Of a stretch of DNA of 64,000 bases, positions 1 through 64,000 are shown one piece after another. The notes beneath the pieces were generated by a model. That model ran no database searches. It had not been told where the DNA came from and saw only the letters and a list, made by a program, of their open reading frames with translations. Every line of letters begins with the position of its first letter. The stretch's first letter is position 1. Location: assembly GCF_025999095.1 (NCBI RefSeq), contig NZ_AP024678.1:496001-560000 (forward strand), in the 5' to 3' direction. The translations under genes were made by a program, and so were the position numbers. The DNA is from Thermosynechococcus sp. (lineage in GTDB: Bacteria > Cyanobacteriota > Cyanobacteriia > Thermosynechococcales > Thermosynechococcaceae).

Positions 1-508
1 GTTGTAATGAGGCTAATCCCTGCTGTTGCTGCTGGCGGGCCTGGGCAGCCAAGAGGGTTTGCAGATTCCGCAATTCGGCACGCAGTTGAGCGTTTTCTTT
101 TTCGAGGCTTTCAATCTTCAGTTTCACTTGAGTGAGTCGCTCACTAAATTTTTGCCGATAGACTTCGGGCATTTCTTGGATGACGCGCTCCAGCATCTCA
201 TTGCGGTCGCTCAATGCAATCACTTGAGCCTTCAAGTCGTTCATTTCCGCTTCGCGGTTTTGTGCCTGCTGTTGGTAGGCAAGAATCTGCTCTTGATAGG
301 CTGCGATTTGCGCCTCCACCTGTTGCACCTGTGCTTGCAACAACCTCAGGGCTTCGGCATTGGCGGCCTCAGTCTTGCGGGCTTGGTAAAAGCGCACAAA
401 TAACTCAGGATGCTGCACCATGAGTTGATAGAGTTCCTCTGAGAGTTGCTGCACGAGTTGATCCCGTATCAGCAGTTCATCGGCGAAGTTGAGGGAAGTC
501 TCGTTCAC
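1..508 (-). CDS. Coiled-coil protein of unknown function, cut by the left edge
   Basis: The minus strand is open from a GTG at 508 to the window edge (169 codons, C-terminus missing). After a short start ([19 protein letters not shown]) the protein is almost continuous heptad-like sequence, rich in Gln, Glu, Leu and Ala with no Pro or Gly runs, as expected of a long coiled coil. There is no signal peptide or membrane segment, so it is probably cytoplasmic. It is divergent from rsmH, with about 60 bp between the two starts. I do not recognise the family; a structural or scaffolding role is only a guess from the coiled coil. Confidence 0.7.
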
Positions 509-567
509 GGCGGCGGCTCTCCAAGGGATTGTGCTGTGGCCAATTTTACGTTGATTCTGATCCACCC

Positions 568-1440
568 ATGCAAGATTTAGAATTTTCCACCTACCATCGG
601 CCGGTGTTGGCCACGGCGGTGCTTGAGGCCCTCCAGCCCAAATCGGGCGGCTTCTACTTGGATGCCACAGTGGGCGGGGGCGGCCACACAGCACTGCTAT
701 TGCGGCGTGAACCCACCTGTCGGGTGCTGGCGGTCGATCAGGATCCGATGGCTCTAGCGGCAGCTCAAGCATTCCTTGCCCCTTTTGGCGATCGCGTCCA
801 GTTTTGGCAGGGCAACTTTGCTGATCTGCCTGTGGCTGAAGCGATGTTTGATGGCATTCTCGCCGATTTAGGCGTGAGTTCTGCCCAGTTGGATCGCCCA
901 GAGCGAGGGTTTAGTTTTCGCTTTGATGCCCCCCTCGATATGCGCATGGATCCCGCTAACCCTTTGACAGCTGCAACGGTGATCAATCACTACAGCGAGC
1001 GAGAACTGGCGGATATTTTCTATGAATATGGGGAAGAACGGTTTGCCCGCCGCATTGCCCACCAAATTGTGGCCCGTCGCCCCCTCAACAGCACCCAAGA
1101 ATTAGCGCAGTTGGTTGCCCGTTGCCTCAAGGCTGCCCCCCGACAACGCATTCATCCAGCCACACGGGTTTTTCAGGCCTTGCGTATCTATGTCAACCAA
1201 GAGTTAGCGGTGCTCGACCAATTTTTGGCGCGATCGCCCCACTGGTTAAAGCCCACAGGGCGCATTGCCGTTATTAGTTTCCATAGCTTGGAGGATCGGC
1301 GGGTGAAGCAGGCGTGGCGTGCCAATCCCCTCTTGGAAGTCCTGACGCGTAAACCAATTGTGGCGGATGCCGTGGAGGTGAGCCTTAACCCGCGGTCGCG
1401 ATCGGCAAAGCTACGAATTGCGGCGCGTACTTGTGCATGA
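568..1440 (+). CDS. rsmH: 16S rRNA (cytosine-1402-N4) methyltransferase RsmH (MraW)
   Basis: 290 residues, the normal RsmH size. RsmH methylates N4 of C1402 in the ribosomal P site using SAM. The N-terminus STYHRPVL and the SAM loop [10 protein letters not shown] (residues 32-41), followed by the acidic residue in VLAVDQDP (D57), are family signatures; [14 protein letters not shown] and [13 protein letters not shown] complete the set. An upstream in-frame start at 529 would add 13 residues of non-conserved sequence, so the ATG at 568 is preferred. It heads a cluster with an FtsL-like gene and ftsI, the usual bacterial division/wall order. Confidence 0.95.
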
Positions 1441-1528
1441 ATTGTTCGAATGATGGTTTATTTATGGGTATCTTTACAGTGCGTCCTAATCTTTTAGGGC
1501 AATCCATTCCTGAGGAGTGCTGGAGTTT

Positions 1529-1969
1529 ATGGTTGCTGCCCCTAAATTCAAATCCCGATTTATTCCCCAATCCTCGCCAAGGCTGACGGAAATTCGGCCC
1601 CTCCCCCAGCCGCCGGTGCCCCTTTGGCAAAAAACTTTGCTGGGGATTCAATGGGTTTCTGGGGTGGCCGCCACCGGTGCCCTCGTCGCTGTGCTGCCTC
1701 TCTATGGTTGGTCAGCCCTCTCTCAGCAGCAGTGGAGCCAAGCCTATGAGCGCTTGGAAACCCTAAAACGGCAGGAGCGGGAGCTCCTGGTGAGCAATGA
1801 AACCCGCCGCTATCGGGTGACGCAGCAAGTGCAACGGGCGCCCCAAGGTCTTGTGCCCCAAACACCACAACATGTTCTTTTTGTCACTAATGAAAGCAAG
1901 ATTGCTGCCAAGACTCATTTTGAAGGGCTCCCCGTGATGCCACCGCCTCGGCGCACTGTCAATTACTGA
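1529..1969 (+). CDS. Small bitopic membrane protein in the FtsL position
   Basis: 146 residues. A basic, proline-rich N-terminus (1-36) is followed by one hydrophobic segment (about 37-60) and then a Gln/Glu/Arg-rich stretch (66-92) that looks like a short coiled coil, with a Pro-rich tail. This topology and the location between rsmH and ftsI match FtsL, the divisome protein that pairs with FtsB and FtsI. Sequence similarity to FtsL is not evident by eye, so the assignment rests on topology and context. The ATG at 1529 is preferred over a GTG at 1517 because an AGGAG lies at 1513-1517. Only 9 bp separate it from ftsI, implying co-transcription. Confidence 0.75.
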   Translation: MVAAPKFKSRFIPQSSPRLTEIRPLPQPPVPLWQKTLLGIQWVSGVAATGALVAVLPLYGWSALSQQQWSQAYERLETLKRQERELLVSNETRRYRVTQQVQRAPQGLVPQTPQHVLFVTNESKIAAKTHFEGLPVMPPPRRTVNY

Positions 1970-1978
1970 CCGCTATCC

Positions 1979-3745
1979 ATGAAAACTGCCCGCCCCCAAA
2001 ATCAATTCCTGCCCCCCTTGCGCGTCGGCCTGATCTTTGGCTTTTTGCTCATGGGGATGGGGGGAGTGGTTGCGCGTTTGGTTTATTTGCAAGTGGTTCA
2101 GGGGGAAACCTTAGCGGCACGGGCACAGCAACAACAACGGCGCTATACCCCGCCAACTTTGGCACGCTACCCAATTACCGATCGCCGAGAGACGGTTGTT
2201 GCCCTAGATCGGCCCGTGTTTACCCTCTTTGCCCATCCGATTCAGTTCAAAGTGGCGCGGCCAGCGATCGCCCGCGATCTAGCTCCCTTACTCCAGCAAT
2301 CCCCAGAGCAACTCTTGGCCAAATTCAGCTCCTACCCTACGGGCGTCCCCATTGCCTACGACGTCGATGAAGAAACCGCCGCCAAAATTCGCGCCCTCAA
2401 CTACGATGGCCTAGAACTGAACCAAGCCTGGCAGCGCATTTATCCGCAGCAGGAACTGATGGCGGGCATTGTTGGCTATGTGGATCGTGACCACCAGGGT
2501 CAGGCGGGGATTGAGTTTAGCCAGAATCAATTTTTACAGGTTCCCCATAGCCGCCACCTCCTCTCGATGAATGCCCTAGGGGAGTGGCTGCCAACGCTTG
2601 CCCCTGCGGATCCACAGGCCTTGAATCAGGGATACCATGTGCGCCTCACGATTGATAGTCGTCTGCAACAAACGGCACGCCAAGCCCTGCAACGGCAGTT
2701 ACGCAAATTCAATGCCAAACGCGGCACCGTCATTGTCCTAGAAGTGAAAACTGGGGCGCTGCGAGCCTTGGTCTCGGAACCCTCCTACGATCCCAATCAT
2801 TACTACCGTGCTGATCCAGCCCTTTTTCGCAACTGGGCGGTGTCGGACCTCTATGAACCAGGATCAACCTTTAAGCCAATCAATACGGCCATTGCCCTTG
2901 AACTAAACGCCATTACTCCTGATACGGTGTTGCCCGATGAGGGACGAATTTTTGTTGGCGGTTGGCCCATTCAAAATAGCGACTATAGTCAACGCGGCGG
3001 CCGCGGTGCCCTTAGAATTGCCGAAGTTCTCGCCTACTCTAGCAATGTGGCCATGGTGCACATGATGAGTCGCATTCCAGCCCGCCACTACTATCGCTAT
3101 CTCCATCGCTTGGGACTCACAGAGACAGTAGGCAGTGATCTCCCCTTTGAAACAGCCGCCCAGTTAAAACCGCCGGAGCAATTTATTAACTATCCGATTG
3201 AACCGGCAACGGCCGCCTTTGGTCAAGGCTTTTCTCTGACGCCCCTTCATTTGGCTCAACTATTGGCGGCGATCGCCAACGGTGGGGAGATGGTCACTCC
3301 CCATGTCATTGACGGCCTCTACGATGAAAATGGCCGACTGCAAAAACGCCTTGAGCACCGCCCCCCGCGACGGGTCTTTTCGCGGCGCACCAGTCAAGCG
3401 GTGGTCAAAATGCTGGGAGAAGTTGTGCGCTTTGGTACAGGGAAAGCCGCCCATATTCCCGGCTATCGCTTGGGGGGCAAAACGGGCACAGCGCAAAAGG
3501 CGATTGGCGGTACCTATGGCAATCTGCGTATTACCAGCTTTTTTGCTGTCTTTCCCCTCGAGCAGCCCCAATATGTGATTTTGGCGGTGGTGGATGAACC
3601 CAAGGGAGATGATGCCTATGGCTCAACGGTGGCCCTTCCAATTGTGCGAGCGGTTACGGAGTCACTGATTACGATTGAGGGCATTCCTCCCTCACATCCA
3701 CAGGAATTGCGGCGCCCCACTGCACCAGCTTCAGTGTCACAATAG
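1979..3745 (+). CDS. ftsI: Class B penicillin-binding protein, FtsI/PBP2-type transpeptidase
   Basis: 588 residues. One N-terminal membrane anchor (about 14-36), a pedestal/dimerisation domain, then a transpeptidase domain with all three catalytic motifs: S296-T-F-K299 in EPGSTFKP, S354-S-N356, and K501-T-G-T. It cross-links peptidoglycan stem peptides in the periplasm, and by context (rsmH, FtsL-like) it is the septal enzyme. The enzyme looks complete. The next gene, cyanoP, starts 25 bp downstream on the same strand, so read-through into it is possible. Confidence 0.93.
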   Translation: MKTARPQNQFLPPLRVGLIFGFLLMGMGGVVARLVYLQVVQGETLAARAQQQQRRYTPPTLARYPITDRRETVVALDRPVFTLFAHPIQFKVARPAIARDLAPLLQQSPEQLLAKFSSYPTGVPIAYDVDEETAAKIRALNYDGLELNQAWQRIYPQQELMAGIVGYVDRDHQGQAGIEFSQNQFLQVPHSRHLLSMNALGEWLPTLAPADPQALNQGYHVRLTIDSRLQQTARQALQRQLRKFNAKRGTVIVLEVKTGALRALVSEPSYDPNHYYRADPALFRNWAVSDLYEPGSTFKPINTAIALELNAITPDTVLPDEGRIFVGGWPIQNSDYSQRGGRGALRIAEVLAYSSNVAMVHMMSRIPARHYYRYLHRLGLTETVGSDLPFETAAQLKPPEQFINYPIEPATAAFGQGFSLTPLHLAQLLAAIANGGEMVTPHVIDGLYDENGRLQKRLEHRPPRRVFSRRTSQAVVKMLGEVVRFGTGKAAHIPGYRLGGKTGTAQKAIGGTYGNLRITSFFAVFPLEQPQYVILAVVDEPKGDDAYGSTVALPIVRAVTESLITIEGIPPSHPQELRRPTAPASVSQ

Positions 3746-3769
3746 GGAAGAACAGCGCAAAAGGACGGT

Positions 3770-4321
3770 ATGCTTCAACGGTTTTTTGCCACAGCGTTGG
3801 CTGTTTTCGTGGTGTTGCTGGGAGGCTGCTCTGCTGCCAGTGGACTGCAAGCCTATGTGGATAGCTACGATGGCTATGAATTCCTTTACCCCCGCGGTTG
3901 GGTACAGGTCCAGGTCAAGGATCCGGTGGATGTGGTTTTTCACGACATTATTGAGACGACGGAAAACGTCAGCGTGGTGGTCAATCCCGTGTCTAGTACG
4001 AAATCCCTTGAGGAATTGGGGTCGCCTGCGGAGGTGGGCGATCGCCTGCTGCGCAATATCATTGCTCCCAGTGAAAGTGGCCGCAGTTCCGCCTTAATTG
4101 CCGCCACCTCCCAAAAGGCTAATGATAAGACCTACTACATTCTGGAGTATGCGGTCACTCTACCGGGGGATGGCACCAATGCTCAGCAGCGGCACAACTT
4201 GTCGAGTATTGCCGTGAGTCGAGGTAAAGTCTATACCCTCAGTGTGTCAGCTCCTGAAGAGCGCTGGCCAAAAGTGGAAGACCAATTTAAGACCATCGTG
4301 TCCTCGTTTACCGTATATTAA
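3770..4321 (+). CDS. CyanoP, PsbP-like lipoprotein of photosystem II assembly
   Basis: 183 residues. The signal peptide ends in a lipobox (LLGGC, Cys20), so the mature protein should be a lipid-anchored lumenal protein. The mature N-terminus, with AYVDSYDGYEFLYPRGW and the later VVNPVSSTKSLEELGSP, is characteristic of the PsbP/CyanoP family, which associates with photosystem II assembly intermediates. It lies immediately behind ftsI. A tRNA gene begins 23 bp after its stop. Assignment to CyanoP rather than another PsbP paralogue is based on the lipobox, length and sequence. Confidence 0.9.
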   Translation: MLQRFFATALAVFVVLLGGCSAASGLQAYVDSYDGYEFLYPRGWVQVQVKDPVDVVFHDIIETTENVSVVVNPVSSTKSLEELGSPAEVGDRLLRNIIAPSESGRSSALIAATSQKANDKTYYILEYAVTLPGDGTNAQQRHNLSSIAVSRGKVYTLSVSAPEERWPKVEDQFKTIVSSFTVY

Positions 4322-4344
4322 ATTAAAATACTAAAGCAAGAATC

Positions 4345-4417
4345 GGGGAGTTAGCTCAGTTGGTAGAGCGTCGCGATCGCACCGCGAAGGTCAGGGATTC
4401 GAGTTCCCTACTCTCCA
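4345..4417 (+). tRNA. tRNA-Ala(CGC)
   Basis: A 73-nt cloverleaf folds cleanly. The acceptor arm GGGGAGT (4345-4351) pairs with ACTCTCC (4410-4416), and the third pair is G3-U70, the classical alanine identity element. D arm GCTC/GAGC, anticodon stem TCGCG/CGCGA with loop ATCGCAC (4376-4382; anticodon CGC at 4378-4380, reading GCG), and T arm AGGGA/TCCCT with loop TTCGAGT. Discriminator is A at 4417. CCA is not encoded. The HIP1 octamer occupies 4373-4380 within the anticodon arm. Confidence 0.95.
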
Positions 4418-4684
4418 TGGTACTGCCCTATCCACCGTTGACCCGCTGCCGTAGTCTGTTAACGATTGGCGGCGATCGCAACCCATGACCCATCCACCAC
4501 AATTTCCTTACGCTTCGTTTCAATCCTCAATCGCCTTCACTGCGACTGCCGCTGACCAGCTTAAGGTACTGCCGCCTTTCCTCTGGGAGGAATTTACCCG
4601 GTGTCAGTGACAATGCTGGGCAACCTCCTGCCCAACGTTGTAGAGTGAGGACAAGATATCGGCGCTTTGATTTTAACGTTGATC
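4418..4684. other. Non-coding gap after tRNA-Ala
   Basis: 267 bp between the tRNA and the 3' end of the next minus-strand gene. No convincing reading frame was seen on either strand. A 6-bp stem (TGGGCA 4617-4622 / TGCCCA 4629-4634, 6-nt loop) could be a weak terminator for the minus-strand gene but has no T-run. One HIP1-containing stretch occurs near 4470. Confidence 0.5.
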
Positions 4685-5287
4685 TTAACGAAGTCCTTGA
4701 GTTGGGAACATAACGGGAATATTGGGATTGACCCATACTTGACAATTGAGTTCGCTACTGGCGGGGAAAAAAGGAATTGGGTTGCCTGCGGCATCGGTGA
4801 CTTCTGGCAGGTATTCAACGGTTCGGGCATCAAATTGACAGGTGTAGGCACCATAAATGACACGCTGGCGATCGCGCAGGATCAACTGATAGCCAAAGCT
4901 GCGACTGGCATTGCCCAACTGATAGATCAGGGCAAAACGCCGTAAATAGGGCAAGCGTCCCCAAGCAGCGGCGGTCACAAAGGCTTCAATTTTGCCCCCT
5001 GGCCCCGCCATGGCTGGAAAGGCTTGCCAGCGTTGAATCACCTGGTCACCAAACTGCTGCACGGCCCACCATAGGCTGGGTACTGTTAAACCCACTGCTG
5101 AGGGGGACTCGCTAACCACAACTTGCTTTTCATTGACAGGCAGTGCGATTGCCGCCGCCACCGCTAGCGGTAAGTCTTCTGTCGAGGTATTAGCAGCCGT
5201 TTTGAGGGGATGCAATCCCAATAGAGCGATCGCTCCCACGGCACTCAACCATTGGCCCCAGGCCTTAGGGGGGAAGAGGGTTCTCAT
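4685..5287 (-). CDS. Conserved exported protein of unknown function
   Basis: 200 residues from an ATG. Residues 1-32 have a basic start and a hydrophobic core ending in TAANTSTED, typical of a signal peptide, so the protein is probably periplasmic or lumenal. The mature part contains LPYLRRFALIYQLGNASRSFGYQLILRDRQ and two late cysteines (in YTCQFD and ELNCQVW), which could form a disulfide. I do not recognise a named domain. It stands 33 bp downstream of the ExoD-like gene on the same strand, so the two may be co-transcribed. Confidence 0.75.
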   Translation of the reverse strand: MRTLFPPKAWGQWLSAVGAIALLGLHPLKTAANTSTEDLPLAVAAAIALPVNEKQVVVSESPSAVGLTVPSLWWAVQQFGDQVIQRWQAFPAMAGPGGKIEAFVTAAAWGRLPYLRRFALIYQLGNASRSFGYQLILRDRQRVIYGAYTCQFDARTVEYLPEVTDAAGNPIPFFPASSELNCQVWVNPNIPVMFPTQGLR

Positions 5288-5320
5288 TTGCCTTGAGTCA
5301 AGCAGGAACTTACCCCTATG

Positions 5321-5965
5321 TTACGAATGCAGCCATGCCTTCAATACATCGAAGAGGCTATTGCCGCCCCAAGCAAGGGCAATCAAAATTGATGTGGTGA
5401 CTGCTAGACCAATCAAAGAGATAACTACCCCTGCCAGACTAATCAAACCATCGTCATCCAAAAGACCAAACCCAATCGTAAAAATGCCCATCGCGGGAAT
5501 TGTGTTGGTGCCGGGAATAGGCAAAATCATCGAGATCGCCATCAGCGATACAACAACTCCCAAGCCCAAACGTCCGCCTCGGGTAGTGCAAATGGCGCGC
5601 AAGCGGGGACGGGAGATCAATTCAATCCGTCGCAGCCACGGTAAAGCTGTGCGCACAATCTTCTGAATCTGGGATCGCGGCATCGTGCGCTTGAGCAGCC
5701 GCGGGGGCAGCCAAGGGATTGAGGCACCCCCAAGCAATTGCCAGCCCAACAGTAACAGCACCATGCCAAAGGGCGTGGCGTAGCCGGGGGCAGGCAGCGG
5801 TAGGGCTGAGGGTAAGGAAAGAACCGTCAACAAAAACCCAAACATCCGCTCGCCGGCCAATTGGAGAATCTCTTCTAGGGAAACCAGTGGCTGAGTTTCT
5901 CCTGTGATCGGGGTGGCCAAGGAGCCTAAAAAAGCGCGTTCAAGGTCAGTTGACAGTTTTGCCAT
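5321..5965 (-). CDS. ExoD-family membrane protein (exopolysaccharide synthesis ExoD-like)
   Basis: 214 residues. The sequence SLEEILQLAGERMFGFLLTVLSLPSALPLPAPGY and the later LPIPGTNTIPAMGIFTIGFGLLDDDG are hallmarks of the ExoD family of small polytopic membrane proteins. Four or so hydrophobic segments are visible (around 45-65, 70-85, 130-165 and 180-205). ExoD was named from rhizobial exopolysaccharide mutants; its biochemical function is unknown. The start is the ATG at 5965, since the codon two residues upstream is a TTG. It is likely transcribed together with the exported protein downstream. Confidence 0.85.
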   Translation of the reverse strand: MAKLSTDLERAFLGSLATPITGETQPLVSLEEILQLAGERMFGFLLTVLSLPSALPLPAPGYATPFGMVLLLLGWQLLGGASIPWLPPRLLKRTMPRSQIQKIVRTALPWLRRIELISRPRLRAICTTRGGRLGLGVVVSLMAISMILPIPGTNTIPAMGIFTIGFGLLDDDGLISLAGVVISLIGLAVTTSILIALAWGGNSLFDVLKAWLHS

Positions 5966-6116
5966 GGCCAATGGGAAAAAGTGCCGTCAAGTTAGGTGCC
6001 TTCGCCAATCCATACTACAGCCCTTTGCCCAAGTTTTATACGATAAAATAGTCAGACTGTTGGTGATGCTGAGCACCCGTGACCAGCGATCCCAGGGGTG
6101 CGATTAAACTAAACCC

Positions 6117-6479
6117 ATGGCAACCCCACCCGACTTACCCACAGAGTTGCACCTGATCAACCCGCGGCGATCCCTGGGGAAAGTATACCTTGACTGGATG
6201 CCCCAACCCGGTTCCCATGTAGATCACGAAGGGGAAACCTATACCGTGTTAGAACGCCGTCATCGCTATCAGTTTCGCGGTGGCCGCTATCAACTGGAAA
6301 AAATTGCCCTCTATGTGCAGCCCAGTGACACCCTTCGCGATCGCCAGGTTGTCAATGGGCAGTGGGTCATTGGCGATCCCACCTGCCGTTGGAATGCCCT
6401 TTCACCCTTGCTGCGCTGTGCGGTGAACCCTCAAGGCTCCTGCCAAGCGTGTCAAGATTACCAGCCTCGAGAACCTTAG
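6117..6479 (+). CDS. Small cyanobacterial protein, DUF6464-like
   Basis: 120 residues with no signal peptide or membrane helix. The arrangement VYLDWMPQPGSHVDHEGETYTVLERRHRYQF, a short beta-rich core and a C-terminal cluster with Cys in DPTCRWNA, LLRCAVNP and CQACQDYQ (a possible metal site) match a small family widespread in cyanobacteria that I associate with DUF6464. Function is unknown. It is convergent with glgP, with a GC-rich hairpin in between. Confidence 0.75.
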   Translation: MATPPDLPTELHLINPRRSLGKVYLDWMPQPGSHVDHEGETYTVLERRHRYQFRGGRYQLEKIALYVQPSDTLRDRQVVNGQWVIGDPTCRWNALSPLLRCAVNPQGSCQACQDYQPREP

Positions 6480-6503
6480 CATTTCCTTTCTGAGCTCAAA
6501 CAT

Positions 6504-6519
6504 CCCCGCCAGGGCGGGG
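6504..6519. terminator. GC-rich hairpin between convergent genes
   Basis: CCCCGCC (6504-6510) and GGCGGGG (6513-6519) form a near-perfect inverted repeat of up to 7 bp with a 2-4 nt loop, 25 bp after the DUF6464-like stop and about 28 bp beyond the glgP stop. There is no long T-run on either strand, so it is a plausible but not textbook bidirectional terminator. Confidence 0.45.
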
Positions 6520-6547
6520 GAGGGTTGTTGAACTCGGTACCGTCCAG

Positions 6548-9076
6548 CTACTGCCCTGGGGAGGTCATGTAGGACGTTGCCGGTAGGACAATTTTCACCG
6601 GTTGAACGTGCCAGATGTCTTGGCAGTACTCGCGAATGGCGCGATCGCTAGAAAACTTACCCATTCGCGCCACATTGAGAATTGACATTTTTACCCACTG
6701 GGCTTGATCTTGATAGACCTGAAGCACCCGCTGGTGGCAGTCCACATAGCTTTGGTAGTCTGCCAAAAGGCAGTAGCGATCCTGTTGCCAGAGGTGTTCA
6801 ACCAGGGGCCGAAAGAGTTCCGTATCGCCATGGGAAAAGTATCCAGAGGCAATGAGGTCAAGCACCCGCTTCAGCCTTGGATTGCCATGGGCAAACTCCC
6901 AGGGGCGATAGCCGTTGCGCCACAATTCCTGTAACTGCTCCACCGTGTGGCCAAAGAGGAAGAAGTTTTCAGCCCCCACCTCTTGACGAATCTCCACATT
7001 GGCGCCGTCGAGGGTGCCAATCGTCAGGGCACCATTGAGGGCAAATTTCATATTGCCGGTGCCTGAGGCCTCATACCCTGCCGTTGAGATTTGCTGGGAT
7101 AAATCTCCTGCTGGATACACCTGCTGTCCCAAGGTGACGTTATAGTTGGGCAAAAAGACGACCCTCAGGCGATCGCGCACCGCTGGATCACGGTCAATCA
7201 CCTCAGCCACGGAGTTAATGAGCTTAATGATTAACTTGGCCATATAGTAGCCCGGTGCCGCCTTGCCGCCAAAAATAAACGTTTGCGGCACCATCTCCAG
7301 TTGGGGGTTGTCCTTCAACATCTGATAGAGCGTGATGACCTTGAGAACACACAGGTGCTGCCGTTTGTATTCGTGGATGCGCTTCACCAAGATCGAGAAG
7401 AGGGAATGGGGATCCACCGTTACCCCTAGGCGATCGCGAATGTATTGCGCAAGGCGTTCCTTGTTTTGATGCTTCACCGATCGCCACTGGGCTGCAAACT
7501 CGGCATCCTCTGCCAAGGGTTCCAATTGCCGCAGTTGATCCAAGTGCTTCACCCACTCTTCGCCGATGTGTTCAGTAATCAAACGCGTTAATCCCGGATT
7601 GCTGAGCAGCATCCAGCGCCGGGGGGTGATGCCATTGGTTTTGTTGGAGAATTTCTCTGGTGTCAGTTCGTAGAAATCCTTGAGCACTGTTTGTTTTAAG
7701 AGTTCTGAGTGCAGCGCCGCCACCCCGTTAATGGCATGACTGCCCACTGCTGCCAAGTGGGCCATGCGCACATAGCGGCAACCACTTTCATCAATGAGCG
7801 ACAGTCGCCGCAGGCGATCGTTGTCCCCCGGGTATTGCAGGCGCACCTCATCTAGGAAACGGCGGTTGATTTCATAGATAATTTGCAAGTGGCGGGGTAG
7901 GAGTGAGCCAAAGAGATCTAACGGCCATTTTTCGAGCGCCTCGGGCAAGAGGGTGTGGTTGGTGTAGGCAAAGGTTTGGCGAGTAATGTCCCATGCCTGT
8001 TCCCAAGGCATGAGATGCTCATCCACTAACAGGCGCATCAGTTCCGCCACGGAAATGGCCGGGTGGGTATCGTTCAACTGAACGGTGAACTTTTCATGGA
8101 AGCGGCTCAGATCCTGTTTGCCCAATTGTTTGTAGAGGCGGATCATATCCTGAAGGGCACAGGAACAGAAGAAATACTGCTGCATCAGCCGCAGTTCTTT
8201 GCCCTGCAACTGCTCGTCGTTGGGATAGAGGACCTTTGTGATGTTTTCTGAGGCAATTTTTTGGTTGACGGCACCGTAGTAATCCCCCGTGTTAAAGGCT
8301 TGAAAGTCAAAGGACTCCACCGCCTCTGCCCGCCATAGACGTAGAAGATTGGCGGTATTCACCTTGTAGCCCAAGATCGGGGTGTCATAGGCCATTCCCT
8401 GAATCACTTGGTGGGGTTCCCAAACGACCCGATAGCGGCCCTGATCATCGGTGTAGCTATAGGTATAGCCGCCAAACTTCACCTGCAAAATCAATTCCGG
8501 TCGTGGGATTTCCCACGGGTTGCCATAGCGTAACCACTTGTCGGTAATCTCTACTTGCCAACCATCGCGGATCTCTTGGTCAAAGATACCGTACTCATAG
8601 CGAATGCCATAGCCAATGGCGGGGATTTCCAAGGTAGCCAAAGAATCCATGTAGCAGGCGGCCAAGCGACCCAAGCCGCCATTCCCCAAGCCCGGCTCTT
8701 CCTCCTGATCGAGGAGTTCTTTGAGGTTCAAACCCGCTTGCCGCATGGCTTCTTCAACGGCTTCATAGAGTCCGAGGTTAATCAGGTTATTGCCAAGGTG
8801 GGGCCCTAGCAAAAATTCAGCGGAGAGATAGCAAACGGTGCGGCTTTCTTGATCTCGATAGGTTTTCGCCGAATTCAGCCAGCGCAACAGCAGGCGATCG
8901 CGCACGGTGTAGGCCAAGGCCAAGTAGTAGTCATTTTTTGTCGCCACTTCGGGGAATCGCCCTTGGATAAAGAAGAGATTATCCATAAAGGCGCGGCGCA
9001 GCGTTTCAATGCTCGTACCGGTGCGATCGTCTTCCGTGAGGACTGTCGGACAACCGGGCGGAATGAGACTGGTCAT
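6548..9076 (-). CDS. glgP: Glycogen phosphorylase
   Basis: 842 residues, close to the usual size. It releases glucose-1-phosphate from glycogen, using pyridoxal phosphate as cofactor. Family hallmarks are EPGLGNGGLGRLAACYMDS near the N-terminus, QLNDTHPAISVAELMR, KTNGITPRRWM, and the PLP-lysine region EASGTGNMKFALNGALTIG. In cyanobacteria it mobilises glycogen in darkness. It stands as a single gene: the upstream gap of 100 bp and a downstream hairpin suggest its own transcript. Nothing appears missing. Confidence 0.97.
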   Translation of the reverse strand: MTSLIPPGCPTVLTEDDRTGTSIETLRRAFMDNLFFIQGRFPEVATKNDYYLALAYTVRDRLLLRWLNSAKTYRDQESRTVCYLSAEFLLGPHLGNNLINLGLYEAVEEAMRQAGLNLKELLDQEEEPGLGNGGLGRLAACYMDSLATLEIPAIGYGIRYEYGIFDQEIRDGWQVEITDKWLRYGNPWEIPRPELILQVKFGGYTYSYTDDQGRYRVVWEPHQVIQGMAYDTPILGYKVNTANLLRLWRAEAVESFDFQAFNTGDYYGAVNQKIASENITKVLYPNDEQLQGKELRLMQQYFFCSCALQDMIRLYKQLGKQDLSRFHEKFTVQLNDTHPAISVAELMRLLVDEHLMPWEQAWDITRQTFAYTNHTLLPEALEKWPLDLFGSLLPRHLQIIYEINRRFLDEVRLQYPGDNDRLRRLSLIDESGCRYVRMAHLAAVGSHAINGVAALHSELLKQTVLKDFYELTPEKFSNKTNGITPRRWMLLSNPGLTRLITEHIGEEWVKHLDQLRQLEPLAEDAEFAAQWRSVKHQNKERLAQYIRDRLGVTVDPHSLFSILVKRIHEYKRQHLCVLKVITLYQMLKDNPQLEMVPQTFIFGGKAAPGYYMAKLIIKLINSVAEVIDRDPAVRDRLRVVFLPNYNVTLGQQVYPAGDLSQQISTAGYEASGTGNMKFALNGALTIGTLDGANVEIRQEVGAENFFLFGHTVEQLQELWRNGYRPWEFAHGNPRLKRVLDLIASGYFSHGDTELFRPLVEHLWQQDRYCLLADYQSYVDCHQRVLQVYQDQAQWVKMSILNVARMGKFSSDRAIREYCQDIWHVQPVKIVLPATSYMTSPGQ

Positions 9077-9216
9077 TGTGGGAATCCTCGCAAAGAATGA
9101 ACGCGATGAGTAGTCAGCCCTTCCCTTCTGTTCTATCGCGATCGCCCAGGATTCCCCGTTAAGTACAGAATCTCTTTACTAGCACTCTTTGCCAGCAAAG
9201 GGGGGCAAGCCCTTCC

Positions 9217-9960
9217 CTAGCCTTCATTCACTGTGGGAAACAGTTGACAGGTCAGTTCTTCATCGGCGGGGTCAGGGGGAGGACTGTCGAGGGTTTGGGG
9301 GTGTTGATAGCGTTGATAGAGTGTACTCAGAAGTTTGATCAAGCGATCGCCCCCACTGGCATAGAGAGGATCCTGGGGCAAACGTGCCAAAGCAGTAGCC
9401 ATTTGCGTCTGCAAAATCTCTAAATCACCATAGCGGCGGGTCAGCCGTTGCAGCAAATCCATGAGGGTAAACCGCTCTAGGCCTTGGGCATGCACCGGTT
9501 TGCTGGTCAACAGAGCGGCCACAAGAAGCTTCATATGCAGGGGGGTACAGTAGCGGGTGACTTCCAATCGCAAATCGTAGAGATCTGCAGTGCTGAGGGT
9601 GGGCGCCTCGATGGTCAGTGTAGCCGTCGCAGCTTGGCTGTAAAGGGGGACCAAAATTTGCAGCAGTACAGCTGCGGGAACCTGATAGGCCTGTGCTTTG
9701 TTGAGACTATTGACAATAGCAGTTAGGTGCTGTCCCAAGAGGGTGGGGGTTTTTAGCCGTTCAAGGATTTGGATGATTACCTGTTGCAGGTCGCTCACGG
9801 TCCATGGCGGTGCTTGGGGCGGCCACTGATTTTGCTCAAGGGCATACAGTAGCTTAAAAAGGCGGCTCTGCTGCGGGTGCTGGGCAATTTGTTGGGCAGC
9901 GGTGGCAATTGTAGAAGTCCTTGGGGTCACAGGTTGGCTAACAGTCCCTCGATACTGCAT
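9217..9960 (-). CDS. Hypothetical helical protein
   Basis: 247 residues from the ATG at 9960 (a TTG three codons upstream is less likely). It is almost entirely predicted helix, rich in Leu, Gln, Ala and Thr, with a proline-rich C-terminus (TLDSPPPDPADEE). No signal peptide, membrane helix or recognised motif is seen; it may be specific to this cyanobacterial group. It follows glgP on the same strand but is 140 bp upstream of it. A 14-bp tandem duplication lies just before its start (9978-10005). I cannot assign a function. Confidence 0.65.
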   Translation of the reverse strand: MQYRGTVSQPVTPRTSTIATAAQQIAQHPQQSRLFKLLYALEQNQWPPQAPPWTVSDLQQVIIQILERLKTPTLLGQHLTAIVNSLNKAQAYQVPAAVLLQILVPLYSQAATATLTIEAPTLSTADLYDLRLEVTRYCTPLHMKLLVAALLTSKPVHAQGLERFTLMDLLQRLTRRYGDLEILQTQMATALARLPQDPLYASGGDRLIKLLSTLYQRYQHPQTLDSPPPDPADEELTCQLFPTVNEG

Positions 9961-9977
9961 TGTAGCCAATTTTCCTC

Positions 9978-10005
9978 AACAGTCATTCATTAACAGTCAT
10001 TCATT
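9978..10005. repeat. Tandem 14-bp duplication
   Basis: AACAGTCATTCATT occurs twice head-to-tail (9978-9991 and 9992-10005), 17 bp upstream of the ATG of the minus-strand hypothetical gene. It may be replication slippage or a duplicated regulatory site. Confidence 0.85.
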
Positions 10006-10043
10006 TAATCCTCCTGATGGCCAAGGGAGGATTAGTGCTTCTG

Positions 10044-10415
10044 CTAGGATTGGGAGAGTTTAGGGGTGGCAGAACAACGGTGAGAGCGCTTTTCCATCGT
10101 TTGCAGCAGCGTCTCAATGAGATGGTGGTGGGTCGGGGGCATCGTCCCCTTGAGGCCCTTGGCTCCCGTAGATCAGGTTGCCCCCCTCGATGAACAGGCT
10201 ACTGCTCTCGATCTGCTGCCTCAGTAATAACGTGCCCTTGCCCATTGGCAGCAACAGAAGGTCTTGTCCTCGACCCTCTTGCGGATCAAACCCTAGGATT
10301 GGCTAGCTTCAATCCCACAAGTTGCCCGCAAACGCGCTTGCAGGAGTTGACTCACCACCTGACGTCGAATAAATGCTTGCTCAATTGCTGGGGAGACTGA
10401 ACGTGGCAGTTCCAT
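10044..10415 (-). pseudogene. Decayed minus-strand reading frame with two frameshifts
   Basis: From an ATG at 10415 the minus strand reads MELPRSVSPAIEQAFIRR and continues to a stop about 40 codons on. The reading then carries on in another frame as LGFDPQEGRGQDLLLLPM, IESSSLFIEGGNLIYGSQGP, and in the third frame as PPTHHHLIETLLQTMEKR up to a TAG at 10044-10046. All three pieces have protein-like composition and join end to end, so this looks like one gene of about 124 codons broken by two indels. The family is unknown. Sequencing error is an alternative, but the surrounding stretch is also poorly coding. Confidence 0.5.
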
Positions 10416-10567
10416 AGGTTGCCTTTAATTCACCGTTGCTCACGGCGACACCAGCTTCCGTGCGCTCCCTACACCCACAGATGATAGGCCTCAGTTTGAT
10501 CTTAGCGACCATTGCCGGCGATCGTAAAAACGACTGCCAAAATGCAGCTTGTGGGGATTTGCTGACA

Positions 10568-10828
10568 CTATTGCGAAGAGGATACATTCCCAGACTGGGG
10601 CGACGGCCCTTTGGGTTCGCAAAACCCGTAGATCACCTTACTGCCATGAATAACAACATAGAGCGTCACGCCACTGAGGATAACAGGCATGAGCTGCTCC
10701 AGCCAAGGCAGGTGGCAACCGAGGCGAGTGAGCACAACGGCAAGGGCATCGTCCAAGAGGCTAATCAGCAAAGGTAACAACCGCTGCAGCAGAGCAAGAA
10801 TCTCTGATAAATAGCCATCACTATCCAT
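10568..10828 (-). CDS. Small hypothetical membrane protein
   Basis: 86 residues from an ATG with a GAGAAG ribosome-binding-like sequence about 8 nt upstream. Two hydrophobic segments (about 8-35 and 46-66) flank a short polar bend, followed by HGSKVIYGFCEPKGPSPQ and a Ser-rich tail. This IYG..PKG pattern echoes the relic just downstream (NLIYGSQGP), so the two may be diverged paralogues. It is divergent from the TPR-CHAT gene, about 520 bp away. No function can be assigned and it could be a decaying gene itself. Confidence 0.5.
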   Translation of the reverse strand: MDSDGYLSEILALLQRLLPLLISLLDDALAVVLTRLGCHLPWLEQLMPVILSGVTLYVVIHGSKVIYGFCEPKGPSPQSGNVSSSQ

Positions 10829-10916
10829 AAATGTCTTCTCAGATAATTTGACGCAGAGAATAATTTTAAGTACAGCTTAAGTAGAAGCTGCTTTGCAGGT
10901 ATGGAAAATACTTAAA

Positions 10917-10936
10917 TTGAGTCATTTTGAGTCATT
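10917..10936. repeat. Tandem 10-bp duplication
   Basis: TTGAGTCATT twice in tandem. It may be slippage or a duplicated regulator half-site; the element is TGAGTCA-like but no cyanobacterial factor is proposed. Confidence 0.8.
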
Positions 10937-11023
10937 ACTTACACCCTTTTGCACAAGGGTTGAAACCCGAATCAATACTGTATAAATCAATCATTATCCC
11001 CCCATGAAAGATATATCCTAATG

Positions 11024-11049
11024 TTTAGAAATTTTGTTTAGAAATTTTG
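11024..11049. repeat. Tandem 13-bp duplication
   Basis: TTTAGAAATTTTG repeated head-to-tail, each copy containing the inverted AGAAATTT core. It lies about 300 bp upstream of the TPR-CHAT start. Confidence 0.85.
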
Positions 11050-11349
11050 AAAAATGAGCCGCAGGCTGTGATGGGTTGTGCTACAACAGCACCAAGCTGA
11101 GGGATTTTTGGAAACTTTTAAAAACCATAACACTTCTATTATAAACAACCGCCATGCACGGGGGAAGATAGCCTTTCTCTAAAGTAGAGAGTACATAAAT
11201 AGGCTGTAATCCTGTCATAAAGCGGTTTTGACTTTTCCAAGCAGGATGAATCTTCGCGAACAGAGCTGTAACTGTAATTAATTGTTACATCAACATATAT
11301 TTCAAGGGTCAGTATCTAGGATGGAAGGGGCAACAGCGGCAGGTGACCT

Positions 11350-14040
11350 ATGAAACGGTTGTTGAGCAATCGGTGCTGTTTTACAATTCTGTTGGCGATC
11401 GCCACCGCCACAGGAGTTGGTTTCCCGGGATTTGCGCAAAATGAAACTCAACAGTTGCGCGATATTATGCAGCGGTTGGATGCCCTCCAACAGCGCTATA
11501 GTGCTGCCGTCAGTGAACTAGATGTGATTCGTAAAACCCCCTTTGGCGGCGATACTCATAATGTCATTGCCCTTACAAATCAAATTGAGCAGTTCCAAAA
11601 ACAGGGGAATTATGGCGCAGCGGTGGCACCCTCGCAGGACTTGGTGGCGATCGCCGAGCGGGTTTTAGGGCCTAATCACCCCACCGTTGCCGCCGCCTTG
11701 AATAACCTTGCCGTCACCTATAAAGAACTCGGCAACTTCGGTGAGGCTATTCCCCTTTACCAGCGCAGCTTGGCCGTTCGGGAAAAAGCCCTTGGCCCCA
11801 ATCATCCCGATGTGGCCACCAGCCTCAATAACCTCGCCAATCTCTACACCGATCAGGGTAACTACGGTGAGGCGCTGCCCCTCTACCAGCGTGCCCTTAG
11901 GATCCGTGAGCAAACCCTTGGCAAGAACCACCCCGATGTCGGCTTGAGTCTCCACAACTTGGCAGTGATGTACCATTTGCAGGGCAGCCTAACCACCGCC
12001 TTGCCCCTCTACCAGCGCAGTCTTGGCCTCCTTGAACCCGCCTTAGGGGCAGCACACCCCCTTGTGGCAACGGTGTTGAATAACCTTGCCGAGGCCTATC
12101 GTGCTCAGGGCAGTTATGGGGCAGCGCTTCCCCTCTATCAACGTAGTTTGACGATCCGGGAAAAGGTGCTGGGGACAGATCACCCCGATGTTGCTACGAG
12201 TCTTAACAACTTGGCTGAACTCTACCGGGTACAGGGGAATTCCGGGGCAGCCCTTCCCCTCTATCAGCGCAGCATTGCCCTGCGGCAGCGCACCCTGGGT
12301 GATGAGCATCCCTACTTGGCCCTGAGCCTTGCCAACTTAGCAAAAGCCTACTGGGCGCAGGGGAATAGCAATGAAGCCCTAACGGCTCTCAACCGGGCCC
12401 TTGAGATTGAAGAGGTCAACCTCAGCCGTAACCTAGTGGTTGGTTCCGAGGAATATAAACGCAACTATCTGGCCACATTTCAAGACTCCACCAATACCGC
12501 CATTTCCTTCCATTTGCAGGGGAATCCGCAAAATCCAGCAGTAGCCAACCTGGCGCTGACAACCATTTTGCGCCGTAAAGGTCGGCTGTTGGATGTTTTA
12601 GCGGCAACGATAAGCCGCCTGCGCAATCAACTGGATGCATCGGCTCAGCAGCAACTGGAGGAATTAATTCGTGTGCGCACCCAGATTGCCAGCCTCACCT
12701 TTGGGCGCGATCGCCCCTCCTCCGCCCATCAGATTAGTCAACTGGAACAGCGGGCCAAGGCACTAGAAGCACAACTGGTGAGCCAAAATGCCAACTTCCG
12801 TTTGGAAGTCACCCCCGTAACCCTCAGGGCTGTGCAGCAAGCCATTCCCGCCAATGCCGTGCTGCTGGAGTTTATTGAATATGTGCCCTACAACCCAAAA
12901 ACCAACCGTTGGCAAGCTCCCCGCTATGCCCTCTATGCGCTGAAGAATAGTGGTGCCCCCCAATGGCGAGACTTGGGGACGGTGGCTGATCTGAATACGG
13001 TCATTAAAGCGGCGCGCCAGCGGATGGCGGATCCAAGATTGCCAGCTACGGTAACGAAGCCCTCTTTGCAGGCGGCCTATGAGCGCCTCTTGGCTCCTCT
13101 GGAACCCTTCCTAGCGGGCAGCACCCATCTGCTAGTGGCTCCCGATGGGCAGTTGAACACTCTGTCCTTTGAGGCCTTGGTGGATCGGCAGGATCGCTAT
13201 CTAGTGCAATCCTATACGATCACACTGCTCACCTCAGGCCGCGACTTGCTGCGGCTGCAACAGCAGCGCAAACCCGCAACCCCCCCCTTGGTGGTGGGCA
13301 ATCCCACCTTTAGTCAAGGGAGTGGTCGTGCCCTGGCAGGGACTCAGCGGGGGGTCAACCCGCGATCCCTGGATTTGCGCAGCCTCACATTTACAGAATT
13401 GCCGGGGACGGCCACCGAGGTAAAAATCCTGAGCACCCTGTTGCCCCAAGCTCAAGTGCTCACGGGCAGGGATGCCACCGAAACGGCGATCAAAGAAACC
13501 CGAGGCCCCCGTGTGCTTCACTTGGCCACCCATGGATTTTTCTTGGAAAGGCCGTCCGTGTCTCCCCAAGTCCTGCAAAATAGCCGCGGCCTCAATGGCG
13601 CGGTTCCCTTGGGTGGTGAAAATCCCCTCTTGCGCTCTGGCCTGGCGCTGGCGGGCTTCAATCAACGGCAGAGTGGGGTGGATGATGGGGTGCTAACAGC
13701 TTTTGAGGTCACTGGCCTCAACCTCGATGGCACCGAGCTGGTGGTGATGTCCGCCTGTGATACGGGGCGCGGCGATATTCTCAATGGCGATGGTGTCTAT
13801 GGATTGCGGCGAAGCTTTACCTTGGCGGGGGCGCGCACCCAAGTGAGTTCCCTTTGGAAAGTGGACGACGCCACGACCCAACAACTCATGGTTCTCTTTT
13901 ATCAACAGCTGGCAGCGGGCAAAGGACGCAGTGAAGCTCTCCGCCAAGCTCAGTTGCAGTTAATGACTGACCCCCGTAAGCAAATTCCCTATTTTTGGGC
14001 TGCCTTTGTCAGCAGTGGTGAGTGGCGACCGCTTCCTTAG
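11350..14040 (+). CDS. TPR-CHAT protein (caspase-like peptidase domain)
   Basis: 896 residues. A signal peptide-like N-terminus (1-29, ending GFPGFAQ) is followed by about six to seven 42-residue TPR units of the kinesin-light-chain type (roughly 65-350; repeated NNLA.LY..QGN.G.ALPLYQRSL), a helical linker, and a C-terminal CHAT domain. The predicted catalytic dyad is present: His728 in HLATHGFF and Cys803 in MSACDTG. CHAT proteases are caspase relatives that cleave protein substrates recognised by partner domains. A signal peptide would place it outside the cytoplasm, unlike the CRISPR-linked TPR-CHAT protease. It is convergent with the DUF58 gene, overlapping by 4 bp. The substrate is unknown. 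Confidence 0.92.
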   Translation: MKRLLSNRCCFTILLAIATATGVGFPGFAQNETQQLRDIMQRLDALQQRYSAAVSELDVIRKTPFGGDTHNVIALTNQIEQFQKQGNYGAAVAPSQDLVAIAERVLGPNHPTVAAALNNLAVTYKELGNFGEAIPLYQRSLAVREKALGPNHPDVATSLNNLANLYTDQGNYGEALPLYQRALRIREQTLGKNHPDVGLSLHNLAVMYHLQGSLTTALPLYQRSLGLLEPALGAAHPLVATVLNNLAEAYRAQGSYGAALPLYQRSLTIREKVLGTDHPDVATSLNNLAELYRVQGNSGAALPLYQRSIALRQRTLGDEHPYLALSLANLAKAYWAQGNSNEALTALNRALEIEEVNLSRNLVVGSEEYKRNYLATFQDSTNTAISFHLQGNPQNPAVANLALTTILRRKGRLLDVLAATISRLRNQLDASAQQQLEELIRVRTQIASLTFGRDRPSSAHQISQLEQRAKALEAQLVSQNANFRLEVTPVTLRAVQQAIPANAVLLEFIEYVPYNPKTNRWQAPRYALYALKNSGAPQWRDLGTVADLNTVIKAARQRMADPRLPATVTKPSLQAAYERLLAPLEPFLAGSTHLLVAPDGQLNTLSFEALVDRQDRYLVQSYTITLLTSGRDLLRLQQQRKPATPPLVVGNPTFSQGSGRALAGTQRGVNPRSLDLRSLTFTELPGTATEVKILSTLLPQAQVLTGRDATETAIKETRGPRVLHLATHGFFLERPSVSPQVLQNSRGLNGAVPLGGENPLLRSGLALAGFNQRQSGVDDGVLTAFEVTGLNLDGTELVVMSACDTGRGDILNGDGVYGLRRSFTLAGARTQVSSLWKVDDATTQQLMVLFYQQLAAGKGRSEALRQAQLQLMTDPRKQIPYFWAAFVSSGEWRPLP

Positions 14041-15194
14041 GGCCGGGGATAGGTGATAGGGGTTTGTAATTGGATGCCGAGGGGGCGATTGCGATCAATC
14101 CAAAGCATTGCCCCTTGCCGCCGCGGCGGTGGCTCTCCCCAGAGCACAGTGACACTGCCGGCGGGCAAAGGTTCAGGACTAGGCCATTGACTAGTGAGCC
14201 AGACAAGGGAATCAAGGGGATACTCAGCAGCGTGGTCGCCGGGGGCGATCGCCGCCAGGGCCCGCAGGACGGTTGATTGACCGTGGAGCATGCCCGTGAC
14301 CGGACTCCAAAACTGAACGGGAATTTGCTGTTGCAAACTGTAAAGGTAGAGGCTGGCCGCCGCAATGACTGCCTGCTCAAAGTCTTCCGCGCTCCAGTGG
14401 GGACGGGTATCAAGGGCAACAGTCACCGCATTGCCACCGCTAAAGGTATCAAACTCTCGCACCCGCAGTTCTCCATAGCGCGCGCTGGTGCGCCAATGCA
14501 CCAGACGCAGAGGGTCTCCCCAGCGGTAGGGACGTAGGGCCCGGGTGATGCCCTCTTGGGCAACGTGAAGATGATGCTGGCGATCGCGCCACTCTTGGGA
14601 AATCTCTTGCCCCAACTGATCTAGCAAAGGACACTGTTGCAGTTGCAAAACCTGCGGATAAACGACCACCTGTTGCGGTACAGCAAAGGAGCGCTGACAC
14701 CAAAAGAGTCCCAGGGGGGCGGCAGTGCGCAGTCGAAGTTGTTGCCACGCATAAATGCCCCGACGGGGCGGGATAAGCTCGTACTGCCAAGGCACAGTTT
14801 GCTGTGGCAGCAGTTGCTCGATCGCCTGTTGGGGAAATTGGCGCTGGGTGGCTGACCAGAGGCCACGGGGAACAAGGTCAATCACTTGCAAATTGTGGCG
14901 AGGCATTTGGGTGGCGTTGGTGAGTAAGACCGTGAGGCGGAGGCGATCGCCCGCATGCACTGGATCCACCTTTGTGCGCTCCAGCAGTAATCCCTGCAAA
15001 TGGCGCGGTGGTAAAATTGCCGCCACCAAGAGCAGACCAAAAATGATCCCCGTAATAACGTAGAGCCAACCCGCCATGGAGTTAATGGCAGCGGCAAAGA
15101 AAAACAGATTCATTCCCAGCAGCAGCAGTCCGCCATAGGCGGGAGCCACCCAACGTTCCTCCAAAAACTGATTGAGGCGACGCAGCTTGGTCAT
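14037..15194 (-). CDS. DUF58-domain membrane protein
   Basis: 385 residues. Two hydrophobic segments near the N-terminus (about 17-37 and 40-60) anchor it. The conserved DUF58 signature RPYRWGDPLRLVHWRTSARYGELRVREFD lies about two thirds along, before a von Willebrand-like C-terminal part. DUF58 proteins often accompany MoxR ATPases and transglutaminase-like proteins, but neither is present here. Function is unknown. The thioredoxin-like gene lies 14 bp upstream on the same strand, so the two probably form an operon. Confidence 0.88.
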   Translation of the reverse strand: MTKLRRLNQFLEERWVAPAYGGLLLLGMNLFFFAAAINSMAGWLYVITGIIFGLLLVAAILPPRHLQGLLLERTKVDPVHAGDRLRLTVLLTNATQMPRHNLQVIDLVPRGLWSATQRQFPQQAIEQLLPQQTVPWQYELIPPRRGIYAWQQLRLRTAAPLGLFWCQRSFAVPQQVVVYPQVLQLQQCPLLDQLGQEISQEWRDRQHHLHVAQEGITRALRPYRWGDPLRLVHWRTSARYGELRVREFDTFSGGNAVTVALDTRPHWSAEDFEQAVIAAASLYLYSLQQQIPVQFWSPVTGMLHGQSTVLRALAAIAPGDHAAEYPLDSLVWLTSQWPSPEPLPAGSVTVLWGEPPPRRQGAMLWIDRNRPLGIQLQTPITYPRP

Positions 15195-15208
15195 TGCAAA
15201 TTTTGGTC

Positions 15209-15577
15209 TTAGGAGCGGTGGGACTCAGCGGGCAATCGGCTAGGAAACAGGTGGACAAGCAGTTGCTGCAAAGCTTGACGAAAGTCCCCCCTAACACAGC
15301 CAGGATCAAACCGCTGCACCAATTCCCCGCGATCAAAAAAGAGAAGGGTTGGCAAGCTCGTCAATTGAAAGTGACGACTGAGGGCAAAGTTTTCATCGGC
15401 ATTGATCCTGAGAATTTGCAACCGTTGGGGTAGCGACTGCTCCAGTTGATCCAGCAACGGATCAATGAGGTGGCACAGGCCACACCAAGGAGCCCAAAAA
15501 TGCACGATCACAGGCACGGGGGCACTGCGAATTTGTCGCTGGAATCCTTCAATATTAAACTGCTGAATGCCCTTCAC
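15209..15577 (-). CDS. Thioredoxin-like protein with WCGLC active site
   Basis: 122 residues from the GTG at 15577, giving a start VKGIQQFNIEGF; an open frame continues up to 15667 but adds sequence unlike thioredoxin. The fold signature VIVHFWAPWCGLCHLIDPLLDQL has the redox pair C-G-L-C instead of the standard C-G-P-C, and the cis-proline loop is seen in LTSLPTLLFF. Expected role is cytoplasmic thiol-disulfide exchange. The altered Pro to Leu in the active site would shift its redox potential. It is probably co-transcribed with the DUF58 gene. Confidence 0.85.
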   Translation of the reverse strand: MKGIQQFNIEGFQRQIRSAPVPVIVHFWAPWCGLCHLIDPLLDQLEQSLPQRLQILRINADENFALSRHFQLTSLPTLLFFDRGELVQRFDPGCVRGDFRQALQQLLVHLFPSRLPAESHRS

Positions 15578-15699
15578 TTTGTTATCTCGTTTTGCCTTGG
15601 GATCATGGTACCAGTCAGCGGCGGTTTTGCAGCAGCCCTCTGCGGCGATCACATGCCGTAGGATCAAAATAGTTCATAGGATTTCGATTGACCTTCCCA

Positions 15700-16494
15700 A
15701 TGACCCCCCGTCCTTCCCCCAAGCCCACCCTTTGGCAAAGACTGTTCCCCCTGCTGTTACGGGAAGCGATCGCCACGCTTCAGGGGATCAGCCACCTCCT
15801 CAGCAGAGCCACGGAGCAACTCACGGGGATGGCCACCCAGCAGGGGATCGCTACAGAACAATTGCAGCCCGAACGTTCATGGGTCAGTCGAGGGGCAGCC
15901 CTATGGTGGCAGAGCCTGGGCTGGGTACAGCGACGGCTGCCGAGTCACCTCCAGCAGCGTTATAACCGCACCACATTGACCGGGATCGCGATCGCCCTCC
16001 TTTTCATTCTGCTTTGGTTGAATCCTCTCCGTTGGTTTCAATCTCCCGCGCGGTCAACGGTGAAGGCGACCCAGCCTGCTCCACCCACTGTGCTGGTGCA
16101 ACCCCGCCCCGCCCCGCCACCAACAACGGCAACACCACCTCCCCCACCCGCACCGCTGCCCACTCCCTCACCGGCGGCGATCGCTCCTTCCTCTGCCGTC
16201 AGTGACAGCCTCACCGTCCGCCAGCAACTGCTGGCCATTTGCGATCGCTACAGCAACGCCCTTGATCCCACCTTTACCCTCACCCCCAGCGAGCAGCGCC
16301 TGGAACTAATGCTGGCCAACCATTGGTACGATCTCAGTCCTGCAAAGCAAGATCAGCTGGCGCAGAACCTTTGGCAAACCGCCCATGACTTGGGGTATCA
16401 GACCGTAATTGTGATGGATACCGAGGGTCACCGACTGGTGCGTGATCCTGTGGTGGGTGACAATGCTATCGTCATCCGGCGCAAGCTGATCTAA
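15700..16494 (+). CDS. Hypothetical membrane-anchored protein with proline-rich linker
   Basis: 264 residues from the ATG at 15700. A basic, amphipathic N-terminal part leads to one transmembrane segment ([20 protein letters not shown], about residues 94-113), then a Pro/Thr/Ala-rich linker (about 120-165), then a folded C-terminal domain starting [19 protein letters not shown]... with a hydrophobic strand [18 protein letters not shown]. The layout suggests an inner-membrane protein with an exposed C-terminal domain. I do not recognise the family. It precedes recA on the same strand but 68 bp away. Confidence 0.7.
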
Positions 16495-16562
16495 CCCTCC
16501 CTCTTGGCCGTCAGTTTCACCAATCCGCTAACTTAGAAAAGTGCCAACTTCTGCAGGCTTCT

Positions 16563-17621
16563 ATGAGTAACACCATCCTTTCCCCCGAAAAGCGCAAAGC
16601 CCTTGAGTTTGCCATCTCCCAAATCGAACACAACTTTGGTAAGGGCAGCATTATGCGCCTTGGAGATGCCGCCCGCATGAAGGTGGAGACTATTTCCAGT
16701 GGCGCACTCACCCTGGACCTGGCGTTGGGCGGCGGTCTACCCAAAGGACGCATCATTGAAATTTATGGGCCTGAAAGTTCAGGGAAAACCACCTTAGCCC
16801 TCCACGCCGTAGCCGAAGTCCAGAAAGCCGGTGGAGTTGCTGCCTTTGTGGATGCCGAACATGCCCTGGATCCCACCTATTCTGCTGCCCTAGGGGTGGA
16901 TATTGAAAACCTGCTGGTGGCGCAGCCGGATACTGGAGAAGCGGGCTTAGAAATTGTTGATCAACTGGTGCGCTCGACGGCTGTGGATATTGTGGTGGTG
17001 GACTCTGTTGCTGCCTTGGTGCCCCGTGCTGAAATTGAAGGGGACATGGGAGATAGCCATGTGGGGCTGCAAGCCCGCCTCATGAGCCAAGCCCTGCGCA
17101 AAATTACCGGCAATATCGGTAAAACGGGCTGTACGGTGATTTTCCTGAACCAATTGCGGCAAAAAATTGGCGTCACCTACGGTAACCCGGAAACGACAAC
17201 GGGGGGAACAGCCCTCAAGTTCTATGCCTCGGTGCGCCTAGATATTCGCCGGGTGCAAACCCTGAAGAAGGGAACAGAGGAATTTGGGATTCGCGCCAAA
17301 GTCAAGGTCGCCAAAAACAAGGTGGCGCCTCCCTTTCGCATTGCGGAGTTTGACATTATTTTTGGCCAGGGGATTTCCAAGCTCGGCTGCATTCTCGATA
17401 TGGCCGAGGAAACCGGTGTGATTACTCGCAAAGGGGCTTGGTATTCCTACAACGGCGAAAATCTTGCCCAAGGCCGCGACAACACAATTCAGTACATGGA
17501 GGAGAACCCCACCTTTGCCCAAGCGGTTGAACAGCAGGTGCGGCAAAAGCTAGACCAAGGAGCAGCGGGCTTTGCCAATAGGGTGACTCATACCCATGAG
17601 GACATTGGCGAAGGGGAATAG
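16563..17621 (+). CDS. recA: Recombinase RecA
   Basis: 352 residues. RecA forms nucleoprotein filaments on single-stranded DNA for homologous recombination. Walker A is GPESSGKTT (69-77); [32 protein letters not shown] and the loop-2 region [14 protein letters not shown] are all intact. The tail is short (ending HEDIGEGE). It overlaps the convergent GNAT gene by 34 bp at its 3' end. I did not see an obvious LexA-type box upstream; cyanobacterial recA is often not under classical SOS control. Confidence 0.97.
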
Positions 17622-18127
17622 GGGCGATCGCTCGCGAGGGACTTGCGCAGCAGCAGTTTCCGCTCTCCCCAAAAGGTGAAGCCTTCCTCAATCACTTCAA
17701 AGCCACAGCGGTCATATAACTGCCGCGCTGCTTGATTTTGGGCAAGGACGTGAAGATAGAGATCGGAATAGGTAGAGCAAAGGTGGGTCTCAACCGTGTG
17801 TAATAGCCGCCGGCCAATGCCCCGTCGTCGGTAGTCGGGATGCACGGCCAAGTTAGAGAGATAAGGGCTGGGTTGACCCTTGATCTCACGGAGATGCACC
17901 TCAACACTTCCTACACAGCGAGAAGCGTGTCCTATCGGGATGACGGCTAGCCAACAGTGGTAGTGGGGACGCTCGCGCTGCCAGCGATCGCGCAAATCCT
18001 GCTCAATCCCCAACTGGAGAAAACCGCGCCAAAGGGCTTGCCAACCGCCACCGGGATGAAAACTCAGCGCCACCAGCTGAGCCACACTTGGCAAGTCGGT
18101 GATCTCCGCTGCCCGAATCTCAATCAT
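17588..18127 (-). CDS. GNAT-family N-acetyltransferase
   Basis: 179 residues. The acetyl-CoA binding motif [21 protein letters not shown] (the R/Q-x-x-G-x-G/A pattern) and the C-terminal [18 protein letters not shown] are typical of the fold. The N-terminal [16 protein letters not shown] is the usual first strand-helix of a GNAT. The substrate is unknown. The last 34 bp overlap recA's end on the opposite strand. It is separated by 1 bp from the downstream end of the TPR gene reading the same way, so the two may be co-transcribed. Confidence 0.88.
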
Positions 18128-18128
18128 G

Positions 18129-18998
18129 CTAGGGCTGAGGCAGGGCAGATTGCTCCAGTTGGCTCATCAGTGCCCGCAGGGGGGGCTTGGCCAATAGGGT
18201 TTGCGTATCCGCCACTAAGCGATCGCCCCAGAGGTTCTCCCGTTGAAACTCCACCGTGCCGTAGCGGCTATCGAGACGCAGCGCTTCCTCTGCCAGTTGG
18301 AGTGCCCTTGCTTCTTGCCCCAGTTGGAGGAGAGCCGTTGCCAAGGCCAGTTTAGGCTCACTGGCCTTGGGGTCAATCTCTGCCGCCCGTTCCCAGTTCT
18401 TTGCCGCCTGCTGAATCCTGCCTTGCTCATAGAGCACCAAACCAATGTTGGTGTAGGCTGGCCAAAACTGACGATCCAAACGCAGGACACGGCGGTATTG
18501 CGCGATCGCCTGCTCCTTTTCTCCCAGTTTGAGATAGGCATTGCCCAGATTAAACCATTCCTCTGTGGCATCAGGTTTGAGAGCCAATCCCTGCGCGATC
18601 GCCCGCGCTGCGGCTCCATAGTGCCCCAGGCGAAAATGAGCAGCGCCTAAGTTGAAATAAGCCCCTGGATTTTTGTCTTTGAGTTTCAAAGACTGCTCTA
18701 GGGCTGGCACCGCGTCCTTGGGTTGATTAACTGTTAGGTAGAGCCCCCCCAGTAAGGCCCAAATTTCGTAGGCTCGGGGTGCCAACTGCACTGCCAGTTT
18801 TGCCCGCACCAACGCATCTTGAAATTGCTGGAACTGGGCCAGTTGCAGGGCTTCTTGTGCCACGATAAAACCATTTTGTTCCATCTCCTTGGCATTGAGT
18901 TCAAGGGTGCGCGGCAGCACCACTTGGGCTGTGGCTACACTGCTACTCAGGAGGGCTAGACTAAGACCAAGGACAAAGCGGGCAGTTGTTTTAAACAC
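18129..18998 (-). CDS. TPR-repeat exported protein
   Basis: 289 residues from a GTG at 18998; starting there gives a clean signal peptide (VFKTTARFVLGLSLALLSSSVATAQ), while the longer open frame from 19118 adds unrelated sequence. The mature part is built of about six 34-residue TPRs (e.g. AYFNLGAAHFRLGHYGAAARAIAQGL, WFNLGNAYLKLGEKEQAIAQYRRVL). Such proteins act as scaffolds in the periplasm or thylakoid lumen; the partner is unknown. It lies immediately upstream of the GNAT gene (1-bp gap). Confidence 0.82.
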   Translation of the reverse strand: MFKTTARFVLGLSLALLSSSVATAQVVLPRTLELNAKEMEQNGFIVAQEALQLAQFQQFQDALVRAKLAVQLAPRAYEIWALLGGLYLTVNQPKDAVPALEQSLKLKDKNPGAYFNLGAAHFRLGHYGAAARAIAQGLALKPDATEEWFNLGNAYLKLGEKEQAIAQYRRVLRLDRQFWPAYTNIGLVLYEQGRIQQAAKNWERAAEIDPKASEPKLALATALLQLGQEARALQLAEEALRLDSRYGTVEFQRENLWGDRLVADTQTLLAKPPLRALMSQLEQSALPQP

Positions 18999-19208
18999 GG
19001 TGGGCGTCTCGGTGTGAACTGAGCAGGGGAGATTCCTCTTTAGTTTGCCACAACCTGTCAGCATTTGGTGTTTGCTGCTGCCACCTTGGCGCCAAGACGC
19101 TTGCTTGCTGAAAAACAATAGATTAGTTTAGACCTTGGCTAGGGTCTCAATTTATATTTTTCTTCACATTTTCTAAACAAAATTAAATGTGTTTTTGAGG
19201 AAACTTAA

Positions 19209-19481
19209 ATGTCAAGAGGTGCAGATCAAAACATCCCCAACTATCTTGTTCCAGCGATTCTTTCAACACTTTGTTGTTGTTTACCTGTTGGGGTTATTGC
19301 AATTATCTTTGCCGCCCAAGTTGACTCAAAATTGGCCGCTGGGGATCGCGCCGGGGCGCTCGATGCCTCAAATAAGGCCAAGTTGTTCACTTGGATTGCC
19401 GTCATTTTAGGATTGCTGGGAACTGTTCTTTATGCGGTGCTCATAGTTCTCTCAATTATGGCCGAGCAGGGGGGCAAGTAG
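19209..19481 (+). CDS. CD225/dispanin-family small membrane protein
   Basis: 90 residues. A short N-terminus with NIPNYLVPAILSTLCCCLPVGVIAIIFAAQVDSKLAAGD is the CD225 signature: a membrane-inserting first helix with a Cys cluster, then the conserved basic/acidic loop (KLAAGDRAGALDASNKAKLFTWIAV), and a second transmembrane helix. The family includes eukaryotic IFITM proteins; bacterial members are of unknown function. The 3' end overlaps nagA by 26 bp on the opposite strand. Confidence 0.88.
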   Translation: MSRGADQNIPNYLVPAILSTLCCCLPVGVIAIIFAAQVDSKLAAGDRAGALDASNKAKLFTWIAVILGLLGTVLYAVLIVLSIMAEQGGK

Positions 19482-20598
19482 CCGGCAGGCGTTCATAATG
19501 GTCAGGCGATCGCCAGCGCAACAGGTGAGTGGCCGGTTGTTGTAATAGTTCAGTCCTCAAGCCCAGAGCCCGGCGCGGGTTTACCGTCGCCAATGTTAAC
19601 GCTGCTTCAAAATTGCACACTCCCCAGTCCACCAATCGTCCCACCATGGCCAGAAGCGGCACTGTGGTACCGCAGAGGGTGCCATCGGCCAATCGTGCAG
19701 TGCCATTTTTAACCTCAATGTGCCGCTCATCCCAAGGGTACAGGCCATCCCCTAACCCCAGCGGTGCCAGCGCATCACTGACTAAAAACAGGCGATCGCC
19801 CGCGCATTGCCACAACAGCCGCAGCATTTGCGGGTGAACATGAACCCCATCGGCAATCACTCCACACCAGACCCGCTGATCGGTCAAGGCAGCCGCTAAC
19901 AGTCCCGGCTCTCGATGGTGGAGGGGAGGCATCGCATTAAAGGCATGGGTAATCATGGTGGCACCCGCCTCAAAAGCCGCCTGGGCCTGCGCGAGGGTGG
20001 CCATGGAGTGCCCTAAACTGACGGTAATTCCTAACTTCCGCAAGTAGGGCAAAACCTGATGGCTTGTATCTAGTTCCGGCGCTAGGGTGAGAATGCACAC
20101 TGCTGGGCTAAACGCTGCCAGAACCGCTTGAACGGCTTCCAAGGTCAAGGGTTGCAGATACTCTTGGGGGTGGGCCCCCCGCTTGTGGGGATTGAGAAAC
20201 GGCCCCTCTAAATGGACGCCGAGAATCTTAGCTTCTGGCTCCAGCGAATTTGGCACATACTGGTGAATCAGTCCCAAAGCGGTGTGAATTGCCCCTAAGG
20301 GAGCAGTTACGATGGTGGGGGCATAGGCATCAATCCCCTGTTGCCAAAGGTAGCGACTAATTTTAGGCAGCGGTGCTGCCGTCTTCAAGCCCGAAAAAGG
20401 AATGCCTAAGGCACCGTTAATTTGTAAATCCACCCCCCCCAAGGAGAGATAATCACCAGCAAAATCAACAACGCCAACCGCTTGCGGTGGAATTAAATCT
20501 GCGCCAATGGCGACTACCTTGCCATCGGCAAGTTGGACCTGTTGCAGGCGATCGCGCCCCAAAAGCCGGACCCGATCCAGCCATTGCGGCGCCATCAT
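19456..20598 (-). CDS. nagA: N-acetylglucosamine-6-phosphate deacetylase
   Basis: 380 residues. It deacetylates GlcNAc-6-P to GlcN-6-P in amino-sugar recycling. The amidohydrolase motifs are present: HLEGPFLNPHKRGAH, ILTLAPELD, VSLGHSMATLAQAQAAFEAGATMITHAFNAMPPLHHREPG and LVSDALAPLG. Its ATG (20598) overlaps the stop of the upstream ferredoxin in an ATGA arrangement, implying translational coupling. It also overlaps the convergent CD225 gene by 26 bp. Confidence 0.93.
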   Translation of the reverse strand: MMAPQWLDRVRLLGRDRLQQVQLADGKVVAIGADLIPPQAVGVVDFAGDYLSLGGVDLQINGALGIPFSGLKTAAPLPKISRYLWQQGIDAYAPTIVTAPLGAIHTALGLIHQYVPNSLEPEAKILGVHLEGPFLNPHKRGAHPQEYLQPLTLEAVQAVLAAFSPAVCILTLAPELDTSHQVLPYLRKLGITVSLGHSMATLAQAQAAFEAGATMITHAFNAMPPLHHREPGLLAAALTDQRVWCGVIADGVHVHPQMLRLLWQCAGDRLFLVSDALAPLGLGDGLYPWDERHIEVKNGTARLADGTLCGTTVPLLAMVGRLVDWGVCNFEAALTLATVNPRRALGLRTELLQQPATHLLRWRSPDHYERLPATCPPARP

Positions 20599-20822
20599 GC
20601 GGGCGTTGCTTGTAAATCAGGACGTTCTTCGGGCACAATTGCCCCCTCGACAGGACACACCTGCAGACAGATACCGCAGTCAATGCAAGTGGCAAAATCA
20701 ATCCAGAACCAATCCGTACCTTTGGTATTTTTGCCCGGCCCTGGATGGATACAGGCCACCGGGCAGGCCTCGACGCAATCAGCAACCCCTTCACAGGTAT
20801 TGGTGACAATGGTGTGGGCCAC
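20595..20822 (-). CDS. Small bacterial-type ferredoxin (two Fe-S clusters)
   Basis: 75 residues from the GTG at 20822 (VAHTIVTNTC...), preceded by GAGGAAAA about 8 nt upstream; an open frame begins 10 codons earlier. First cluster cysteines C10, C16, C20, C24 (spacing as in 7Fe ferredoxins) and second cluster C46, C49, C52, C56 in CIDCGICLQVCP. It is a cytoplasmic electron carrier; whether the first site is [3Fe-4S] or [4Fe-4S] cannot be decided by eye. Its stop overlaps nagA's start by ATGA, an unexpected pairing since NagA needs no electrons. Confidence 0.88.
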   Translation of the reverse strand: MAHTIVTNTCEGVADCVEACPVACIHPGPGKNTKGTDWFWIDFATCIDCGICLQVCPVEGAIVPEERPDLQATPA

Positions 20823-20874
20823 AGTGTTTTCCTCACTGAGAATGGAATTCACCTATCAATTGTAAATCCCGCGG

Positions 20875-22506
20875 CTAAATCCCCAAATCTGACTTAGCCG
20901 CTTCAGCTGCCTCTAAGAGCGCAGGTGTGGGTAGTTCCTGCCAGTCGCGATCGCCGATTTCCCCATAGAACCTTTCATCATAGCTACGGGTTTGAATCAC
21001 CACCGGCATCGGCACTGCATGGCCAAGAACCAGAGCCTGTTGTTTAGAATCTAGCTTTGCTAACACCGAACGCAACTGCTGTGATCCGGGCACCCCCGTG
21101 AAAATTGCCTCAATGTCTTTTTCATCGTTGAGAAGGGCAGTAATACGAGTACCGATTTGGGACATGATTTCGCTATCAATGCCCGAAGGCCGTTGATCCA
21201 CAACTAGCAAGGTCACGAAATACTTGCGCATTTCGCGGGCGATCGTGCCAAAAATGGTTTGCCTTACAGTGGCAGGATCCAGGAAGCGGTGGGCCTCCTC
21301 AATAGTGATTACCAGTTGACGGGGGCGATCGCTGGGATTTTTGGTCTGTAAAAACACCTCCGATTGCTGGACGTAGGCTTGATGGATGCGACGGGCAATA
21401 ATATTGGTTGCCAGCATATAGGAGAGCATATTGGCTTGGGAGCCAAACTCAATGACCACATGGTGACCGGCAGCCAGGGTCTCTAAAATCTGACCGATGT
21501 AGTTTTTAGCGCAGGTATTCCGTAGGTACTTCAGTTGTTCTAGCCGCGTGAGTTTGCGCTGCAGCGCCATGATGGAAGCCTTGCTGCCCATTTTCGTTTC
21601 ACAAAACTCCTGAATCTCCTGATTGGTCATCATCAGCAGGCGAGTGATCCAGCCTTTGCCAAACTCATTGCGCAGAATCATGGCATTTTCGAGGCTGGCC
21701 TCCGGGAGGTTGAGTTCTGCCTGCACCAGCGCCAAGTCCTCGACCTCGATTTGATCAAACCCAATGTAGAGTTCCTGGGCGTCGCGCACACCCCGCCGTT
21801 GGGTGGATTCCGGGTCAAGGGTATAGATCTTTACTTGGCTTGGAAACAGTTGCCGCAATCCCTTAACGGTACTCAGTTGCTTGCCTTCCCGGGTGGCCTC
21901 CCAGCCATACTCCGAGTGCATATCAAAAATCAGGTTCACCGCCGCCTGTTTGCGGATAATCCCCGACAACAACAGCCGCGTCAAAAAGGACTTGCCCGTT
22001 CCCGACTTGCCAAATACGCCATTGCTGCGCTCGACAAAGCGATCTAAATCCAAACAAATGGGCACCGCCATATCCAAGGGCGTACCAATGGCAAAGTTGC
22101 GCCGCTGCGGATCATCCTCCCAGCCAAAGACGGCGCGAAAGTCCCGTTCACTAGCTTCGTAAACCGGACTGAAGTGGGCAGGAATGGTTTTCACAGGGCG
22201 TAATTCCTGCTCCTCGTCGAGAATCATCACCATTGGCGCCACACTTAGGGTGGCAAAGGTGCCACTGCCCGCCAGCACCTCCTGCAAAAAGGTATCTTCA
22301 AGGGCGGGGGGATTGAGGAGAATGCGGGGATTGGCAGTGCCGAGAGCAACATCGGTCAGCAGGCAAAAGAAGCGCCCTCGCCGGCCTTGCACCACCAAAA
22401 ATTGCCCCACCCGCAGTTCCTCCACTGAAACCTGACCGCTGAGTCGCACTTCAAGGCCTTGACTGAGGGAGCCTTGGACGACTATTCCCAGTTGTTGAGC
22501 CGTCAT
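20875..22506 (-). CDS. HerA-like DUF87 ATPase
   Basis: 543 residues from the ATG at 22506; the open frame continues to 22890 but that part overlaps the upstream dacB gene antisense-like in another frame. An N-terminal beta-barrel (HAS-barrel-like, residues 1-60) precedes the RecA-fold core with Walker A GKSGTGKS (166-173), Walker B ITIEEAHRFLDP, and the later VVDQRPSGIDSEIMSQIGTR (sensor/arginine region). HerA family hexamers translocate DNA; in archaea they partner NurA nucleases. No NurA-like gene is seen adjacent. The gap to dacB is only 2 bp, so the two share a transcript. Confidence 0.9.
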   Translation of the reverse strand: MTAQQLGIVVQGSLSQGLEVRLSGQVSVEELRVGQFLVVQGRRGRFFCLLTDVALGTANPRILLNPPALEDTFLQEVLAGSGTFATLSVAPMVMILDEEQELRPVKTIPAHFSPVYEASERDFRAVFGWEDDPQRRNFAIGTPLDMAVPICLDLDRFVERSNGVFGKSGTGKSFLTRLLLSGIIRKQAAVNLIFDMHSEYGWEATREGKQLSTVKGLRQLFPSQVKIYTLDPESTQRRGVRDAQELYIGFDQIEVEDLALVQAELNLPEASLENAMILRNEFGKGWITRLLMMTNQEIQEFCETKMGSKASIMALQRKLTRLEQLKYLRNTCAKNYIGQILETLAAGHHVVIEFGSQANMLSYMLATNIIARRIHQAYVQQSEVFLQTKNPSDRPRQLVITIEEAHRFLDPATVRQTIFGTIAREMRKYFVTLLVVDQRPSGIDSEIMSQIGTRITALLNDEKDIEAIFTGVPGSQQLRSVLAKLDSKQQALVLGHAVPMPVVIQTRSYDERFYGEIGDRDWQELPTPALLEAAEAAKSDLGI

Positions 22507-22508
22507 CT

Positions 22509-23756
22509 TTATTGCGCTGTCACAACTTGGATCCGTTGGGGATCGCCAAAGCGGGGAGCACCAGCTTGGCTGCGGAATTCCGCCCCCGGTCGTTGAGGCG
22601 GTTGGAGGGTTTGACTGAGGTGCTGCACATAGCGATCCTGTGCCCGCCGAAAGCCCTCTAGGTTGCTGCCACCATTCAGGAATGCAAAACAGACAGTGCC
22701 GTATTGAGCCGTCGGCAAGACCCCCACAAGGGCACTCACACTCCAAAGGGAACCGGTTTTCACTAGTGTTGCCGCAGGCAATTGCCGATCCTCTAATGTG
22801 CCGCCGTCGCGTCCCGCCATAGCGAGCACCTCTGCCAAGCTGTGGTTTTTCGCCGCCAACGCCTGTTGGAGGGCAAAGAGCATCCCGCAAGCAGCCCGTG
22901 GGGAAATGCGATTCTCTTCCCCTAGACCTGAGCCATTGATCAGTTGAATTTCCTGGGCAGGCACCTGGGCTTTACGGGCTGCCACCTGAGCAACCGCCGC
23001 CGCCCCCCCCGCCATTTCAGCGAGGCTTTCAGCAATCTGATTGTTGCTGTAGATATTCATTTGCCGCACAATTTCCCCCAAGGGCAGGGAGCGATGCTCT
23101 AGGCGAATTGTGACCTTGGCAGGGATTGTGCCTTGGAAGCGTGTGCGACCGGCAATACTCACTTGGGGGCGCGGTTGTTCCTTGAGGTGCTGGGCATAGG
23201 CCGCGGCAATTTCGGGGGTCCAACGGCGATGATCTAGGGCAAGTTTAAATAGTGCTGCGCTGGTCTGTAGCTCAGGGTAAAAATTCATCATAAAGGGAGG
23301 GACGATGACTAGGTTCCCTTGCACGTGGCGAATCCCCAAGCGATTGAGGGCGTTCCCGAGGGCGATCGCTTCCTCCCAAACAAAGAGGGGATCATTGCCG
23401 CCAATCAAGACCAAATCCCCCCTGAGCACACCATTGTCTAGCCTGCCTGTCGTGCCAATGCGAGTGAGGAACTGATAGTCAAAGGGGTATTTGTCGAGCA
23501 CAGCGAGGCTCGTGGCGATTTTGGTGACCGATGCAGCAGCAAGGGGGCGATCGCCCTGGTGGTTTACGAGTAACTGCTGGGCACTTTGAATCCAAATCCC
23601 CTGTTGGCTGGGGGCAAAGCCTTCTTCAGCTAGCGTTTGCAGGTAGCGATCGCGATACTGATACAGCGCCGCATTATAGGGAAAAATCACTGCTTTGAGA
23701 GCCTCAAAGGGCGGCTGTCCCCAGTACCATGCTACTGCTGCCAATAGCTCCAACAT
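22509..23756 (-). CDS. dacB: D-alanyl-D-alanine carboxypeptidase, PBP4/DacB-like (peptidase S13)
   Basis: 415 residues. Catalytic motifs: S76-V-T-K79 in AAASVTKIATSL, the SxN box in YSNNQIAES, and the KTG box in LVKTGSLWSVSALVG. It removes or cleaves peptidoglycan peptide cross-links in the periplasm. A clear cleavable signal peptide is not obvious (MLELLAAVAWYWG is short), so export may use an upstream start or a membrane-anchored form. It is transcribed with the HerA-like ATPase (2-bp gap). Confidence 0.92.
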   Translation of the reverse strand: MLELLAAVAWYWGQPPFEALKAVIFPYNAALYQYRDRYLQTLAEEGFAPSQQGIWIQSAQQLLVNHQGDRPLAAASVTKIATSLAVLDKYPFDYQFLTRIGTTGRLDNGVLRGDLVLIGGNDPLFVWEEAIALGNALNRLGIRHVQGNLVIVPPFMMNFYPELQTSAALFKLALDHRRWTPEIAAAYAQHLKEQPRPQVSIAGRTRFQGTIPAKVTIRLEHRSLPLGEIVRQMNIYSNNQIAESLAEMAGGAAAVAQVAARKAQVPAQEIQLINGSGLGEENRISPRAACGMLFALQQALAAKNHSLAEVLAMAGRDGGTLEDRQLPAATLVKTGSLWSVSALVGVLPTAQYGTVCFAFLNGGSNLEGFRRAQDRYVQHLSQTLQPPQRPGAEFRSQAGAPRFGDPQRIQVVTAQ

Positions 23757-23763
23757 GGGCCCT

Positions 23764-23970
23764 CTAATTCACCGTCAATTCCCACCAGCCGAAACTGGGG
23801 CCGATAAAACGCACTGTTAACCAAATCACCACTAGTAGGCCAATCCCCAGCCACGTTCCTCGCGTCACCCATTTCTGAATCAGCAACAGTTGCTCCTTTT
23901 TTAGCCAGCCCCCCTGTTGTTGACCGTAGGCCTCACCGAGGGTTTCTTTGCGCCGTTTTGCCTCACCCAT
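23764..23970 (-). CDS. Small membrane protein, DUF2839 family
   Basis: 68 residues from the ATG at 23970, which gives the family start MGEAKRRKETLGEAYG; the longer open frame to 24063 adds unconserved residues. The N-terminal half is polar and basic, with a single transmembrane helix (about residues 39-60) and a short tail. Members occur widely in cyanobacteria; function is unknown. It sits 7 bp from the dacB start, on the same strand, and 103 bp from leuS. Confidence 0.85.
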   Translation of the reverse strand: MGEAKRRKETLGEAYGQQQGGWLKKEQLLLIQKWVTRGTWLGIGLLVVIWLTVRFIGPSFGWWELTVN

Positions 23971-24073
23971 AGTTGCTGCCAGAACAGTTACAGTCCCTAT
24001 CCTAGAGCTTTTGGGGAGCAATGGTGAGCAATCTGGACCAGTCTCTAGAGCAACCGCGGCCACGGGCTTACCT

Positions 24074-26641
24074 TTAGGACTCTAGGACGAAGTTCACCAA
24101 CTTGCCCGGCACAACAATGACTTTTTTAATGGTTTTACCCGCGAGATAGCGTTGGCCAATCTCTGAGTGCTTGGCAGCTTCCTCAAGTTCGGCTTGGCTG
24201 GCAGCGGCTGGCACTTGGATCGCGCCACGGGTTTTACCCATGACCTGAATGACAAGGGTAATTTCATCGGCAACGAGGGCAGTGGGGTCTGCTTTTGGCC
24301 AAGGCTGGCGGTGAATTGAATCAGTGCCCCCCAGTTGGTGCCAAAGTTCTTCGCTGATGTGGGGGGCAAAGGGAGCAAGGAGGGTGAGTAGGGTTTGGAT
24401 GCCTTCGCTATAGACCCCAGAGGTGTAGCAGTCGGCACTGCTGAGGGCATTACTGAGTTTCATGAGTTCAGCAACAGCCGTATTCAGTTGATAGTCACCT
24501 TCAATGTCCTCACTGATTTCTTTAATGGCTGTGTGAATGGCACGGCGCAGATCTTTTTCGGCTTTGGTTAGGGTTGTGGGCAGGGGTTGCCCCAGCCGAC
24601 CCCCCTTGGCTTTGAAGGTTTGTACGAGTCGCCAGACGCGGTTGAGAAAGCGAAACTGCCCTTCAACATCAGCATCGTCCCATTCCAGGTCTTTTTCGGG
24701 GGGCGCTTTGAAGAGGATAAACATCCGCGCTGTGTCGGCGCCGTACTGTTGGATGACATCGCCAGGAGCAACGCCGTTGTACTTCGACTTGGACATTTTC
24801 TCGTAGACCACCTCTAGGGCTTCCCCGGTGTCGGGGTCGGTGGGTTGGTTGAGATCGGCGATGCGGCTGGGAATGATGTATTTACCAGTGCGCGGATTTT
24901 TGTAGGTGCGCCCTTGAACCATGCCTTGGGTAAGCAGTCGCTGAAAGGGTTCACTCACATGCACGAGCTGGCGATCGCGCAAGACTTTGGTAAAAAAGCG
25001 CGAGTAGAGCAAATGTAGAATGGCGTGCTCAATTCCCCCCACGTACTGATCCACCGGTAACCAGTCCCTGATGGCTGCGGGGTCAAAGGGGGCTGCACTG
25101 TTGCGAGCATCAGCGTAGCGGAAGTAGTACCAAGAGGAGTCAATGAACGTGTCCATGGTATCCGTTTCCCGCTGAGCCGGCCCACCACACTGCGGGCAGG
25201 GGACATCGCGCCATGCAGCAAGCTTCGCCAAGGGAGAAGGCCCGCGACCGGTAAACTCCACGTCTTCAGGGAGGAGCACCGGTAATTCGGAGCGCGGCAC
25301 CGGCACTGGCCCACACTGCGGACAGTGGATGATGGGAATGGGGACGCCCCAATAGCGTTGGCGGGAAATGAGCCAATCCCGCAGCCGATACTGCACTTGC
25401 GCCCGTCCCCAGCCTTGAGCCGCTGCGTATTCGGTAATCGCTACTTTAGCGGCGGTGGAGTCCATGCCATCAAATTGACCACTGTTGATCAATCTCCCCG
25501 GCTCTGTATAGGCGGCCTTGGGGCGGGCACTGGCTTTGCCGTCTGGGGGGATAATCACCTGGCGAATGGGGAGCTTGTGGGCTTTGGCAAACTGAAAGTC
25601 CCGCTCATCGTGGGCAGGTACACCCATCACGGCACCGGTACCGTATTCGTAGAGGACATAATCGGCAATCCAAATGGGGATTGCTTCGCCGGTAAAGGGA
25701 TTTAGGGCTTTGCCGCCGGTGGCCACACCCCGTTTGGGGCGATCGCCGGCTGTACGTTCCAGTTCACTTTCCTGTTGCACACTGGCAATAAAGGCTTCGA
25801 CAGTTTTGCGGCGGCGGCTCGTGGTCACTTTCAGTGTGAGGGGATGTTCTGGCGCCAGCACCACGTATGTTACGCCGTAGACGGTATCGGGACGGGTGGT
25901 AAAAACACCAATTTTCTCATCGCTGCCCACAATTGGGAATTCCAAATAGGCACCGGTGGACTGACCGATCCAGTTGGCCTGCATTAATTTCACCCGCTCT
26001 GGCCAGCCGGTCAGTTGTGCCAAGTCATTCAGCAGTTCCTCGGCATAGGCGGTAATTTTCAGGAACCATTGCTTAAGCAGTCGCCGTTCCACCAAGGCCC
26101 CCGATCGCCAGGACCGTCCCTCGCTGTCCACCTGCTCATTGGCCAAAACCGTTTGATCCACGGGATCCCAGTTCACCGCTGCCTCTTTCTGGTAGGCCAA
26201 GCCCGCCTCAAAAAATTCCAAAAACAGCCATTGTGTCCAGCGGTAGTAGTCGGGGTTACAGGTGGTCACCTCCCGTTCCCAATCGTAGGAGAGGCCAAGG
26301 CGTTGCAGTTCTTGGCGCATTTGGCCAATATTCTGGTGTGTCCAAAGGCGGGGATGAATGCCCCGTTCAATGGCGGCATTTTCCGCCGGCAGGCCAAAGG
26401 CATCCCAGCCCATGGGGTGGAGAACGCGGTAACCCTGCATCCGCCGACAGCGGGCAATGACATCGGTAATCGTATAGTTGCGGACGTGCCCCATGTGCAG
26501 ATTCCCTGAGGGGTAGGGAAACATGGAGAGGGCATAGAATTTGGGCTTTTGCGGATCGGTGTCGGTGCGATCCAGTTGGCGTGCAGCCCATTCCTGTTGC
26601 CACTTGGCCTCAATCACTTGGGGGTCGTAGCGATCGTCCAC
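24074..26641 (-). CDS. leuS: Leucyl-tRNA synthetase
   Basis: 855 residues from a GTG. Class Ia signature HMGH in [15 protein letters not shown] and the KMSKS loop in [11 protein letters not shown] are present, with the editing-domain threonine-rich stretch [21 protein letters not shown] between them and a Zn-binding-like CPQCG pair. It charges tRNA-Leu in the cytoplasm. Complete; its upstream neighbour is the response regulator 73 bp away. Confidence 0.97.
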
Positions 26642-26714
26642 AACAGTTTTCCCGAAAGAACAGCTTATCTATTGTATCTGGCCCCTCACCCTCCAAGATG
26701 CTGCAACGGTGGCC

Positions 26715-27413
26715 TTAGCTTTCAGGTGCAGCAACCGGACGTAGCCGATAGCCTTGACCATAGACCGTTTGAATCAGGGAGGGTTCATCCCTATGCTCAA
26801 TTTTGCGCCGTAGGAGCCGGATCTGGGCTGCCAATAGGTTGCGATTGACACAGGGCTGATCCGGCCACAGTTGACTGGCAATCAATTCATGGCTGAGCAG
26901 TTCCGTCGGGTGCTTGAGGAAGAGCGCCAAAAGTGCCGTTTCCTTTTCCGACAGGCAGATGCACTGTTGTCCCCGGTAGAGCAAACGACCTTCAACATCT
27001 AAACGCAAATCCTGCCAGCAAAGAATGGGGGCTGTACACCCCATCGTATGCCGCCGTCGCAGCAGTGCCCGTACCCGTGCCAGCAATTCCCGTAGTTCAA
27101 AGGGCTTCACCAAATAGTCATCGGCACCGGCATCCAGACCGCATACTCGGTCATCGACGGTATCCCGAGCAGTGAGGAAGAGAACGGGGGTCTCATCACC
27201 GGCTTGGCGCCATCGTTGACAGAGTTCTAGCCCTGTGGGCGGGGGTACCATCCAATCCAAAATCAATAGGTGGTAGGGGCGCTGCCTTTGCCAGTAGGCT
27301 TGAGCCGTTTCACCATCATAGGCCACGTCAACGTGGTAGCCCTCTTGACGTAGGATGTGACCTAAGGGGTCGGCTAGTTCCGTTTCATCCTCTAGTAGCA
27401 GAATGTGCTCCAC
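26715..27413 (-). CDS. Orphan OmpR-family response regulator (RppA-like)
   Basis: 232 residues from a GTG. The receiver domain has the acidic pocket E8-D9, phospho-acceptor D53 (LILDWMVPPPTG), T81 and K103 (YLVKPFELREL). It is followed by a winged-helix DNA-binding domain ending QTVYGQGYRLRP. The sequence, including ILDWMVPPPTGLELCQRWR, resembles RppA/NrsR-type regulators of redox or metal responses in cyanobacteria. No histidine kinase is adjacent on either side, so the partner must be encoded elsewhere. Confidence 0.9.
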   Translation of the reverse strand: MEHILLLEDETELADPLGHILRQEGYHVDVAYDGETAQAYWQRQRPYHLLILDWMVPPPTGLELCQRWRQAGDETPVLFLTARDTVDDRVCGLDAGADDYLVKPFELRELLARVRALLRRRHTMGCTAPILCWQDLRLDVEGRLLYRGQQCICLSEKETALLALFLKHPTELLSHELIASQLWPDQPCVNRNLLAAQIRLLRRKIEHRDEPSLIQTVYGQGYRLRPVAAPES

Positions 27414-27464
27414 AATTCAATTGATGGCCGACGGACACCAAAGTTTGAGCAAGGTCTTTTTGAG

Positions 27465-27863
27465 TTAGGCCGCTGCTTGTAGCAATTGAGGAGGAACAGG
27501 AATTCCTGCTGCCATTGCCTCTGCTGGGAGCGTGGGTAAAAGGCGATAGCAGTAGAGAATAAATTGCTCTAACCACACTTGTAACAGATCTTGCTGCTCC
27601 TCGTTGAGGTAGCGATCGGGAGCAGACCCTTGGGCATTGTAAAAGGTCTCAACCCGAATGGTGCGCAGCCAGGCATTGTTAGGGCGGGTAATCAACCAGT
27701 AGTTACGCACAAGGTCGCAACCGAGGTGATTCTGGGCAATCTGGCTGGCCTTCCTAAACCATGGCAGATAGTTTTGCAGCTTCTGTAGGACTGGCGGTGT
27801 CAACAGAGGGCGTACTGGGGATGTCACACCAAGTAGATTGAGGATTTCACCCTCTAGTGCCAA
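27465..27863 (-). CDS. Conserved cyanobacterial protein of unknown function
   Basis: 132 residues, apparently from a TTG (MALEGEILNLLG). Mostly helical, with aromatic-rich core NYLPWFRKASQIAQNHLGCDLVRNYWLITRPNNAWLRTIRVETFYN and a C-terminal helix. No membrane helix or signal. It stands 51 bp upstream of the response regulator, and a 58-residue ORF sits 32 bp upstream of it, so the three may be one unit. I cannot assign a function. Confidence 0.7.
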   Translation of the reverse strand: MALEGEILNLLGVTSPVRPLLTPPVLQKLQNYLPWFRKASQIAQNHLGCDLVRNYWLITRPNNAWLRTIRVETFYNAQGSAPDRYLNEEQQDLLQVWLEQFILYCYRLLPTLPAEAMAAGIPVPPQLLQAAA

Positions 27864-27894
27864 GAGCTAGGCCAAGTTGATGGGCACAGACGCG

Positions 27895-28071
27895 TTAGCT
27901 CTGAGAGTAGCACATCAGCAGTGTTGCTAGGGTGGCACGGGTTGCTTCTGGGAGTGCCTCAATCAGAAGAAGAAGCTGGTTTTCGGTTGGCAGGGGGCTC
28001 TCAGAGAGCATTGAGGCTTGGTGTTGATAGATTTCTTGGAGTGTACTGAGGAGCGGAGGAGGTAGGCACAT
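27895..28071 (-). CDS. Short ORF (58 residues), possible small gene
   Basis: The frame MCLPPPLLSTLQEIYQHQAS... to ...TLATLLMCYSQS is open from 28071 to a TAA at 27895-27897. It is amphipathic helical with two cysteines, sits 31 bp upstream of the 132-residue gene and points the same way. No clear Shine-Dalgarno sequence precedes it. The composition is protein-like and codon use matches the neighbours, but without comparison this remains a candidate. Confidence 0.5.
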   Translation of the reverse strand: MCLPPPLLSTLQEIYQHQASMLSESPLPTENQLLLLIEALPEATRATLATLLMCYSQS

Positions 28072-28290
28072 GGTTAGTTTACTTTTGCGGGTTTTGTAAG
28101 TTAGCGCTGCTACATCTAGTCTGAGTCAGATAATTAAAATAATCTATTTCTTCAATAGTATTTTATTTACTGATGGCGCTGTTTCTAAAACAGGGGATAG
28201 CTCAAGGGGATGAAATTCTTTTCAATTGGAGCTTTTGCTGTTTTGAGCCCGTTCTATGCAAAAAAGGGTTGTCAATCCGCTGGCGATCGC
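28072..28290. other. AT-rich gap upstream of initiator tRNA
   Basis: About 220 bp between the 58-residue ORF and the tRNA promoter, AT-rich with no convincing gene. It carries a HIP1 sequence near 28282. It presumably holds the promoter for the minus-strand small genes. Confidence 0.5.
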
Positions 28291-28320
28291 TTGCCAAGCC
28301 CCTAGACAATACGCTATGCT
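28291..28320 (+). promoter_or_regulatory. Promoter of initiator tRNA-Met
   Basis: TTGCCA (28291-28296) and TATGCT (28315-28320) are separated by 18 bp and lie 16 bp upstream of the tRNA 5' end, matching a sigma-70-type promoter. Confidence 0.6.
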
Positions 28321-28336
28321 AAGTAGGCTAAAGCAA

Positions 28337-28410
<74 letters not shown>

Positions 28411-28437
28411 TTTCAAGTTTTAAAGGAATCCCAGAGC

Positions 28438-30981
28438 CTACTGACTCCCGATGTCTTTGTGCTCGGCTGATGCATGGGTGTCGGCCTTGATTTGGTGCAG
28501 GGCAGCAATAAGACGCTGGCGATCGCCCTCTAGCGCTTGATCCAGTTCGGGCAAAAAGTAGTTGTCTGGCCACAGCGGTGCAAACAGAGTTACCATCGGC
28601 AAGTTGTCAATGGCAATGAAAAAGTCTGTGGGTTGAGGGCCATCAATGTGGCGGCTATTCACGCCAAAACCGGCGCGGGTATAGGTAATGGCAACGGCAG
28701 GTGCCGCAGAACGCAGCCAATCAAGGGGGGTTGGCTGACCGGTCATGGAGCGCACGAGTTGTTCCAGTTGCTCTGGGCTACCCGACCAAATGGAGGCCAG
28801 GAGGTCACGGCGGTTGTTGGGGGCAGCCCACGCCTTGAGAAAGACTGCCAGCGTTGTGGGAGCCTTTAGTGTCGTCTCCCTGGGGTTGGCCAAGGGGCGC
28901 AGCCACACAGCGAGGGGGTCAGTAGCCGCGGGCAATTCCCCTTGCCACCAGCGCAGTAGGGTTGACACTTGACGCACATAGTCTCCGGCGGGGCGATCGC
29001 TGGGAATTTCCTGCCCTAGCTGACGATAGCGCTCCGTGACCGCCTTCAAAACTGGCTGGTAAAAGGGTGCCAAAGGGGCCACCCGCCAAGCTGGACTGGT
29101 GATGAAGATGGGATGGCGCAGCACCTCAAGGGTCAAGGCTTGGGTGGCAAGTTGGGGTTGATCAGCACCAATGAGGGCTAAGCCTAGTCCCAGAAAATTC
29201 CCCCGTTTAGCGGGTACCAATTGAGCCGCTTTCACAAAGGTAGGAATTGCTGCTGCAAAATTGCCACTGCGCCAGTAAAGCCATGCCAGATTACTATAGC
29301 CAAACTCGAGGTGGGGAGACAGGGCAATGCCTTTCTCAAACTCCAGGATGGCAGTACGCAAGAGATTGCTCTGGGCCGTCGGGTTATCTGTCATCATGGC
29401 TCGTTGACCATAGTTCCAGCCCAGTTGCAGCGGATAGTAGGGTTCCCAAGGGGCGAGTTCCTGGGCATGGAAGAGCTTTTCGCTAAATTGATTCCAGTCG
29501 GGGGGGCGCGTCAAAAGTGCTAGGAAGCCTGCGCTGCTGCTGCTCCAAGCGCGATGGATAGGGGTGAGCCAAGCCACCATTGCCACGATGATCCCCAGAC
29601 CAGCAGCCACCAGAGAGAGTGCCCAGCGGGTTCGTAACCGTTCGGGAGGGATTTGACCCTGACCACTGCGAATCAGGGTGGTTAGGAGTGTCAGTTCAAT
29701 CAGAAAGAGGCCACCAATACCGACGTTATCGAGCTGAAAATCGGTGAGACTGAGAACCCCATAGCCCCAAAGGGCGAGGTAGAGGGCGATCGCCAGCCGT
29801 TGTTCCCGCTCTTCTAAGTTCGGCCACCAGCGACGGTAGCGGCTGCCCCAATAGACGAGGAGCCCTACCCCTAAAGCCAAAGCGGCTGTCCCACCGATCC
29901 CCAGCTCTGCCCACACTTGCACAGGAGTACTGTGGAGCTGATAAATCCACTCCGCTTCGCGGCCAGCCCAGCCCGGACGATAGTGCTGATACCAGAGGGG
30001 CACACTGCCCAAGCCATTCCCCCTAAGAGGCTGGGCAGCTCCCATGCGCCAGCCAACTATACTGGTAATCCAGCGGTAGGCCAGTTCGCTCCCTTGTCCT
30101 CCCTGCAAAAGAGCCGCTAAGCTGCGTCGGAGGCGATCGTTGGCCAGAGCAACCATTGCTAAGCCCACCAAAGCCAAGAATCCCCACCCAGAGCGGCGCT
30201 GGCAGCGATAGTGCCAAATCCAACCCACCCCAAGGGGAATCACCATTGCCAGCAAGCCGAGGCCGCCCCCCCGTGAAAATGTGGTGTAGAGGGTGACTAG
30301 ACCCAAAAGCAGCACGACAATCCAAAATGGGCGCGATCGCCACCACGGTTCACTGGCTTCTGCTTCAATGGCCAAAAGTCCCACCAAAGGCAACGCTAGC
30401 AGCAGATAGCCCGCCACATAGTTTTGGTGGCCAAAGGGTGCCCAGTTGCGGAGTTCCAAACTGTCCCCATTGAGGTGGGGGGATAATCCTTGGGGGGTAT
30501 CAAAAATTGCCGTGGTGATCGTTGTGCCCAGCCAAAGGCTTAAACTGACAAAGATCACGAGGGCAGTGAGATAGCCTTGAAAGCGGACGATTTGCCAGCG
30601 TCGCTCTGGAGTGCGCAACCAAGCCCCCAGCGGATAAAGGACAGCGATTCCCCCCAAGAGTGCCCAGCCATACCAGCGAGCCTGATTGGGAAAGGCACTC
30701 AAGGTTCCAGAAATCCCCAATGCCAACAGGAGTAACAGCACCACGCCATCAAAGCCATTCCCCAAGGGCTGCACCCGCCGTTGATAGGCCAACACCTGCA
30801 AAAACCAAAGAAGAGGCACCCCCACTGCCGCTTGCCACAGGAGTACCCAAGGCCAAGCTACCATCAGGCTGTGACTGTCCGGCAGAAGGGTAAAAAGGGC
30901 ATAGCCGGCTGCGCTGAGGAGCCCCAGCAATATCCCTTCTTGCCTAGCGGCTTTTTCCTGCCAGCTTTCCCCCTGGCTCAT
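28438..30981 (-). CDS. O-antigen ligase-family polytopic membrane protein with TPR-like C-terminal half
   Basis: 847 residues. The N-terminal half (to about 470) has roughly ten hydrophobic segments with the Wzy/WaaL-like periplasmic loop bearing NYVAGYLLLALPLVGLLAI, TTFSRGGGLGLLAM and the motif WIYQLHSTPVQVWAELGIGGTAAL (histidine of the ligase/polymerase fold). The C-terminal half (470-847) is soluble and includes TPR-like repeats (LEFGYSNLAWLYWRSGNFAAAIPTFVKAAQLVP). Such proteins join or polymerise surface glycans; the substrate here is unknown. It stands 9 bp upstream of dapL's 3' end on the same strand. Confidence 0.88.
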   Translation of the reverse strand: MSQGESWQEKAARQEGILLGLLSAAGYALFTLLPDSHSLMVAWPWVLLWQAAVGVPLLWFLQVLAYQRRVQPLGNGFDGVVLLLLLALGISGTLSAFPNQARWYGWALLGGIAVLYPLGAWLRTPERRWQIVRFQGYLTALVIFVSLSLWLGTTITTAIFDTPQGLSPHLNGDSLELRNWAPFGHQNYVAGYLLLALPLVGLLAIEAEASEPWWRSRPFWIVVLLLGLVTLYTTFSRGGGLGLLAMVIPLGVGWIWHYRCQRRSGWGFLALVGLAMVALANDRLRRSLAALLQGGQGSELAYRWITSIVGWRMGAAQPLRGNGLGSVPLWYQHYRPGWAGREAEWIYQLHSTPVQVWAELGIGGTAALALGVGLLVYWGSRYRRWWPNLEEREQRLAIALYLALWGYGVLSLTDFQLDNVGIGGLFLIELTLLTTLIRSGQGQIPPERLRTRWALSLVAAGLGIIVAMVAWLTPIHRAWSSSSAGFLALLTRPPDWNQFSEKLFHAQELAPWEPYYPLQLGWNYGQRAMMTDNPTAQSNLLRTAILEFEKGIALSPHLEFGYSNLAWLYWRSGNFAAAIPTFVKAAQLVPAKRGNFLGLGLALIGADQPQLATQALTLEVLRHPIFITSPAWRVAPLAPFYQPVLKAVTERYRQLGQEIPSDRPAGDYVRQVSTLLRWWQGELPAATDPLAVWLRPLANPRETTLKAPTTLAVFLKAWAAPNNRRDLLASIWSGSPEQLEQLVRSMTGQPTPLDWLRSAAPAVAITYTRAGFGVNSRHIDGPQPTDFFIAIDNLPMVTLFAPLWPDNYFLPELDQALEGDRQRLIAALHQIKADTHASAEHKDIGSQ

Positions 30982-30990
30982 CCAGTCTCC

Positions 30991-32223
30991 TCAAGCAAAG
31001 GCTGCCACGACCCGGTCCATGGCCTCAACCACGTTCTCGCGGCTATTGAAGGCCGAAAGACGCAGATAACCCTCGCCCGCGGCCCCGAAGCCAGCACCGG
31101 GGGTACCCACTACAAAGCAGGTGTGCAGTAATTTATCGAAAAAGTCCCAACTACCCATACCGGCAGGTGTCTTCAGCCAAACGTAGGGGGCATTGACGCC
31201 GCCATAGACCTCAAAGCCTGCTTGGGTCAGTTTTTCGCGGATAAGACGGGCATTTTCCATATAAAAGGTCACCAATTCCCGTACTTGGGCTTGGCCGGCT
31301 TCAGAATAGACAGCTTCGGCGCCCCGCTGCACAATGTAGGAGACGCCATTAAACTTCGTGGATTGTCGCCGTAGCCAAAGCGACCAGAGCTGCACCACTT
31401 CACCACCGCTGGTTTCTCCCTTGAGATCCTTGGGCACAACGGTAAAAGCGCAGCGGGTTCCCGTAAAGCCGGCATTTTTGGAGAAGGAACGGAATTCAAT
31501 GGCGCACTCGCGGGCACCCGGGATTTCATAGATCGAGTGGGGAATAGCCGGATCGGTAATAAAGGCTTCGTAGGCAGCATCGAAGAAGATGATTGCTTTG
31601 TGGGCACGGGCATAGTCTACCCAGGCCTGCAAATGCTCCCGCGCGGCCACGGCTCCGGTGGGGTTGTTGGGGAAGCAGAGGTAGATGAGGTCCACAGGTT
31701 CACTGGGTAGCGTGGCAGTGAAGTGGTTTTCAGCGGTAATTGGCAAATAGACCAGTCCAGCGTACTCCCCCCGTTCATTGGCTTCGCCCGTATGCCCTGC
31801 CATGACATTGGTATCCACATAGACGGGATAGACGGGGTCTGTAACCGCAATGCGGTTGTTGCTGCCAAAAATGTCCAGGATATTGCCGGTGTCGCACTTG
31901 GAGCCATCAGAGATAAAAATTTCACTGGCATCAATGTCACAGCCCCGCGCTTGGAAGTCGTGGGCAGCAATTTTTTCCCGCAGCCAGGGATACCCCTGCT
32001 CAGGGCCATAGCCTTTGAAGGTGGCGCGATCGCCCATTTCTTCGACGGCTTTGATCATCGCCTGCCGACAGGCCGCCGGCAGCGGTTCGGTGACATCGCC
32101 AATCCCTAGGCGAATCAGGGGGGCATTGGGATGGGCTTGCAAAAATTGATTGACACGGCGGGCAATTTCTGGAAAGAGATACCCTGCTTTGAGTTTGAGG
32201 TAGTTTGCGTTAACAAAGGCCAT
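30991..32223 (-). CDS. dapL: LL-diaminopimelate aminotransferase
   Basis: 410 residues from the ATG at 32223, the usual length; six extra upstream codons are not conserved. It converts tetrahydrodipicolinate directly to LL-diaminopimelate for lysine and peptidoglycan, the plant/cyanobacterial route. Class I/II aminotransferase features: [28 protein letters not shown] and the PLP-lysine region [16 protein letters not shown]. alaS is 33 bp upstream on the same strand and the O-antigen ligase gene 9 bp downstream, so an operon is likely. Confidence 0.96.
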
Positions 32224-32256
32224 AGTGCGGTTGAGTGGCAACAGAAGGTCAATATA

Positions 32257-34932
32257 TCAGGATTCGAGAATCCCTTTCAGGCGAGAGTGCGCCAATGCCA
32301 GCGCCTCGGCCAATTTTTCCGGTTGAGATCCCCCCGCTTGGGCAAAGTTGGGACGCCCCCCACCGCGCCCGCCACAGACTTGGGCAAGTTCTGCGATTAG
32401 TTGACCGGCATGCACACCCCGCTGCACAACATCCTGACTGGCAGCTACTAAGAGGTTCACTTTGTCAGCAGCAGGTTGAGTGGCCAACACCACAGTTCCA
32501 CTACCCAATTTATTTAGGAGCCACTCGGCGGCGGTTTTTAGCCCTTGGGGATCCACGCCCGCCAGCGAGGCAATGAGAAGGTGGGTATTGCCGACGGCTT
32601 CAGCCTGCTCCAAGAGGGCTTGGGTCTTAGCGAGGGTCAGTTCCGCTTTGAGATGTTCCAGTGCCTTTTGCTGGGCTTTGAGATCTGCTTGTAGTTGGCT
32701 AATGCGATCGAGAACCTCTTCCGGTTTAGCTTTGAAGCGATCGCACAGCTCGCGGACAATGCTATCGCGCTGTTGCAAATAGTCACGCACCGCCGGGCCA
32801 GCAATGGCTTCAATGCGACGAATTCCAGCGGCCACCCCACTTTCACTCACAATCTTAAAGAGGCCAATTTCAGCGGTGTTGTGGACATGGGTGCCACCAC
32901 AGAGTTCCATAGAGACACCGGGAATATCGAGAACTCGCACCTGCTCACCATATTTTTCGCCAAACATGGCGATCGCCCCCCTGGCCTTGGCTTCCTTGAG
33001 GGCCATGATATAAGTGTGGGTGGTGTGGCTTTCACTGATCCAGGCGTTAATTTGATCTTCAATCTGTTGCAGTTCCTCCCGGGTCAGGGCACGGGGACAA
33101 TTAAAGTCAAAGCGCAGCCGATCAAAGGCCACCAGTGACCCTGCTTGGGAAATGTTCTCGTCAATCAGCTTTTTCAAGGCCGCCTGCAAGAGGTGCGTTG
33201 CTGTGTGGTGCGCCTGTACCCGCCGCCGACAACTGAGATTAATTTGTGCAGTCACGCGATCGCCCACCTTTAGGCTGCCGCGCTCCACTTTGCCGTAGTG
33301 AACAAACAATTCCTTTTGCTTTTGCACATCGTGGATTTGCACCAGGGCATCACTGCTGGCCAAGTACCCGCGATCGCCAATTTGACCCCCCGATTCGGCA
33401 TAAAAAGGGGTTTCCTCAAGGATCACCTGCACTGCCGTTCCTGCCGTTGCCGTTGGTGCCGGATGACCCGCCACCAAAACCGCTGTTACTGTCGTCGTCA
33501 AACTAAACTCGTCATAGCCCCGAAACTGCGTAGGATGCAGTTGATCCGCCAGGGAATCAATTCCCTCCTGAACGGTAATATCAATAGTTTCGTGGGCTGC
33601 TTGGGAACGTTGTCGCTGCTCCGCCATACAGGCTTCAAACTCAGCCACATCCACACCAATACCTTGCTCTGCGGCAATCTCTTGGGTCAACTCCAATGGG
33701 AAGCCATAGGTATCAAAAAGAACAAAGGCATCCCGCCCTGCCAGTTGCGGTTGACTGCGTTTTTTGCCCTTAGCCTTCTTCAGGGGAGACAGCATCTGCG
33801 CCAAGAGCTTCTCACCCCGATCCAAGGTTTTGAGAAACTGTTCCTCCTCCCGCTGGAGCTCGCTGAGAATGACTGCCTGCCGCTCGCGGACATTGGGATA
33901 GACAGTGGCAGCCAGATCAATCGCCACTTGAGCCAGATCAGGGGTTACCAGCCCATTGATCCCCAACAGCCGACTATGGCGCACAATCCGCCGAATCAAC
34001 CGCCGCAGGACATAGCCACGCCCCACATTACTGGCAGTGACACCATCGGCAATGAGATGAACCACCGCACGGGTGTGATCGCCAATGACTTTGAGGGAAG
34101 TTTGGGTGCTGGTATTGGCTTTGTGGTACTGAATCCCGGCTCGCTGCGCCGCTGTCTCAATAATTGGGAAAATTAAGTCCGTTTCGTAGTTGTTGGGTAC
34201 CCCTTGGAGCACCTGCGCCATCCGCTCCAAGCCCATACCGGTATCAATGTTTTTCGCTTTGAGGGGGGTACGGCGACCTTGGTCGTCTTGGTTCAACTCC
34301 ATGAACACTAAGTTGTAGAGTTCGATGAAGCGGCCATCGTCATCGAGATTAACGTTCGCTAGCCCCTTTTCTGGATAGAAGTCGTAGTAAATCTCAGAAC
34401 AAGGGCCACAGGGACCCGTCGGCCCCGCTGTCCAAAAGTTGCTCTCCTCGCCCATGCGCTGGATGCGCTCCTTGGGTAAGCCCACGTGGCGATGCCAAAT
34501 GTCATAGGCCTCATCGTCATTTTCAAAGACGCTCACCCAGAGCCGTTCCGGGGGTAAACCATAAACCGTGGTCATCAGCTCCCATGCCCAAGCAATGGCC
34601 TCTGCCTTGAAGTAGTCACCAAAGCTAAAGTTGCCTAGCATTTCAAAGAACGTGTGGTGGCGAGCGGTGCGACCCACATTTTCAATGTCATTGGTGCGCA
34701 GACATTTTTGAGCGGTGGTGGCGCGGGGCACCTTCGGCGCTTCTTGACCGAGGAAAATCGGCTTGAAGGGAAGCATGCCGGCGATCGTCAGCAGCACCGT
34801 TGGATCGTCAGGAATCAGGGACGCACTGGGTAAGATGGTGTGTCCTTTGGCGGCATAGAAATCGAGGAATTTCTGGCGAATTTGATCACCGGTGAGAGCA
34901 GTGATCGCCGACGCAGAGGGGGAGGAGGTCAT
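32257..34932 (-). CDS. alaS: Alanyl-tRNA synthetase
   Basis: 891 residues. Class II synthetase with the N-terminal [32 protein letters not shown], the editing domain with [14 protein letters not shown], and the Zn-site [13 protein letters not shown]; the C-terminal coiled coil and C-Ala domain are present. It charges tRNA-Ala, including the tRNA-Ala(CGC) of this window (G3-U70). Located upstream of dapL on the same strand. Confidence 0.97.
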
Positions 34933-35055
34933 TGGAGCAAAGTCTCAACGGAGCGTAGTAAACGGCAAAAATACTATTCCATCATACTGGATTGTCTTGG
35001 ATGTGAAATCCATGGGCGATCGCCAAGTTGAAGTCTCTACATCCATGGCATTCGC

Positions 35056-35907
35056 TTAGGGAACAAACACGCCGCGTAAAAAGGTTTCCAGGTAAAGATG
35101 AATCAATTGGCGGCCAAAGAGACCGCTAAAGATGGCCGCCACTGCTAGAAAAGGGCCAAAGGGAATGGGCTGGCGGCGCTGAATCCAACCCAGGGCAATA
35201 CCGAATCCCCCCATGAGGCCACCGAGGGCAGAGGCCAAAAAAAACGTAACAAGCAGCCCCTGCCAACCCAGCCAAGCGCCGATCATCGCTGCTAGTTTAC
35301 CGTCTCCGCCGCCCATTACCTCTTGATTCAGGGCGATCGCTCCCCCCCAGCGAATGAGATCAAAGAGCCAAATGCCAATCACTGCGGCAATGATCCCCTC
35401 TGTAAGGCCCCCTAGACCCGTTGTTAACCCTCTCACCACCAACCCAGTGATCAACCCCCACTTCGTCAGGGGATGGGGCAGCGTCATCGTCTCAAGATCA
35501 ATCAAGGCCAAGGCCAACAGCCATGCACTCAGCAGCCACAGCACCAGCGTTTGCTCCTGCCAACCACTGACAGCCACAATCAGGACATAAAGCAGTGCCG
35601 TCAACAGCTCAATCGCAGGATACCGCCAAGCAATCGGCGCATGGCAATAGCGACATTGCCCCCGCAGGAATAGCCAGCCCAAAATCGGGATATTGTCCCA
35701 GGGCTTGAGCGTTGTCAAACAGATCGGGCAGCGAGACGGTGGATAGAGGAGCGATCGCCCCCTTGGCACACGGTAGATCACAACATTGAGAAAGCTCCCC
35801 ACCGCTGCCCCAAGGCCAAAGACAAGGCAGTAGCTGGCAACGGTCAAAAAAGTTAGTGCATTGATAGGCGTGTTACTTCCGGCAGATGATCGTAGGGAAT
35901 AAAGCAT
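35056..35907 (-). CDS. pilD: Type IV prepilin peptidase PilD
   Basis: 283 residues with about eight hydrophobic segments. The cytoplasmic zinc loop has two pairs of cysteines (C60/C63 and C85/C88, in RCPICLTTLKPWDN and QCRYCHAP), followed by the peptidase core with the two catalytic aspartates D137 (LALIDLETMTLP) and D202 (MGGGDGKLAAMIGAW). It cleaves and N-methylates type IV pilins at the inner membrane, serving motility and competence. The start is uncertain: the ATG at 35907 overlaps the upstream small gene by about 55 bp, and a TTG lies about 60 bp further in. Confidence 0.93.
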   Translation of the reverse strand: MLYSLRSSAGSNTPINALTFLTVASYCLVFGLGAAVGSFLNVVIYRVPRGRSLLYPPSRCPICLTTLKPWDNIPILGWLFLRGQCRYCHAPIAWRYPAIELLTALLYVLIVAVSGWQEQTLVLWLLSAWLLALALIDLETMTLPHPLTKWGLITGLVVRGLTTGLGGLTEGIIAAVIGIWLFDLIRWGGAIALNQEVMGGGDGKLAAMIGAWLGWQGLLVTFFLASALGGLMGGFGIALGWIQRRQPIPFGPFLAVAAIFSGLFGRQLIHLYLETFLRGVFVP

Positions 35908-36071
35908 TCCTGGGGCAGCAGCACTGGCTGGCTAGTAAACAGCACATACCCCCGTAGGGTTTGCCGATTAATAGCGACACCTGCCGGCACCGTTTTTGCC
36001 CCATGAACCTGCTGGTAGAGATTATAGATGGATTGAGCAGCGGCTAATAGGGGGGTATCAAGGGTTTCCAT
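35853..36071 (-). CDS. Small conserved hypothetical protein
   Basis: 72 residues from the ATG at 36071 (METLDTPLLAAAQSIYNLYQQ...); an earlier in-frame start adds 15 residues. Contains VHGAKTVPAGVAINRQTLRGYVLFTSQPVLLPQECFIPYDHL, a compact beta-type pattern without membrane helix. Function unknown. It overlaps the annotated pilD start on the same strand, suggesting coupling or a later true start for pilD. Confidence 0.6.
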   Translation of the reverse strand: METLDTPLLAAAQSIYNLYQQVHGAKTVPAGVAINRQTLRGYVLFTSQPVLLPQECFIPYDHLPEVTRLSMH

Positions 36072-36194
36072 GGTTTGCAAAGCTGGCATCTGCCCCACTC
36101 CTCGGCAATCGAACAATGAGAAACGGTGATGTTTGGTTTTGAGTCAACGATTTAGTTCTCACCAAGTGCTCCGCCTATGCAAAAGCAGACCTGA

Positions 36195-36470
36195 ACCCCT
36201 GTCACCGATTTTGGCCCACGCTATGGCCGCGAAGAAGTTGCCTTGATTTTGCCCAATACGAATCTCAGGGGCAGTCTGCACGTAGCCAAACGCATCCAAC
36301 GGCTTCTCCATGCCTTGGCAATTCCCCACATTGCCTCGCCAGTGAGCGATCGCGTCACTCGAGGTATGGGCATTGTCGGCTTGCTGCCTCAAGTTGGCCA
36401 ACTGGTGAATGGATTCATCGCCCTCACCGAGCAGCAGCTCTATCTAGCCGGGCGGGGCGGGCGCGATTGA
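36195..36470 (+). pseudogene. Relic of a GGDEF diguanylate cyclase domain
   Basis: The plus frame reads PVTDFGPRYGREEVALILPNT...LHVAKRIQRLLHALAIPHIAS...VTRGMGIVGLLPQ...ALTEQQLYLAGRGGRD and stops. This follows a GGDEF domain from just before its active site to its last helix. The signature GG(D/E)EF is altered to GREEV, the usual VTxSxG is VTRGMG, and a TGA at 36192 closes the frame upstream, with no N-terminal half. An active cyclase is therefore excluded; it is a decayed fragment of a c-di-GMP synthase. Confidence 0.8.
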
Positions 36471-36811
36471 GCAAGGATTCCCTTAGGGGGAGCATGACTT
36501 GCCCGGGCTTGCGTTGAGGTCAAATACCCTCCCCTGGTTGCAGCAATGTCTGGGCATGAATGACGCCGTTGCTACGGTAGAGGGGTAATTCAGTGGGAGA
36601 AGATCGAGAAGGTTGGCAGAAGTGGCGTGGACAACAATAGACCTCCTGCAGAGGTAGCTGTGCGGTGGCCAAAAGTCCAGTGTGATTCTTTTAAAGGTCA
36701 TAAATCAACCGCCAAGACCGTAAAGAATTGCAACATGTGCCCTTGGAGGGTTAAGGAGCAGAAGAATTGCCTATAATACTGTGAGCACGCCAATGCTTGA
36801 GGGAGTTGACG
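36471..36811. other. Gap between GGDEF relic and hemL
   Basis: About 340 bp without a convincing gene. A minus-strand open frame (36483-36701) has poor coding character. TATAAT (36772-36777), 34 bp before the hemL start, is a good -10 candidate, but no clear -35 stands at the right spacing. Confidence 0.5.
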
Positions 36812-38110
36812 TTGACCACGACTGTTTTTCAAACCACAAAATCCCAAGAAATTTTTGCTGCTGCCCAAAAACTCATGCCCGGTGGCGTCAGTTCACCCGT
36901 GCGTGCCTTCAAGTCCGTTGGTGGACAGCCCATTGTCTTTGATCACGTCAAGGGTGCCCACATTTGGGATGTGGATGGCAATCAATACATTGACTATGTG
37001 GGGTCTTGGGGACCCGCGATCGTTGGCCATGCCCATCCTGAAGTCATTGACGCCCTCCATGCCGCCCTCGAAAAGGGAACTAGCTTTGGTGCCCCCTGCG
37101 TGCTTGAGAATATCTTGGCGGAAATGGTGATTGCCGCTGTCCCTAGCGTCGAGATGGTGCGCTTTGTCAATTCCGGAACCGAAGCCTGTATGGCCGTGCT
37201 GCGGCTAATGCGTGCCTATACCCAGCGGGAAAAAGTGATCAAATTTGAAGGCTGCTACCACGGCCATGCTGATATGTTCTTGGTCAAGGCGGGGTCGGGC
37301 GTCGCCACCTTGGGTTTACCCGATTCTCCCGGCGTGCCGAAAGCAACCACCGCCGCCACATTAACGGCGCCCTACAACGATCTCGAAGCGGTCAGTCGCC
37401 TCTTTGAACAATATCCCGATGACATTGCGGGGGTGATCCTTGAACCCGTGGTTGGCAATGCTGGCTTTATTCCCCCCGATGCGGGCTTTCTCGAAGGACT
37501 GCGGGAACTGACGAAACAATATGGTGCCCTCTTGGTCTTTGACGAAGTGATGACGGGCTTTCGCATTGCCTATGGCGGTGCCCAAGAAAAATTTGGTGTC
37601 ACACCGGATCTAACTACCCTCGGAAAAGTGATTGGCGGTGGTCTGCCCGTCGGTGCCTATGGCGGTCGCGCCGACATTATGAAGATGGTGGCGCCGGCGG
37701 GGCCTGTGTATCAAGCGGGTACCCTCTCTGGCAATCCCTTGGCAATGACAGCGGGCATTAAAACCCTGGAAATTCTCAGCCGCCCCGGCAGCTATGAGCA
37801 CTTGGATCGGATCACCGGCAAGCTGGTACAGGGACTTTTAGACGCTGCACGGGAGTTTGGCCACGAGGTGTGTGGTGGGCACATCAGTGGCATGTTTGGT
37901 CTCTTTTTCACCGCTGGTCCGGTGACCAACTATGAGCAAGCCAAGCAGTCCGATTTGAAAAAGTTTGCCGCCTTCCATCGCGGCATGCTGGAGCAGGGGA
38001 TTTACCTTGCGCCATCCCAGTTTGAAGCGGGCTTTACCTCCCTTGCCCATACGGAGGCGGACATTGAGCGCACCATTGCCGCGGCGCGGACAGTGCTGAG
38101 TCAGCTTTGA
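36812..38110 (+). CDS. hemL: Glutamate-1-semialdehyde 2,1-aminomutase
   Basis: 432 residues from the TTG at 36812, with GAGGGA 7 nt upstream; another TTG lies at 36797. It converts glutamate-1-semialdehyde to 5-aminolevulinate, the entry to haem and chlorophyll. Signatures: HLGAHP-like [26 protein letters not shown] and the PLP-lysine stretch [18 protein letters not shown]. The 3' end overlaps the convergent kinase gene by 10 bp. Probably a monocistronic gene with its own promoter. Confidence 0.96.
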
Positions 38111-40227
38111 GCCTTGACCGTTGCGGCAAGGAGCACCACATCCATTAAGTCCTCAAGGTTGAGGCAGGGAAAGACCATGACATCTCCCAATTGATGAATG
38201 GCTCGGCTGCTATCTTCTGCCAAGGTAATCACGGGGAGTTTTCGTAGTTTGGGGTGATTCTCCAGCTGGGGGACTTCCTCAGCGGGCAAATCCCAAATCA
38301 GAACGTCAGGCTGCCAAATATCCACCAAGAGATTGGCCTGTTCGAGGTCTTCCGCTTCGAGAAGCCGCAGGTGGGGCAGGTTAATTTCATGGAGTAAACC
38401 GAGGCGAAGGACCGTCTGATTCAGGGGGGGATGCTCAAAGGTCGGTTTTTCCGCCGGAGAAGTCAGTCGTGGAAAACACCAGCGATCGAGGACATCGATG
38501 AGCAGACTGGGATGACTACTCAAGGGCAGCCGTTGCACAAAACCAGTCAAGCCCAAGGGAGTGGCTTCGTCGGAGAGGATGATCAACGGGACAGTGGCAG
38601 TGAAGGGACTGGTGGCAAGACTTTCAACCACATCAGCCAAAATGAGACTACTGGCGGGGCGGACGACAATTGCTGTGGGTTGCAGTTGCTCCAGCTTATC
38701 CAGCGCTTCAAGGGGATGGCGAGCAACCATATATCCGTAATGGCTACCTCGCAATGCCGCAGTGGTGTTCATGATCCAGGTGGCATCATTACTGATTAAA
38801 AGGATCAATTGAGCTGTAGTGGGCAATTCAGGGGGCAGTCCCTCCCTAAAGGGCAGCAGCACTGTCCACTCACTCCAGCTATCAGCTTGGGCGATAAAGG
38901 AAAGCTCACCATTGTGGAGACGACAGAGTTGGTGGGCTAGCATCAGCCCCATCGTTACTTCGGCGTAGTCCTCAAGGCATTCGTGGAGCAGGCGATCGTG
39001 ATCCTGAAGAGGAATACCATGTCCCTCTTCCCACAGTTGCAGCGCCAGCCAATTTTGCCAGCGACTCAAGCGCAGTCCATAGCGATCGCTGGGAAAGAGC
39101 ATCAGCCACCCTAGGAGATGGCCAAAAATCTGCCGTAGCCGCAAAGCATCGCCCCAGAGGTACACATGACTCAAGGGCTGATCAATTTGCCAGTGGCAAC
39201 TCGGCGGGCTCAGATTGTAAAGATGCTCCGCCAACTCCTGCGATCGCAACCACAAATCCGCCAGTTCTACAGTTTCCCATTGCAATTCCAACTCTCGCCA
39301 GAGGGCACGGGTGTAGTCCTGCCATGCCTGAATAAGGCGATTCATTTGCCAACCGCTACGCTGGATTAGGGCAAGGTAGTCCTGTTGCTCTGGTAGGGGG
39401 TGTTGCCCCAGGAGTTGGGTAAGGCCGAGGATTGCCGTTAGGGGATTTTTGAGTTCATGTCCCAAGCTCAGGAGGAGGCGCTTTTGCTGATGGAGTCGGA
39501 GTTGCTGCAAGCGGCTGGGGGTCGTTGGTTCAGCCTCTTGGCGCTGTTGGGCAAAAAATAACCAATAGCGATCGCTAGCGATCGCTACACTGCTCTGGGC
39601 TTTCTCCCAGTCCAACGACATTAAATTCAAGGGAAATGAGCACACCTGCCAGAGCGATCGCCCCTCTAGCGCCTGACAACTCATGCCCTCAAATTTAGTC
39701 TGTGCCAGTGGCAAAAAGTCCGTTAAGTATTCTGACCAAGCATGATTTTGCCAAATGACTCTCCCTTGGGCGCTTTGAATTTGCACCGGCAAAGGCAATT
39801 GTTCAATCACTTCCAGCCAAGGCAAAGGGGGCTGGCAGGCCCAGTGATAGAGCAAGCGTTGCTGATCCAGCAGTCCCACAAAGCACTCCTGGGCATCCAC
39901 AACCGCAATATAGGAGGGCATCTGGGCTTGAGTGCGCAGCCATCCCTGAAACTGCAATAGCGTCCACGCTGCCGGTACCTCCACCACGGGCGATCGCCAA
40001 GGAGCCGTCACACTGCCGACCGCGAAGTCGGCTAACATCCCTTCCCGCTCCAAACTCAAAGCCAACCGCCAGCCCTGCACCACCCCCACCGGTTTTTGCC
40101 CCTCATCCACAATGACGATCGCTTCTGGGAGGGTTTCTTGCCAACGCTGATACACCTCCTTGAGAGACAGACCGGCCCCCACCGTCATTGCCGGTTCAGT
40201 AAAGCTAGCTAGGGAGAGGGAATTCAT
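38101..40227 (-). CDS. Degenerate hybrid histidine kinase with two receiver-like domains, divergent from kaiA
   Basis: 708 residues. Order: a CBS-like pair (about 1-130), a PAS-like domain (138-230), HisKA with H257 in [10 protein letters not shown], an ATPase-like domain (355-462), and two receiver-like domains (about 472-590 and 600-705). The ATPase is altered: the N-box region is [18 protein letters not shown], lacking the usual Asn residues, and the G1 box is EEGHG rather than DxGxG. The first receiver lacks the phospho-Asp; the second keeps a possible one in VLIWDLP. The upstream gap to kaiA is 216 bp, divergent. Receiver-like domains recall clock kinases such as CikA, but homology to it is not shown. 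Confidence 0.8.
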
Positions 40228-40401
40228 GGATACAGCCCTCTTCTGAACTGGGGTACATCAAATAAGGAGATAGGATGCCCTTTTCCACTGGTTTTTCCAT
40301 TGTTGAGTGTGTTTTGTACTTGCGAGCAGGGCTGGCGAGCTCAAGCTTGTAATGAAATGGCAACAGGCCTCCAGAAGACACTGCCACCACCTGCGGGAAA
40401 G

Positions 40402-40417
40402 TGATAGGATGCTATCA
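40402..40417. promoter_or_regulatory. Inverted repeat upstream of kaiA
   Basis: TGATAG (40402-40407) and CTATCA (40412-40417) with 4 nt between them form a perfect 6-bp palindrome 27-42 nt upstream of the kaiA GTG. A weaker one (TTCAG/CTGAA, 40427-40438) follows. It could be an operator or a 5'-UTR hairpin of the kaiA transcript. Confidence 0.45.
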
Positions 40418-40443
40418 GATGCAAACTTCAGTTCTGAAAGCAC

Positions 40444-41295
40444 GTGGCGCAGTCAACCGCACTAACAATTTGTGGCTTAGTTTACTCGCCCGCTATTGGC
40501 CAAGAACTAGTTCGTTTGCACACCTCTGATATTGATGAGCTGGTTTACTTTGCAAGCGAGAGGGAGTTTTGTAACTATTTAGAGGCACGGCGCAATAGCG
40601 TCGCTTGTTTAATTTTAGAATGGGGAGAGGGGACTCCGCAAATCATTACCTATCTTCACCACAGTGCCACCCTGTTGCCCGCCATCCTCATTTTTCCAGC
40701 CGCGCCAGGTCCCCCACCTGCTGGTCCCTACTATCACATTGCCGAAGTGATTTTGACAACCGATCAGCTGGAGCAGCTCAACCGGCAAATTGAGGAAGCT
40801 ATCGCGGGATTTGTCAAGCTCTGTCCGGGATGTGCAGTGCCGCCCCATGTCCTGTTTCGCATGCCAGCCCTCAAAGAGAGCAGTAATATTGACCCCCAGC
40901 ATCGTCTTTCCCAAAAATTGAAGGAACGACTCGGCTACCTGGGGGTGTATTACAAACGAGATACAGCATTTTTTTTCCGACGGATGTCCCCTGCCGATAA
41001 ACGCAAACTGCTGGACGAACTGCGTTCAATTTATCGTACCATTGTCCTTGAATACTTTAACACCGATGCCAAAGTTAATGAGCGCATTGACGAATTTGTT
41101 AGTAAAGCATTCTTCGCAGATATTTCTGTTTCCCAAGTGCTAGAGATTCACGTCGAACTCATGGATAACTTTGCAAAGCAACTCAAACTCGAAGGCCGCA
41201 GTGAGGACATTTTGCTCGACTATCGCCTGACCCTCATTGATGTTATCGCCCATCTGTGCGAGATGTATCGTCGTTCGATTCCGCGGGAGGTGTAA
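40444..41295 (+). CDS. kaiA: Circadian clock protein KaiA
   Basis: 283 residues from a GTG. The N-terminal pseudoreceiver (about 1-135) starts [19 protein letters not shown]; the C-terminal helical bundle (about 180-283), with [22 protein letters not shown] and [18 protein letters not shown], binds KaiC's C-terminal tail and promotes its autophosphorylation. It is full length and apparently intact. kaiB begins at its stop codon, which indicates a kaiABC operon, and the gene upstream is a divergent kinase-like protein. Confidence 0.98.
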
Positions 41296-41300
41296 TGCCG

Positions 41301-41627
41301 ATGGCCCCCTTGCGGAAAACCTATGTTCTCAAGCTATACGTTGCGGGTAACACCCCCAACTCGGTGCGTGCCCTAAAAACTCTCAATAACATTCTTGAAA
41401 AAGAATTTAAGGGAGTCTATGCACTCAAGGTAATCGATGTCCTCAAAAATCCGCAACTGGCTGAGGAAGATAAAATTTTGGCCACGCCTACCCTTGCCAA
41501 AGTCCTACCGCCACCTGTCCGCCGCATTATTGGGGACTTGTCGAATCGTGAGAAGGTGCTCATTGGCTTAGATCTCTTGTATGAAGAGATTGGTGACCAA
41601 GCCGAGGATGACTTAGGCTTGGAATAG
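41301..41627 (+). CDS. kaiB: Circadian clock protein KaiB
   Basis: 108 residues from the ATG at 41301 ([19 protein letters not shown]), with GGGAGG at 41285-41290; an ATG at 41295, overlapping the kaiA stop (TAATG), would add only two residues. KaiB switches fold and binds phosphorylated KaiC, sequestering KaiA. The regions [34 protein letters not shown] and the acidic tail ([11 protein letters not shown]) are intact. kaiC follows after 75 bp. Confidence 0.97.
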
Positions 41628-41702
41628 GCACAGTCTTTAGAGACTCTCAGTTTAGAATAGCTTTTTGGAATTTTTACGCAATACCGAATCTAAAAATCTT
41701 CT

Positions 41703-43259
41703 ATGACAAACCTACCTGAACATCAGTCCAGTCCAACGGAGCAGTCCTCTGCGGAAGTCAAGAAAATCCCGACGATGATTGAGGGCTTTGACGATATCAG
41801 CCATGGGGGACTTCCCCAAGGACGCACCACCTTAGTCAGCGGCACTTCAGGCACAGGGAAGACCCTTTTTGCAGTTCAGTTTCTCTACAATGGCATTACG
41901 ATTTTTAATGAGCCAGGTATATTTGTTACATTTGAAGAATCCCCCCAAGATATTATTAAAAACGCCCTCAGTTTTGGCTGGAACCTGCAAAGTCTGATTG
42001 ACCAAGGCAAGCTATTTATCCTGGATGCTTCTCCGGATCCCGATGGCCAAGAGGTGGCCGGTGACTTTGACTTATCTGCGCTGATTGAGCGCATTCAGTA
42101 TGCCATTCGCAAATACAAAGCAACCCGGGTCTCCATTGATTCGGTAACAGCGGTTTTCCAGCAATACGATGCGGCCTCGGTGGTGCGGCGGGAAATTTTT
42201 CGCCTGGCTTTTCGCCTCAAGCAACTGGGCGTGACCACGATTATGACCACCGAGCGGGTAGATGAATACGGCCCTGTGGCGCGTTTTGGGGTTGAGGAGT
42301 TTGTCTCCGATAATGTGGTGATTTTGCGTAATGTTCTTGAGGGAGAAAGGCGGCGGCGCACGGTCGAAATTCTCAAGCTGCGGGGCACCACCCACATGAA
42401 GGGGGAATATCCCTTTACCATCAACAATGGCATTAATATCTTCCCCTTGGGAGCAATGCGTCTTACCCAGCGCTCTTCGAATGTGCGGGTGTCTTCGGGG
42501 GTTAAGACCCTCGACGAGATGTGTGGCGGTGGCTTCTTCAAGGATTCGATTATTTTGGCCACGGGCGCTACGGGGACTGGCAAGACTCTCTTGGTCAGTA
42601 AATTCTTGGAGACGGGCTGCCAACAGGGAGAACGGGCACTGCTGTTTGCCTATGAGGAATCGCGGGCGCAGTTGTCGCGCAATGCCTCCTCTTGGGGCAT
42701 TGATTTTGAGGAGTTGGAACGGCGTGGTTTGTTGCGGATTATTTGTGCCTATCCAGAGTCAGCGGGGCTTGAGGATCACCTGCAAATTATCAAGTCGGAG
42801 ATTGCGGACTTTAAGCCCTCCCGGGTGGCCATTGACTCTTTGTCTGCCTTGGCGCGGGGGGTGAGCAACAATGCCTTCCGGCAGTTTGTAATTGGGGTTA
42901 CTGGATTTGCCAAGCAGGAGGAAATCACTGGCTTTTTCACCAACACCACGGATCAGTTTATGGGGTCGAACTCGATTACCGAGTCCCATATCTCCACAAT
43001 TACAGACACAATTTTGCTTTTGCAGTACGTGGAAATCCGCGGTGAGATGTCACGGGCAATTAACGTCTTTAAGATGCGTGGCTCTTGGCACGATAAGGGA
43101 ATTCGGGAGTATGTGATCACTGAGAAGGGGGCAGAAATCCGCGATTCCTTCCGCAACTTTGAGGGGATTATTAGCGGTACCCCCACCCGCATTTCCGTGG
43201 ACGAAAAAACAGAGCTGGCGCGAATTGCCAAGGGGATGCAGAATCTAGAGAACGAGTAG
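41703..43259 (+). CDS. kaiC: Circadian clock ATPase/kinase KaiC
   Basis: 518 residues, two RecA-like domains. CI Walker A GTSGTGKT (47-54) with catalytic glutamates E78/E79; CII Walker A GATGTGKT (288-295) with E318/E319. The autophosphorylation pair S431-T432 lies in SHISTITDT. The C-terminal tail that KaiA binds (about 485-518) is complete. It hydrolyses ATP slowly and cycles phosphorylation over about 24 h. Preceded by 75 bp after kaiB, holding a small hairpin (AGTCT/AGACT, 41632-41645); nadK follows 4 bp after its stop. Confidence 0.99.
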   Translation: MTNLPEHQSSPTEQSSAEVKKIPTMIEGFDDISHGGLPQGRTTLVSGTSGTGKTLFAVQFLYNGITIFNEPGIFVTFEESPQDIIKNALSFGWNLQSLIDQGKLFILDASPDPDGQEVAGDFDLSALIERIQYAIRKYKATRVSIDSVTAVFQQYDAASVVRREIFRLAFRLKQLGVTTIMTTERVDEYGPVARFGVEEFVSDNVVILRNVLEGERRRRTVEILKLRGTTHMKGEYPFTINNGINIFPLGAMRLTQRSSNVRVSSGVKTLDEMCGGGFFKDSIILATGATGTGKTLLVSKFLETGCQQGERALLFAYEESRAQLSRNASSWGIDFEELERRGLLRIICAYPESAGLEDHLQIIKSEIADFKPSRVAIDSLSALARGVSNNAFRQFVIGVTGFAKQEEITGFFTNTTDQFMGSNSITESHISTITDTILLLQYVEIRGEMSRAINVFKMRGSWHDKGIREYVITEKGAEIRDSFRNFEGIISGTPTRISVDEKTELARIAKGMQNLENE

Positions 43260-43263
43260 CCCC

Positions 43264-44184
43264 ATGCAGTTAAACCAAGTCATTGTGGTGCACAAGGCGG
43301 GCGATCGCCAGAGCAAGGAATGGGCAGATCGCGCTTCCCGTCAGCTGCAACAGCGTGGCGCCAAGGTGCTGGTGGGGCCGAGTGGGCCCAAGGACAACCC
43401 CTACCCTGTCTTCATGGCCTCAGTGACAGAGCCGATTGATCTGGCCGTTGTTCTGGGAGGAGATGGCACCTCCTTAGCAGCGGCACGGCATCTAGCGGCG
43501 GCTGGGGTTCCAATTCTAGCAGTGAATGTGGGGGGGCATTTGGGGTTTTTGACGGAGCCGCTGGAGCTGTTTCGCGATATGGAGGCAGTTTGGGATCGCC
43601 TGGAGCGGGACGAGTACGCGATGCAACAGCGGATGATGCTGCAAGCCCAGGTTTTTGAGGGGTCAAAGGCTCATCCTGAAGCGGTGGGCGATCGCTACTA
43701 TGCCCTCAATGAAATGTGCATTAAGCCGGCCTCTGCTGATCGCATGATCACCGCCATCCTCGAGATGGAAATTGATGGCGATGTTGTGGATCAGTACCAA
43801 GGGGATGGGTTGCTGGTGGCCACCCCTACCGGCTCCACCTGCTATACGGTCGCCGCCAATGGCCCCATTTTGCATCCGGGGATGGCAGCCCTTGTGGTGA
43901 CGCCCATTTGCCCTTTGAGTCTCTCTAGCCGCCCCATTGTCTTACCTGCGCGCTCCTCGGTCAGCATTTGGCCCTTGGAGGATCATAGCCTCAATACCAA
44001 GCTGTGGATGGATGGCGTACTGGCTACCTCCATTTGGCCAGGACAGCGGGTACAGGTGACAATGGCCGATTGTCAAGCTCGCTTTATCATCCTGCGGGAT
44101 CACTACTCCTTTTATCAAACCCTACGGGAGAAGTTGGCCTGGGCAGGGGCACGGATTCCCTATCACAACAATCACCGCAATTAG
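43264..44184 (+). CDS. nadK: NAD kinase
   Basis: 306 residues. It phosphorylates NAD to NADP. The diagnostic GGDGT (G65-T69, D67 catalytic) and the second motif YQGDGLLVATPTGSTCYTVAANGPILHPG are intact. It begins 4 bp after kaiC, so it is likely co-transcribed with the clock genes, potentially tying NADP supply to the clock operon. Cyanobacteria usually have two NAD kinases; which paralogue this is I cannot say. Confidence 0.95.
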   Translation: MQLNQVIVVHKAGDRQSKEWADRASRQLQQRGAKVLVGPSGPKDNPYPVFMASVTEPIDLAVVLGGDGTSLAAARHLAAAGVPILAVNVGGHLGFLTEPLELFRDMEAVWDRLERDEYAMQQRMMLQAQVFEGSKAHPEAVGDRYYALNEMCIKPASADRMITAILEMEIDGDVVDQYQGDGLLVATPTGSTCYTVAANGPILHPGMAALVVTPICPLSLSSRPIVLPARSSVSIWPLEDHSLNTKLWMDGVLATSIWPGQRVQVTMADCQARFIILRDHYSFYQTLREKLAWAGARIPYHNNHRN

Positions 44185-44246
44185 ATCACAACCGCCCCTG
44201 CAGAAGGTCTCTATAATTTAGGTGCATTCCTCACTCAACCCTGGTT

Positions 44247-45860
44247 ATGATTCTCAGTCCTTTTGAACGCGCTGTTGTTGGCCAAGAGGCGCAAGCCCTG
44301 GTTGATCAGCTGTTAGAAATTGGGATTGCCCTCTCTGCCAGTCAATCCCTAGAGGAATTGCTGCATCTAATTCTCACCAAAAGTCGCCAAATTACTGCTA
44401 GCGACGCCGGCACGATTTTTCTAGTGCAGCGCGAACGGGCGGTGCTGGAATTCAAGGCAGCTCAAAACGATAGCGTCACCCTTCCTGAGCAAGTGCAGCA
44501 CTATACAATACCCCTTACTGCCGATAGCTTGGTGGGCTATGTCGCTCTCACGGGGGAATCGCTGAATATTGCCGATGTGTATGCCCTCAGGGGGAGTGAG
44601 ATGTACCAGTTCAATCGTTCCTTTGATGAAGCCCTACACTATCGAACCTGTTCGGTGCTGGTGGTGCCGATGCAAAATGTCAGTGGTGAGGTGATTGGCG
44701 TTCTGCAACTGATTAACCGCAAGCGATCGCCCGACACCCTACTGACACCGGAAACCAGCGTAGCTCTCACGCAGCCCTATAGCCCTTGGGAAGAACACAT
44801 TGTGCGATCCCTGGCCAGTCAGGCCGCGGTGATTATTGAGCGCAACCATTTACTTGAAAGTATTGAACAGCTCTTTGAGGGATTTATCACCGCTTCGGTT
44901 CAAGCCATTGAGACCCGGGATCCAGTCACTGCGGGGCATTCCGAACGGGTGGCGGCTCTGACGGTGCGCCTCGCTGAGATCACCAGTGCCACCTCTAGGG
45001 GAGTCTTTCGCGATGTTTTCTTTAGCGATCGCCAGCTCCAGGAAATCCGCTATGCTGCCCTGCTCCACGATTTTGGCAAGGTGGGCGTGCCGGAGGCGAT
45101 TCTCAACAAGCAAAAGAAAATTTACCCCGAACAACTGGCGGTCATTCGCCAACGCTTTGCCCTTGTCCGCCGCACCCTAGAAATGGAAACCGCTCAAGCC
45201 AAAGTCAATTACTTACTCTCCCATCCCCATCGGCCCCATACCCCAGAACAGGGGTGTCAGCACTGCGCTTTTCTACGACACCTGGATCAAGAACTCCAGC
45301 AAAAACTCCTCATCCTAGAAGACTACTGGCAGTTATTGGAGCAAGCCAATGAACCGCAAATTCTTGATCAAGAACCCCTGGAGCGCCTTCGGGAATTGAC
45401 CCAGTTTTATTACCGCGGTGTTGATGGCGAACTCCATCCCCTCATTACGGCCACTGAACTTGAACAACTCTTGGTGCGCCGTGGCAATCTCACCCAACAG
45501 GAACGACGGATCATCGAAGCCCACGTGACCTATACCTACCAGTTTCTTGCCCGCATTCCTTGGACCCCCCATCTCAAAAATGTGCCCACCATTGCCTATG
45601 GTCACCATGAGCGCTTGGACGGCAGTGGCTACCCACGGGGTATTGGCGCAGCTGAAATTCCGCTGCAAACCCAGATGCTGGCGATCGCCGACATCTACGA
45701 TGCCCTCACGGCCAAGGATCGCCCCTACAAAAAGAGCCTGCCGGTGGCGAAGGCCCTCGAGATCTTGTGGCAGGAGGCCAAGGAATTTAAGATCAATCCC
45801 GATTTAGTGGAACTCTTTGAGCAGCAGGAGGTCTTTCGGGTGCTGGGGCACCAGCGCTAG
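44247..45860 (+). CDS. GAF and HD-GYP domain protein with long insertion
   Basis: 537 residues. A GAF domain (about 20-205; VQRERAVLEFKAAQND...VLVVPMQNVSGEVIGVLQLINRK) is followed by an HD-GYP domain: THSERV-like AGHSERVAALTVRL, H274-D275-F-G-K278, then H453-H454-E455 and GYP at 461-463. HD-GYP proteins are c-di-GMP phosphodiesterases. About 175 residues separate the HD motif from HHE, where about 60 is normal; the extra segment contains EQGCQHCAFLRH, a CxxC site, and a coiled stretch. It follows nadK by 62 bp and is a candidate clock-adjacent signalling protein. Confidence 0.92.
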   Translation: MILSPFERAVVGQEAQALVDQLLEIGIALSASQSLEELLHLILTKSRQITASDAGTIFLVQRERAVLEFKAAQNDSVTLPEQVQHYTIPLTADSLVGYVALTGESLNIADVYALRGSEMYQFNRSFDEALHYRTCSVLVVPMQNVSGEVIGVLQLINRKRSPDTLLTPETSVALTQPYSPWEEHIVRSLASQAAVIIERNHLLESIEQLFEGFITASVQAIETRDPVTAGHSERVAALTVRLAEITSATSRGVFRDVFFSDRQLQEIRYAALLHDFGKVGVPEAILNKQKKIYPEQLAVIRQRFALVRRTLEMETAQAKVNYLLSHPHRPHTPEQGCQHCAFLRHLDQELQQKLLILEDYWQLLEQANEPQILDQEPLERLRELTQFYYRGVDGELHPLITATELEQLLVRRGNLTQQERRIIEAHVTYTYQFLARIPWTPHLKNVPTIAYGHHERLDGSGYPRGIGAAEIPLQTQMLAIADIYDALTAKDRPYKKSLPVAKALEILWQEAKEFKINPDLVELFEQQEVFRVLGHQR

Positions 45861-45862
45861 GG

Positions 45863-46453
45863 TTAATCGGCGGACGATTGCAAAAACGAGACTTTCCAGA
45901 GCGTAGCTGCCAGCCAATTGGTACAGGTATGGGCAACGATCACTAAGAGTAAATCATTCCTGGCCACGGCACTATAGGCAAACAAGCCGCCAACAATGGT
46001 TGCCCACAGGGCATAGGGCCACTGCTGCCGCGATCCAGCGTGCAAGATGCCAAAGCACACAGAACTGCCAATAATCCCTGCCCAGTTGAGCCCCAAACTC
46101 GGCAGGAGCACGCCGCGAAAGAGCAGCTCTTCACTAAGGCCGGGCAGAATGCCAATCCAAAACAGATCAGGCCACAGCAGTGGTGAAAGCACAAGTTTCA
46201 GGTAGGTATCTGACGCGTGGCGGTAGGCAGGCCAGAGGCGATACAAAATAGCGCTGATGCCGGTAATTCCTAGGCAGAGGGCAATCCCTAAAACCACTGC
46301 CCAGGCATCCCAGCGCAGCGGCAGAAGTCCCCCAGAAAAGGGGGTAAATAACCACACCCGCGCCAAAATCAGCCACAGGATGGCCGTTAACGCCATGGCC
46401 ACTAAGACCTGTGTGCGACTCAGAGGCTCATCGGGCAGGGGGGACTCCTCCAT
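45863..46453 (-). CDS. CPBP-family intramembrane metalloprotease (CAAX-like)
   Basis: 196 residues from the ATG at 46453. Several hydrophobic segments surround the motif GLSEELLFRGVLLPSLG (EExxxR) and later FGILHAGSR (FxxxH); these are the metal-binding CPBP/Abi motifs. Substrate is unknown; relatives process membrane or bacteriocin-like peptides. The ferredoxin gene lies 4 bp upstream on the same strand. It is convergent with the HD-GYP gene (2-bp gap). Confidence 0.88.
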   Translation of the reverse strand: MEESPLPDEPLSRTQVLVAMALTAILWLILARVWLFTPFSGGLLPLRWDAWAVVLGIALCLGITGISAILYRLWPAYRHASDTYLKLVLSPLLWPDLFWIGILPGLSEELLFRGVLLPSLGLNWAGIIGSSVCFGILHAGSRQQWPYALWATIVGGLFAYSAVARNDLLLVIVAHTCTNWLAATLWKVSFLQSSAD

Positions 46454-46457
46454 AGGC

Positions 46458-46784
46458 CTACGCTTTCTGGAACTGACCAAATTGCAAGTTATAGACCTCT
46501 TCCTCTTTTTCCGAGATCAGTTTCAAATTTGAGCAGGGGCGGGCCACACAGAGGAGGACATAGCCTTTTTGCCGCAGTTCGGGACTCAGACCCATCGCAT
46601 CCCCGTGATCCACGGTACCCTCCTGAATTTGGGCAGCACAGGTGGTACAGACTCCAGCATTACAGGAACTCGGAAGATCAATTCCCGCAGCGGTGGCCGA
46701 TCGCAGGATGGGTTTATCGGCACTGGCTTCAAAGGTGTAGGTTTGCCCTTGGTGCAGGATCTCAACACGAAAGGTTTGGGTCAT
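46458..46784 (-). CDS. Plant-type [2Fe-2S] ferredoxin
   Basis: 108 residues. Cluster ligands C41, C46, C49 and C79 are in PSSCNAGVCTTCAAQI and YVLLCVARP, matching the C-x4-C-x2-C-x29-C pattern. The C-terminal extension (ISEKEEEVYNLQFGQFQKA) is longer than in the photosynthetic PetF, suggesting a minor ferredoxin with a specialised partner. Co-directional with the CPBP protease gene (4-bp gap). Confidence 0.93.
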   Translation of the reverse strand: MTQTFRVEILHQGQTYTFEASADKPILRSATAAGIDLPSSCNAGVCTTCAAQIQEGTVDHGDAMGLSPELRQKGYVLLCVARPCSNLKLISEKEEEVYNLQFGQFQKA

Positions 46785-46826
46785 TCTGGCAGTGAGCTAT
46801 GACGCAACATCTTCCCTATTATCCCC

Positions 46827-47267
46827 CTAATCCTCGCGATCGCTGGCTTCCTCGGGGGCAGACTTCACCCATGCCCGCAACGGATCAGGAATCGCTACTC
46901 GCTGGCGTTGGGGCAGCTGCAGGCAAATGTGTTGCGTCTGGGCAATGGCTACTCGATCGCCTGCCCCATTGTAGAGAGTATAGATCAGTTGAAAACGGCT
47001 AGTATCCAGTCTTTGGGGGTCAATGGTCACCCGCAGGCGATCGCCACAGTAGAGGGGCTTCAAAAAGCGGATCTGCGCCTCCGTAATCGGCACAATCAGG
47101 CCACTGTTGCTGAAAAATTGCCGCAGATCTACCCCCAACTGGGCAAGGGCATCCTCGTAGGCCTCATGACAAAACCGCAGCACATTGGCAAAGTAAACGA
47201 CCCCAGCCGCATCGGTATCAGCAAAATGAACCGTGCGCTCATAGTCGCGCAGGGGTGTTGTATTCAT
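46827..47267 (-). CDS. 1,4-dihydroxy-2-naphthoyl-CoA thioesterase (hotdog fold)
   Basis: 146 residues. The 4HBT-type signature FADTDAAGVVYFANVLRFCHEAYEDAL contains the catalytic Asp (D19 region). Members in cyanobacteria hydrolyse DHNA-CoA in phylloquinone biosynthesis; that assignment follows the family, not a residue unique to it. It stands 43 bp upstream of the ferredoxin gene in the same direction. Confidence 0.85.
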   Translation of the reverse strand: MNTTPLRDYERTVHFADTDAAGVVYFANVLRFCHEAYEDALAQLGVDLRQFFSNSGLIVPITEAQIRFLKPLYCGDRLRVTIDPQRLDTSRFQLIYTLYNGAGDRVAIAQTQHICLQLPQRQRVAIPDPLRAWVKSAPEEASDRED

Positions 47268-47391
47268 CTATCGCCATTCCATCGCCATCCCATTGGGTTG
47301 TCCAACACAAGTCAGGCGCAAAAACACGCCACAGCCTTTATTGTTAATATAGGGTACAGCTTTTTGGCAAACCATTCGCATACCTAAACCG

Positions 47392-48441
47392 ATGAGTAAC
47401 AAAGGCAGTTCTGATCTTCGACTTCTTTTAAGCACGCTGGTGATCAGCGGCTTAGTCGCAGGACTGGCCTATTGGCAACTCAGTCAACACTGGATGCCCT
47501 CTCCCGATCAAAACGCTGGCTCCCCCCTACAGACCACAACCGCCAAGTGGCAAAAAATTGCGCTTGCTGCGACGTTGCGGGGCCATCAAGATGAAGTGAA
47601 CGCGATCGCCCTGAGTCCCGATGGCAATTTACTCGTCAGTGCTGGCGACGATCGCAGGCTGCACTTTTGGAACTTGGCTACGGGAACTGCCCTAGGTCAA
47701 GCCAGCGGTCACACCGACTGGATCTATGCCCTTGTGATTACTCCCGATGGTCAAACGGTAATTAGCGGCAGCAAAGACAAAACCATCAAACTATGGAGTG
47801 TGGGCGATCGCCAACTCCAGGCCACCCTTAAGGGTCACCGTGATTTTGTCAATGGCCTAGCGCTCAGTCCCGATGGCCGCACCCTTGCCAGCGCCAGCTA
47901 TGATCACACCGTCAAACTGTGGGACGTTCCTAGCCGTCAGGAAATCACGACCCTAGAAGACAATGGGGGCATCATGCTCAGTGTTGCCATCAGTCGAGAT
48001 GGGCGTTTTTTAGCCACCGGTGGAGTGAATAAGCTCATCCGCATTTGGGATTTGCCCTCCCGCCGACTCCTGCGCACCCTCGAAGGGCACACCAGTGATG
48101 TCAATAGCCTTGCTTTTACCCCCGACAGCAGCCAATTGGTGAGTGGCAGTGACCAAGACGGTATCAAAGTCTGGGACCTGACCACAGGAGAACTTCAGCA
48201 GCAGTTTGGCACTGAGGGCGGGCAAGTTTTTAGTGTGGCGGTCAGTCCTGAGGGTAGCACCCTTGCCAGCGGCCATGGCGATCAAACCGTCAAGCTCTGG
48301 TCCCTCTCCGGTCAACTCCTACGCACCCTCAAGGGGCACTCCGGCGCCGTCTATAGCGTTGTCTTTGGCCAAGATCAACTGATCTCCGCCAGTGAAGACA
48401 AAACTATCAAAGTGTGGCGTCTCTTTCCCGAAACTCCATAG
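47392..48441 (+). CDS. WD40-repeat protein with N-terminal membrane anchor
   Basis: 349 residues. One membrane segment (about 11-28) is followed by seven WD40 repeats (about 65-349), each with the GH...W-D or equivalent pattern (e.g. LKGHRDFVNGLALSPDG..SYDHTVKLWDV), which should form one complete seven-bladed propeller. It acts as an interaction platform; the partner is unknown. It is convergent with sufB, whose terminator lies just beyond its stop. Confidence 0.9.
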   Translation: MSNKGSSDLRLLLSTLVISGLVAGLAYWQLSQHWMPSPDQNAGSPLQTTTAKWQKIALAATLRGHQDEVNAIALSPDGNLLVSAGDDRRLHFWNLATGTALGQASGHTDWIYALVITPDGQTVISGSKDKTIKLWSVGDRQLQATLKGHRDFVNGLALSPDGRTLASASYDHTVKLWDVPSRQEITTLEDNGGIMLSVAISRDGRFLATGGVNKLIRIWDLPSRRLLRTLEGHTSDVNSLAFTPDSSQLVSGSDQDGIKVWDLTTGELQQQFGTEGGQVFSVAVSPEGSTLASGHGDQTVKLWSLSGQLLRTLKGHSGAVYSVVFGQDQLISASEDKTIKVWRLFPETP

Positions 48442-48469
48442 AGAACTCGTAGGCCTCAGCTGCAGAACA

Positions 48470-48501
48470 AAAAACGGCTAAGACCCCCAAGCATCTTAGC
48501 C
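48470..48501 (-). terminator. Rho-independent terminator of sufB
   Basis: On the minus strand GGCTAAGA (48501-48494) pairs with TCTTAGCC (48483-48476), an 8-bp stem with a 10-nt loop, followed after a G by a run of T. It stands 26 bp past the sufB stop and is the clearest terminator of the window. Confidence 0.85.
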
Positions 48502-48526
48502 ACGGAGAACAACGGCTTGAATTTTT

Positions 48527-49963
48527 TTAGCCCACACTTCCCTCTAGCTTCACGCTCAGCAGGCGATCGGCCTCGACGGCGAATTCCATCGGCAATTGAT
48601 TAAAGACATCGCGACAGAAGCCACTAATCATCATTGAGACGGCATCTTCAGCGGAAATGCCCCGCTGGGCAAAGTAGAAGAGTTGATCCTCGCCAATTTT
48701 CGACGTTGAAGCCTCATGCTCCACCTGGGCAGTGGGGTTTTGCACCTGAATATAGGGGAAGGTATTGGCGGCGGCGGTATCCCCAATGAGCATTGAATCG
48801 CATTGGGAGTAGTTGCGTGCCCCTGTGGCCTTGGGGCCAATTTTCACTAGGCCGCGATAGCTATTTTGGGAGTGCCCTGCCGAAATGCCCTTGGAGACAA
48901 TCGTGCTGCGGGTATTTTTGCCAATGTGGATCATCTTCGTGCCCGTGTCCGCCTGCTGGTAATGATTGGTGAGGGCAACGGAGTAAAATTCACCCACGGC
49001 GTTATCCCCCACCAAGACACAACTGGGGTATTTCCAAGTAATGGCGGAACCCGTCTCTACCTGTGTCCAGGAGATCTTGGAATTGCGGCCAAGGCAGAGT
49101 CCCCGCTTCGTCACAAAGTTGTAAATGCCCCCTTTGCCATTTTCATCGCCGGCATACCAGTTTTGCACCGTGGAGTATTTGATTTCGGCATTGTCCAGAG
49201 CCACCAGCTCCACTACTGCCGCGTGGAGTTGATTGGTGTCAAACATGGGAGCCGTACAACCTTCAAGATAGCTCACATAGCTCCCTTCATCGGCAATGAT
49301 GAGCGTGCGCTCAAACTGACCCGACTCACCGTTATTGATGCGGAAATAGGTGGATAGCTCCATTGGACAGCGGGTATTCTTGGGAACATAGACGAAGGAG
49401 CCATCGGAAAAAACTGCGGAGTTCAAGGCAGCATAGAAGTTATCGCCAATGGGAACAACACTGCCTAAGTATTTCTGCACCAACTCGGGATATTCCTGGA
49501 GGGCTTCAGAAATGGAGCAGAAAATGATCCCCTGCTTGGCCAACTCCTCGCGGAACGTGGTGGCTACTGACACACTATCGAAAATGGCATCTACGGCCAC
49601 ATTGGTGAGCCGCTTTTGTTCTGAAAGGGGAATCCCCAGTTTTTCAAAGGTTTCCAGCAGGACAGGATCTACTTCGTCCAAGCTTTTCAGCTTTTCCTTC
49701 TGTTTCGGAGCTGAGTAATAGACAATGTCTTGATAGTTGATCGGGGGATAGCTCACCCGTGGCCATCTGGGCTCGCTCATCTTCAGCCATTGGCGATAGG
49801 CACGCAGGCGAAACTCCAGCATGAACTCTGGTTCGTTCTTCTTGGCGGAGATGAGGCGAATAATGTCCTCGTTGAGACCCTTGGGAATGGTTTCCGTCTC
49901 AATTGGGGTAACAAAGCCATATTTATAAGGCTGATTGACGAGGGATTGTACCGTTGCTGACAT
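48527..49963 (-). CDS. sufB: Fe-S cluster assembly protein SufB
   Basis: 478 residues, full length. SufB forms the SufBCD scaffold for Fe-S clusters. Diagnostic stretches are [24 protein letters not shown]-like near the N-terminus, ...[53 protein letters not shown], and [22 protein letters not shown]. The gene ends at a strong terminator, so sufC, sufD and sufS do not follow here. It is divergent from sufR with two SufR sites between them. Confidence 0.97.
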
Positions 49964-50012
49964 CGAGTGTTCTCTTGGGTGAAGGAATGGCCAAAACTTA
50001 GAGTATATTAAG

Positions 50013-50026
50013 CAACAAGGTGGTTG
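50013..50026. promoter_or_regulatory. SufR operator 1 (CAAC-N6-GTTG)
   Basis: CAAC (50013-50016), six bases, GTTG (50023-50026): the inverted repeat bound by the cyanobacterial SufR repressor. It lies between sufB and sufR next to a candidate TATACT box for sufB (50007-50002, minus strand). Confidence 0.88.
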
Positions 50027-50049
50027 CTTTATCCATAGGACTAATTTAG

Positions 50050-50063
50050 CAACAAAACGGTTG
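50050..50063. promoter_or_regulatory. SufR operator 2 (CAAC-N6-GTTG)
   Basis: CAAC (50050-50053), six bases, GTTG (50060-50063), with the same spacing as operator 1 and 37 bp apart centre to centre, 22 bp before the sufR GTG. The pair allows SufR to repress sufB and itself. Confidence 0.88.
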
Positions 50064-50084
50064 TTTTAGTCAAGGGGGCGTTGC

Positions 50085-50744
50085 GTGACGCTCACATCGG
50101 ATACTAAACAGGACATCTTACACTGCCTTCTCCGGGACGGTCACCTCAGTGCTCAGGAGTTGGCGGCTCAACTGGCCATTAGTCCGCAGGCGGTGCGCCG
50201 GCATCTCAAGGATCTAGAGGCGGAGCAACTAGTGACCTATGAAGTCCTGTCGGGTACGGTGGGACGTCCCCAATACCGTTACACGATTAGCGAGGCGGGA
50301 CGGGAAGAACTGCGGCAACTGCAACTGCGCCAACAGTCTAATCATCCCAAGGGGTTTGCCCTTGAACTCTTGGAATCCGTAGCAGCAACCCTGGGTCCAG
50401 AGCAGATGCAGGATGTGTTGCAGGCCGCTTGGCAACGCAAGGCACTGGCCTATCGCGAGCAAATGGGGAGCGGTACCTTGGCGGAACGCTTGGCGCGGCT
50501 GGTGGCACTGCGGCAACAGGAAGGCTATATGGCAGAGTTTTACCCCGTGAGTGAGCCTAAAGGTGCCTATTTGTTTACGGAGTACAATTGTGCGATTTCC
50601 GCCGTTGCTCAGTCTTTTCCCACAGTCTGTCATCATGAGTTAGAGATGTTTGCGATCGCCCTAGGGGATTGTGCTGTTGAGCGCACCCATTGGCTGGTGG
50701 ATGGTGAACATCGTTGCGGTTACCTCATCCGTCCCTTGAAGTAG
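50085..50744 (+). CDS. sufR: Fe-S sensing repressor SufR
   Basis: 219 residues from a GTG. An N-terminal helix-turn-helix (LSAQELAAQLAISPQAVRRHL) precedes a C-terminal cluster domain with four cysteines C169, C182, C196 and C211 (NCAISAV, TVCHHELEMF, GDCAVER, HRCGYLI). SufR binds a [4Fe-4S] cluster and represses suf genes; the divergent sufB and paired CAAC-N6-GTTG sites agree. The next gene starts 1 bp after its stop. Confidence 0.96.
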   Translation: MTLTSDTKQDILHCLLRDGHLSAQELAAQLAISPQAVRRHLKDLEAEQLVTYEVLSGTVGRPQYRYTISEAGREELRQLQLRQQSNHPKGFALELLESVAATLGPEQMQDVLQAAWQRKALAYREQMGSGTLAERLARLVALRQQEGYMAEFYPVSEPKGAYLFTEYNCAISAVAQSFPTVCHHELEMFAIALGDCAVERTHWLVDGEHRCGYLIRPLK

Positions 50745-50745
50745 C

Positions 50746-51624
50746 ATGGCTTTTTGTCCACCCACCTTTGTGCAGCAGAGCCTCACCACGGCAATGGGCC
50801 GTATGGTCTATTACACCCCCAGCGATCGCTACTGGGGTCCGGTGCAATCGCGACCTCCCCTGGTCTTTCTCCACAGTTTGGGGGGTGGCTCTAGCCACTA
50901 TGAATGGTCGCCGGTGTATCCTGCCTTTGCACCTGATTATCGCGTCATTGCTCCGGATCTCATTGGCTGGGGAGAGTCCGATCATCCTGCCCGCGACTAC
51001 ACCAGCAGCGACTACTGGTTAATGATTGCGGAACTGCTGCGAATGCTGGGAACGCCCGTTACCGTTGTTGCCTCCTCCTTGACGGCAGGGATTGTTGTGC
51101 GCTTGGCAATCCAGCAACCGCATCTCTTTGAGCGTTTGTGTCTGGTCTGCCCCAGTGGGTTCAATGACTTTGGCGAAAATCAAGGACAGGCGATCGCCAG
51201 TGCCCTCCTGGGTGTACCGATCCTTGATCGCCTCATTTACACCCTTGCTGCCGCTAACCCCTTGGCGGTGCGCAGCTTCCTCACCCAATTTATTTTTGCT
51301 GATCCGCAACGGCTGCGCTCGGAAACTGTTGAAGCCTACCTGGATGCGGCCTGTCGTCCTAATGCCGAGTGGGCAGCTCTAGCGACCCTGAAGGGAAATC
51401 TCTCCTTTGATCTCAGCCAGTATTTACCCCAGTTAACCATCCCCACCGTAATTCTCTGGGGAGAAAAGGCGAAGCTCACCCCCCTCTCCCTTGGGGAGCG
51501 ACTCTATGCCACCGCCCGCGATCGCCTGCAACAGTTTCGAGTGATCCCCAAAGCAGGGGTCTTGCCCCATCTGGAGCAACCTGAATGGGTGATTTACAGC
51601 CTGCGGCGCGATTTGTTGGTTTGA
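50746..51624 (+). CDS. Alpha/beta-fold hydrolase
   Basis: 292 residues. Oxyanion loop VFLHSLGGGSSHYEWSP, core strand VIAPDLIGWGESDHP, and the nucleophile elbow A109-S110-S111-L112-T113 (VVASSLTAGIVVRLA), in which the usual GxSxG is ASSLT. The C-terminal histidine is in GVLPHLEQPEWV. Likely an esterase-type enzyme of unknown substrate; not certain to be catalytic because of the altered elbow. It starts 1 bp after sufR, so it is co-transcribed with it. Confidence 0.85.
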   Translation: MAFCPPTFVQQSLTTAMGRMVYYTPSDRYWGPVQSRPPLVFLHSLGGGSSHYEWSPVYPAFAPDYRVIAPDLIGWGESDHPARDYTSSDYWLMIAELLRMLGTPVTVVASSLTAGIVVRLAIQQPHLFERLCLVCPSGFNDFGENQGQAIASALLGVPILDRLIYTLAAANPLAVRSFLTQFIFADPQRLRSETVEAYLDAACRPNAEWAALATLKGNLSFDLSQYLPQLTIPTVILWGEKAKLTPLSLGERLYATARDRLQQFRVIPKAGVLPHLEQPEWVIYSLRRDLLV

Positions 51625-51674
51625 GCTGTCCCCGATACAGGTATCCTAGAAGTATTGCTTGAAGTGTTGATGCA

Positions 51675-52007
51675 ATGGCAGAAATTCAATTTATCCGTGG
51701 CGTTGATGAAGAAGTGGTTCCCAATGTGCGTTTGACCCGGGCACGGGATGGCAGCAGTGGTCAGGCCATCTTTTACTTCGACAATCCGAAAATCGTCCAA
51801 GGGGGTAACCTGGAGATCACGGGGATGTACATGGTGGACGAAGAAGGGGAAATTGTGACCCGGGATGTCAATGCTAAGTTCATTAACGGCCAGCCCGTTG
51901 CCATTGAGGCCACCTACACCATGCGCAGCCCCCAGGAGTGGGATCGCTTTATTCGCTTTATGGATCGCTACGCCGCTAGCCATGGCCTTGGCTTCCAGAA
52001 GTCTTAG
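51675..52007 (+). CDS. psb28: Photosystem II assembly factor Psb28
   Basis: 110 residues. The family pattern [35 protein letters not shown] and the end [24 protein letters not shown] are unmistakable. Psb28 binds the cytoplasmic side of the RC47 photosystem II intermediate and protects it. No membrane helix, as expected of a peripheral protein. The upstream hydrolase ends 50 bp before it. Confidence 0.97.
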
Positions 52008-52132
52008 AAGTCTGAAATTAGCGGGTGCCGATTCAAAAAGATTGTGCTAGCTTAAAAGTACAATGCCTTTTTTGTCTTTATTCAGGACGCAAGGCAGCTG
52101 CAAATCCTATAGCGATTACAGTAGGGACATCA

Positions 52133-52261
52133 ATGGATTATCTAGAGAGCCTGCTTGACACCCTCAAATCGTGGTTAAAAAAACTACTGCAACTTCTAGG
52201 GGGCGCCGAACCCACCCCTGAACTGGAGCCAATTCCGATTCCGGTGCGCGATCGCCAATAA
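52133..52261 (+). CDS. Very small amphipathic protein (42 residues)
   Basis: The ATG at 52133 opens MDYLESLLDTLKSWLKKLLQLLGG... followed by an acidic/proline tail (EPTPELEPIPIPVRDRQ). The first 24 residues form a strongly amphipathic helix typical of membrane-surface peptides, and TAGGGA precedes the start. A longer open frame from 52025 gives unrelated residues. Position between psb28 and aroQ, good codon use and helical periodicity support a real small gene. Function unknown. Confidence 0.6.
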   Translation: MDYLESLLDTLKSWLKKLLQLLGGAEPTPELEPIPIPVRDRQ

Positions 52262-52303
52262 AGCAGCGGTCCTAAACAGAATTGAGTCGCTTGAACGGTT
52301 AGG

Positions 52304-52762
52304 TTGAGCTTGGCCTTTCATATTCTAGTGCTTCATGGCCCCAACTTGAACCTGTTAGGGCAACGGGAGCCGGGGATCTATGGGGTGGTAACACTCGCGA
52401 GCATCAACCAATCCTTGGAAGCCTTGGCACAGGAGCTAGGGGTAACTATTGAATGCCTCCAGTCCAATTATGAAGGGGTCTTAGTAGATGCTATTCAGGG
52501 GGCTATGGGACGTGCCCAAGGCATTTTAATTAACCCTGCGGCCTATACCCACACCAGTGTTGCTTTGCGGGATGCGATTGCGGCGGTTGCCCTACCAACC
52601 GTTGAGGTTCACCTGAGTAACATTCATCAACGGGAAGCATTTCGCCATCATTCCTACATTGCCCCGGTGGCGATCGGTCAAATTGCTGGCTTTGGTGCCG
52701 ACAGTTATCTTTTAGGTTTGCGGGCACTGGTGAATTATTTACAGCAAAAGGCTAATTCTTAG
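52304..52762 (+). CDS. aroQ: 3-dehydroquinate dehydratase, type II
   Basis: 152 residues; start is a TTG at 52304, or a second TTG at 52310. Signatures of the type II dodecameric enzyme of the shikimate pathway are all present: [17 protein letters not shown] (catalytic Tyr in IYG), [23 protein letters not shown] and [17 protein letters not shown] with the catalytic His. It overlaps the convergent YqeG gene by 11 bp. Confidence 0.94.
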
Positions 52763-53291
52763 CAGGGGGCGCGATCGCCAGCGGCGTTCCCAACTGTCGT
52801 GCCAGCCAAAACTCCACACTGCGTATCCAAGATTTACCATCAAGGGGCTTGACGAAAAAGGGTTGCACCAAAATCGTGAACATCCCCAAGCGATTGCCCG
52901 CAAGAATATCCGTAAACAGGCGATCGCCCACCATGGCCACCTGAGCGTAAGGTAAATTCATGGCTTGCACGGCCTGACGAATCTTACGTCGAGAGGGCTT
53001 ACTCGCCCCCGCCAAAAAGGGTAACTCCACCTGCTGGGCAATACATTCAATGCGGCGGTGGTTCAAGTTATTGCTCACTAACCAGATCGGCATTTGATGC
53101 TTGACCTCCAGGAGCCACGCCAGAATTTCTGGCGGCAGATCGACCTCCCGCGCGGGGAGGAGCGTATCATCTACGTCCAGCACCATGCCTCGCAGGTGAT
53201 ATTTTGCCAACAGACGGGGGTGCAACTGTTCAATGGTGGTTTCAAGAATTAAATCCGGTTGCAGCAGGGCTGCCAGAGACCCAGTGGCCAT
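52752..53291 (-). CDS. HAD-type phosphatase, YqeG family
   Basis: 179 residues. HAD motif I is [12 protein letters not shown] (D-V-D-D-T), motif II is VSNNLNHRR, and motif III/IV is [29 protein letters not shown]. Family members (YqeG, cytoplasmic) resemble phosphatidylglycerophosphate phosphatases; the substrate here is not determined. Convergent with aroQ (11-bp overlap). Confidence 0.9.
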
Positions 53292-53445
53292 TGAAAATGC
53301 AAATAGTGAAGAAGAAGCTTTTGACAGACTATCACGATTTTAGGGAAGGGTGGGAACGCCAAAAATCTTCTTTAGTCTTACTTCAACAATAAAAAATATC
53401 CTACGAATATGCTACCATTTGAGAGAATGCCGCGTGTCAACGGAT

Positions 53446-53943
53446 ATGGCGAAGGTTCTGGTACTCAATGCCTCCTATGAACCACTCAATATTACGAGTT
53501 GGCAGCGAGCAGTTGTCCTTTTAATCAAGGGCAAGGCAGAACAAGTCGAGCACAATGGCAAGATGGTTTACAATAATTTCCCCTTGCCGACCGTTATTCG
53601 TCTGCGGCATTACGTCGTTACTCCCTACAAAGAAATCCCCCTCACCCGCCGTAACATCTTGCATCGAGATGGCCACTCCTGCCAGTACTGTGGTTACACT
53701 GGTGATGAGTTGACCCTTGATCATGTGATTCCTAAGTCGCGCGGTGGCGGTGAAACGTGGGAGAATATTGTGACTGCCTGTGTTCGCTGTAACGTCAAGA
53801 AAGGGAATCGCACCCCCAAAGAAGCAAATATGCCCCTCCGGCAGACACCGCGCCGTCCCATTAGCAGTTTGTACTTTGAAGTCACAAAACACGTGCGCAC
53901 GGGTACTCACCAAGAGTGGCGCAAATACGTCATCGGTGCCTAG
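53446..53943 (+). CDS. HNH endonuclease family protein
   Basis: 165 residues from the ATG at 53446 (MAKVLVLNASYEPLNIT), with a GTG four codons earlier as alternative. The HNH core is GHSCQYCGYTGDELTLDHVIPKSRGGGETWENIVTACVRCNVKKGNRTP, with two CxxC pairs for zinc and the catalytic His in LDHVIP. Widely conserved in cyanobacteria as a chromosomal single gene, so its role is unlikely to be a mobile homing endonuclease; the biological role is unknown. Confidence 0.92.
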   Translation: MAKVLVLNASYEPLNITSWQRAVVLLIKGKAEQVEHNGKMVYNNFPLPTVIRLRHYVVTPYKEIPLTRRNILHRDGHSCQYCGYTGDELTLDHVIPKSRGGGETWENIVTACVRCNVKKGNRTPKEANMPLRQTPRRPISSLYFEVTKHVRTGTHQEWRKYVIGA

Positions 53944-54127
53944 TCTTAGCTGTGGGATTGAAAGCTGTGGCGAAGATTTAAGGTGTCCCTCCTTGAACAG
54001 GTTACCGATACTTGGGGGAATCCTCTGTGGCTAATCAGGTAACCCTTAAGGGCGGCTGGGGGCGATCACATATTCTAGTATCGTAGAGGAGAACCTCTTA
54101 CCTTGGAAAACTCAAACTCAGGTCATT

Positions 54128-54838
54128 ATGTCAGGTATTGAGATAGAAAACTTTAGTCAACTCTTTCCACTTTTTGGTGCCAGTTCCCAAGAGGCGCTTT
54201 CCTCAATGCTCTCAGTGGCCTGGCATAACACCTACCCGGCAGGGCGTGCCATTCTCATTGAAGATGCCTGGGGCAACGCGGTTTACTTTATCCTTTCAGG
54301 CTGGGTAAAGGTACGACACCTGCTGGCCAATGGCGATTTCCTGACGCTGGCGATTCTGGGGCCAGGGGATTTTTTTGGCGAAATGGCGATTCTTGACCAG
54401 TCTCCCCGCTCAACAGATGTGGTGGCGCTGTGTGCAGCGGAAGTTCTGTCGGTGCCGGCGCAAAAATTTGTCCATGTTCTGCGCCACGACCCAGACTTAC
54501 ACTATCGGATGCTGCAATTGATGGCACAACGACTACGCCTGACCAATGCTCGCATTGAATTGTTGCACAAACCTCCTGCTGTCAAACTCGCCCATGTCTT
54601 GGTGAATTTGGCACGGCGCTATGGTCAACCTCTGGGGGGTAATGCCAACACCGCTGTCATCTTCAATGTGCCCATCAAGGATTTAGCGGATGTAGCCAAT
54701 ATTAGCCCTGATGAGGCACAGCAACTGCTGGATAAAATGGTGGCGAAAAACTGGCTGAAAATTGACGCTGCCAAGCAACAACTACAAATTCTCAATTTGC
54801 CGCAGCTAGAGCAATTGGCACAGCAAGGGCTGAGTTAA
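54128..54838 (+). CDS. Crp/Fnr-family transcriptional regulator
   Basis: 236 residues. The cyclic-nucleotide-type beta-roll (FILSGWVKVRHLLANGDFLTLAILGPGDFFGEMAILDQSPRSTDVVAL, about 50-100) is followed by the dimer helix and a C-terminal winged helix (FNVPIKDLADVANISPDEAQQLLDKMVAKNWLKID). The effector-binding motif GEMAxLDxxPRS resembles cAMP/cGMP-type pockets but the ligand is not assignable. No Fnr-type cysteines are seen. Its regulon is unknown. Confidence 0.9.
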   Translation: MSGIEIENFSQLFPLFGASSQEALSSMLSVAWHNTYPAGRAILIEDAWGNAVYFILSGWVKVRHLLANGDFLTLAILGPGDFFGEMAILDQSPRSTDVVALCAAEVLSVPAQKFVHVLRHDPDLHYRMLQLMAQRLRLTNARIELLHKPPAVKLAHVLVNLARRYGQPLGGNANTAVIFNVPIKDLADVANISPDEAQQLLDKMVAKNWLKIDAAKQQLQILNLPQLEQLAQQGLS

Positions 54839-54906
54839 AATTCCGTTGTCTTGTTGAGGAGCCGTGACCTCGCCTAGGATAGCAATAGTTGCACGCTATT
54901 TCTGCT

Positions 54907-55491
54907 ATGGCGATCGCCCCCAACCTCTACGAACACACCTTGGTTCGTTACACGGATCCGCTGCACGCGACAGAACTTTTGCGGCAATATCGCCCGTACC
55001 TCGAAATGATTCCCAGTATGCGGCGACCTCAAGAGAGTTTAATTCCAATTCCGTTGCCGATCGCCCATATTCAGATTCCTGCGGCCACAACGACCAACCA
55101 ACGTCCCCAGGTGAAGTCGGTGATGGTGCCCTGTGATTTGGTCTTTGTCATGTGCGATCCCGAGTGGAAAGTGAAAACCGACATTGAACTGCTGGTCTTT
55201 ATTCATCGTCCGGGGGAAAGCTTTACAGAACTGCTAACCCGCTGGCGCCAATCCCAAGTGCTCCTCAGTCGCACTTATAGCTGGGATATGCCCTTGTCCC
55301 ATCGGGATGTCTTTAGTGAGGGCGCTAATCGTCAATTTCCCCTCTTTGTTCTCTTTCAAGAAACCCTCGCCGTAATCAAGCGCGGTCTCAAAGCTGCCCG
55401 CTTACCCTACGTGATTGACACCACGATTCTTAAGGAACAGCCGTCTTCAGGCACAAAGCTTATGACGGGTTCATCAGAAAGTACAGAATAG
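54907..55491 (+). CDS. Hypothetical protein
   Basis: 194 residues from the ATG at 54907; 6 further codons upstream are possible. Soluble, with stretches VPCDLVFVMCDPEWKVKTDIELLVFIHRPGESFTELLTRWRQSQVLLSRTYSWDMPLSH and QFPLFVLFQETLAVIKRGLKAARLPYVID, a mixed alpha/beta pattern. I do not recognise the domain. It stands between the Crp-type regulator (same strand, 68 bp) and the sigma factor gene. Confidence 0.7.
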   Translation: MAIAPNLYEHTLVRYTDPLHATELLRQYRPYLEMIPSMRRPQESLIPIPLPIAHIQIPAATTTNQRPQVKSVMVPCDLVFVMCDPEWKVKTDIELLVFIHRPGESFTELLTRWRQSQVLLSRTYSWDMPLSHRDVFSEGANRQFPLFVLFQETLAVIKRGLKAARLPYVIDTTILKEQPSSGTKLMTGSSESTE

Positions 55492-55591
55492 GTTGATCGA
55501 TATCACAACTGGCGAACAGTTCCATCACTGCCGCCTCCTTCGCCAAGAACAGAGAATACCACTATCGAGCTGAATTCTCGATATTGGTGAG

Positions 55592-56716
55592 TTGAATTGT
55601 TCTACGGTGACTATTCCCCTTCAACCTTCCTCCGACCGTCCATTGACAACGGATTTGGTGCGGCAGTATTTGCAAGAAATTGGCCGTGTACCCTTGCTCA
55701 CCCCTAGCCAAGAACTGCGCCTTGCCCAACAGGTGCAACACTACCAAGCCCTGCTGGCAGTGCGAGATCAGTCCGATGATCCCCAGATCAAACGCTATGT
55801 GGCGGCTATTACGGAGCGCGATCGCGGGCAGCGGCAGTTGGGGCGTCCCCTAAACCGTGCCCAATGGGCTGGGCGACTCAATGTGAGTGAGGCTGAATTG
55901 CAAACCTGGGTGCAGGCGGGGCGTCAGGCTTGGGCAAAGGCAGCGAATATTACCCTAAGTGAACTGCAGCACATTGAGCGTCAAGGACAGCGGGCAAAAA
56001 CCCAACTGCTGCAAGCCAACCTGCGCTTGGTCGTGAATATTGCCAAAAAATATCAACATCGCGGCGTGGAATTTTTAGATTTGATCCAAGAGGGGAGTTT
56101 GGGTCTAGAACGTGCCGTTGAAAAATTTGATCCGACCAAGGGATTTCGCTTTAGCACCTATGCCTATTGGTGGATTCGCCAAAGTATCACCCGTGCTGTT
56201 GCTAGCCAAAGCCGTACAATCCGCCTACCCATTCACATGGTGGAAAAGCTCAATAAAATTAAGCGTGTCCAACGGCGTCTTGCGGCTCAACAGGGAGCGA
56301 TGCCCAGTCTGGCAGACATTGCCCAAGAACTGAATCTTGAGGTGTCGCAGGTGCGGGAGGTGCTGATGGCGGTTCCCAAATCCGTGGCCTTAGAACAGCG
56401 GGTTGGTTCCGACCAAGAAACAGAATTGCAGGAGTTGATTGAATCCCCTGCCCCTACCCCCGATGAGGTGATCCTGCGTGAGTCCCTACGTACGACTTTG
56501 AAGCAACTTTTGCAGGATCTATCCCCCCGTGAGCGCCAAGTGATGGAACTGCACTATGGCCTAGGGGAACAGCCTGCCCTTGAGATGGCGGAAATTGCAG
56601 TACTGCTGGGACTGAGTCGGGAGCGGATTCGCCAAATTGAGCACCGCGCCCTGCAAAAATTGCGGCAATCCCAACGGCGGCGGGAAATTCAAGACTATCT
56701 GGAGGAGTTTGCCTAG
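55592..56716 (+). CDS. Group 2 sigma factor (RpoD-like)
   Basis: 374 residues, apparently from a TTG (start uncertain; a GTG lies at 55607). Contains region 1.2 (TTDLVRQYLQEIGRVPLLTPSQELRLAQQV), region 2 (VEFLDLIQEGSLGLERAVEKFDPTKGFRFSTYAYWWIRQSITRAVASQSRTIRLPIHMVE), region 3 and region 4 (ERQVMELHYGLGEQPALEMAEIAVLLGLSRERIRQIEHRALQKL). It lacks the long N-terminal extension of principal sigma, hence group 2, as for the alternative sigmas of cyanobacteria. It overlaps ispE by 4 bp at its 3' end. Confidence 0.93.
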   Translation: MNCSTVTIPLQPSSDRPLTTDLVRQYLQEIGRVPLLTPSQELRLAQQVQHYQALLAVRDQSDDPQIKRYVAAITERDRGQRQLGRPLNRAQWAGRLNVSEAELQTWVQAGRQAWAKAANITLSELQHIERQGQRAKTQLLQANLRLVVNIAKKYQHRGVEFLDLIQEGSLGLERAVEKFDPTKGFRFSTYAYWWIRQSITRAVASQSRTIRLPIHMVEKLNKIKRVQRRLAAQQGAMPSLADIAQELNLEVSQVREVLMAVPKSVALEQRVGSDQETELQELIESPAPTPDEVILRESLRTTLKQLLQDLSPRERQVMELHYGLGEQPALEMAEIAVLLGLSRERIRQIEHRALQKLRQSQRRREIQDYLEEFA

Positions 56717-57648
56717 GAGGTCGCCAACTGAATGCCGTGGGGACAGCACTCACATACCCATAGATCAAGGTCGGGGTCTGGTAGGGCGCGCCGTACCCGT
56801 TGCATGATCCTGTAGCCCTCATCGGCAGAGGGCGCTAGGGCAAAAACCGTTGGCCCGGATCCCGACATCATGCTGGCGATCGCCCCCGTAGCGAGGAATT
56901 GCTCCTTTAGCTCTGCCACCAAGGGATAGCGGGGCAACACTACTTTCTCTAAATCATTACGGAGGTTGGCGGCCAATTGGGCGATATCACGCTGCTGAAT
57001 GGCCTGTAATAGGATTGCGGATCCCCCCTCCTGGCGGGCTTTTTCCTGCTCACTGGGGGTTTGGGCATAGGTGGCGGCAAATTCCTGCCGATAGGTTTGA
57101 TAGGCCCAAGGGGTAGCCACACTTAGGGAGCGATACTTCCCTAGAATCACAGTTAATCCCTGTAAATCCGCCAGGGGAGTCAACTGTTCACCGCGCCCTA
57201 AAGCCAGGGCAGTACCCCCCTGCAGACAGAAGGGAACATCGGCCCCCAATTGCGCTGCAAAGGCTTGCAATTCTTCTTGGGTCAATCCCAACTGCCACAG
57301 GAGATCTAAGCCCACGAGTACCGCTGCTGCATTGGTTGACCCTCCCGCCAAGCCCGCCCCCAGAGGAATCCGTTTTTCAATGAAAATTTCAATACCATCG
57401 CGATCGGGAAAATGCTGCTGGAGCAATGCCGCGGCTTTGTAGGCAAGATTTCGTTGATCGCAGGGAACAGCGGGGTTCGTGCAATGAACCTTAATCTCGC
57501 GATCGCGCCGAGGGATGAGTTCAATGCGATCCATGAGGGAAACCGCCTGCATGACCATGACCAGCTCGTGGTAACCACTACCATCCAAACAGTTGCCAAT
57601 AATTTGTAAAAAGAGATTAATTTTGGCAGGCGCCAGCAGACGATACAC
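56713..57648 (-). CDS. ispE: 4-diphosphocytidyl-2-C-methyl-D-erythritol kinase
   Basis: 311 residues from a GTG (YRLLAPAKINLFLQIIG). GHMP kinase: AKINLFL, the ATP-binding IPLGAGLAGGSTNAAAVL, and SMMSGSGPTVFAL. It catalyses the ATP-dependent step of the MEP isoprenoid pathway feeding chlorophyll and carotenoids. Convergent with the sigma gene, 4-bp overlap. Confidence 0.95.
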   Translation of the reverse strand: MYRLLAPAKINLFLQIIGNCLDGSGYHELVMVMQAVSLMDRIELIPRRDREIKVHCTNPAVPCDQRNLAYKAAALLQQHFPDRDGIEIFIEKRIPLGAGLAGGSTNAAAVLVGLDLLWQLGLTQEELQAFAAQLGADVPFCLQGGTALALGRGEQLTPLADLQGLTVILGKYRSLSVATPWAYQTYRQEFAATYAQTPSEQEKARQEGGSAILLQAIQQRDIAQLAANLRNDLEKVVLPRYPLVAELKEQFLATGAIASMMSGSGPTVFALAPSADEGYRIMQRVRRALPDPDLDLWVCECCPHGIQLATS

Positions 57649-57730
57649 GTAACCCCATCCTCACAACCACCTCGTTCAATAGCATATTATTCTTCTATTA
57701 CTGTTTGGCAGGCTCTAACGAGAAGTCCCC

Positions 57731-58585
57731 ATGGTGTTGGCACGCATGATTGAACTGTTGCAGTTGCCCTTTATGCAGCGAGCACTGTGGGCAGGCATCT
57801 TTACGGGAGGGATGGCGGGTGCCCTCGGCAGCTTTACCATCCTGCGGCAACTGTCCTTTTTTAGTGATGCTTTGGGGCATTCGGCACTACTGGGAATTAG
57901 TTTAGGGATTATTCTGGGGCTGAATCCGTCCGTGATGTTGCTGCCCTTTGCGGTGGTTTTTGCCCTTGGTGTCACCTATTTGCTCGAGCATGCCCGGCTG
58001 TGGACCGATGCCCTCTTGAATATCATCTATTCAGGATCGTTGGCACTGGCGGTGGTGCTGCTTAGTTTGAGCGATCGCTACCAAGGGGGGTTGAATAACC
58101 TACTGTTTGGCGATATTTTGGCGGTGCGCCCAGCCGATCTGGTTATGAGTGGCACACTCTGCACCCTTGTTGGCATTTTCATCCTGCTCACGTTACGGGT
58201 GCAATTGTTAATCACGGTGAATGAGGCTTTGGCAGTGGCCCAGGGGGCGGCAGTGAGAACGCAGCGTTTACTCTTTATTACCCTATTAGCCTTGGTGGTG
58301 GCAGTCTCCATTAAAACAGTAGGGGTACTCCTGATCAGTGCCTTTGTCGTCATCCCCGCCTGTGGTGCCCGCCTTTGGAGTCGGCAATTTTCGCAGTACG
58401 TGGTTTTGGCAGCCCTAGTGGGGGTGGGCAGTGCCATTGTCGGCATGTTCGTGTCAGCAGGCATGAATTGGCCCTCTGGGCCCAGTATTGTTGTCTGTCA
58501 ACTGGCGTTCTTTTTAATCTCAATTGCGCTTAACTCACTGCCAGGGGCGTGGGTCCATAGAGGGCAGAAATCTCCAACAAGCTAA
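57731..58585 (+). CDS. Metal-type ABC transporter permease (ZnuB-like), without its partners
   Basis: 284 residues with about eight hydrophobic segments. Family motifs [34 protein letters not shown] and [22 protein letters not shown] are typical of Zn/Mn uptake permeases. The expected solute-binding lipoprotein and ATPase are not adjacent; the gene stands alone between ispE and tsaD, and overlaps tsaD by 56 bp on the opposite strand. The metal (zinc, manganese or other) cannot be read from sequence. Confidence 0.9.
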
Positions 58586-59591
58586 GGCGTGAACGCGCGG
58601 TTAAGTCTAAGGGGGAGCGATCGCCCCGCTGGAAATGGTCGACCGCCGCACAGCCAATCATTGCCGCATTATCGGTACACAGCCGCAGGGGCGGAAAAAT
58701 TAACCGTAGGCCCAAGGGTTCAGCAGCCGCAGTGAGGTGTTGTCGCAGGCCAGAATTTGCCGCGACTCCTCCCCCAATGGCGAGGGTTTGGAAGCCATGA
58801 TCCACCGCTGCCGCGATCGCCCGCTTGGTCAAGGCCTGGGCCACAGCCTTCTGAAAACTGGCCGCGAGGTCAGCCACCGGCAACTCAGTATGGCTTTGAC
58901 GCAGCTCCTCCACCAGCCGTGCCACTGCCGTTTTCAGGCCACTAAAACTGGAATCGTAGGGATGCACCTTGCCATCTGGGAGGCGGATATTTCCCTCTGG
59001 TAGATCAAAGGCCTCTGGATTCCCCTGCTGGGCCCAGCGATCGAGGACTGGTCCCCCCGGATACCCCAAGCCCAGTAGGCGGGCTACCTTATCGTAGGCT
59101 TCCCCTGCTGCATCATCCCGCGTTTGCCCCAAAAGCTGGTACTCGCCACAGCCATAAACGCCAATGAGACTGGTATGCCCACCAGAGACCAAAAGGCAGA
59201 GAAAGGGTGGTTCAAGGGTTGGGTCCGCCAAGTAGGAGGCATAGAGGTGGCCTTCAAGGTGGTGAATTCCCAAGAGGGGTTTTTGCTGCACAAGGGCAAG
59301 GGTTTTGGCGGCCGTAACCCCAATAAGCAGTGACCCTACCAAGCCGGGGGCACAGGTGACGGCAATGGCATCAATGGCAGACCAATGGCAACCAGCCTCG
59401 TCCATCGCTGTTGTGATGACCGCATTAATGTTTTCGAGATGGGCACGGGCGGCAACTTCCGGCACCACACCGCCAAAGGGTTGATGGGCGCGCACTTGGG
59501 AGGCAATCACATTACTTTCAATGGCGCGATCGCGCACTACGGCAGCAGCCGTTTCATCGCAACTGGTTTCAATGGCCAGAATTCTTACCAT
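58530..59591 (-). CDS. tsaD: tRNA N6-threonylcarbamoyl-adenosine synthase subunit TsaD
   Basis: 353 residues. TsaD transfers threonylcarbamoyl to A37 of ANN-decoding tRNAs. The metal histidines H111 and H115 are in [22 protein letters not shown] and GGHTSLIGV are typical of the ASKHA-fold family. The 3' end overlaps the ABC permease gene by 56 bp convergently, a long overlap for this window. Confidence 0.96.
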
Positions 59592-59713
59592 CGAGCAGAC
59601 TTGGGCCTCAACCTAGAGCCTCTCTTAAGTCTAACCTGTTTTTCAAATAAACTTGTTGAGGGGTGTTTCCGCAATGCCGTGAATTCTTGGGGTTTCAAGC
59701 CGCGCTACGGTGA

Positions 59714-59729
59714 AGATTCCTAAGAATCT
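59714..59729. promoter_or_regulatory. Palindrome upstream of the Rrf2 regulator
   Basis: AGATTC (59714-59719), CTAA, GAATCT (59724-59729) is a perfect 6-bp inverted repeat 78 bp upstream of the GTG at 59807, followed by TATACT at 59755-59760 as a -10 candidate. It could be an autoregulatory operator. Confidence 0.4.
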
Positions 59730-59806
59730 CCTAAATCCCGATCAAGAACTAGGATATACTATGGGTTAGGCAATCTGCTCAATGTCGTGCGTGGGCCAAA
59801 TGTCTT

Positions 59807-60244
59807 GTGGAACTGTCTGCCAAAAGTGAGTACGCCCTCTTGGCGCTCTTGGAAATGTCAGCGGCCTATGAACAGGCGGAGCCGCTACAAATTCGCCAAA
59901 TTGCTGCCATGCACAACATTCCCGATCGCTATCTGGAGCAACTGATGGCAACCCTCCGCCGCAAGGGTCTCATTCGCAGTCAGCGGGGTGCACGGGGTGG
60001 CTACTTGCTGGCAAAAGCACCTTGGCAAATCTCAATTTTAGACGTGCTCAACTGTATTGAGGGAATCGAGTCCAAGCTGGCGCAAAAGCTGCCCGACAAC
60101 GGTGATCTGGAACGTAGCTTGATCCGCTCAGTGTGGCTTGAGGCCTGTGAAGCGGCCAAGGATGTCTTGAAAAAGCACACCCTTCAGGATTTGTGCGATC
60201 GCCGGCAGGCTTACCAGCAAGTGGATGTCATGTACTACATCTAG
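59807..60244 (+). CDS. Rrf2-family transcriptional regulator
   Basis: 145 residues from a GTG. An N-terminal winged helix (KSEYALLALLEMSAAY...LQIRQIAAMHNIPDRYLEQLMATLRRKGLIRSQRGARGGYLL) is typical of Rrf2. The cysteines (C83, C114, C130) are not spaced like the cluster ligands of IscR, so it is probably an apo regulator of the CymR type. cysK lies 64 bp downstream on the same strand, fitting the known CymR-CysK partnership in which cysteine synthase modulates the regulator. Confidence 0.88.
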   Translation: MELSAKSEYALLALLEMSAAYEQAEPLQIRQIAAMHNIPDRYLEQLMATLRRKGLIRSQRGARGGYLLAKAPWQISILDVLNCIEGIESKLAQKLPDNGDLERSLIRSVWLEACEAAKDVLKKHTLQDLCDRRQAYQQVDVMYYI

Positions 60245-60308
60245 GCTGGGGCTGGCATTCATCGGATTTTCCTAACCTTTTTGTCTTGAATTGGAGATTG
60301 ACACCCCC

Positions 60309-61274
60309 ATGAATATTGCCCCCGATATTACTGCCCTCATTGGTCGGACGCCCCTCGTACGCCTGAACCGCATTCCCCAGGCGGAGGGCTGTGTTGCAGA
60401 AATTGTTGTCAAGCTAGAGAGCATGAATCCTGCGGCCTCGGTTAAGGATCGCATTGGCCTCAGTATGATTCAGGAAGCAGAAGCAGCGGGTCTCATTGCC
60501 CCTGGTAAAACGGTTTTGGTGGAGCCGACATCGGGAAATACCGGGATTGCCTTGGCAATGGTAGCAGCCGCAAAGGGCTACCGGTTGATTCTCACCATGC
60601 CAGAAACCATGAGTGCAGAGCGCCGAGCCATGCTGCGGGCCTATGGAGCAGAGCTGGATTTGACCCCCGGCACCGAAGGGATGAGTGGCGCTATTCGTCG
60701 TGCTGAAGAGATTACTGCCTCCCTTGAAAATGCTTTCATGTTACAACAGTTCAAAAATCCCGCCAATCCAAAGATTCACCGTGAAACCACTGCCCTCGAA
60801 ATTTGGCAAGATACGGACGGCCAAGTCGATATTTTGGTGGCTGGCGTTGGTACGGGGGGCACGATTACGGGGGTGGCAGAAGTGATCAAAGCCAAGAAGC
60901 CTACCTTTCAGGCGATCGCCGTCGAACCCAGCAATAGCCCCGTTCTTTCAGGAGGCAAACCGGGACCCCACAAAATTCAAGGCATTGGTGCTGGCTTTGT
61001 ACCCCCCGTTCTCAAACGAGAACTGATTGATGAAGTCATCCCTGTCTCCGACGATCAAGCCATCCATTTTGGTCGCCGCTTAGCCCGTGAGGAAGGCCTC
61101 CTCTCAGGAATTTCCAGCGGGGCTGCCCTTTGTGCGGCTATTCAGGTGGCTCAACGTCCTGAAAATGCCGGTAAGTTAATTGTCATGGTGCAGCCGAGTT
61201 TTGGCGAGCGCTACTTGACCACTCCCCTGTTTCAGGATGCCCTGCCCTTGGTACCCAGTTACTTGCAAAGTTAG
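60309..61274 (+). CDS. cysK: Cysteine synthase (O-acetylserine sulfhydrylase)
   Basis: 321 residues from the ATG at 60309 ([17 protein letters not shown]); an upstream ATG at 60291 adds six. PLP lysine K46 in [10 protein letters not shown], the phosphate loop in [12 protein letters not shown] and SSGAALCA are all present. It makes cysteine from O-acetylserine and sulfide. Paired with the Rrf2-type regulator upstream. Confidence 0.96.
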
Positions 61275-61481
61275 GCACAATTGCGTTTACACTCCCAGGG
61301 CGTCACATCTCCCTTGAACGCCAAATTGGCATTTGGGAAGCTGGGCAATCATCAGCCTAGCTGAGGACAAGCCACAGCTGCCCCTGTAATGATAGCCTTG
61401 GGAGATATAGCTATCCCAACAAAGAATGAGAGACTATCCAGCACAATACCAGCACACTAATCGCGAATCACCTCATAACAC
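61275..61481. other. Gap between cysK and the GT2 relic
   Basis: About 207 bp with no reading frame of note on either strand and no clear terminator. It presumably represents eroded DNA at the edge of the decayed region 61.3-62.3 kb. Confidence 0.5.
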
Positions 61482-61800
61482 TTATCTGTTTTTTCGGCTG
61501 ATGCCCCTCTGGTGAAGGGCGTAACTCATCCTGAAAATTTGTACCTGAAATCGCTGGGCATGATCGATTAAACGGTCATCGGAGTGTGCAGCGACATCTG
61601 CCGCTAACGCCTCCCAAACCACTTTCCAAGGACAACGGGGGACCACCGTGGGCGCTGAGTTGTCTCACTTCAGCCACAGCAAATCGCCACTCGCATCTGT
61701 CGAGCCATCATCGACCACAATAATCTCATCCGCTGGACTGCTTTGTGCCCGTACACTTTCCACAGCTTTTATAAAGCTTTTATATTTATAGTATGTGGTG
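61482..61800 (-). pseudogene. Relic of a GT2 family glycosyltransferase
   Basis: The minus strand encodes SFIKAVESVRAQSSPADEIIVVDDGSTDASGDLL (about 61765-61665), the N-terminal nucleotide-binding strand and DDGSTD motif of family GT2. A TGA ends it, after which a shifted frame continues (AEVRQLSAHGGPP...) and the last part (VVWEALAADVAAHSDDRLIDHAQRFQVQIFRMSYALHQRGISRKNR) reaches a TAA at 61482. The catalytic middle is missing, so the gene is non-functional. The end pieces joining in one orientation suggest an internal deletion plus frameshift. Confidence 0.75.
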
Positions 61801-61873
61801 CTTTGGCAAGGATTTGCTCTTGGCCTACACGAGTCTCGTCGGGATTGCGCACTTGCCATAAACGGAGTTAGTG

Positions 61874-62293
61874 CTAGCTGGCGATCGCCTGTAGAATGCC
61901 CGAAGCTGCTTTCATGGCGGGGGTACCTGAGGGGCCATTCAGGTCTGGCCAGTCTGGGGTGTCTTGATAATGCTTGGCGAAGTTTAGTGCTCCCTTAGCT
62001 TCTGCGACGGCAATGGTGGGGTTCATCGGATCCGCGGAGAAATCACTACTGAGCGCTTCTGAACGGATGACCGCAGGAGAAATTGGCAACTCACTGTGGA
62101 GCCAGTCCTTGGTGGCGATCGCCCGCTGCTGAAAATCTTCGGTGTAAAGCAGTAGCACCTGTTTGATAGGGTGTTGCTTGTCTTGGACTAGAAACTTAGT
62201 GAGTGAGACAATTCAGCGTTCCTGATTGGTTTTCTCAGGGCAAGCATCCTGATCACCCACAAAAGCAAGCAAAATACTAGCCTTGGAGTCCAT
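61874..62293 (-). pseudogene. Relic of a CARF-like domain protein with an in-frame stop
   Basis: From an ATG at 62293 the minus strand reads MDSKASILLAFVGDQDACPEKTNQER, then a TGA, then IVSLTKFLVQDKQHPIKQVLLLYTEDFQQR, SADPMNPTIAVAEAKGALNFAKHYQ, DLNGPSGTPAMKAASGILQAIAS to a stop at 61874. Without the TGA it would be one frame of 139 codons. The signatures LAFVGDQD...T and N-x-SGTPxM, seen here as NGPSGTPAM, match a CARF (CRISPR-associated Rossmann) or RtcR-like sensor domain. Any effector domain is missing. Confidence 0.6.
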
Positions 62294-62329
62294 AGGAATT
62301 TTTTAAGATTTTTTGATTTGGCTAAGCAT

Positions 62330-63361
62330 CTATAGCCTTAGAATATGGCTGTGTCTGCAGCGATGCTGGTGCCATTGCCAAGCGTGGTGAATGATCTGCT
62401 CAATGTCGGGGTACTGGGGCTGCCAGCCTAGGATGCGACGGGCGCGATCGCTATTGGCAATGAGGATCGCGGGGTCTCCTGCCCGGCGATCGCCTTCAAT
62501 GACTGGAATCGAACAACCTGTGACCCTCTGAGCTGTTTCAATAATTTGCCGCACTGAAAACCCTTGGGCATTCCCCAAGTTAAAAATTTCCGAGTTGCCG
62601 CCGCTCAAGAGGTACTTTAATCCCAGCACATGGGCTTCGCTTAAGTCCACGACATGGACATAGTCGCGAATGCAAGTGCCATCGGGGGTAGGATAGTCTG
62701 TACCATAAATGGCGATGTGGGGGCGTCGTCCCATGGCTGCCTGCAAGACGAGTGGAATCAGATGGGTTTCTGGATGGTGATCTTCCCCTAGACGAGAGTG
62801 GGGATCCGCACCCGCGGCATTAAAATAGCGGAAAATCAAGGACTTGAGGCCGTAGGCACTGCCCATATCGGCAACTATTTGCTCCACCATCCACTTAGAG
62901 CGACCATAGGGATTAATGGGGGCACAGGGGCAGGTTTCGCAAATCGGTACCTCTGGAGGCAAGCCATAGACTGCGGCTGTGGAAGAAAAGATAAAATAGG
63001 GAATCTGGGCAGCCACCATCGCCTGTAAGAGGGTCAGGGCCCCATGGACGTTATTTTGATAAAAGCGATCGGGATAGCGGATAGACTCGCCCACCTCAAT
63101 GTAGGCAGCAAAATGCATCACTGCCGTCACAGGATAGGTTTGAAAAAGCCAATCTAAGAGGGGGCGATCGCCAATATCACCAACAATGAGTTCTGTTTTG
63201 AGGACCGACTCCACCAAGTCGCGGTGTCCCCGCTCCAGCGTATCTAAAATAAGCACTTGAAAGCCGGCCTGCTGGAGTGCCAAAACGGTATGACTACCGA
63301 TATAGCCCGCGCCCCCTGTCACCAGAATCAGCGGCGAATTATTATCATTGTTGGTTGTCAT
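62330..63361 (-). CDS. galE: UDP-glucose 4-epimerase
   Basis: 343 residues. Rossmann start [10 protein letters not shown] (about 15-24) and the catalytic pair Y151-x3-K155 in [13 protein letters not shown]; substrate loop [27 protein letters not shown]. It interconverts UDP-Glc and UDP-Gal for exopolysaccharide and glycolipid synthesis. It lies directly next to the GT2 relic region and is divergent from prfC. Confidence 0.95.
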
Positions 63362-63405
63362 TAAAGCCTATCTGTTACACTAGGAGGACACCTACCGATT
63401 CTGCC

Positions 63406-64000
63406 ATGACCAGTGACTTGCACCATGAAATCACCCAAGAGGTGAAACGACGTCGTAATTTTGCCATTATTTCCCACCCAGATGCCGGGAAAACGACGCT
63501 CACAGAAAAGTTACTGCTCTACGGTGGTGCCATTCACGAGGCAGGAGCCGTCAAAGCACGGCGAGCTCAGCGCCAAGCTACCTCCGACTGGATGGCCATG
63601 GAGCAACAGCGGGGCATTTCGATTACCTCCACGGTCCTGCAGTTTGAATATCAAGGTTATCAGATTAACCTCCTGGATACCCCTGGTCACCAGGACTTCA
63701 GTGAAGATACCTATCGCACCCTGGCGGCGGCTGATAATGCAGTGATGCTTGTGGATGCGGCCAAGGGTCTAGAGCCCCAAACCCGCAAGCTCTTTCAAGT
63801 GTGCCAGTTGCGGGGTTTACCGATTTTTACCTTCATCAACAAGCTGGATCGGCCGGGGCGCCAGCCTCTGGAACTCATTGACGAAATTGAACAGGAGCTG
63901 GGGCTAATTCCCTATCCGGTGAACTGGCCGTTGGGAATGGGCGATCGCTTTCGTGGTGTCTATGATCGCCTGCGGCAGAACTTTCACTTCTTTGAGCGCA
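63406..64000 (+). CDS. prfC: Peptide chain release factor 3, cut by the right edge
   Basis: The ATG at 63406 opens a translational GTPase: G1 HPDAGKTT (24-31), the G2 region [17 protein letters not shown]3 [13 protein letters not shown], and NKLDRPG as G4. The pattern [21 protein letters not shown] is RF3, not EF-G. RF3 recycles class I release factors. 198 codons are present; the C-terminal part lies outside the window. It is divergent from galE. Confidence 0.95.

Follow-up and report, generated by a model that had tools for sequence, protein, structure and literature searches.

A very probably exported TPR-CHAT protein of Thermosynechococcus, with distant relatives beside sigma and anti-sigma-like genes

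The best-known CHAT proteases are that of a CRISPR system and HetF, the Anabaena protein after which the domain is named, and the TPR-CHAT protease of Craspase is RNA-guided and cytoplasmic. What, then, could be the role of a cyanobacterial TPR-CHAT protein that starts like a secreted one? We addressed this question for a gene of Thermosynechococcus sp., within a window (the whole stretch of DNA analysed) of 64,000 nucleotides. The original prediction described an intact His-Cys dyad, a signal peptide-like start and a TPR array, next to an unstructured region of 521 bp and a small divergent membrane ORF. It set this apparently secreted copy against the cytoplasmic TPR-CHAT proteases that CRISPR effectors activate, placed its action outside the cytoplasm, and proposed the small membrane protein as its possible target or partner. 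The features of the locus, in window positions, are the following.

10568..10828, minus strand: divergent gene of a small membrane protein (dN/dS 0.147; membrane nature judged by eye from hydrophobic stretches), which we place outside the system
10829..11349, no strand: divergent spacer of 521 bp, a promoter region by position only (no RNA structure, no Rfam match, promoter scan not above chance)
11350..11436, plus strand: predicted signal peptide, residues 1-29 (GFA/QNE cut taken from the orthologue alignment; the fast-evolving segment ends at 29)
11437..14040, plus strand: predicted mature TPR-CHAT chain and stop codon (C803 is its sole cysteine)
11551..12432, plus strand: seven TPR units of 42 residues, residues 68-361 (Pfam TPR_12/TPR_10, structural model, kinesin light chain matches)
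12433..13059, plus strand: linker between TPRs and CHAT, residues 362-570 (in the model, helices plus a little beta structure at 503-544; aligned with relatives)
13060..14022, plus strand: CHAT domain, residues 571-891 (PF12770, 309 bits; fold match to Craspase TPR-CHAT and separase)
13531..13533, plus strand: codon of the predicted catalytic His728, invariant in 27 and 41 aligned sequences
13756..13758, plus strand: codon of the predicted catalytic Cys803, invariant in the same alignments

The gene (11350-14040, plus strand) encodes 896 aa, and a stop at the second codon upstream of its ATG makes a longer start impossible. The putative signal peptide is followed by seven kinesin-light-chain-like TPR units and a C-terminal CHAT domain. 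Pfam profiles gave 309 bits for CHAT (PF12770, cut-off 24, residues 571-891) and 354 bits for TPR_12, and the AlphaFold2 model (pLDDT 85, pTM 0.84) shows a 42-residue helix pair repeated seven times between residues 68 and 361. The TPR array was therefore correctly recognised at the outset, as was the dyad, since neither H728 nor C803 varies in two alignments, of 27 and 41 diverse sequences. The predicted fold is of the caspase/separase type (Z 25.8 to separase over 321 residues). Peptidase_C14 (PF00656), expected of a C14 orthocaspase, was not among the 18 families matched at E<=0.001, and the two-partner-secretion domain PF05860 was not among the protein's Pfam families. By profile, dyad and predicted fold, the protein is thus a caspase-like cysteine peptidase of the CHAT branch, with a predicted activity. 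Low-confidence parts of the model include 738-755 and 805-809, close to the dyad, a feature that fits a latent enzyme and proves nothing. These loops would also suit an exported protein in which CHAT has a structural or ligand-binding role and the TPRs make an envelope scaffold, and fold similarity does not show function. Yet the invariance of the dyad in such diverse sequences, and the retention of the catalytic cysteine as the only one of the mature chain, make a non-proteolytic scaffold unlikely.

Several lines of evidence suggest that this peptidase leaves the cytoplasm. Its N-terminus, MKRLLSNR-CCFTILLAIATATGVGFPGFA-QNE, passes our home-made Sec/SPI rule, as do those of paralogue B and of 9/9 other orthologues of the genus having an N-terminus; the orthologue of genome G012 fails at its first ATG and passes at a later TTG. 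Taken alone, the rule is modest evidence for export, because 2/31 E. coli cytosolic proteins with annotated starts and 9.9% of the shuffles of the window N-terminus also pass it. Its best-scoring cut falls after residue 20, and the cut after residue 29 is our choice from the orthologue alignment. Sequence evolution changes sharply at this point: mean identity among 9 orthologues is 52% for residues 1-29 vs 91% for residues 30-66, and dN/dS in the seven closest orthologues is 0.47 for residues 1-29 vs 0.10 from residue 30. The TPR, linker and CHAT parts are under purifying selection (dN/dS 0.07-0.11). Beyond residue 29, C803 is the sole cysteine in 9/9 orthologues. More broadly, among frames of at least 300 aa, C-terminal CHAT proteins with a called signal peptide have less cysteine than N-terminal CHAT proteins (median 0.25%, n=24, vs 0.82%, n=16; p 1.3e-4).

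The signal-peptide anatomy in orthologues, the conservation switch at residue 30, the depletion of cysteines, and the fusion proteins of relatives in which one membrane helix separates CHAT from an anti-sigma-like domain (see below) lead us to conclude that the protein is very probably sent out of the cytoplasm. The signal peptide-like start noted in the original prediction is thereby corroborated, and a protease acting outside the cytoplasm is still the best reading of the sequence, with no test pointing to the cytoplasm. The passing shuffles give some room to the view that the N-terminus is an uncleaved anchor, or hydrophobic by chance, and that the protein is cytoplasmic like the Craspase TPR-CHAT. 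However, the switch at residue 30, the cysteine depletion, the fusions in which CHAT would lie on the far side of the membrane and a two-partner-secretion sister protein in the same genome make this very improbable. A term search did not find CHAT in the main text of three cyanobacterial proteome papers.

The notion that an exported copy is exceptional does not hold, and seems to have arisen from the comparison with Craspase TPR-CHAT. By the rule, each of the four CHAT proteins encoded in this genome begins with a signal peptide. Among 12 genomes, hand-picked (not at random) to span families with moderate CHAT counts, signal peptides were called in 24/44 C-terminal vs 1/16 N-terminal CHAT proteins (60 of 66 matches used, six short fragments dropped). 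The proportion was 54/67 for C-terminal CHAT proteins in a second sample of named loci, found by similarity to the CHAT part (67 of 80 counted; 8 were cut by contig ends and 5 frames under 600 aa were dropped). A further set, of 72 frames, was drawn from the strongest CHAT matches. These ways of sampling bias the counts. The rule misses 20/44 C-terminal frames of the 12-genome sample; by eye, some of these resemble signal peptides and others do not (L152, L153, L155). In cyanobacteria a large number, and probably the majority, of C-terminal CHAT proteins thus appear to act outside the cytoplasm, as do many of those in other phyla. Export in this branch would be common rather than exceptional, and the envelope is therefore where substrates should be looked for. 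A search of the literature, the coverage of which excludes most subscription papers, brought up no title on the export of CHAT proteins.

The small divergent ORF (10568-10828) does encode a protein, as its dN/dS shows (0.147 over 8 sequences). Eight Thermosynechococcus genomes, this one included, have it next to the TPR-CHAT gene, which is what would be expected if the protease acted on or with its product. Nevertheless, it is missing from three genomes with a TPR-CHAT orthologue (G003, G010, G012). The family occurs in 25/194 genomes of the class, and no TPR-CHAT gene was found near 13 homologues from outside the genus, within fetched flanks of at most 1.5 kb. The original prediction had itself named the absence of this ORF near homologues as evidence against a partnership. 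In presence and in neighbourhood the two genes are uncoupled; the small ORF belongs to a genuine cyanobacterial family of its own, and its role as target or partner is extremely improbable. As for the spacer (10829-11349), it was rightly described as unstructured: RNA folding was at chance level (z -0.22) and there was no Rfam match, so we discarded an RNA element. The promoter scan was also at chance level. Two blocks inside the spacer are conserved (11130-11149 and 11270-11289).

Other neighbours give few indications on function. Clustering of 871 neighbouring frames from 97 loci revealed, for cyanobacteria outside the genus, small groups only and no universal partner. One such group is an exported-looking protein with TPRs, present in four Moorena/Okeania/Crocosphaera loci. 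Exported-looking C14 caspase genes adjoin exported CHAT genes in three loci (L182, L186, L222); in a fourth (L066), an exported CHAT gene is followed by a partial frame that resembles a caspase. Within this genome, one sister CHAT protein (L037) has 1648 aa, a signal peptide, a two-partner-secretion domain (PF05860) and a C-terminal CHAT, and another matches weakly the PADLOC model BovA (E 6.4e-6). These neighbours and sister proteins could be taken to mean that the window protein is an exported conflict or cell-death effector, aimed at other cells, at periplasmic phage components or at the cell's own damaged envelope; proposed conflict systems use CHAT and caspase domains as effectors (PMC10907252, PMC7159879). 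But PADLOC gave the window protein a generic TPR match only, which led us to reject membership in a catalogued defence system, and there are no CRISPR-like direct repeats in 4000-25000. Purifying selection and a constant length of 896 aa in the seven closest genomes are also unlike what is expected of an arms-race gene. We regard the effector reading as distinctly unlikely. In the tree, L037 pairs with a TPR-less protein composed of a signal peptide and CHAT (support 86), apart from the window protein, and the N-terminal CHAT proteins lie on a separate side (support 99, with long branches; HetF itself is outside the tree).

More informative are distant relatives in Acidobacteriota. In four named loci, genes of a sigma factor and of a membrane anti-sigma-like protein lie upstream of the CHAT relatives, and five proteins fuse an anti-sigma-like domain, one membrane helix, TPRs and a CHAT domain that retains His and Cys. 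A same-strand CHAT gene was found within 4 kb of 20/20 anti-sigma-like genes, where 0.25 were expected, in six hand-picked genomes, two of them reached via CHAT loci and the others having the strongest or several anti-sigma matches; the 20 places are those listed for these genomes at E<=1e-10, with two adjacent entries merged. Weaker-matching genomes have many anti-sigma-like genes without a CHAT neighbour. Among 31 longer stretches around anti-sigma homologues, part of them chosen for having no CHAT in the short flank, a CHAT frame was present in 20 and absent from 11 (L316, L317, L318, L319, L321, L322, L323, L324, L327, L329, L331). In this latter group, a contig end truncates L316, the contigs of L319 and L323 are short, and the stretch of L329 ends within a TPR frame whose start is signal-like. 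We infer that the acidobacterial gene encodes an anti-sigma factor and that, in some relatives, the membrane anti-sigma factor is a likely substrate of the protease.

We found no such arrangement associated with the window gene. Sigma-70 region 2 has seven matches in this genome, none within 40 kb of any CHAT gene, and no homologue of the acidobacterial anti-sigma was found at E<=1 in a search that had no positive control. Three acidobacterial sigma factors match NF041236 far below its cut-off (E 3.6e-5 to 1.5e-3). The same model gives sub-cut-off matches in 7/14 control genomes, which points to general ECF similarity only and led us to reject a specific link of the acidobacterial sigma factors to type III-E CRISPR. 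In the literature searched, most subscription papers being outside its coverage, the terms 'CHAT domain', 'sigma factor' and 'anti-sigma' occurred together only in the Craspase paper.

Overall, the window protein is probably an exported CHAT protease of the periplasm or thylakoid lumen that is gated by its TPRs and cuts a small number of envelope proteins. It would be exported by Sec to the periplasm (or the thylakoid lumen), where signal peptidase I would remove the N-terminus, most likely residues 1-29. The solenoid of seven TPRs might then recognise an envelope ligand or partner and relay the signal to CHAT, as in Craspase. CHAT would remain latent until its active-site loops become ordered, after which H728 and C803 would make site-specific cuts in one or a few proteins of the envelope. 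In distant relatives, the same type of protease has a membrane signalling switch as its neighbour or fusion partner, which may hint at the role of the window protein: the likely anti-sigma substrate of some relatives makes it plausible that proteins of this lineage convert signals from outside the cytoplasm into a proteolytic switch. The acidobacterial operons and fusions of sigma, anti-sigma and TPR-CHAT constitute a testable circuit and a possible origin of the signalling arm of Craspase.

Comparison with known systems delimits this proposal. HetF is a cyanobacterial protein with CHAT and TPR whose conserved active site is required for function (PMC8406250); its CHAT occupies the N-terminus (aa 1-555), and it has a single membrane segment and TPR, whereas the window protein has the order signal peptide, TPR, CHAT. 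Separase is by predicted fold the closest solved protease part (Z 25.8, 321 residues, rmsd 3.6, 17% identity), but it is eukaryotic and not exported. The sister protein L037 shares the signal peptide and the C-terminal CHAT, and differs by a two-partner-secretion domain in place of TPRs.

DdvA (PDB 8rot, 8rw5) combines, by its entry names, a transmembrane anti-sigma factor with CHAT (see also the 2015 CarD paper, PMC4374960). Foldseek relates it to the window model at E 1.2e-11, with TM 0.21 and rmsd 27.6, hence without rigid superposition. It was not among the best 50 rows of the fold comparison, which says nothing against a shared fold. Profiles of the acidobacterial fusions match DdvA over the whole protein at E 8.8e-10, best in the TPR part, and with the CHAT part alone at E 0.0034. 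A protein of the DdvA type would have an N-terminal anti-sigma domain and membrane helix, and a cognate sigma gene next to its own; the window protein has no anti-sigma domain, only a predicted signal peptide of about 29 residues and a short helix before its TPRs, with no sigma-70 region 2 within 40 kb.

The closest characterised enzyme is the TPR-CHAT of Craspase (Csx29), itself only a distant relative. Both have TPRs followed by CHAT, a separase-like fold and a His-Cys dyad, and the window model aligns with it at Z 27.0 over 584 residues (rmsd 7.5). Identity is 11-15% in structural alignments, the profile match to Csx29 has E 0.007-0.013 with a best stretch of about 70 residues, and the type III-E sigma model stays below its cut-off in this genome. 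The Craspase enzyme is cytoplasmic and the window protein very probably exported. In Craspase, the circuit comprises the protease, the inhibitor Csx30 and an ECF-like sigma factor (PMC10028731), and the acidobacterial relatives mirror it without CRISPR. It is a possible, if doubtful, extension of our proposal that exported TPR-CHAT proteins form a large and old class of envelope site-1 proteases. They would sense an extracytoplasmic signal with the TPR solenoid and cut membrane anti-sigma factors or, in cases like this one where no anti-sigma is linked, a different regulator of the envelope. On this view CRISPR systems did not invent Craspase, which would have arisen when the sigma/anti-sigma/TPR-CHAT module was rewired into a cytoplasmic, RNA-guided form.

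The protein A, a TPR-CHAT protein of 896 amino acids, shows the features that the original prediction had read from the sequence: TPR and CHAT domains, an intact H728/C803 dyad and a signal-peptide-like start. It has the following surroundings:

10568-10828, minus strand: gene of a small membrane protein, divergent from A
10829-11349: 521-bp spacer
11350-14040, plus strand: A

The second codon 5' of its ATG is a stop, so that a longer start is impossible. Pfam matches TPR_12 with 354 bits and CHAT at residues 571-891 with 309 bits (cut-off 24), and the dyad does not vary across alignments of 27 and 41 sequences. The AlphaFold2 model (input alignment of 41 sequences, pLDDT 85, pTM 0.84) begins with an N-terminal helix; seven 42-residue helix pairs that form kinesin light chain-like TPRs (68-361) follow, and a linker joins them to the CHAT part. 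The nearest solved fold to the whole chain is the TPR-CHAT protein of Craspase (Z 27.0, rmsd 7.5, 584 residues), and that to the protease part is separase (Z 25.8, rmsd 3.6, 321 residues). Low model confidence close to the dyad (738-755 and 805-809) is the sole hint that A may be latent.

A is very probably exported, as had been proposed, since a signal peptide rule, a switch in conservation at residue 30, the lone C803 and the build of related fusion proteins agree. Our home-made, simple Sec/SPI rule errs both ways, with false negatives as well as false positives. Of 31 cytosolic E. coli proteins it accepts 2 when restricted to the annotated start and 5 when any start among residues 1-120 may serve. 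It also accepts 9.9% of the shuffled versions of A's N-terminus; we therefore sought other kinds of evidence. A passes the rule together with the nine other orthologues of the genus that have an N-terminus. The orthologue of the next genus, in G012, does not pass from its first ATG, only when read from a TTG further along. The best cut under the rule falls after residue 20, and a cut after residue 29 is preferred because of the orthologue alignment. Among nine orthologues, mean identity is 52% (minimum 21%) over residues 1-29 and 91% over residues 30-66, with dN/dS among the seven closest of 0.47 vs 0.10. The switch lies at the junction of [GTV]xA and QNE (AxG and QNE in one), as would be expected for a cleaved signal peptide. 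Beyond residue 29, C803 is the only cysteine in 9/9 orthologues. More broadly, in a sample of 12 genomes the median cysteine content after residue 60 is 0.25% in C-terminal CHAT proteins called as having a signal peptide (n=24) vs 0.82% in N-terminal CHAT proteins (n=16; Mann-Whitney p 1.3e-4, and again p 1.3e-4 for all 42 C-terminal proteins vs the 16). A third line of evidence may come from anti-sigma-like/CHAT fusions of Acidobacteriota, described below. A term search of cyanobacterial proteome papers found no mention of CHAT in their main text.

The original prediction was half right: export very probably stands, but neither an exceptional status of the exported copy nor the small membrane protein as partner or target does. 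All four CHAT frames of this genome pass the rule at their first ATG, including the paralogue B (signal peptide, TPR and CHAT; 57% identity to A across the matched part), a 489-residue protein with signal peptide and CHAT, and a 1648-residue protein that carries CHAT together with a TPS secretion domain. Across the class, 103 of the 116 sampled genomes have CHAT. In the 12-genome sample (60 of 66 matches taken), 24/44 C-terminal CHAT proteins pass at some start, 18 of them at the first ATG, vs 1/16 of those with CHAT nearer the N-terminus (Fisher p 8e-4). Among complete relatives from named genomes 54/67 are positive: cyanobacteria 22/28, Acidobacteriota 10/14, myxobacteria 10/11, gammaproteobacteria 4/4, 'deltaproteobacteria' 3/4, Planctomycetota 2/2, three other groups 1/1 each and Nitrospira 0/1. 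A quick tree was built from 144 CHAT domains; the tool flags long branches on its N-terminal-CHAT side. In it the 16 N-terminal CHATs form one side of a branch with support 99. A and B fall inside a clade of 72 (support 100), mostly of signal peptide-TPR-CHAT build and including four sigma-linked acidobacterial proteins. Exceptions are the C-terminal CHATs of L152, L153 and L155, which have no signal-like start. In one genome, five strong CHAT matches share a strand over some 31 kb (G043:C1:1390078-1421392), an apparent local expansion, and the orthologue in G009 (L047:7268-9987) consists of two overlapping frames with an internal TAA, a pseudogene or sequencing error.

The small membrane protein gene is genuine (dN/dS 0.147, eight sequences) and adjoins A both here and in seven more genomes of the genus. 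It was not found in G003, G010 and G012, which all carry A, nor in the incomplete genome G006, where A matched as a fragment only. Homologues occur in 25/194 genomes of the class, and the flanks (<=1.5 kb) of 13 fetched outside the genus held no TPR-CHAT. It is therefore a member of a cyanobacterial family of small proteins that happens to lie here. The spacer was rightly called unstructured: it has no RNA structure beyond chance, no Rfam family and no promoter-scan match above chance, and two of its blocks are well conserved in seven genomes. Elsewhere in the window, 18129-19118 (minus strand) encodes a second TPR protein, without CHAT and exported-looking by eye (...SLALLSSSVATAQVVLP...), whose cluster spans 11 loci.

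We compared the neighbourhoods of 80 named relatives, with 14 acidobacterial loci complete. In four acidobacterial loci (L199, L201, L207, L216) two genes lie directly upstream of the signal peptide-TPR-CHAT gene on the same strand, one for a sigma factor and one unannotated. The sigma factors are ECF-like, the three tested matching TIGR02989 below its cut-off, at E 3.8e-10 to 1.6e-11. The unannotated protein has no Pfam match above cut-off; it has a membrane helix from about residue 116-142 followed by some 180-210 residues, a position and anatomy from which we infer a membrane anti-sigma factor. Homologues of one such protein, the sole query, occur in 40/98 genomes of the class. In six genomes, hand-picked with a bias towards strong matches, 20/20 homologues lie no more than 4 kb from a CHAT on the same strand (0.25 expected by chance), accounting for 20 of the 79 CHAT matches, and 16/16 fetched surroundings also hold a sigma gene. 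Among 31 longer stretches, several picked for having no CHAT seen nearby, a CHAT frame is present in 20 and absent from 11, and 24 have a sigma frame, so that the link is strong yet far from universal.

The two parts are fused in five frames of 1159-1212 residues: an anti-sigma-like domain, one membrane helix (from residue 103-137), TPR and a C-terminal CHAT, with His and Cys at the dyad positions in 5/5 (H1049 and C1102 of L306).

Anti-sigma-like/CHAT fusion frames, each adjoining a sigma frame
L306:836-4426
L312:3025-6573
L313:1590-5192
L314:3268-6744 (cut by a contig end)
L315:1323-4958

Should the N-terminal domain bind a sigma factor in the cytoplasm, CHAT must lie across the membrane. 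By its entry names, which give both a transmembrane anti-sigma factor and a CHAT domain-containing protein, DdvA (PDB 8rot, 8rw5) is a solved protein of this kind. The model of A matches it with a Foldseek E of 1.2e-11, yet TM 0.21, and fusion profiles match it at E 8.8e-10, mainly via TPR (CHAT part alone, E 0.0034).

Exported CHAT genes have other neighbours too. C14 caspase genes adjoin them at L182:7697-9970, L186:1585-3849 and L222:7159-8532; judged by eye, their starts look exported, two being Tat-like (RRHFLQ) and one Sec-like. L066 has a partial caspase-like frame from 5512. In three gammaproteobacterial loci (L239, L246, L249) the gene 3' of CHAT belongs to one cluster, in the first two resembling, by eye only, a TolC-type outer membrane protein.

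The CHAT family is already known; exported TPR-CHATs as a lineage, and the sigma/anti-sigma modules that go with them, appear little described in the literature that could be searched. The sigma link is found in Acidobacteriota, with DdvA a further case by name, and not in cyanobacteria. None of the seven sigma-70 region 2 matches in A's genome lies within 40 kb of any CHAT gene, and a search run without positive control found no homologue of the acidobacterial anti-sigma at E<=1. One of the seven is in the window:

56006-56218, plus strand (genome 552006-552218): sigma-70 region 2 match in a 380-residue frame, about 42 kb from A

An economical model is that exported TPR-CHATs would sense an envelope signal and then cleave a regulator in the envelope, which would be the membrane anti-sigma at loci that have one linked. 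That they form a broad class of envelope site-1 proteases, with Craspase as their cytoplasmic rewiring, seems rather unlikely, its odds being lowered slightly by the stretches without CHAT. According to PMC10028731, the TPR-CHAT of Craspase is activated via its TPR part and cleaves Csx30, freeing the sigma factor CASP-sigma. The acidobacterial operons would supply a counterpart for each of these three, with the protease placed outside.
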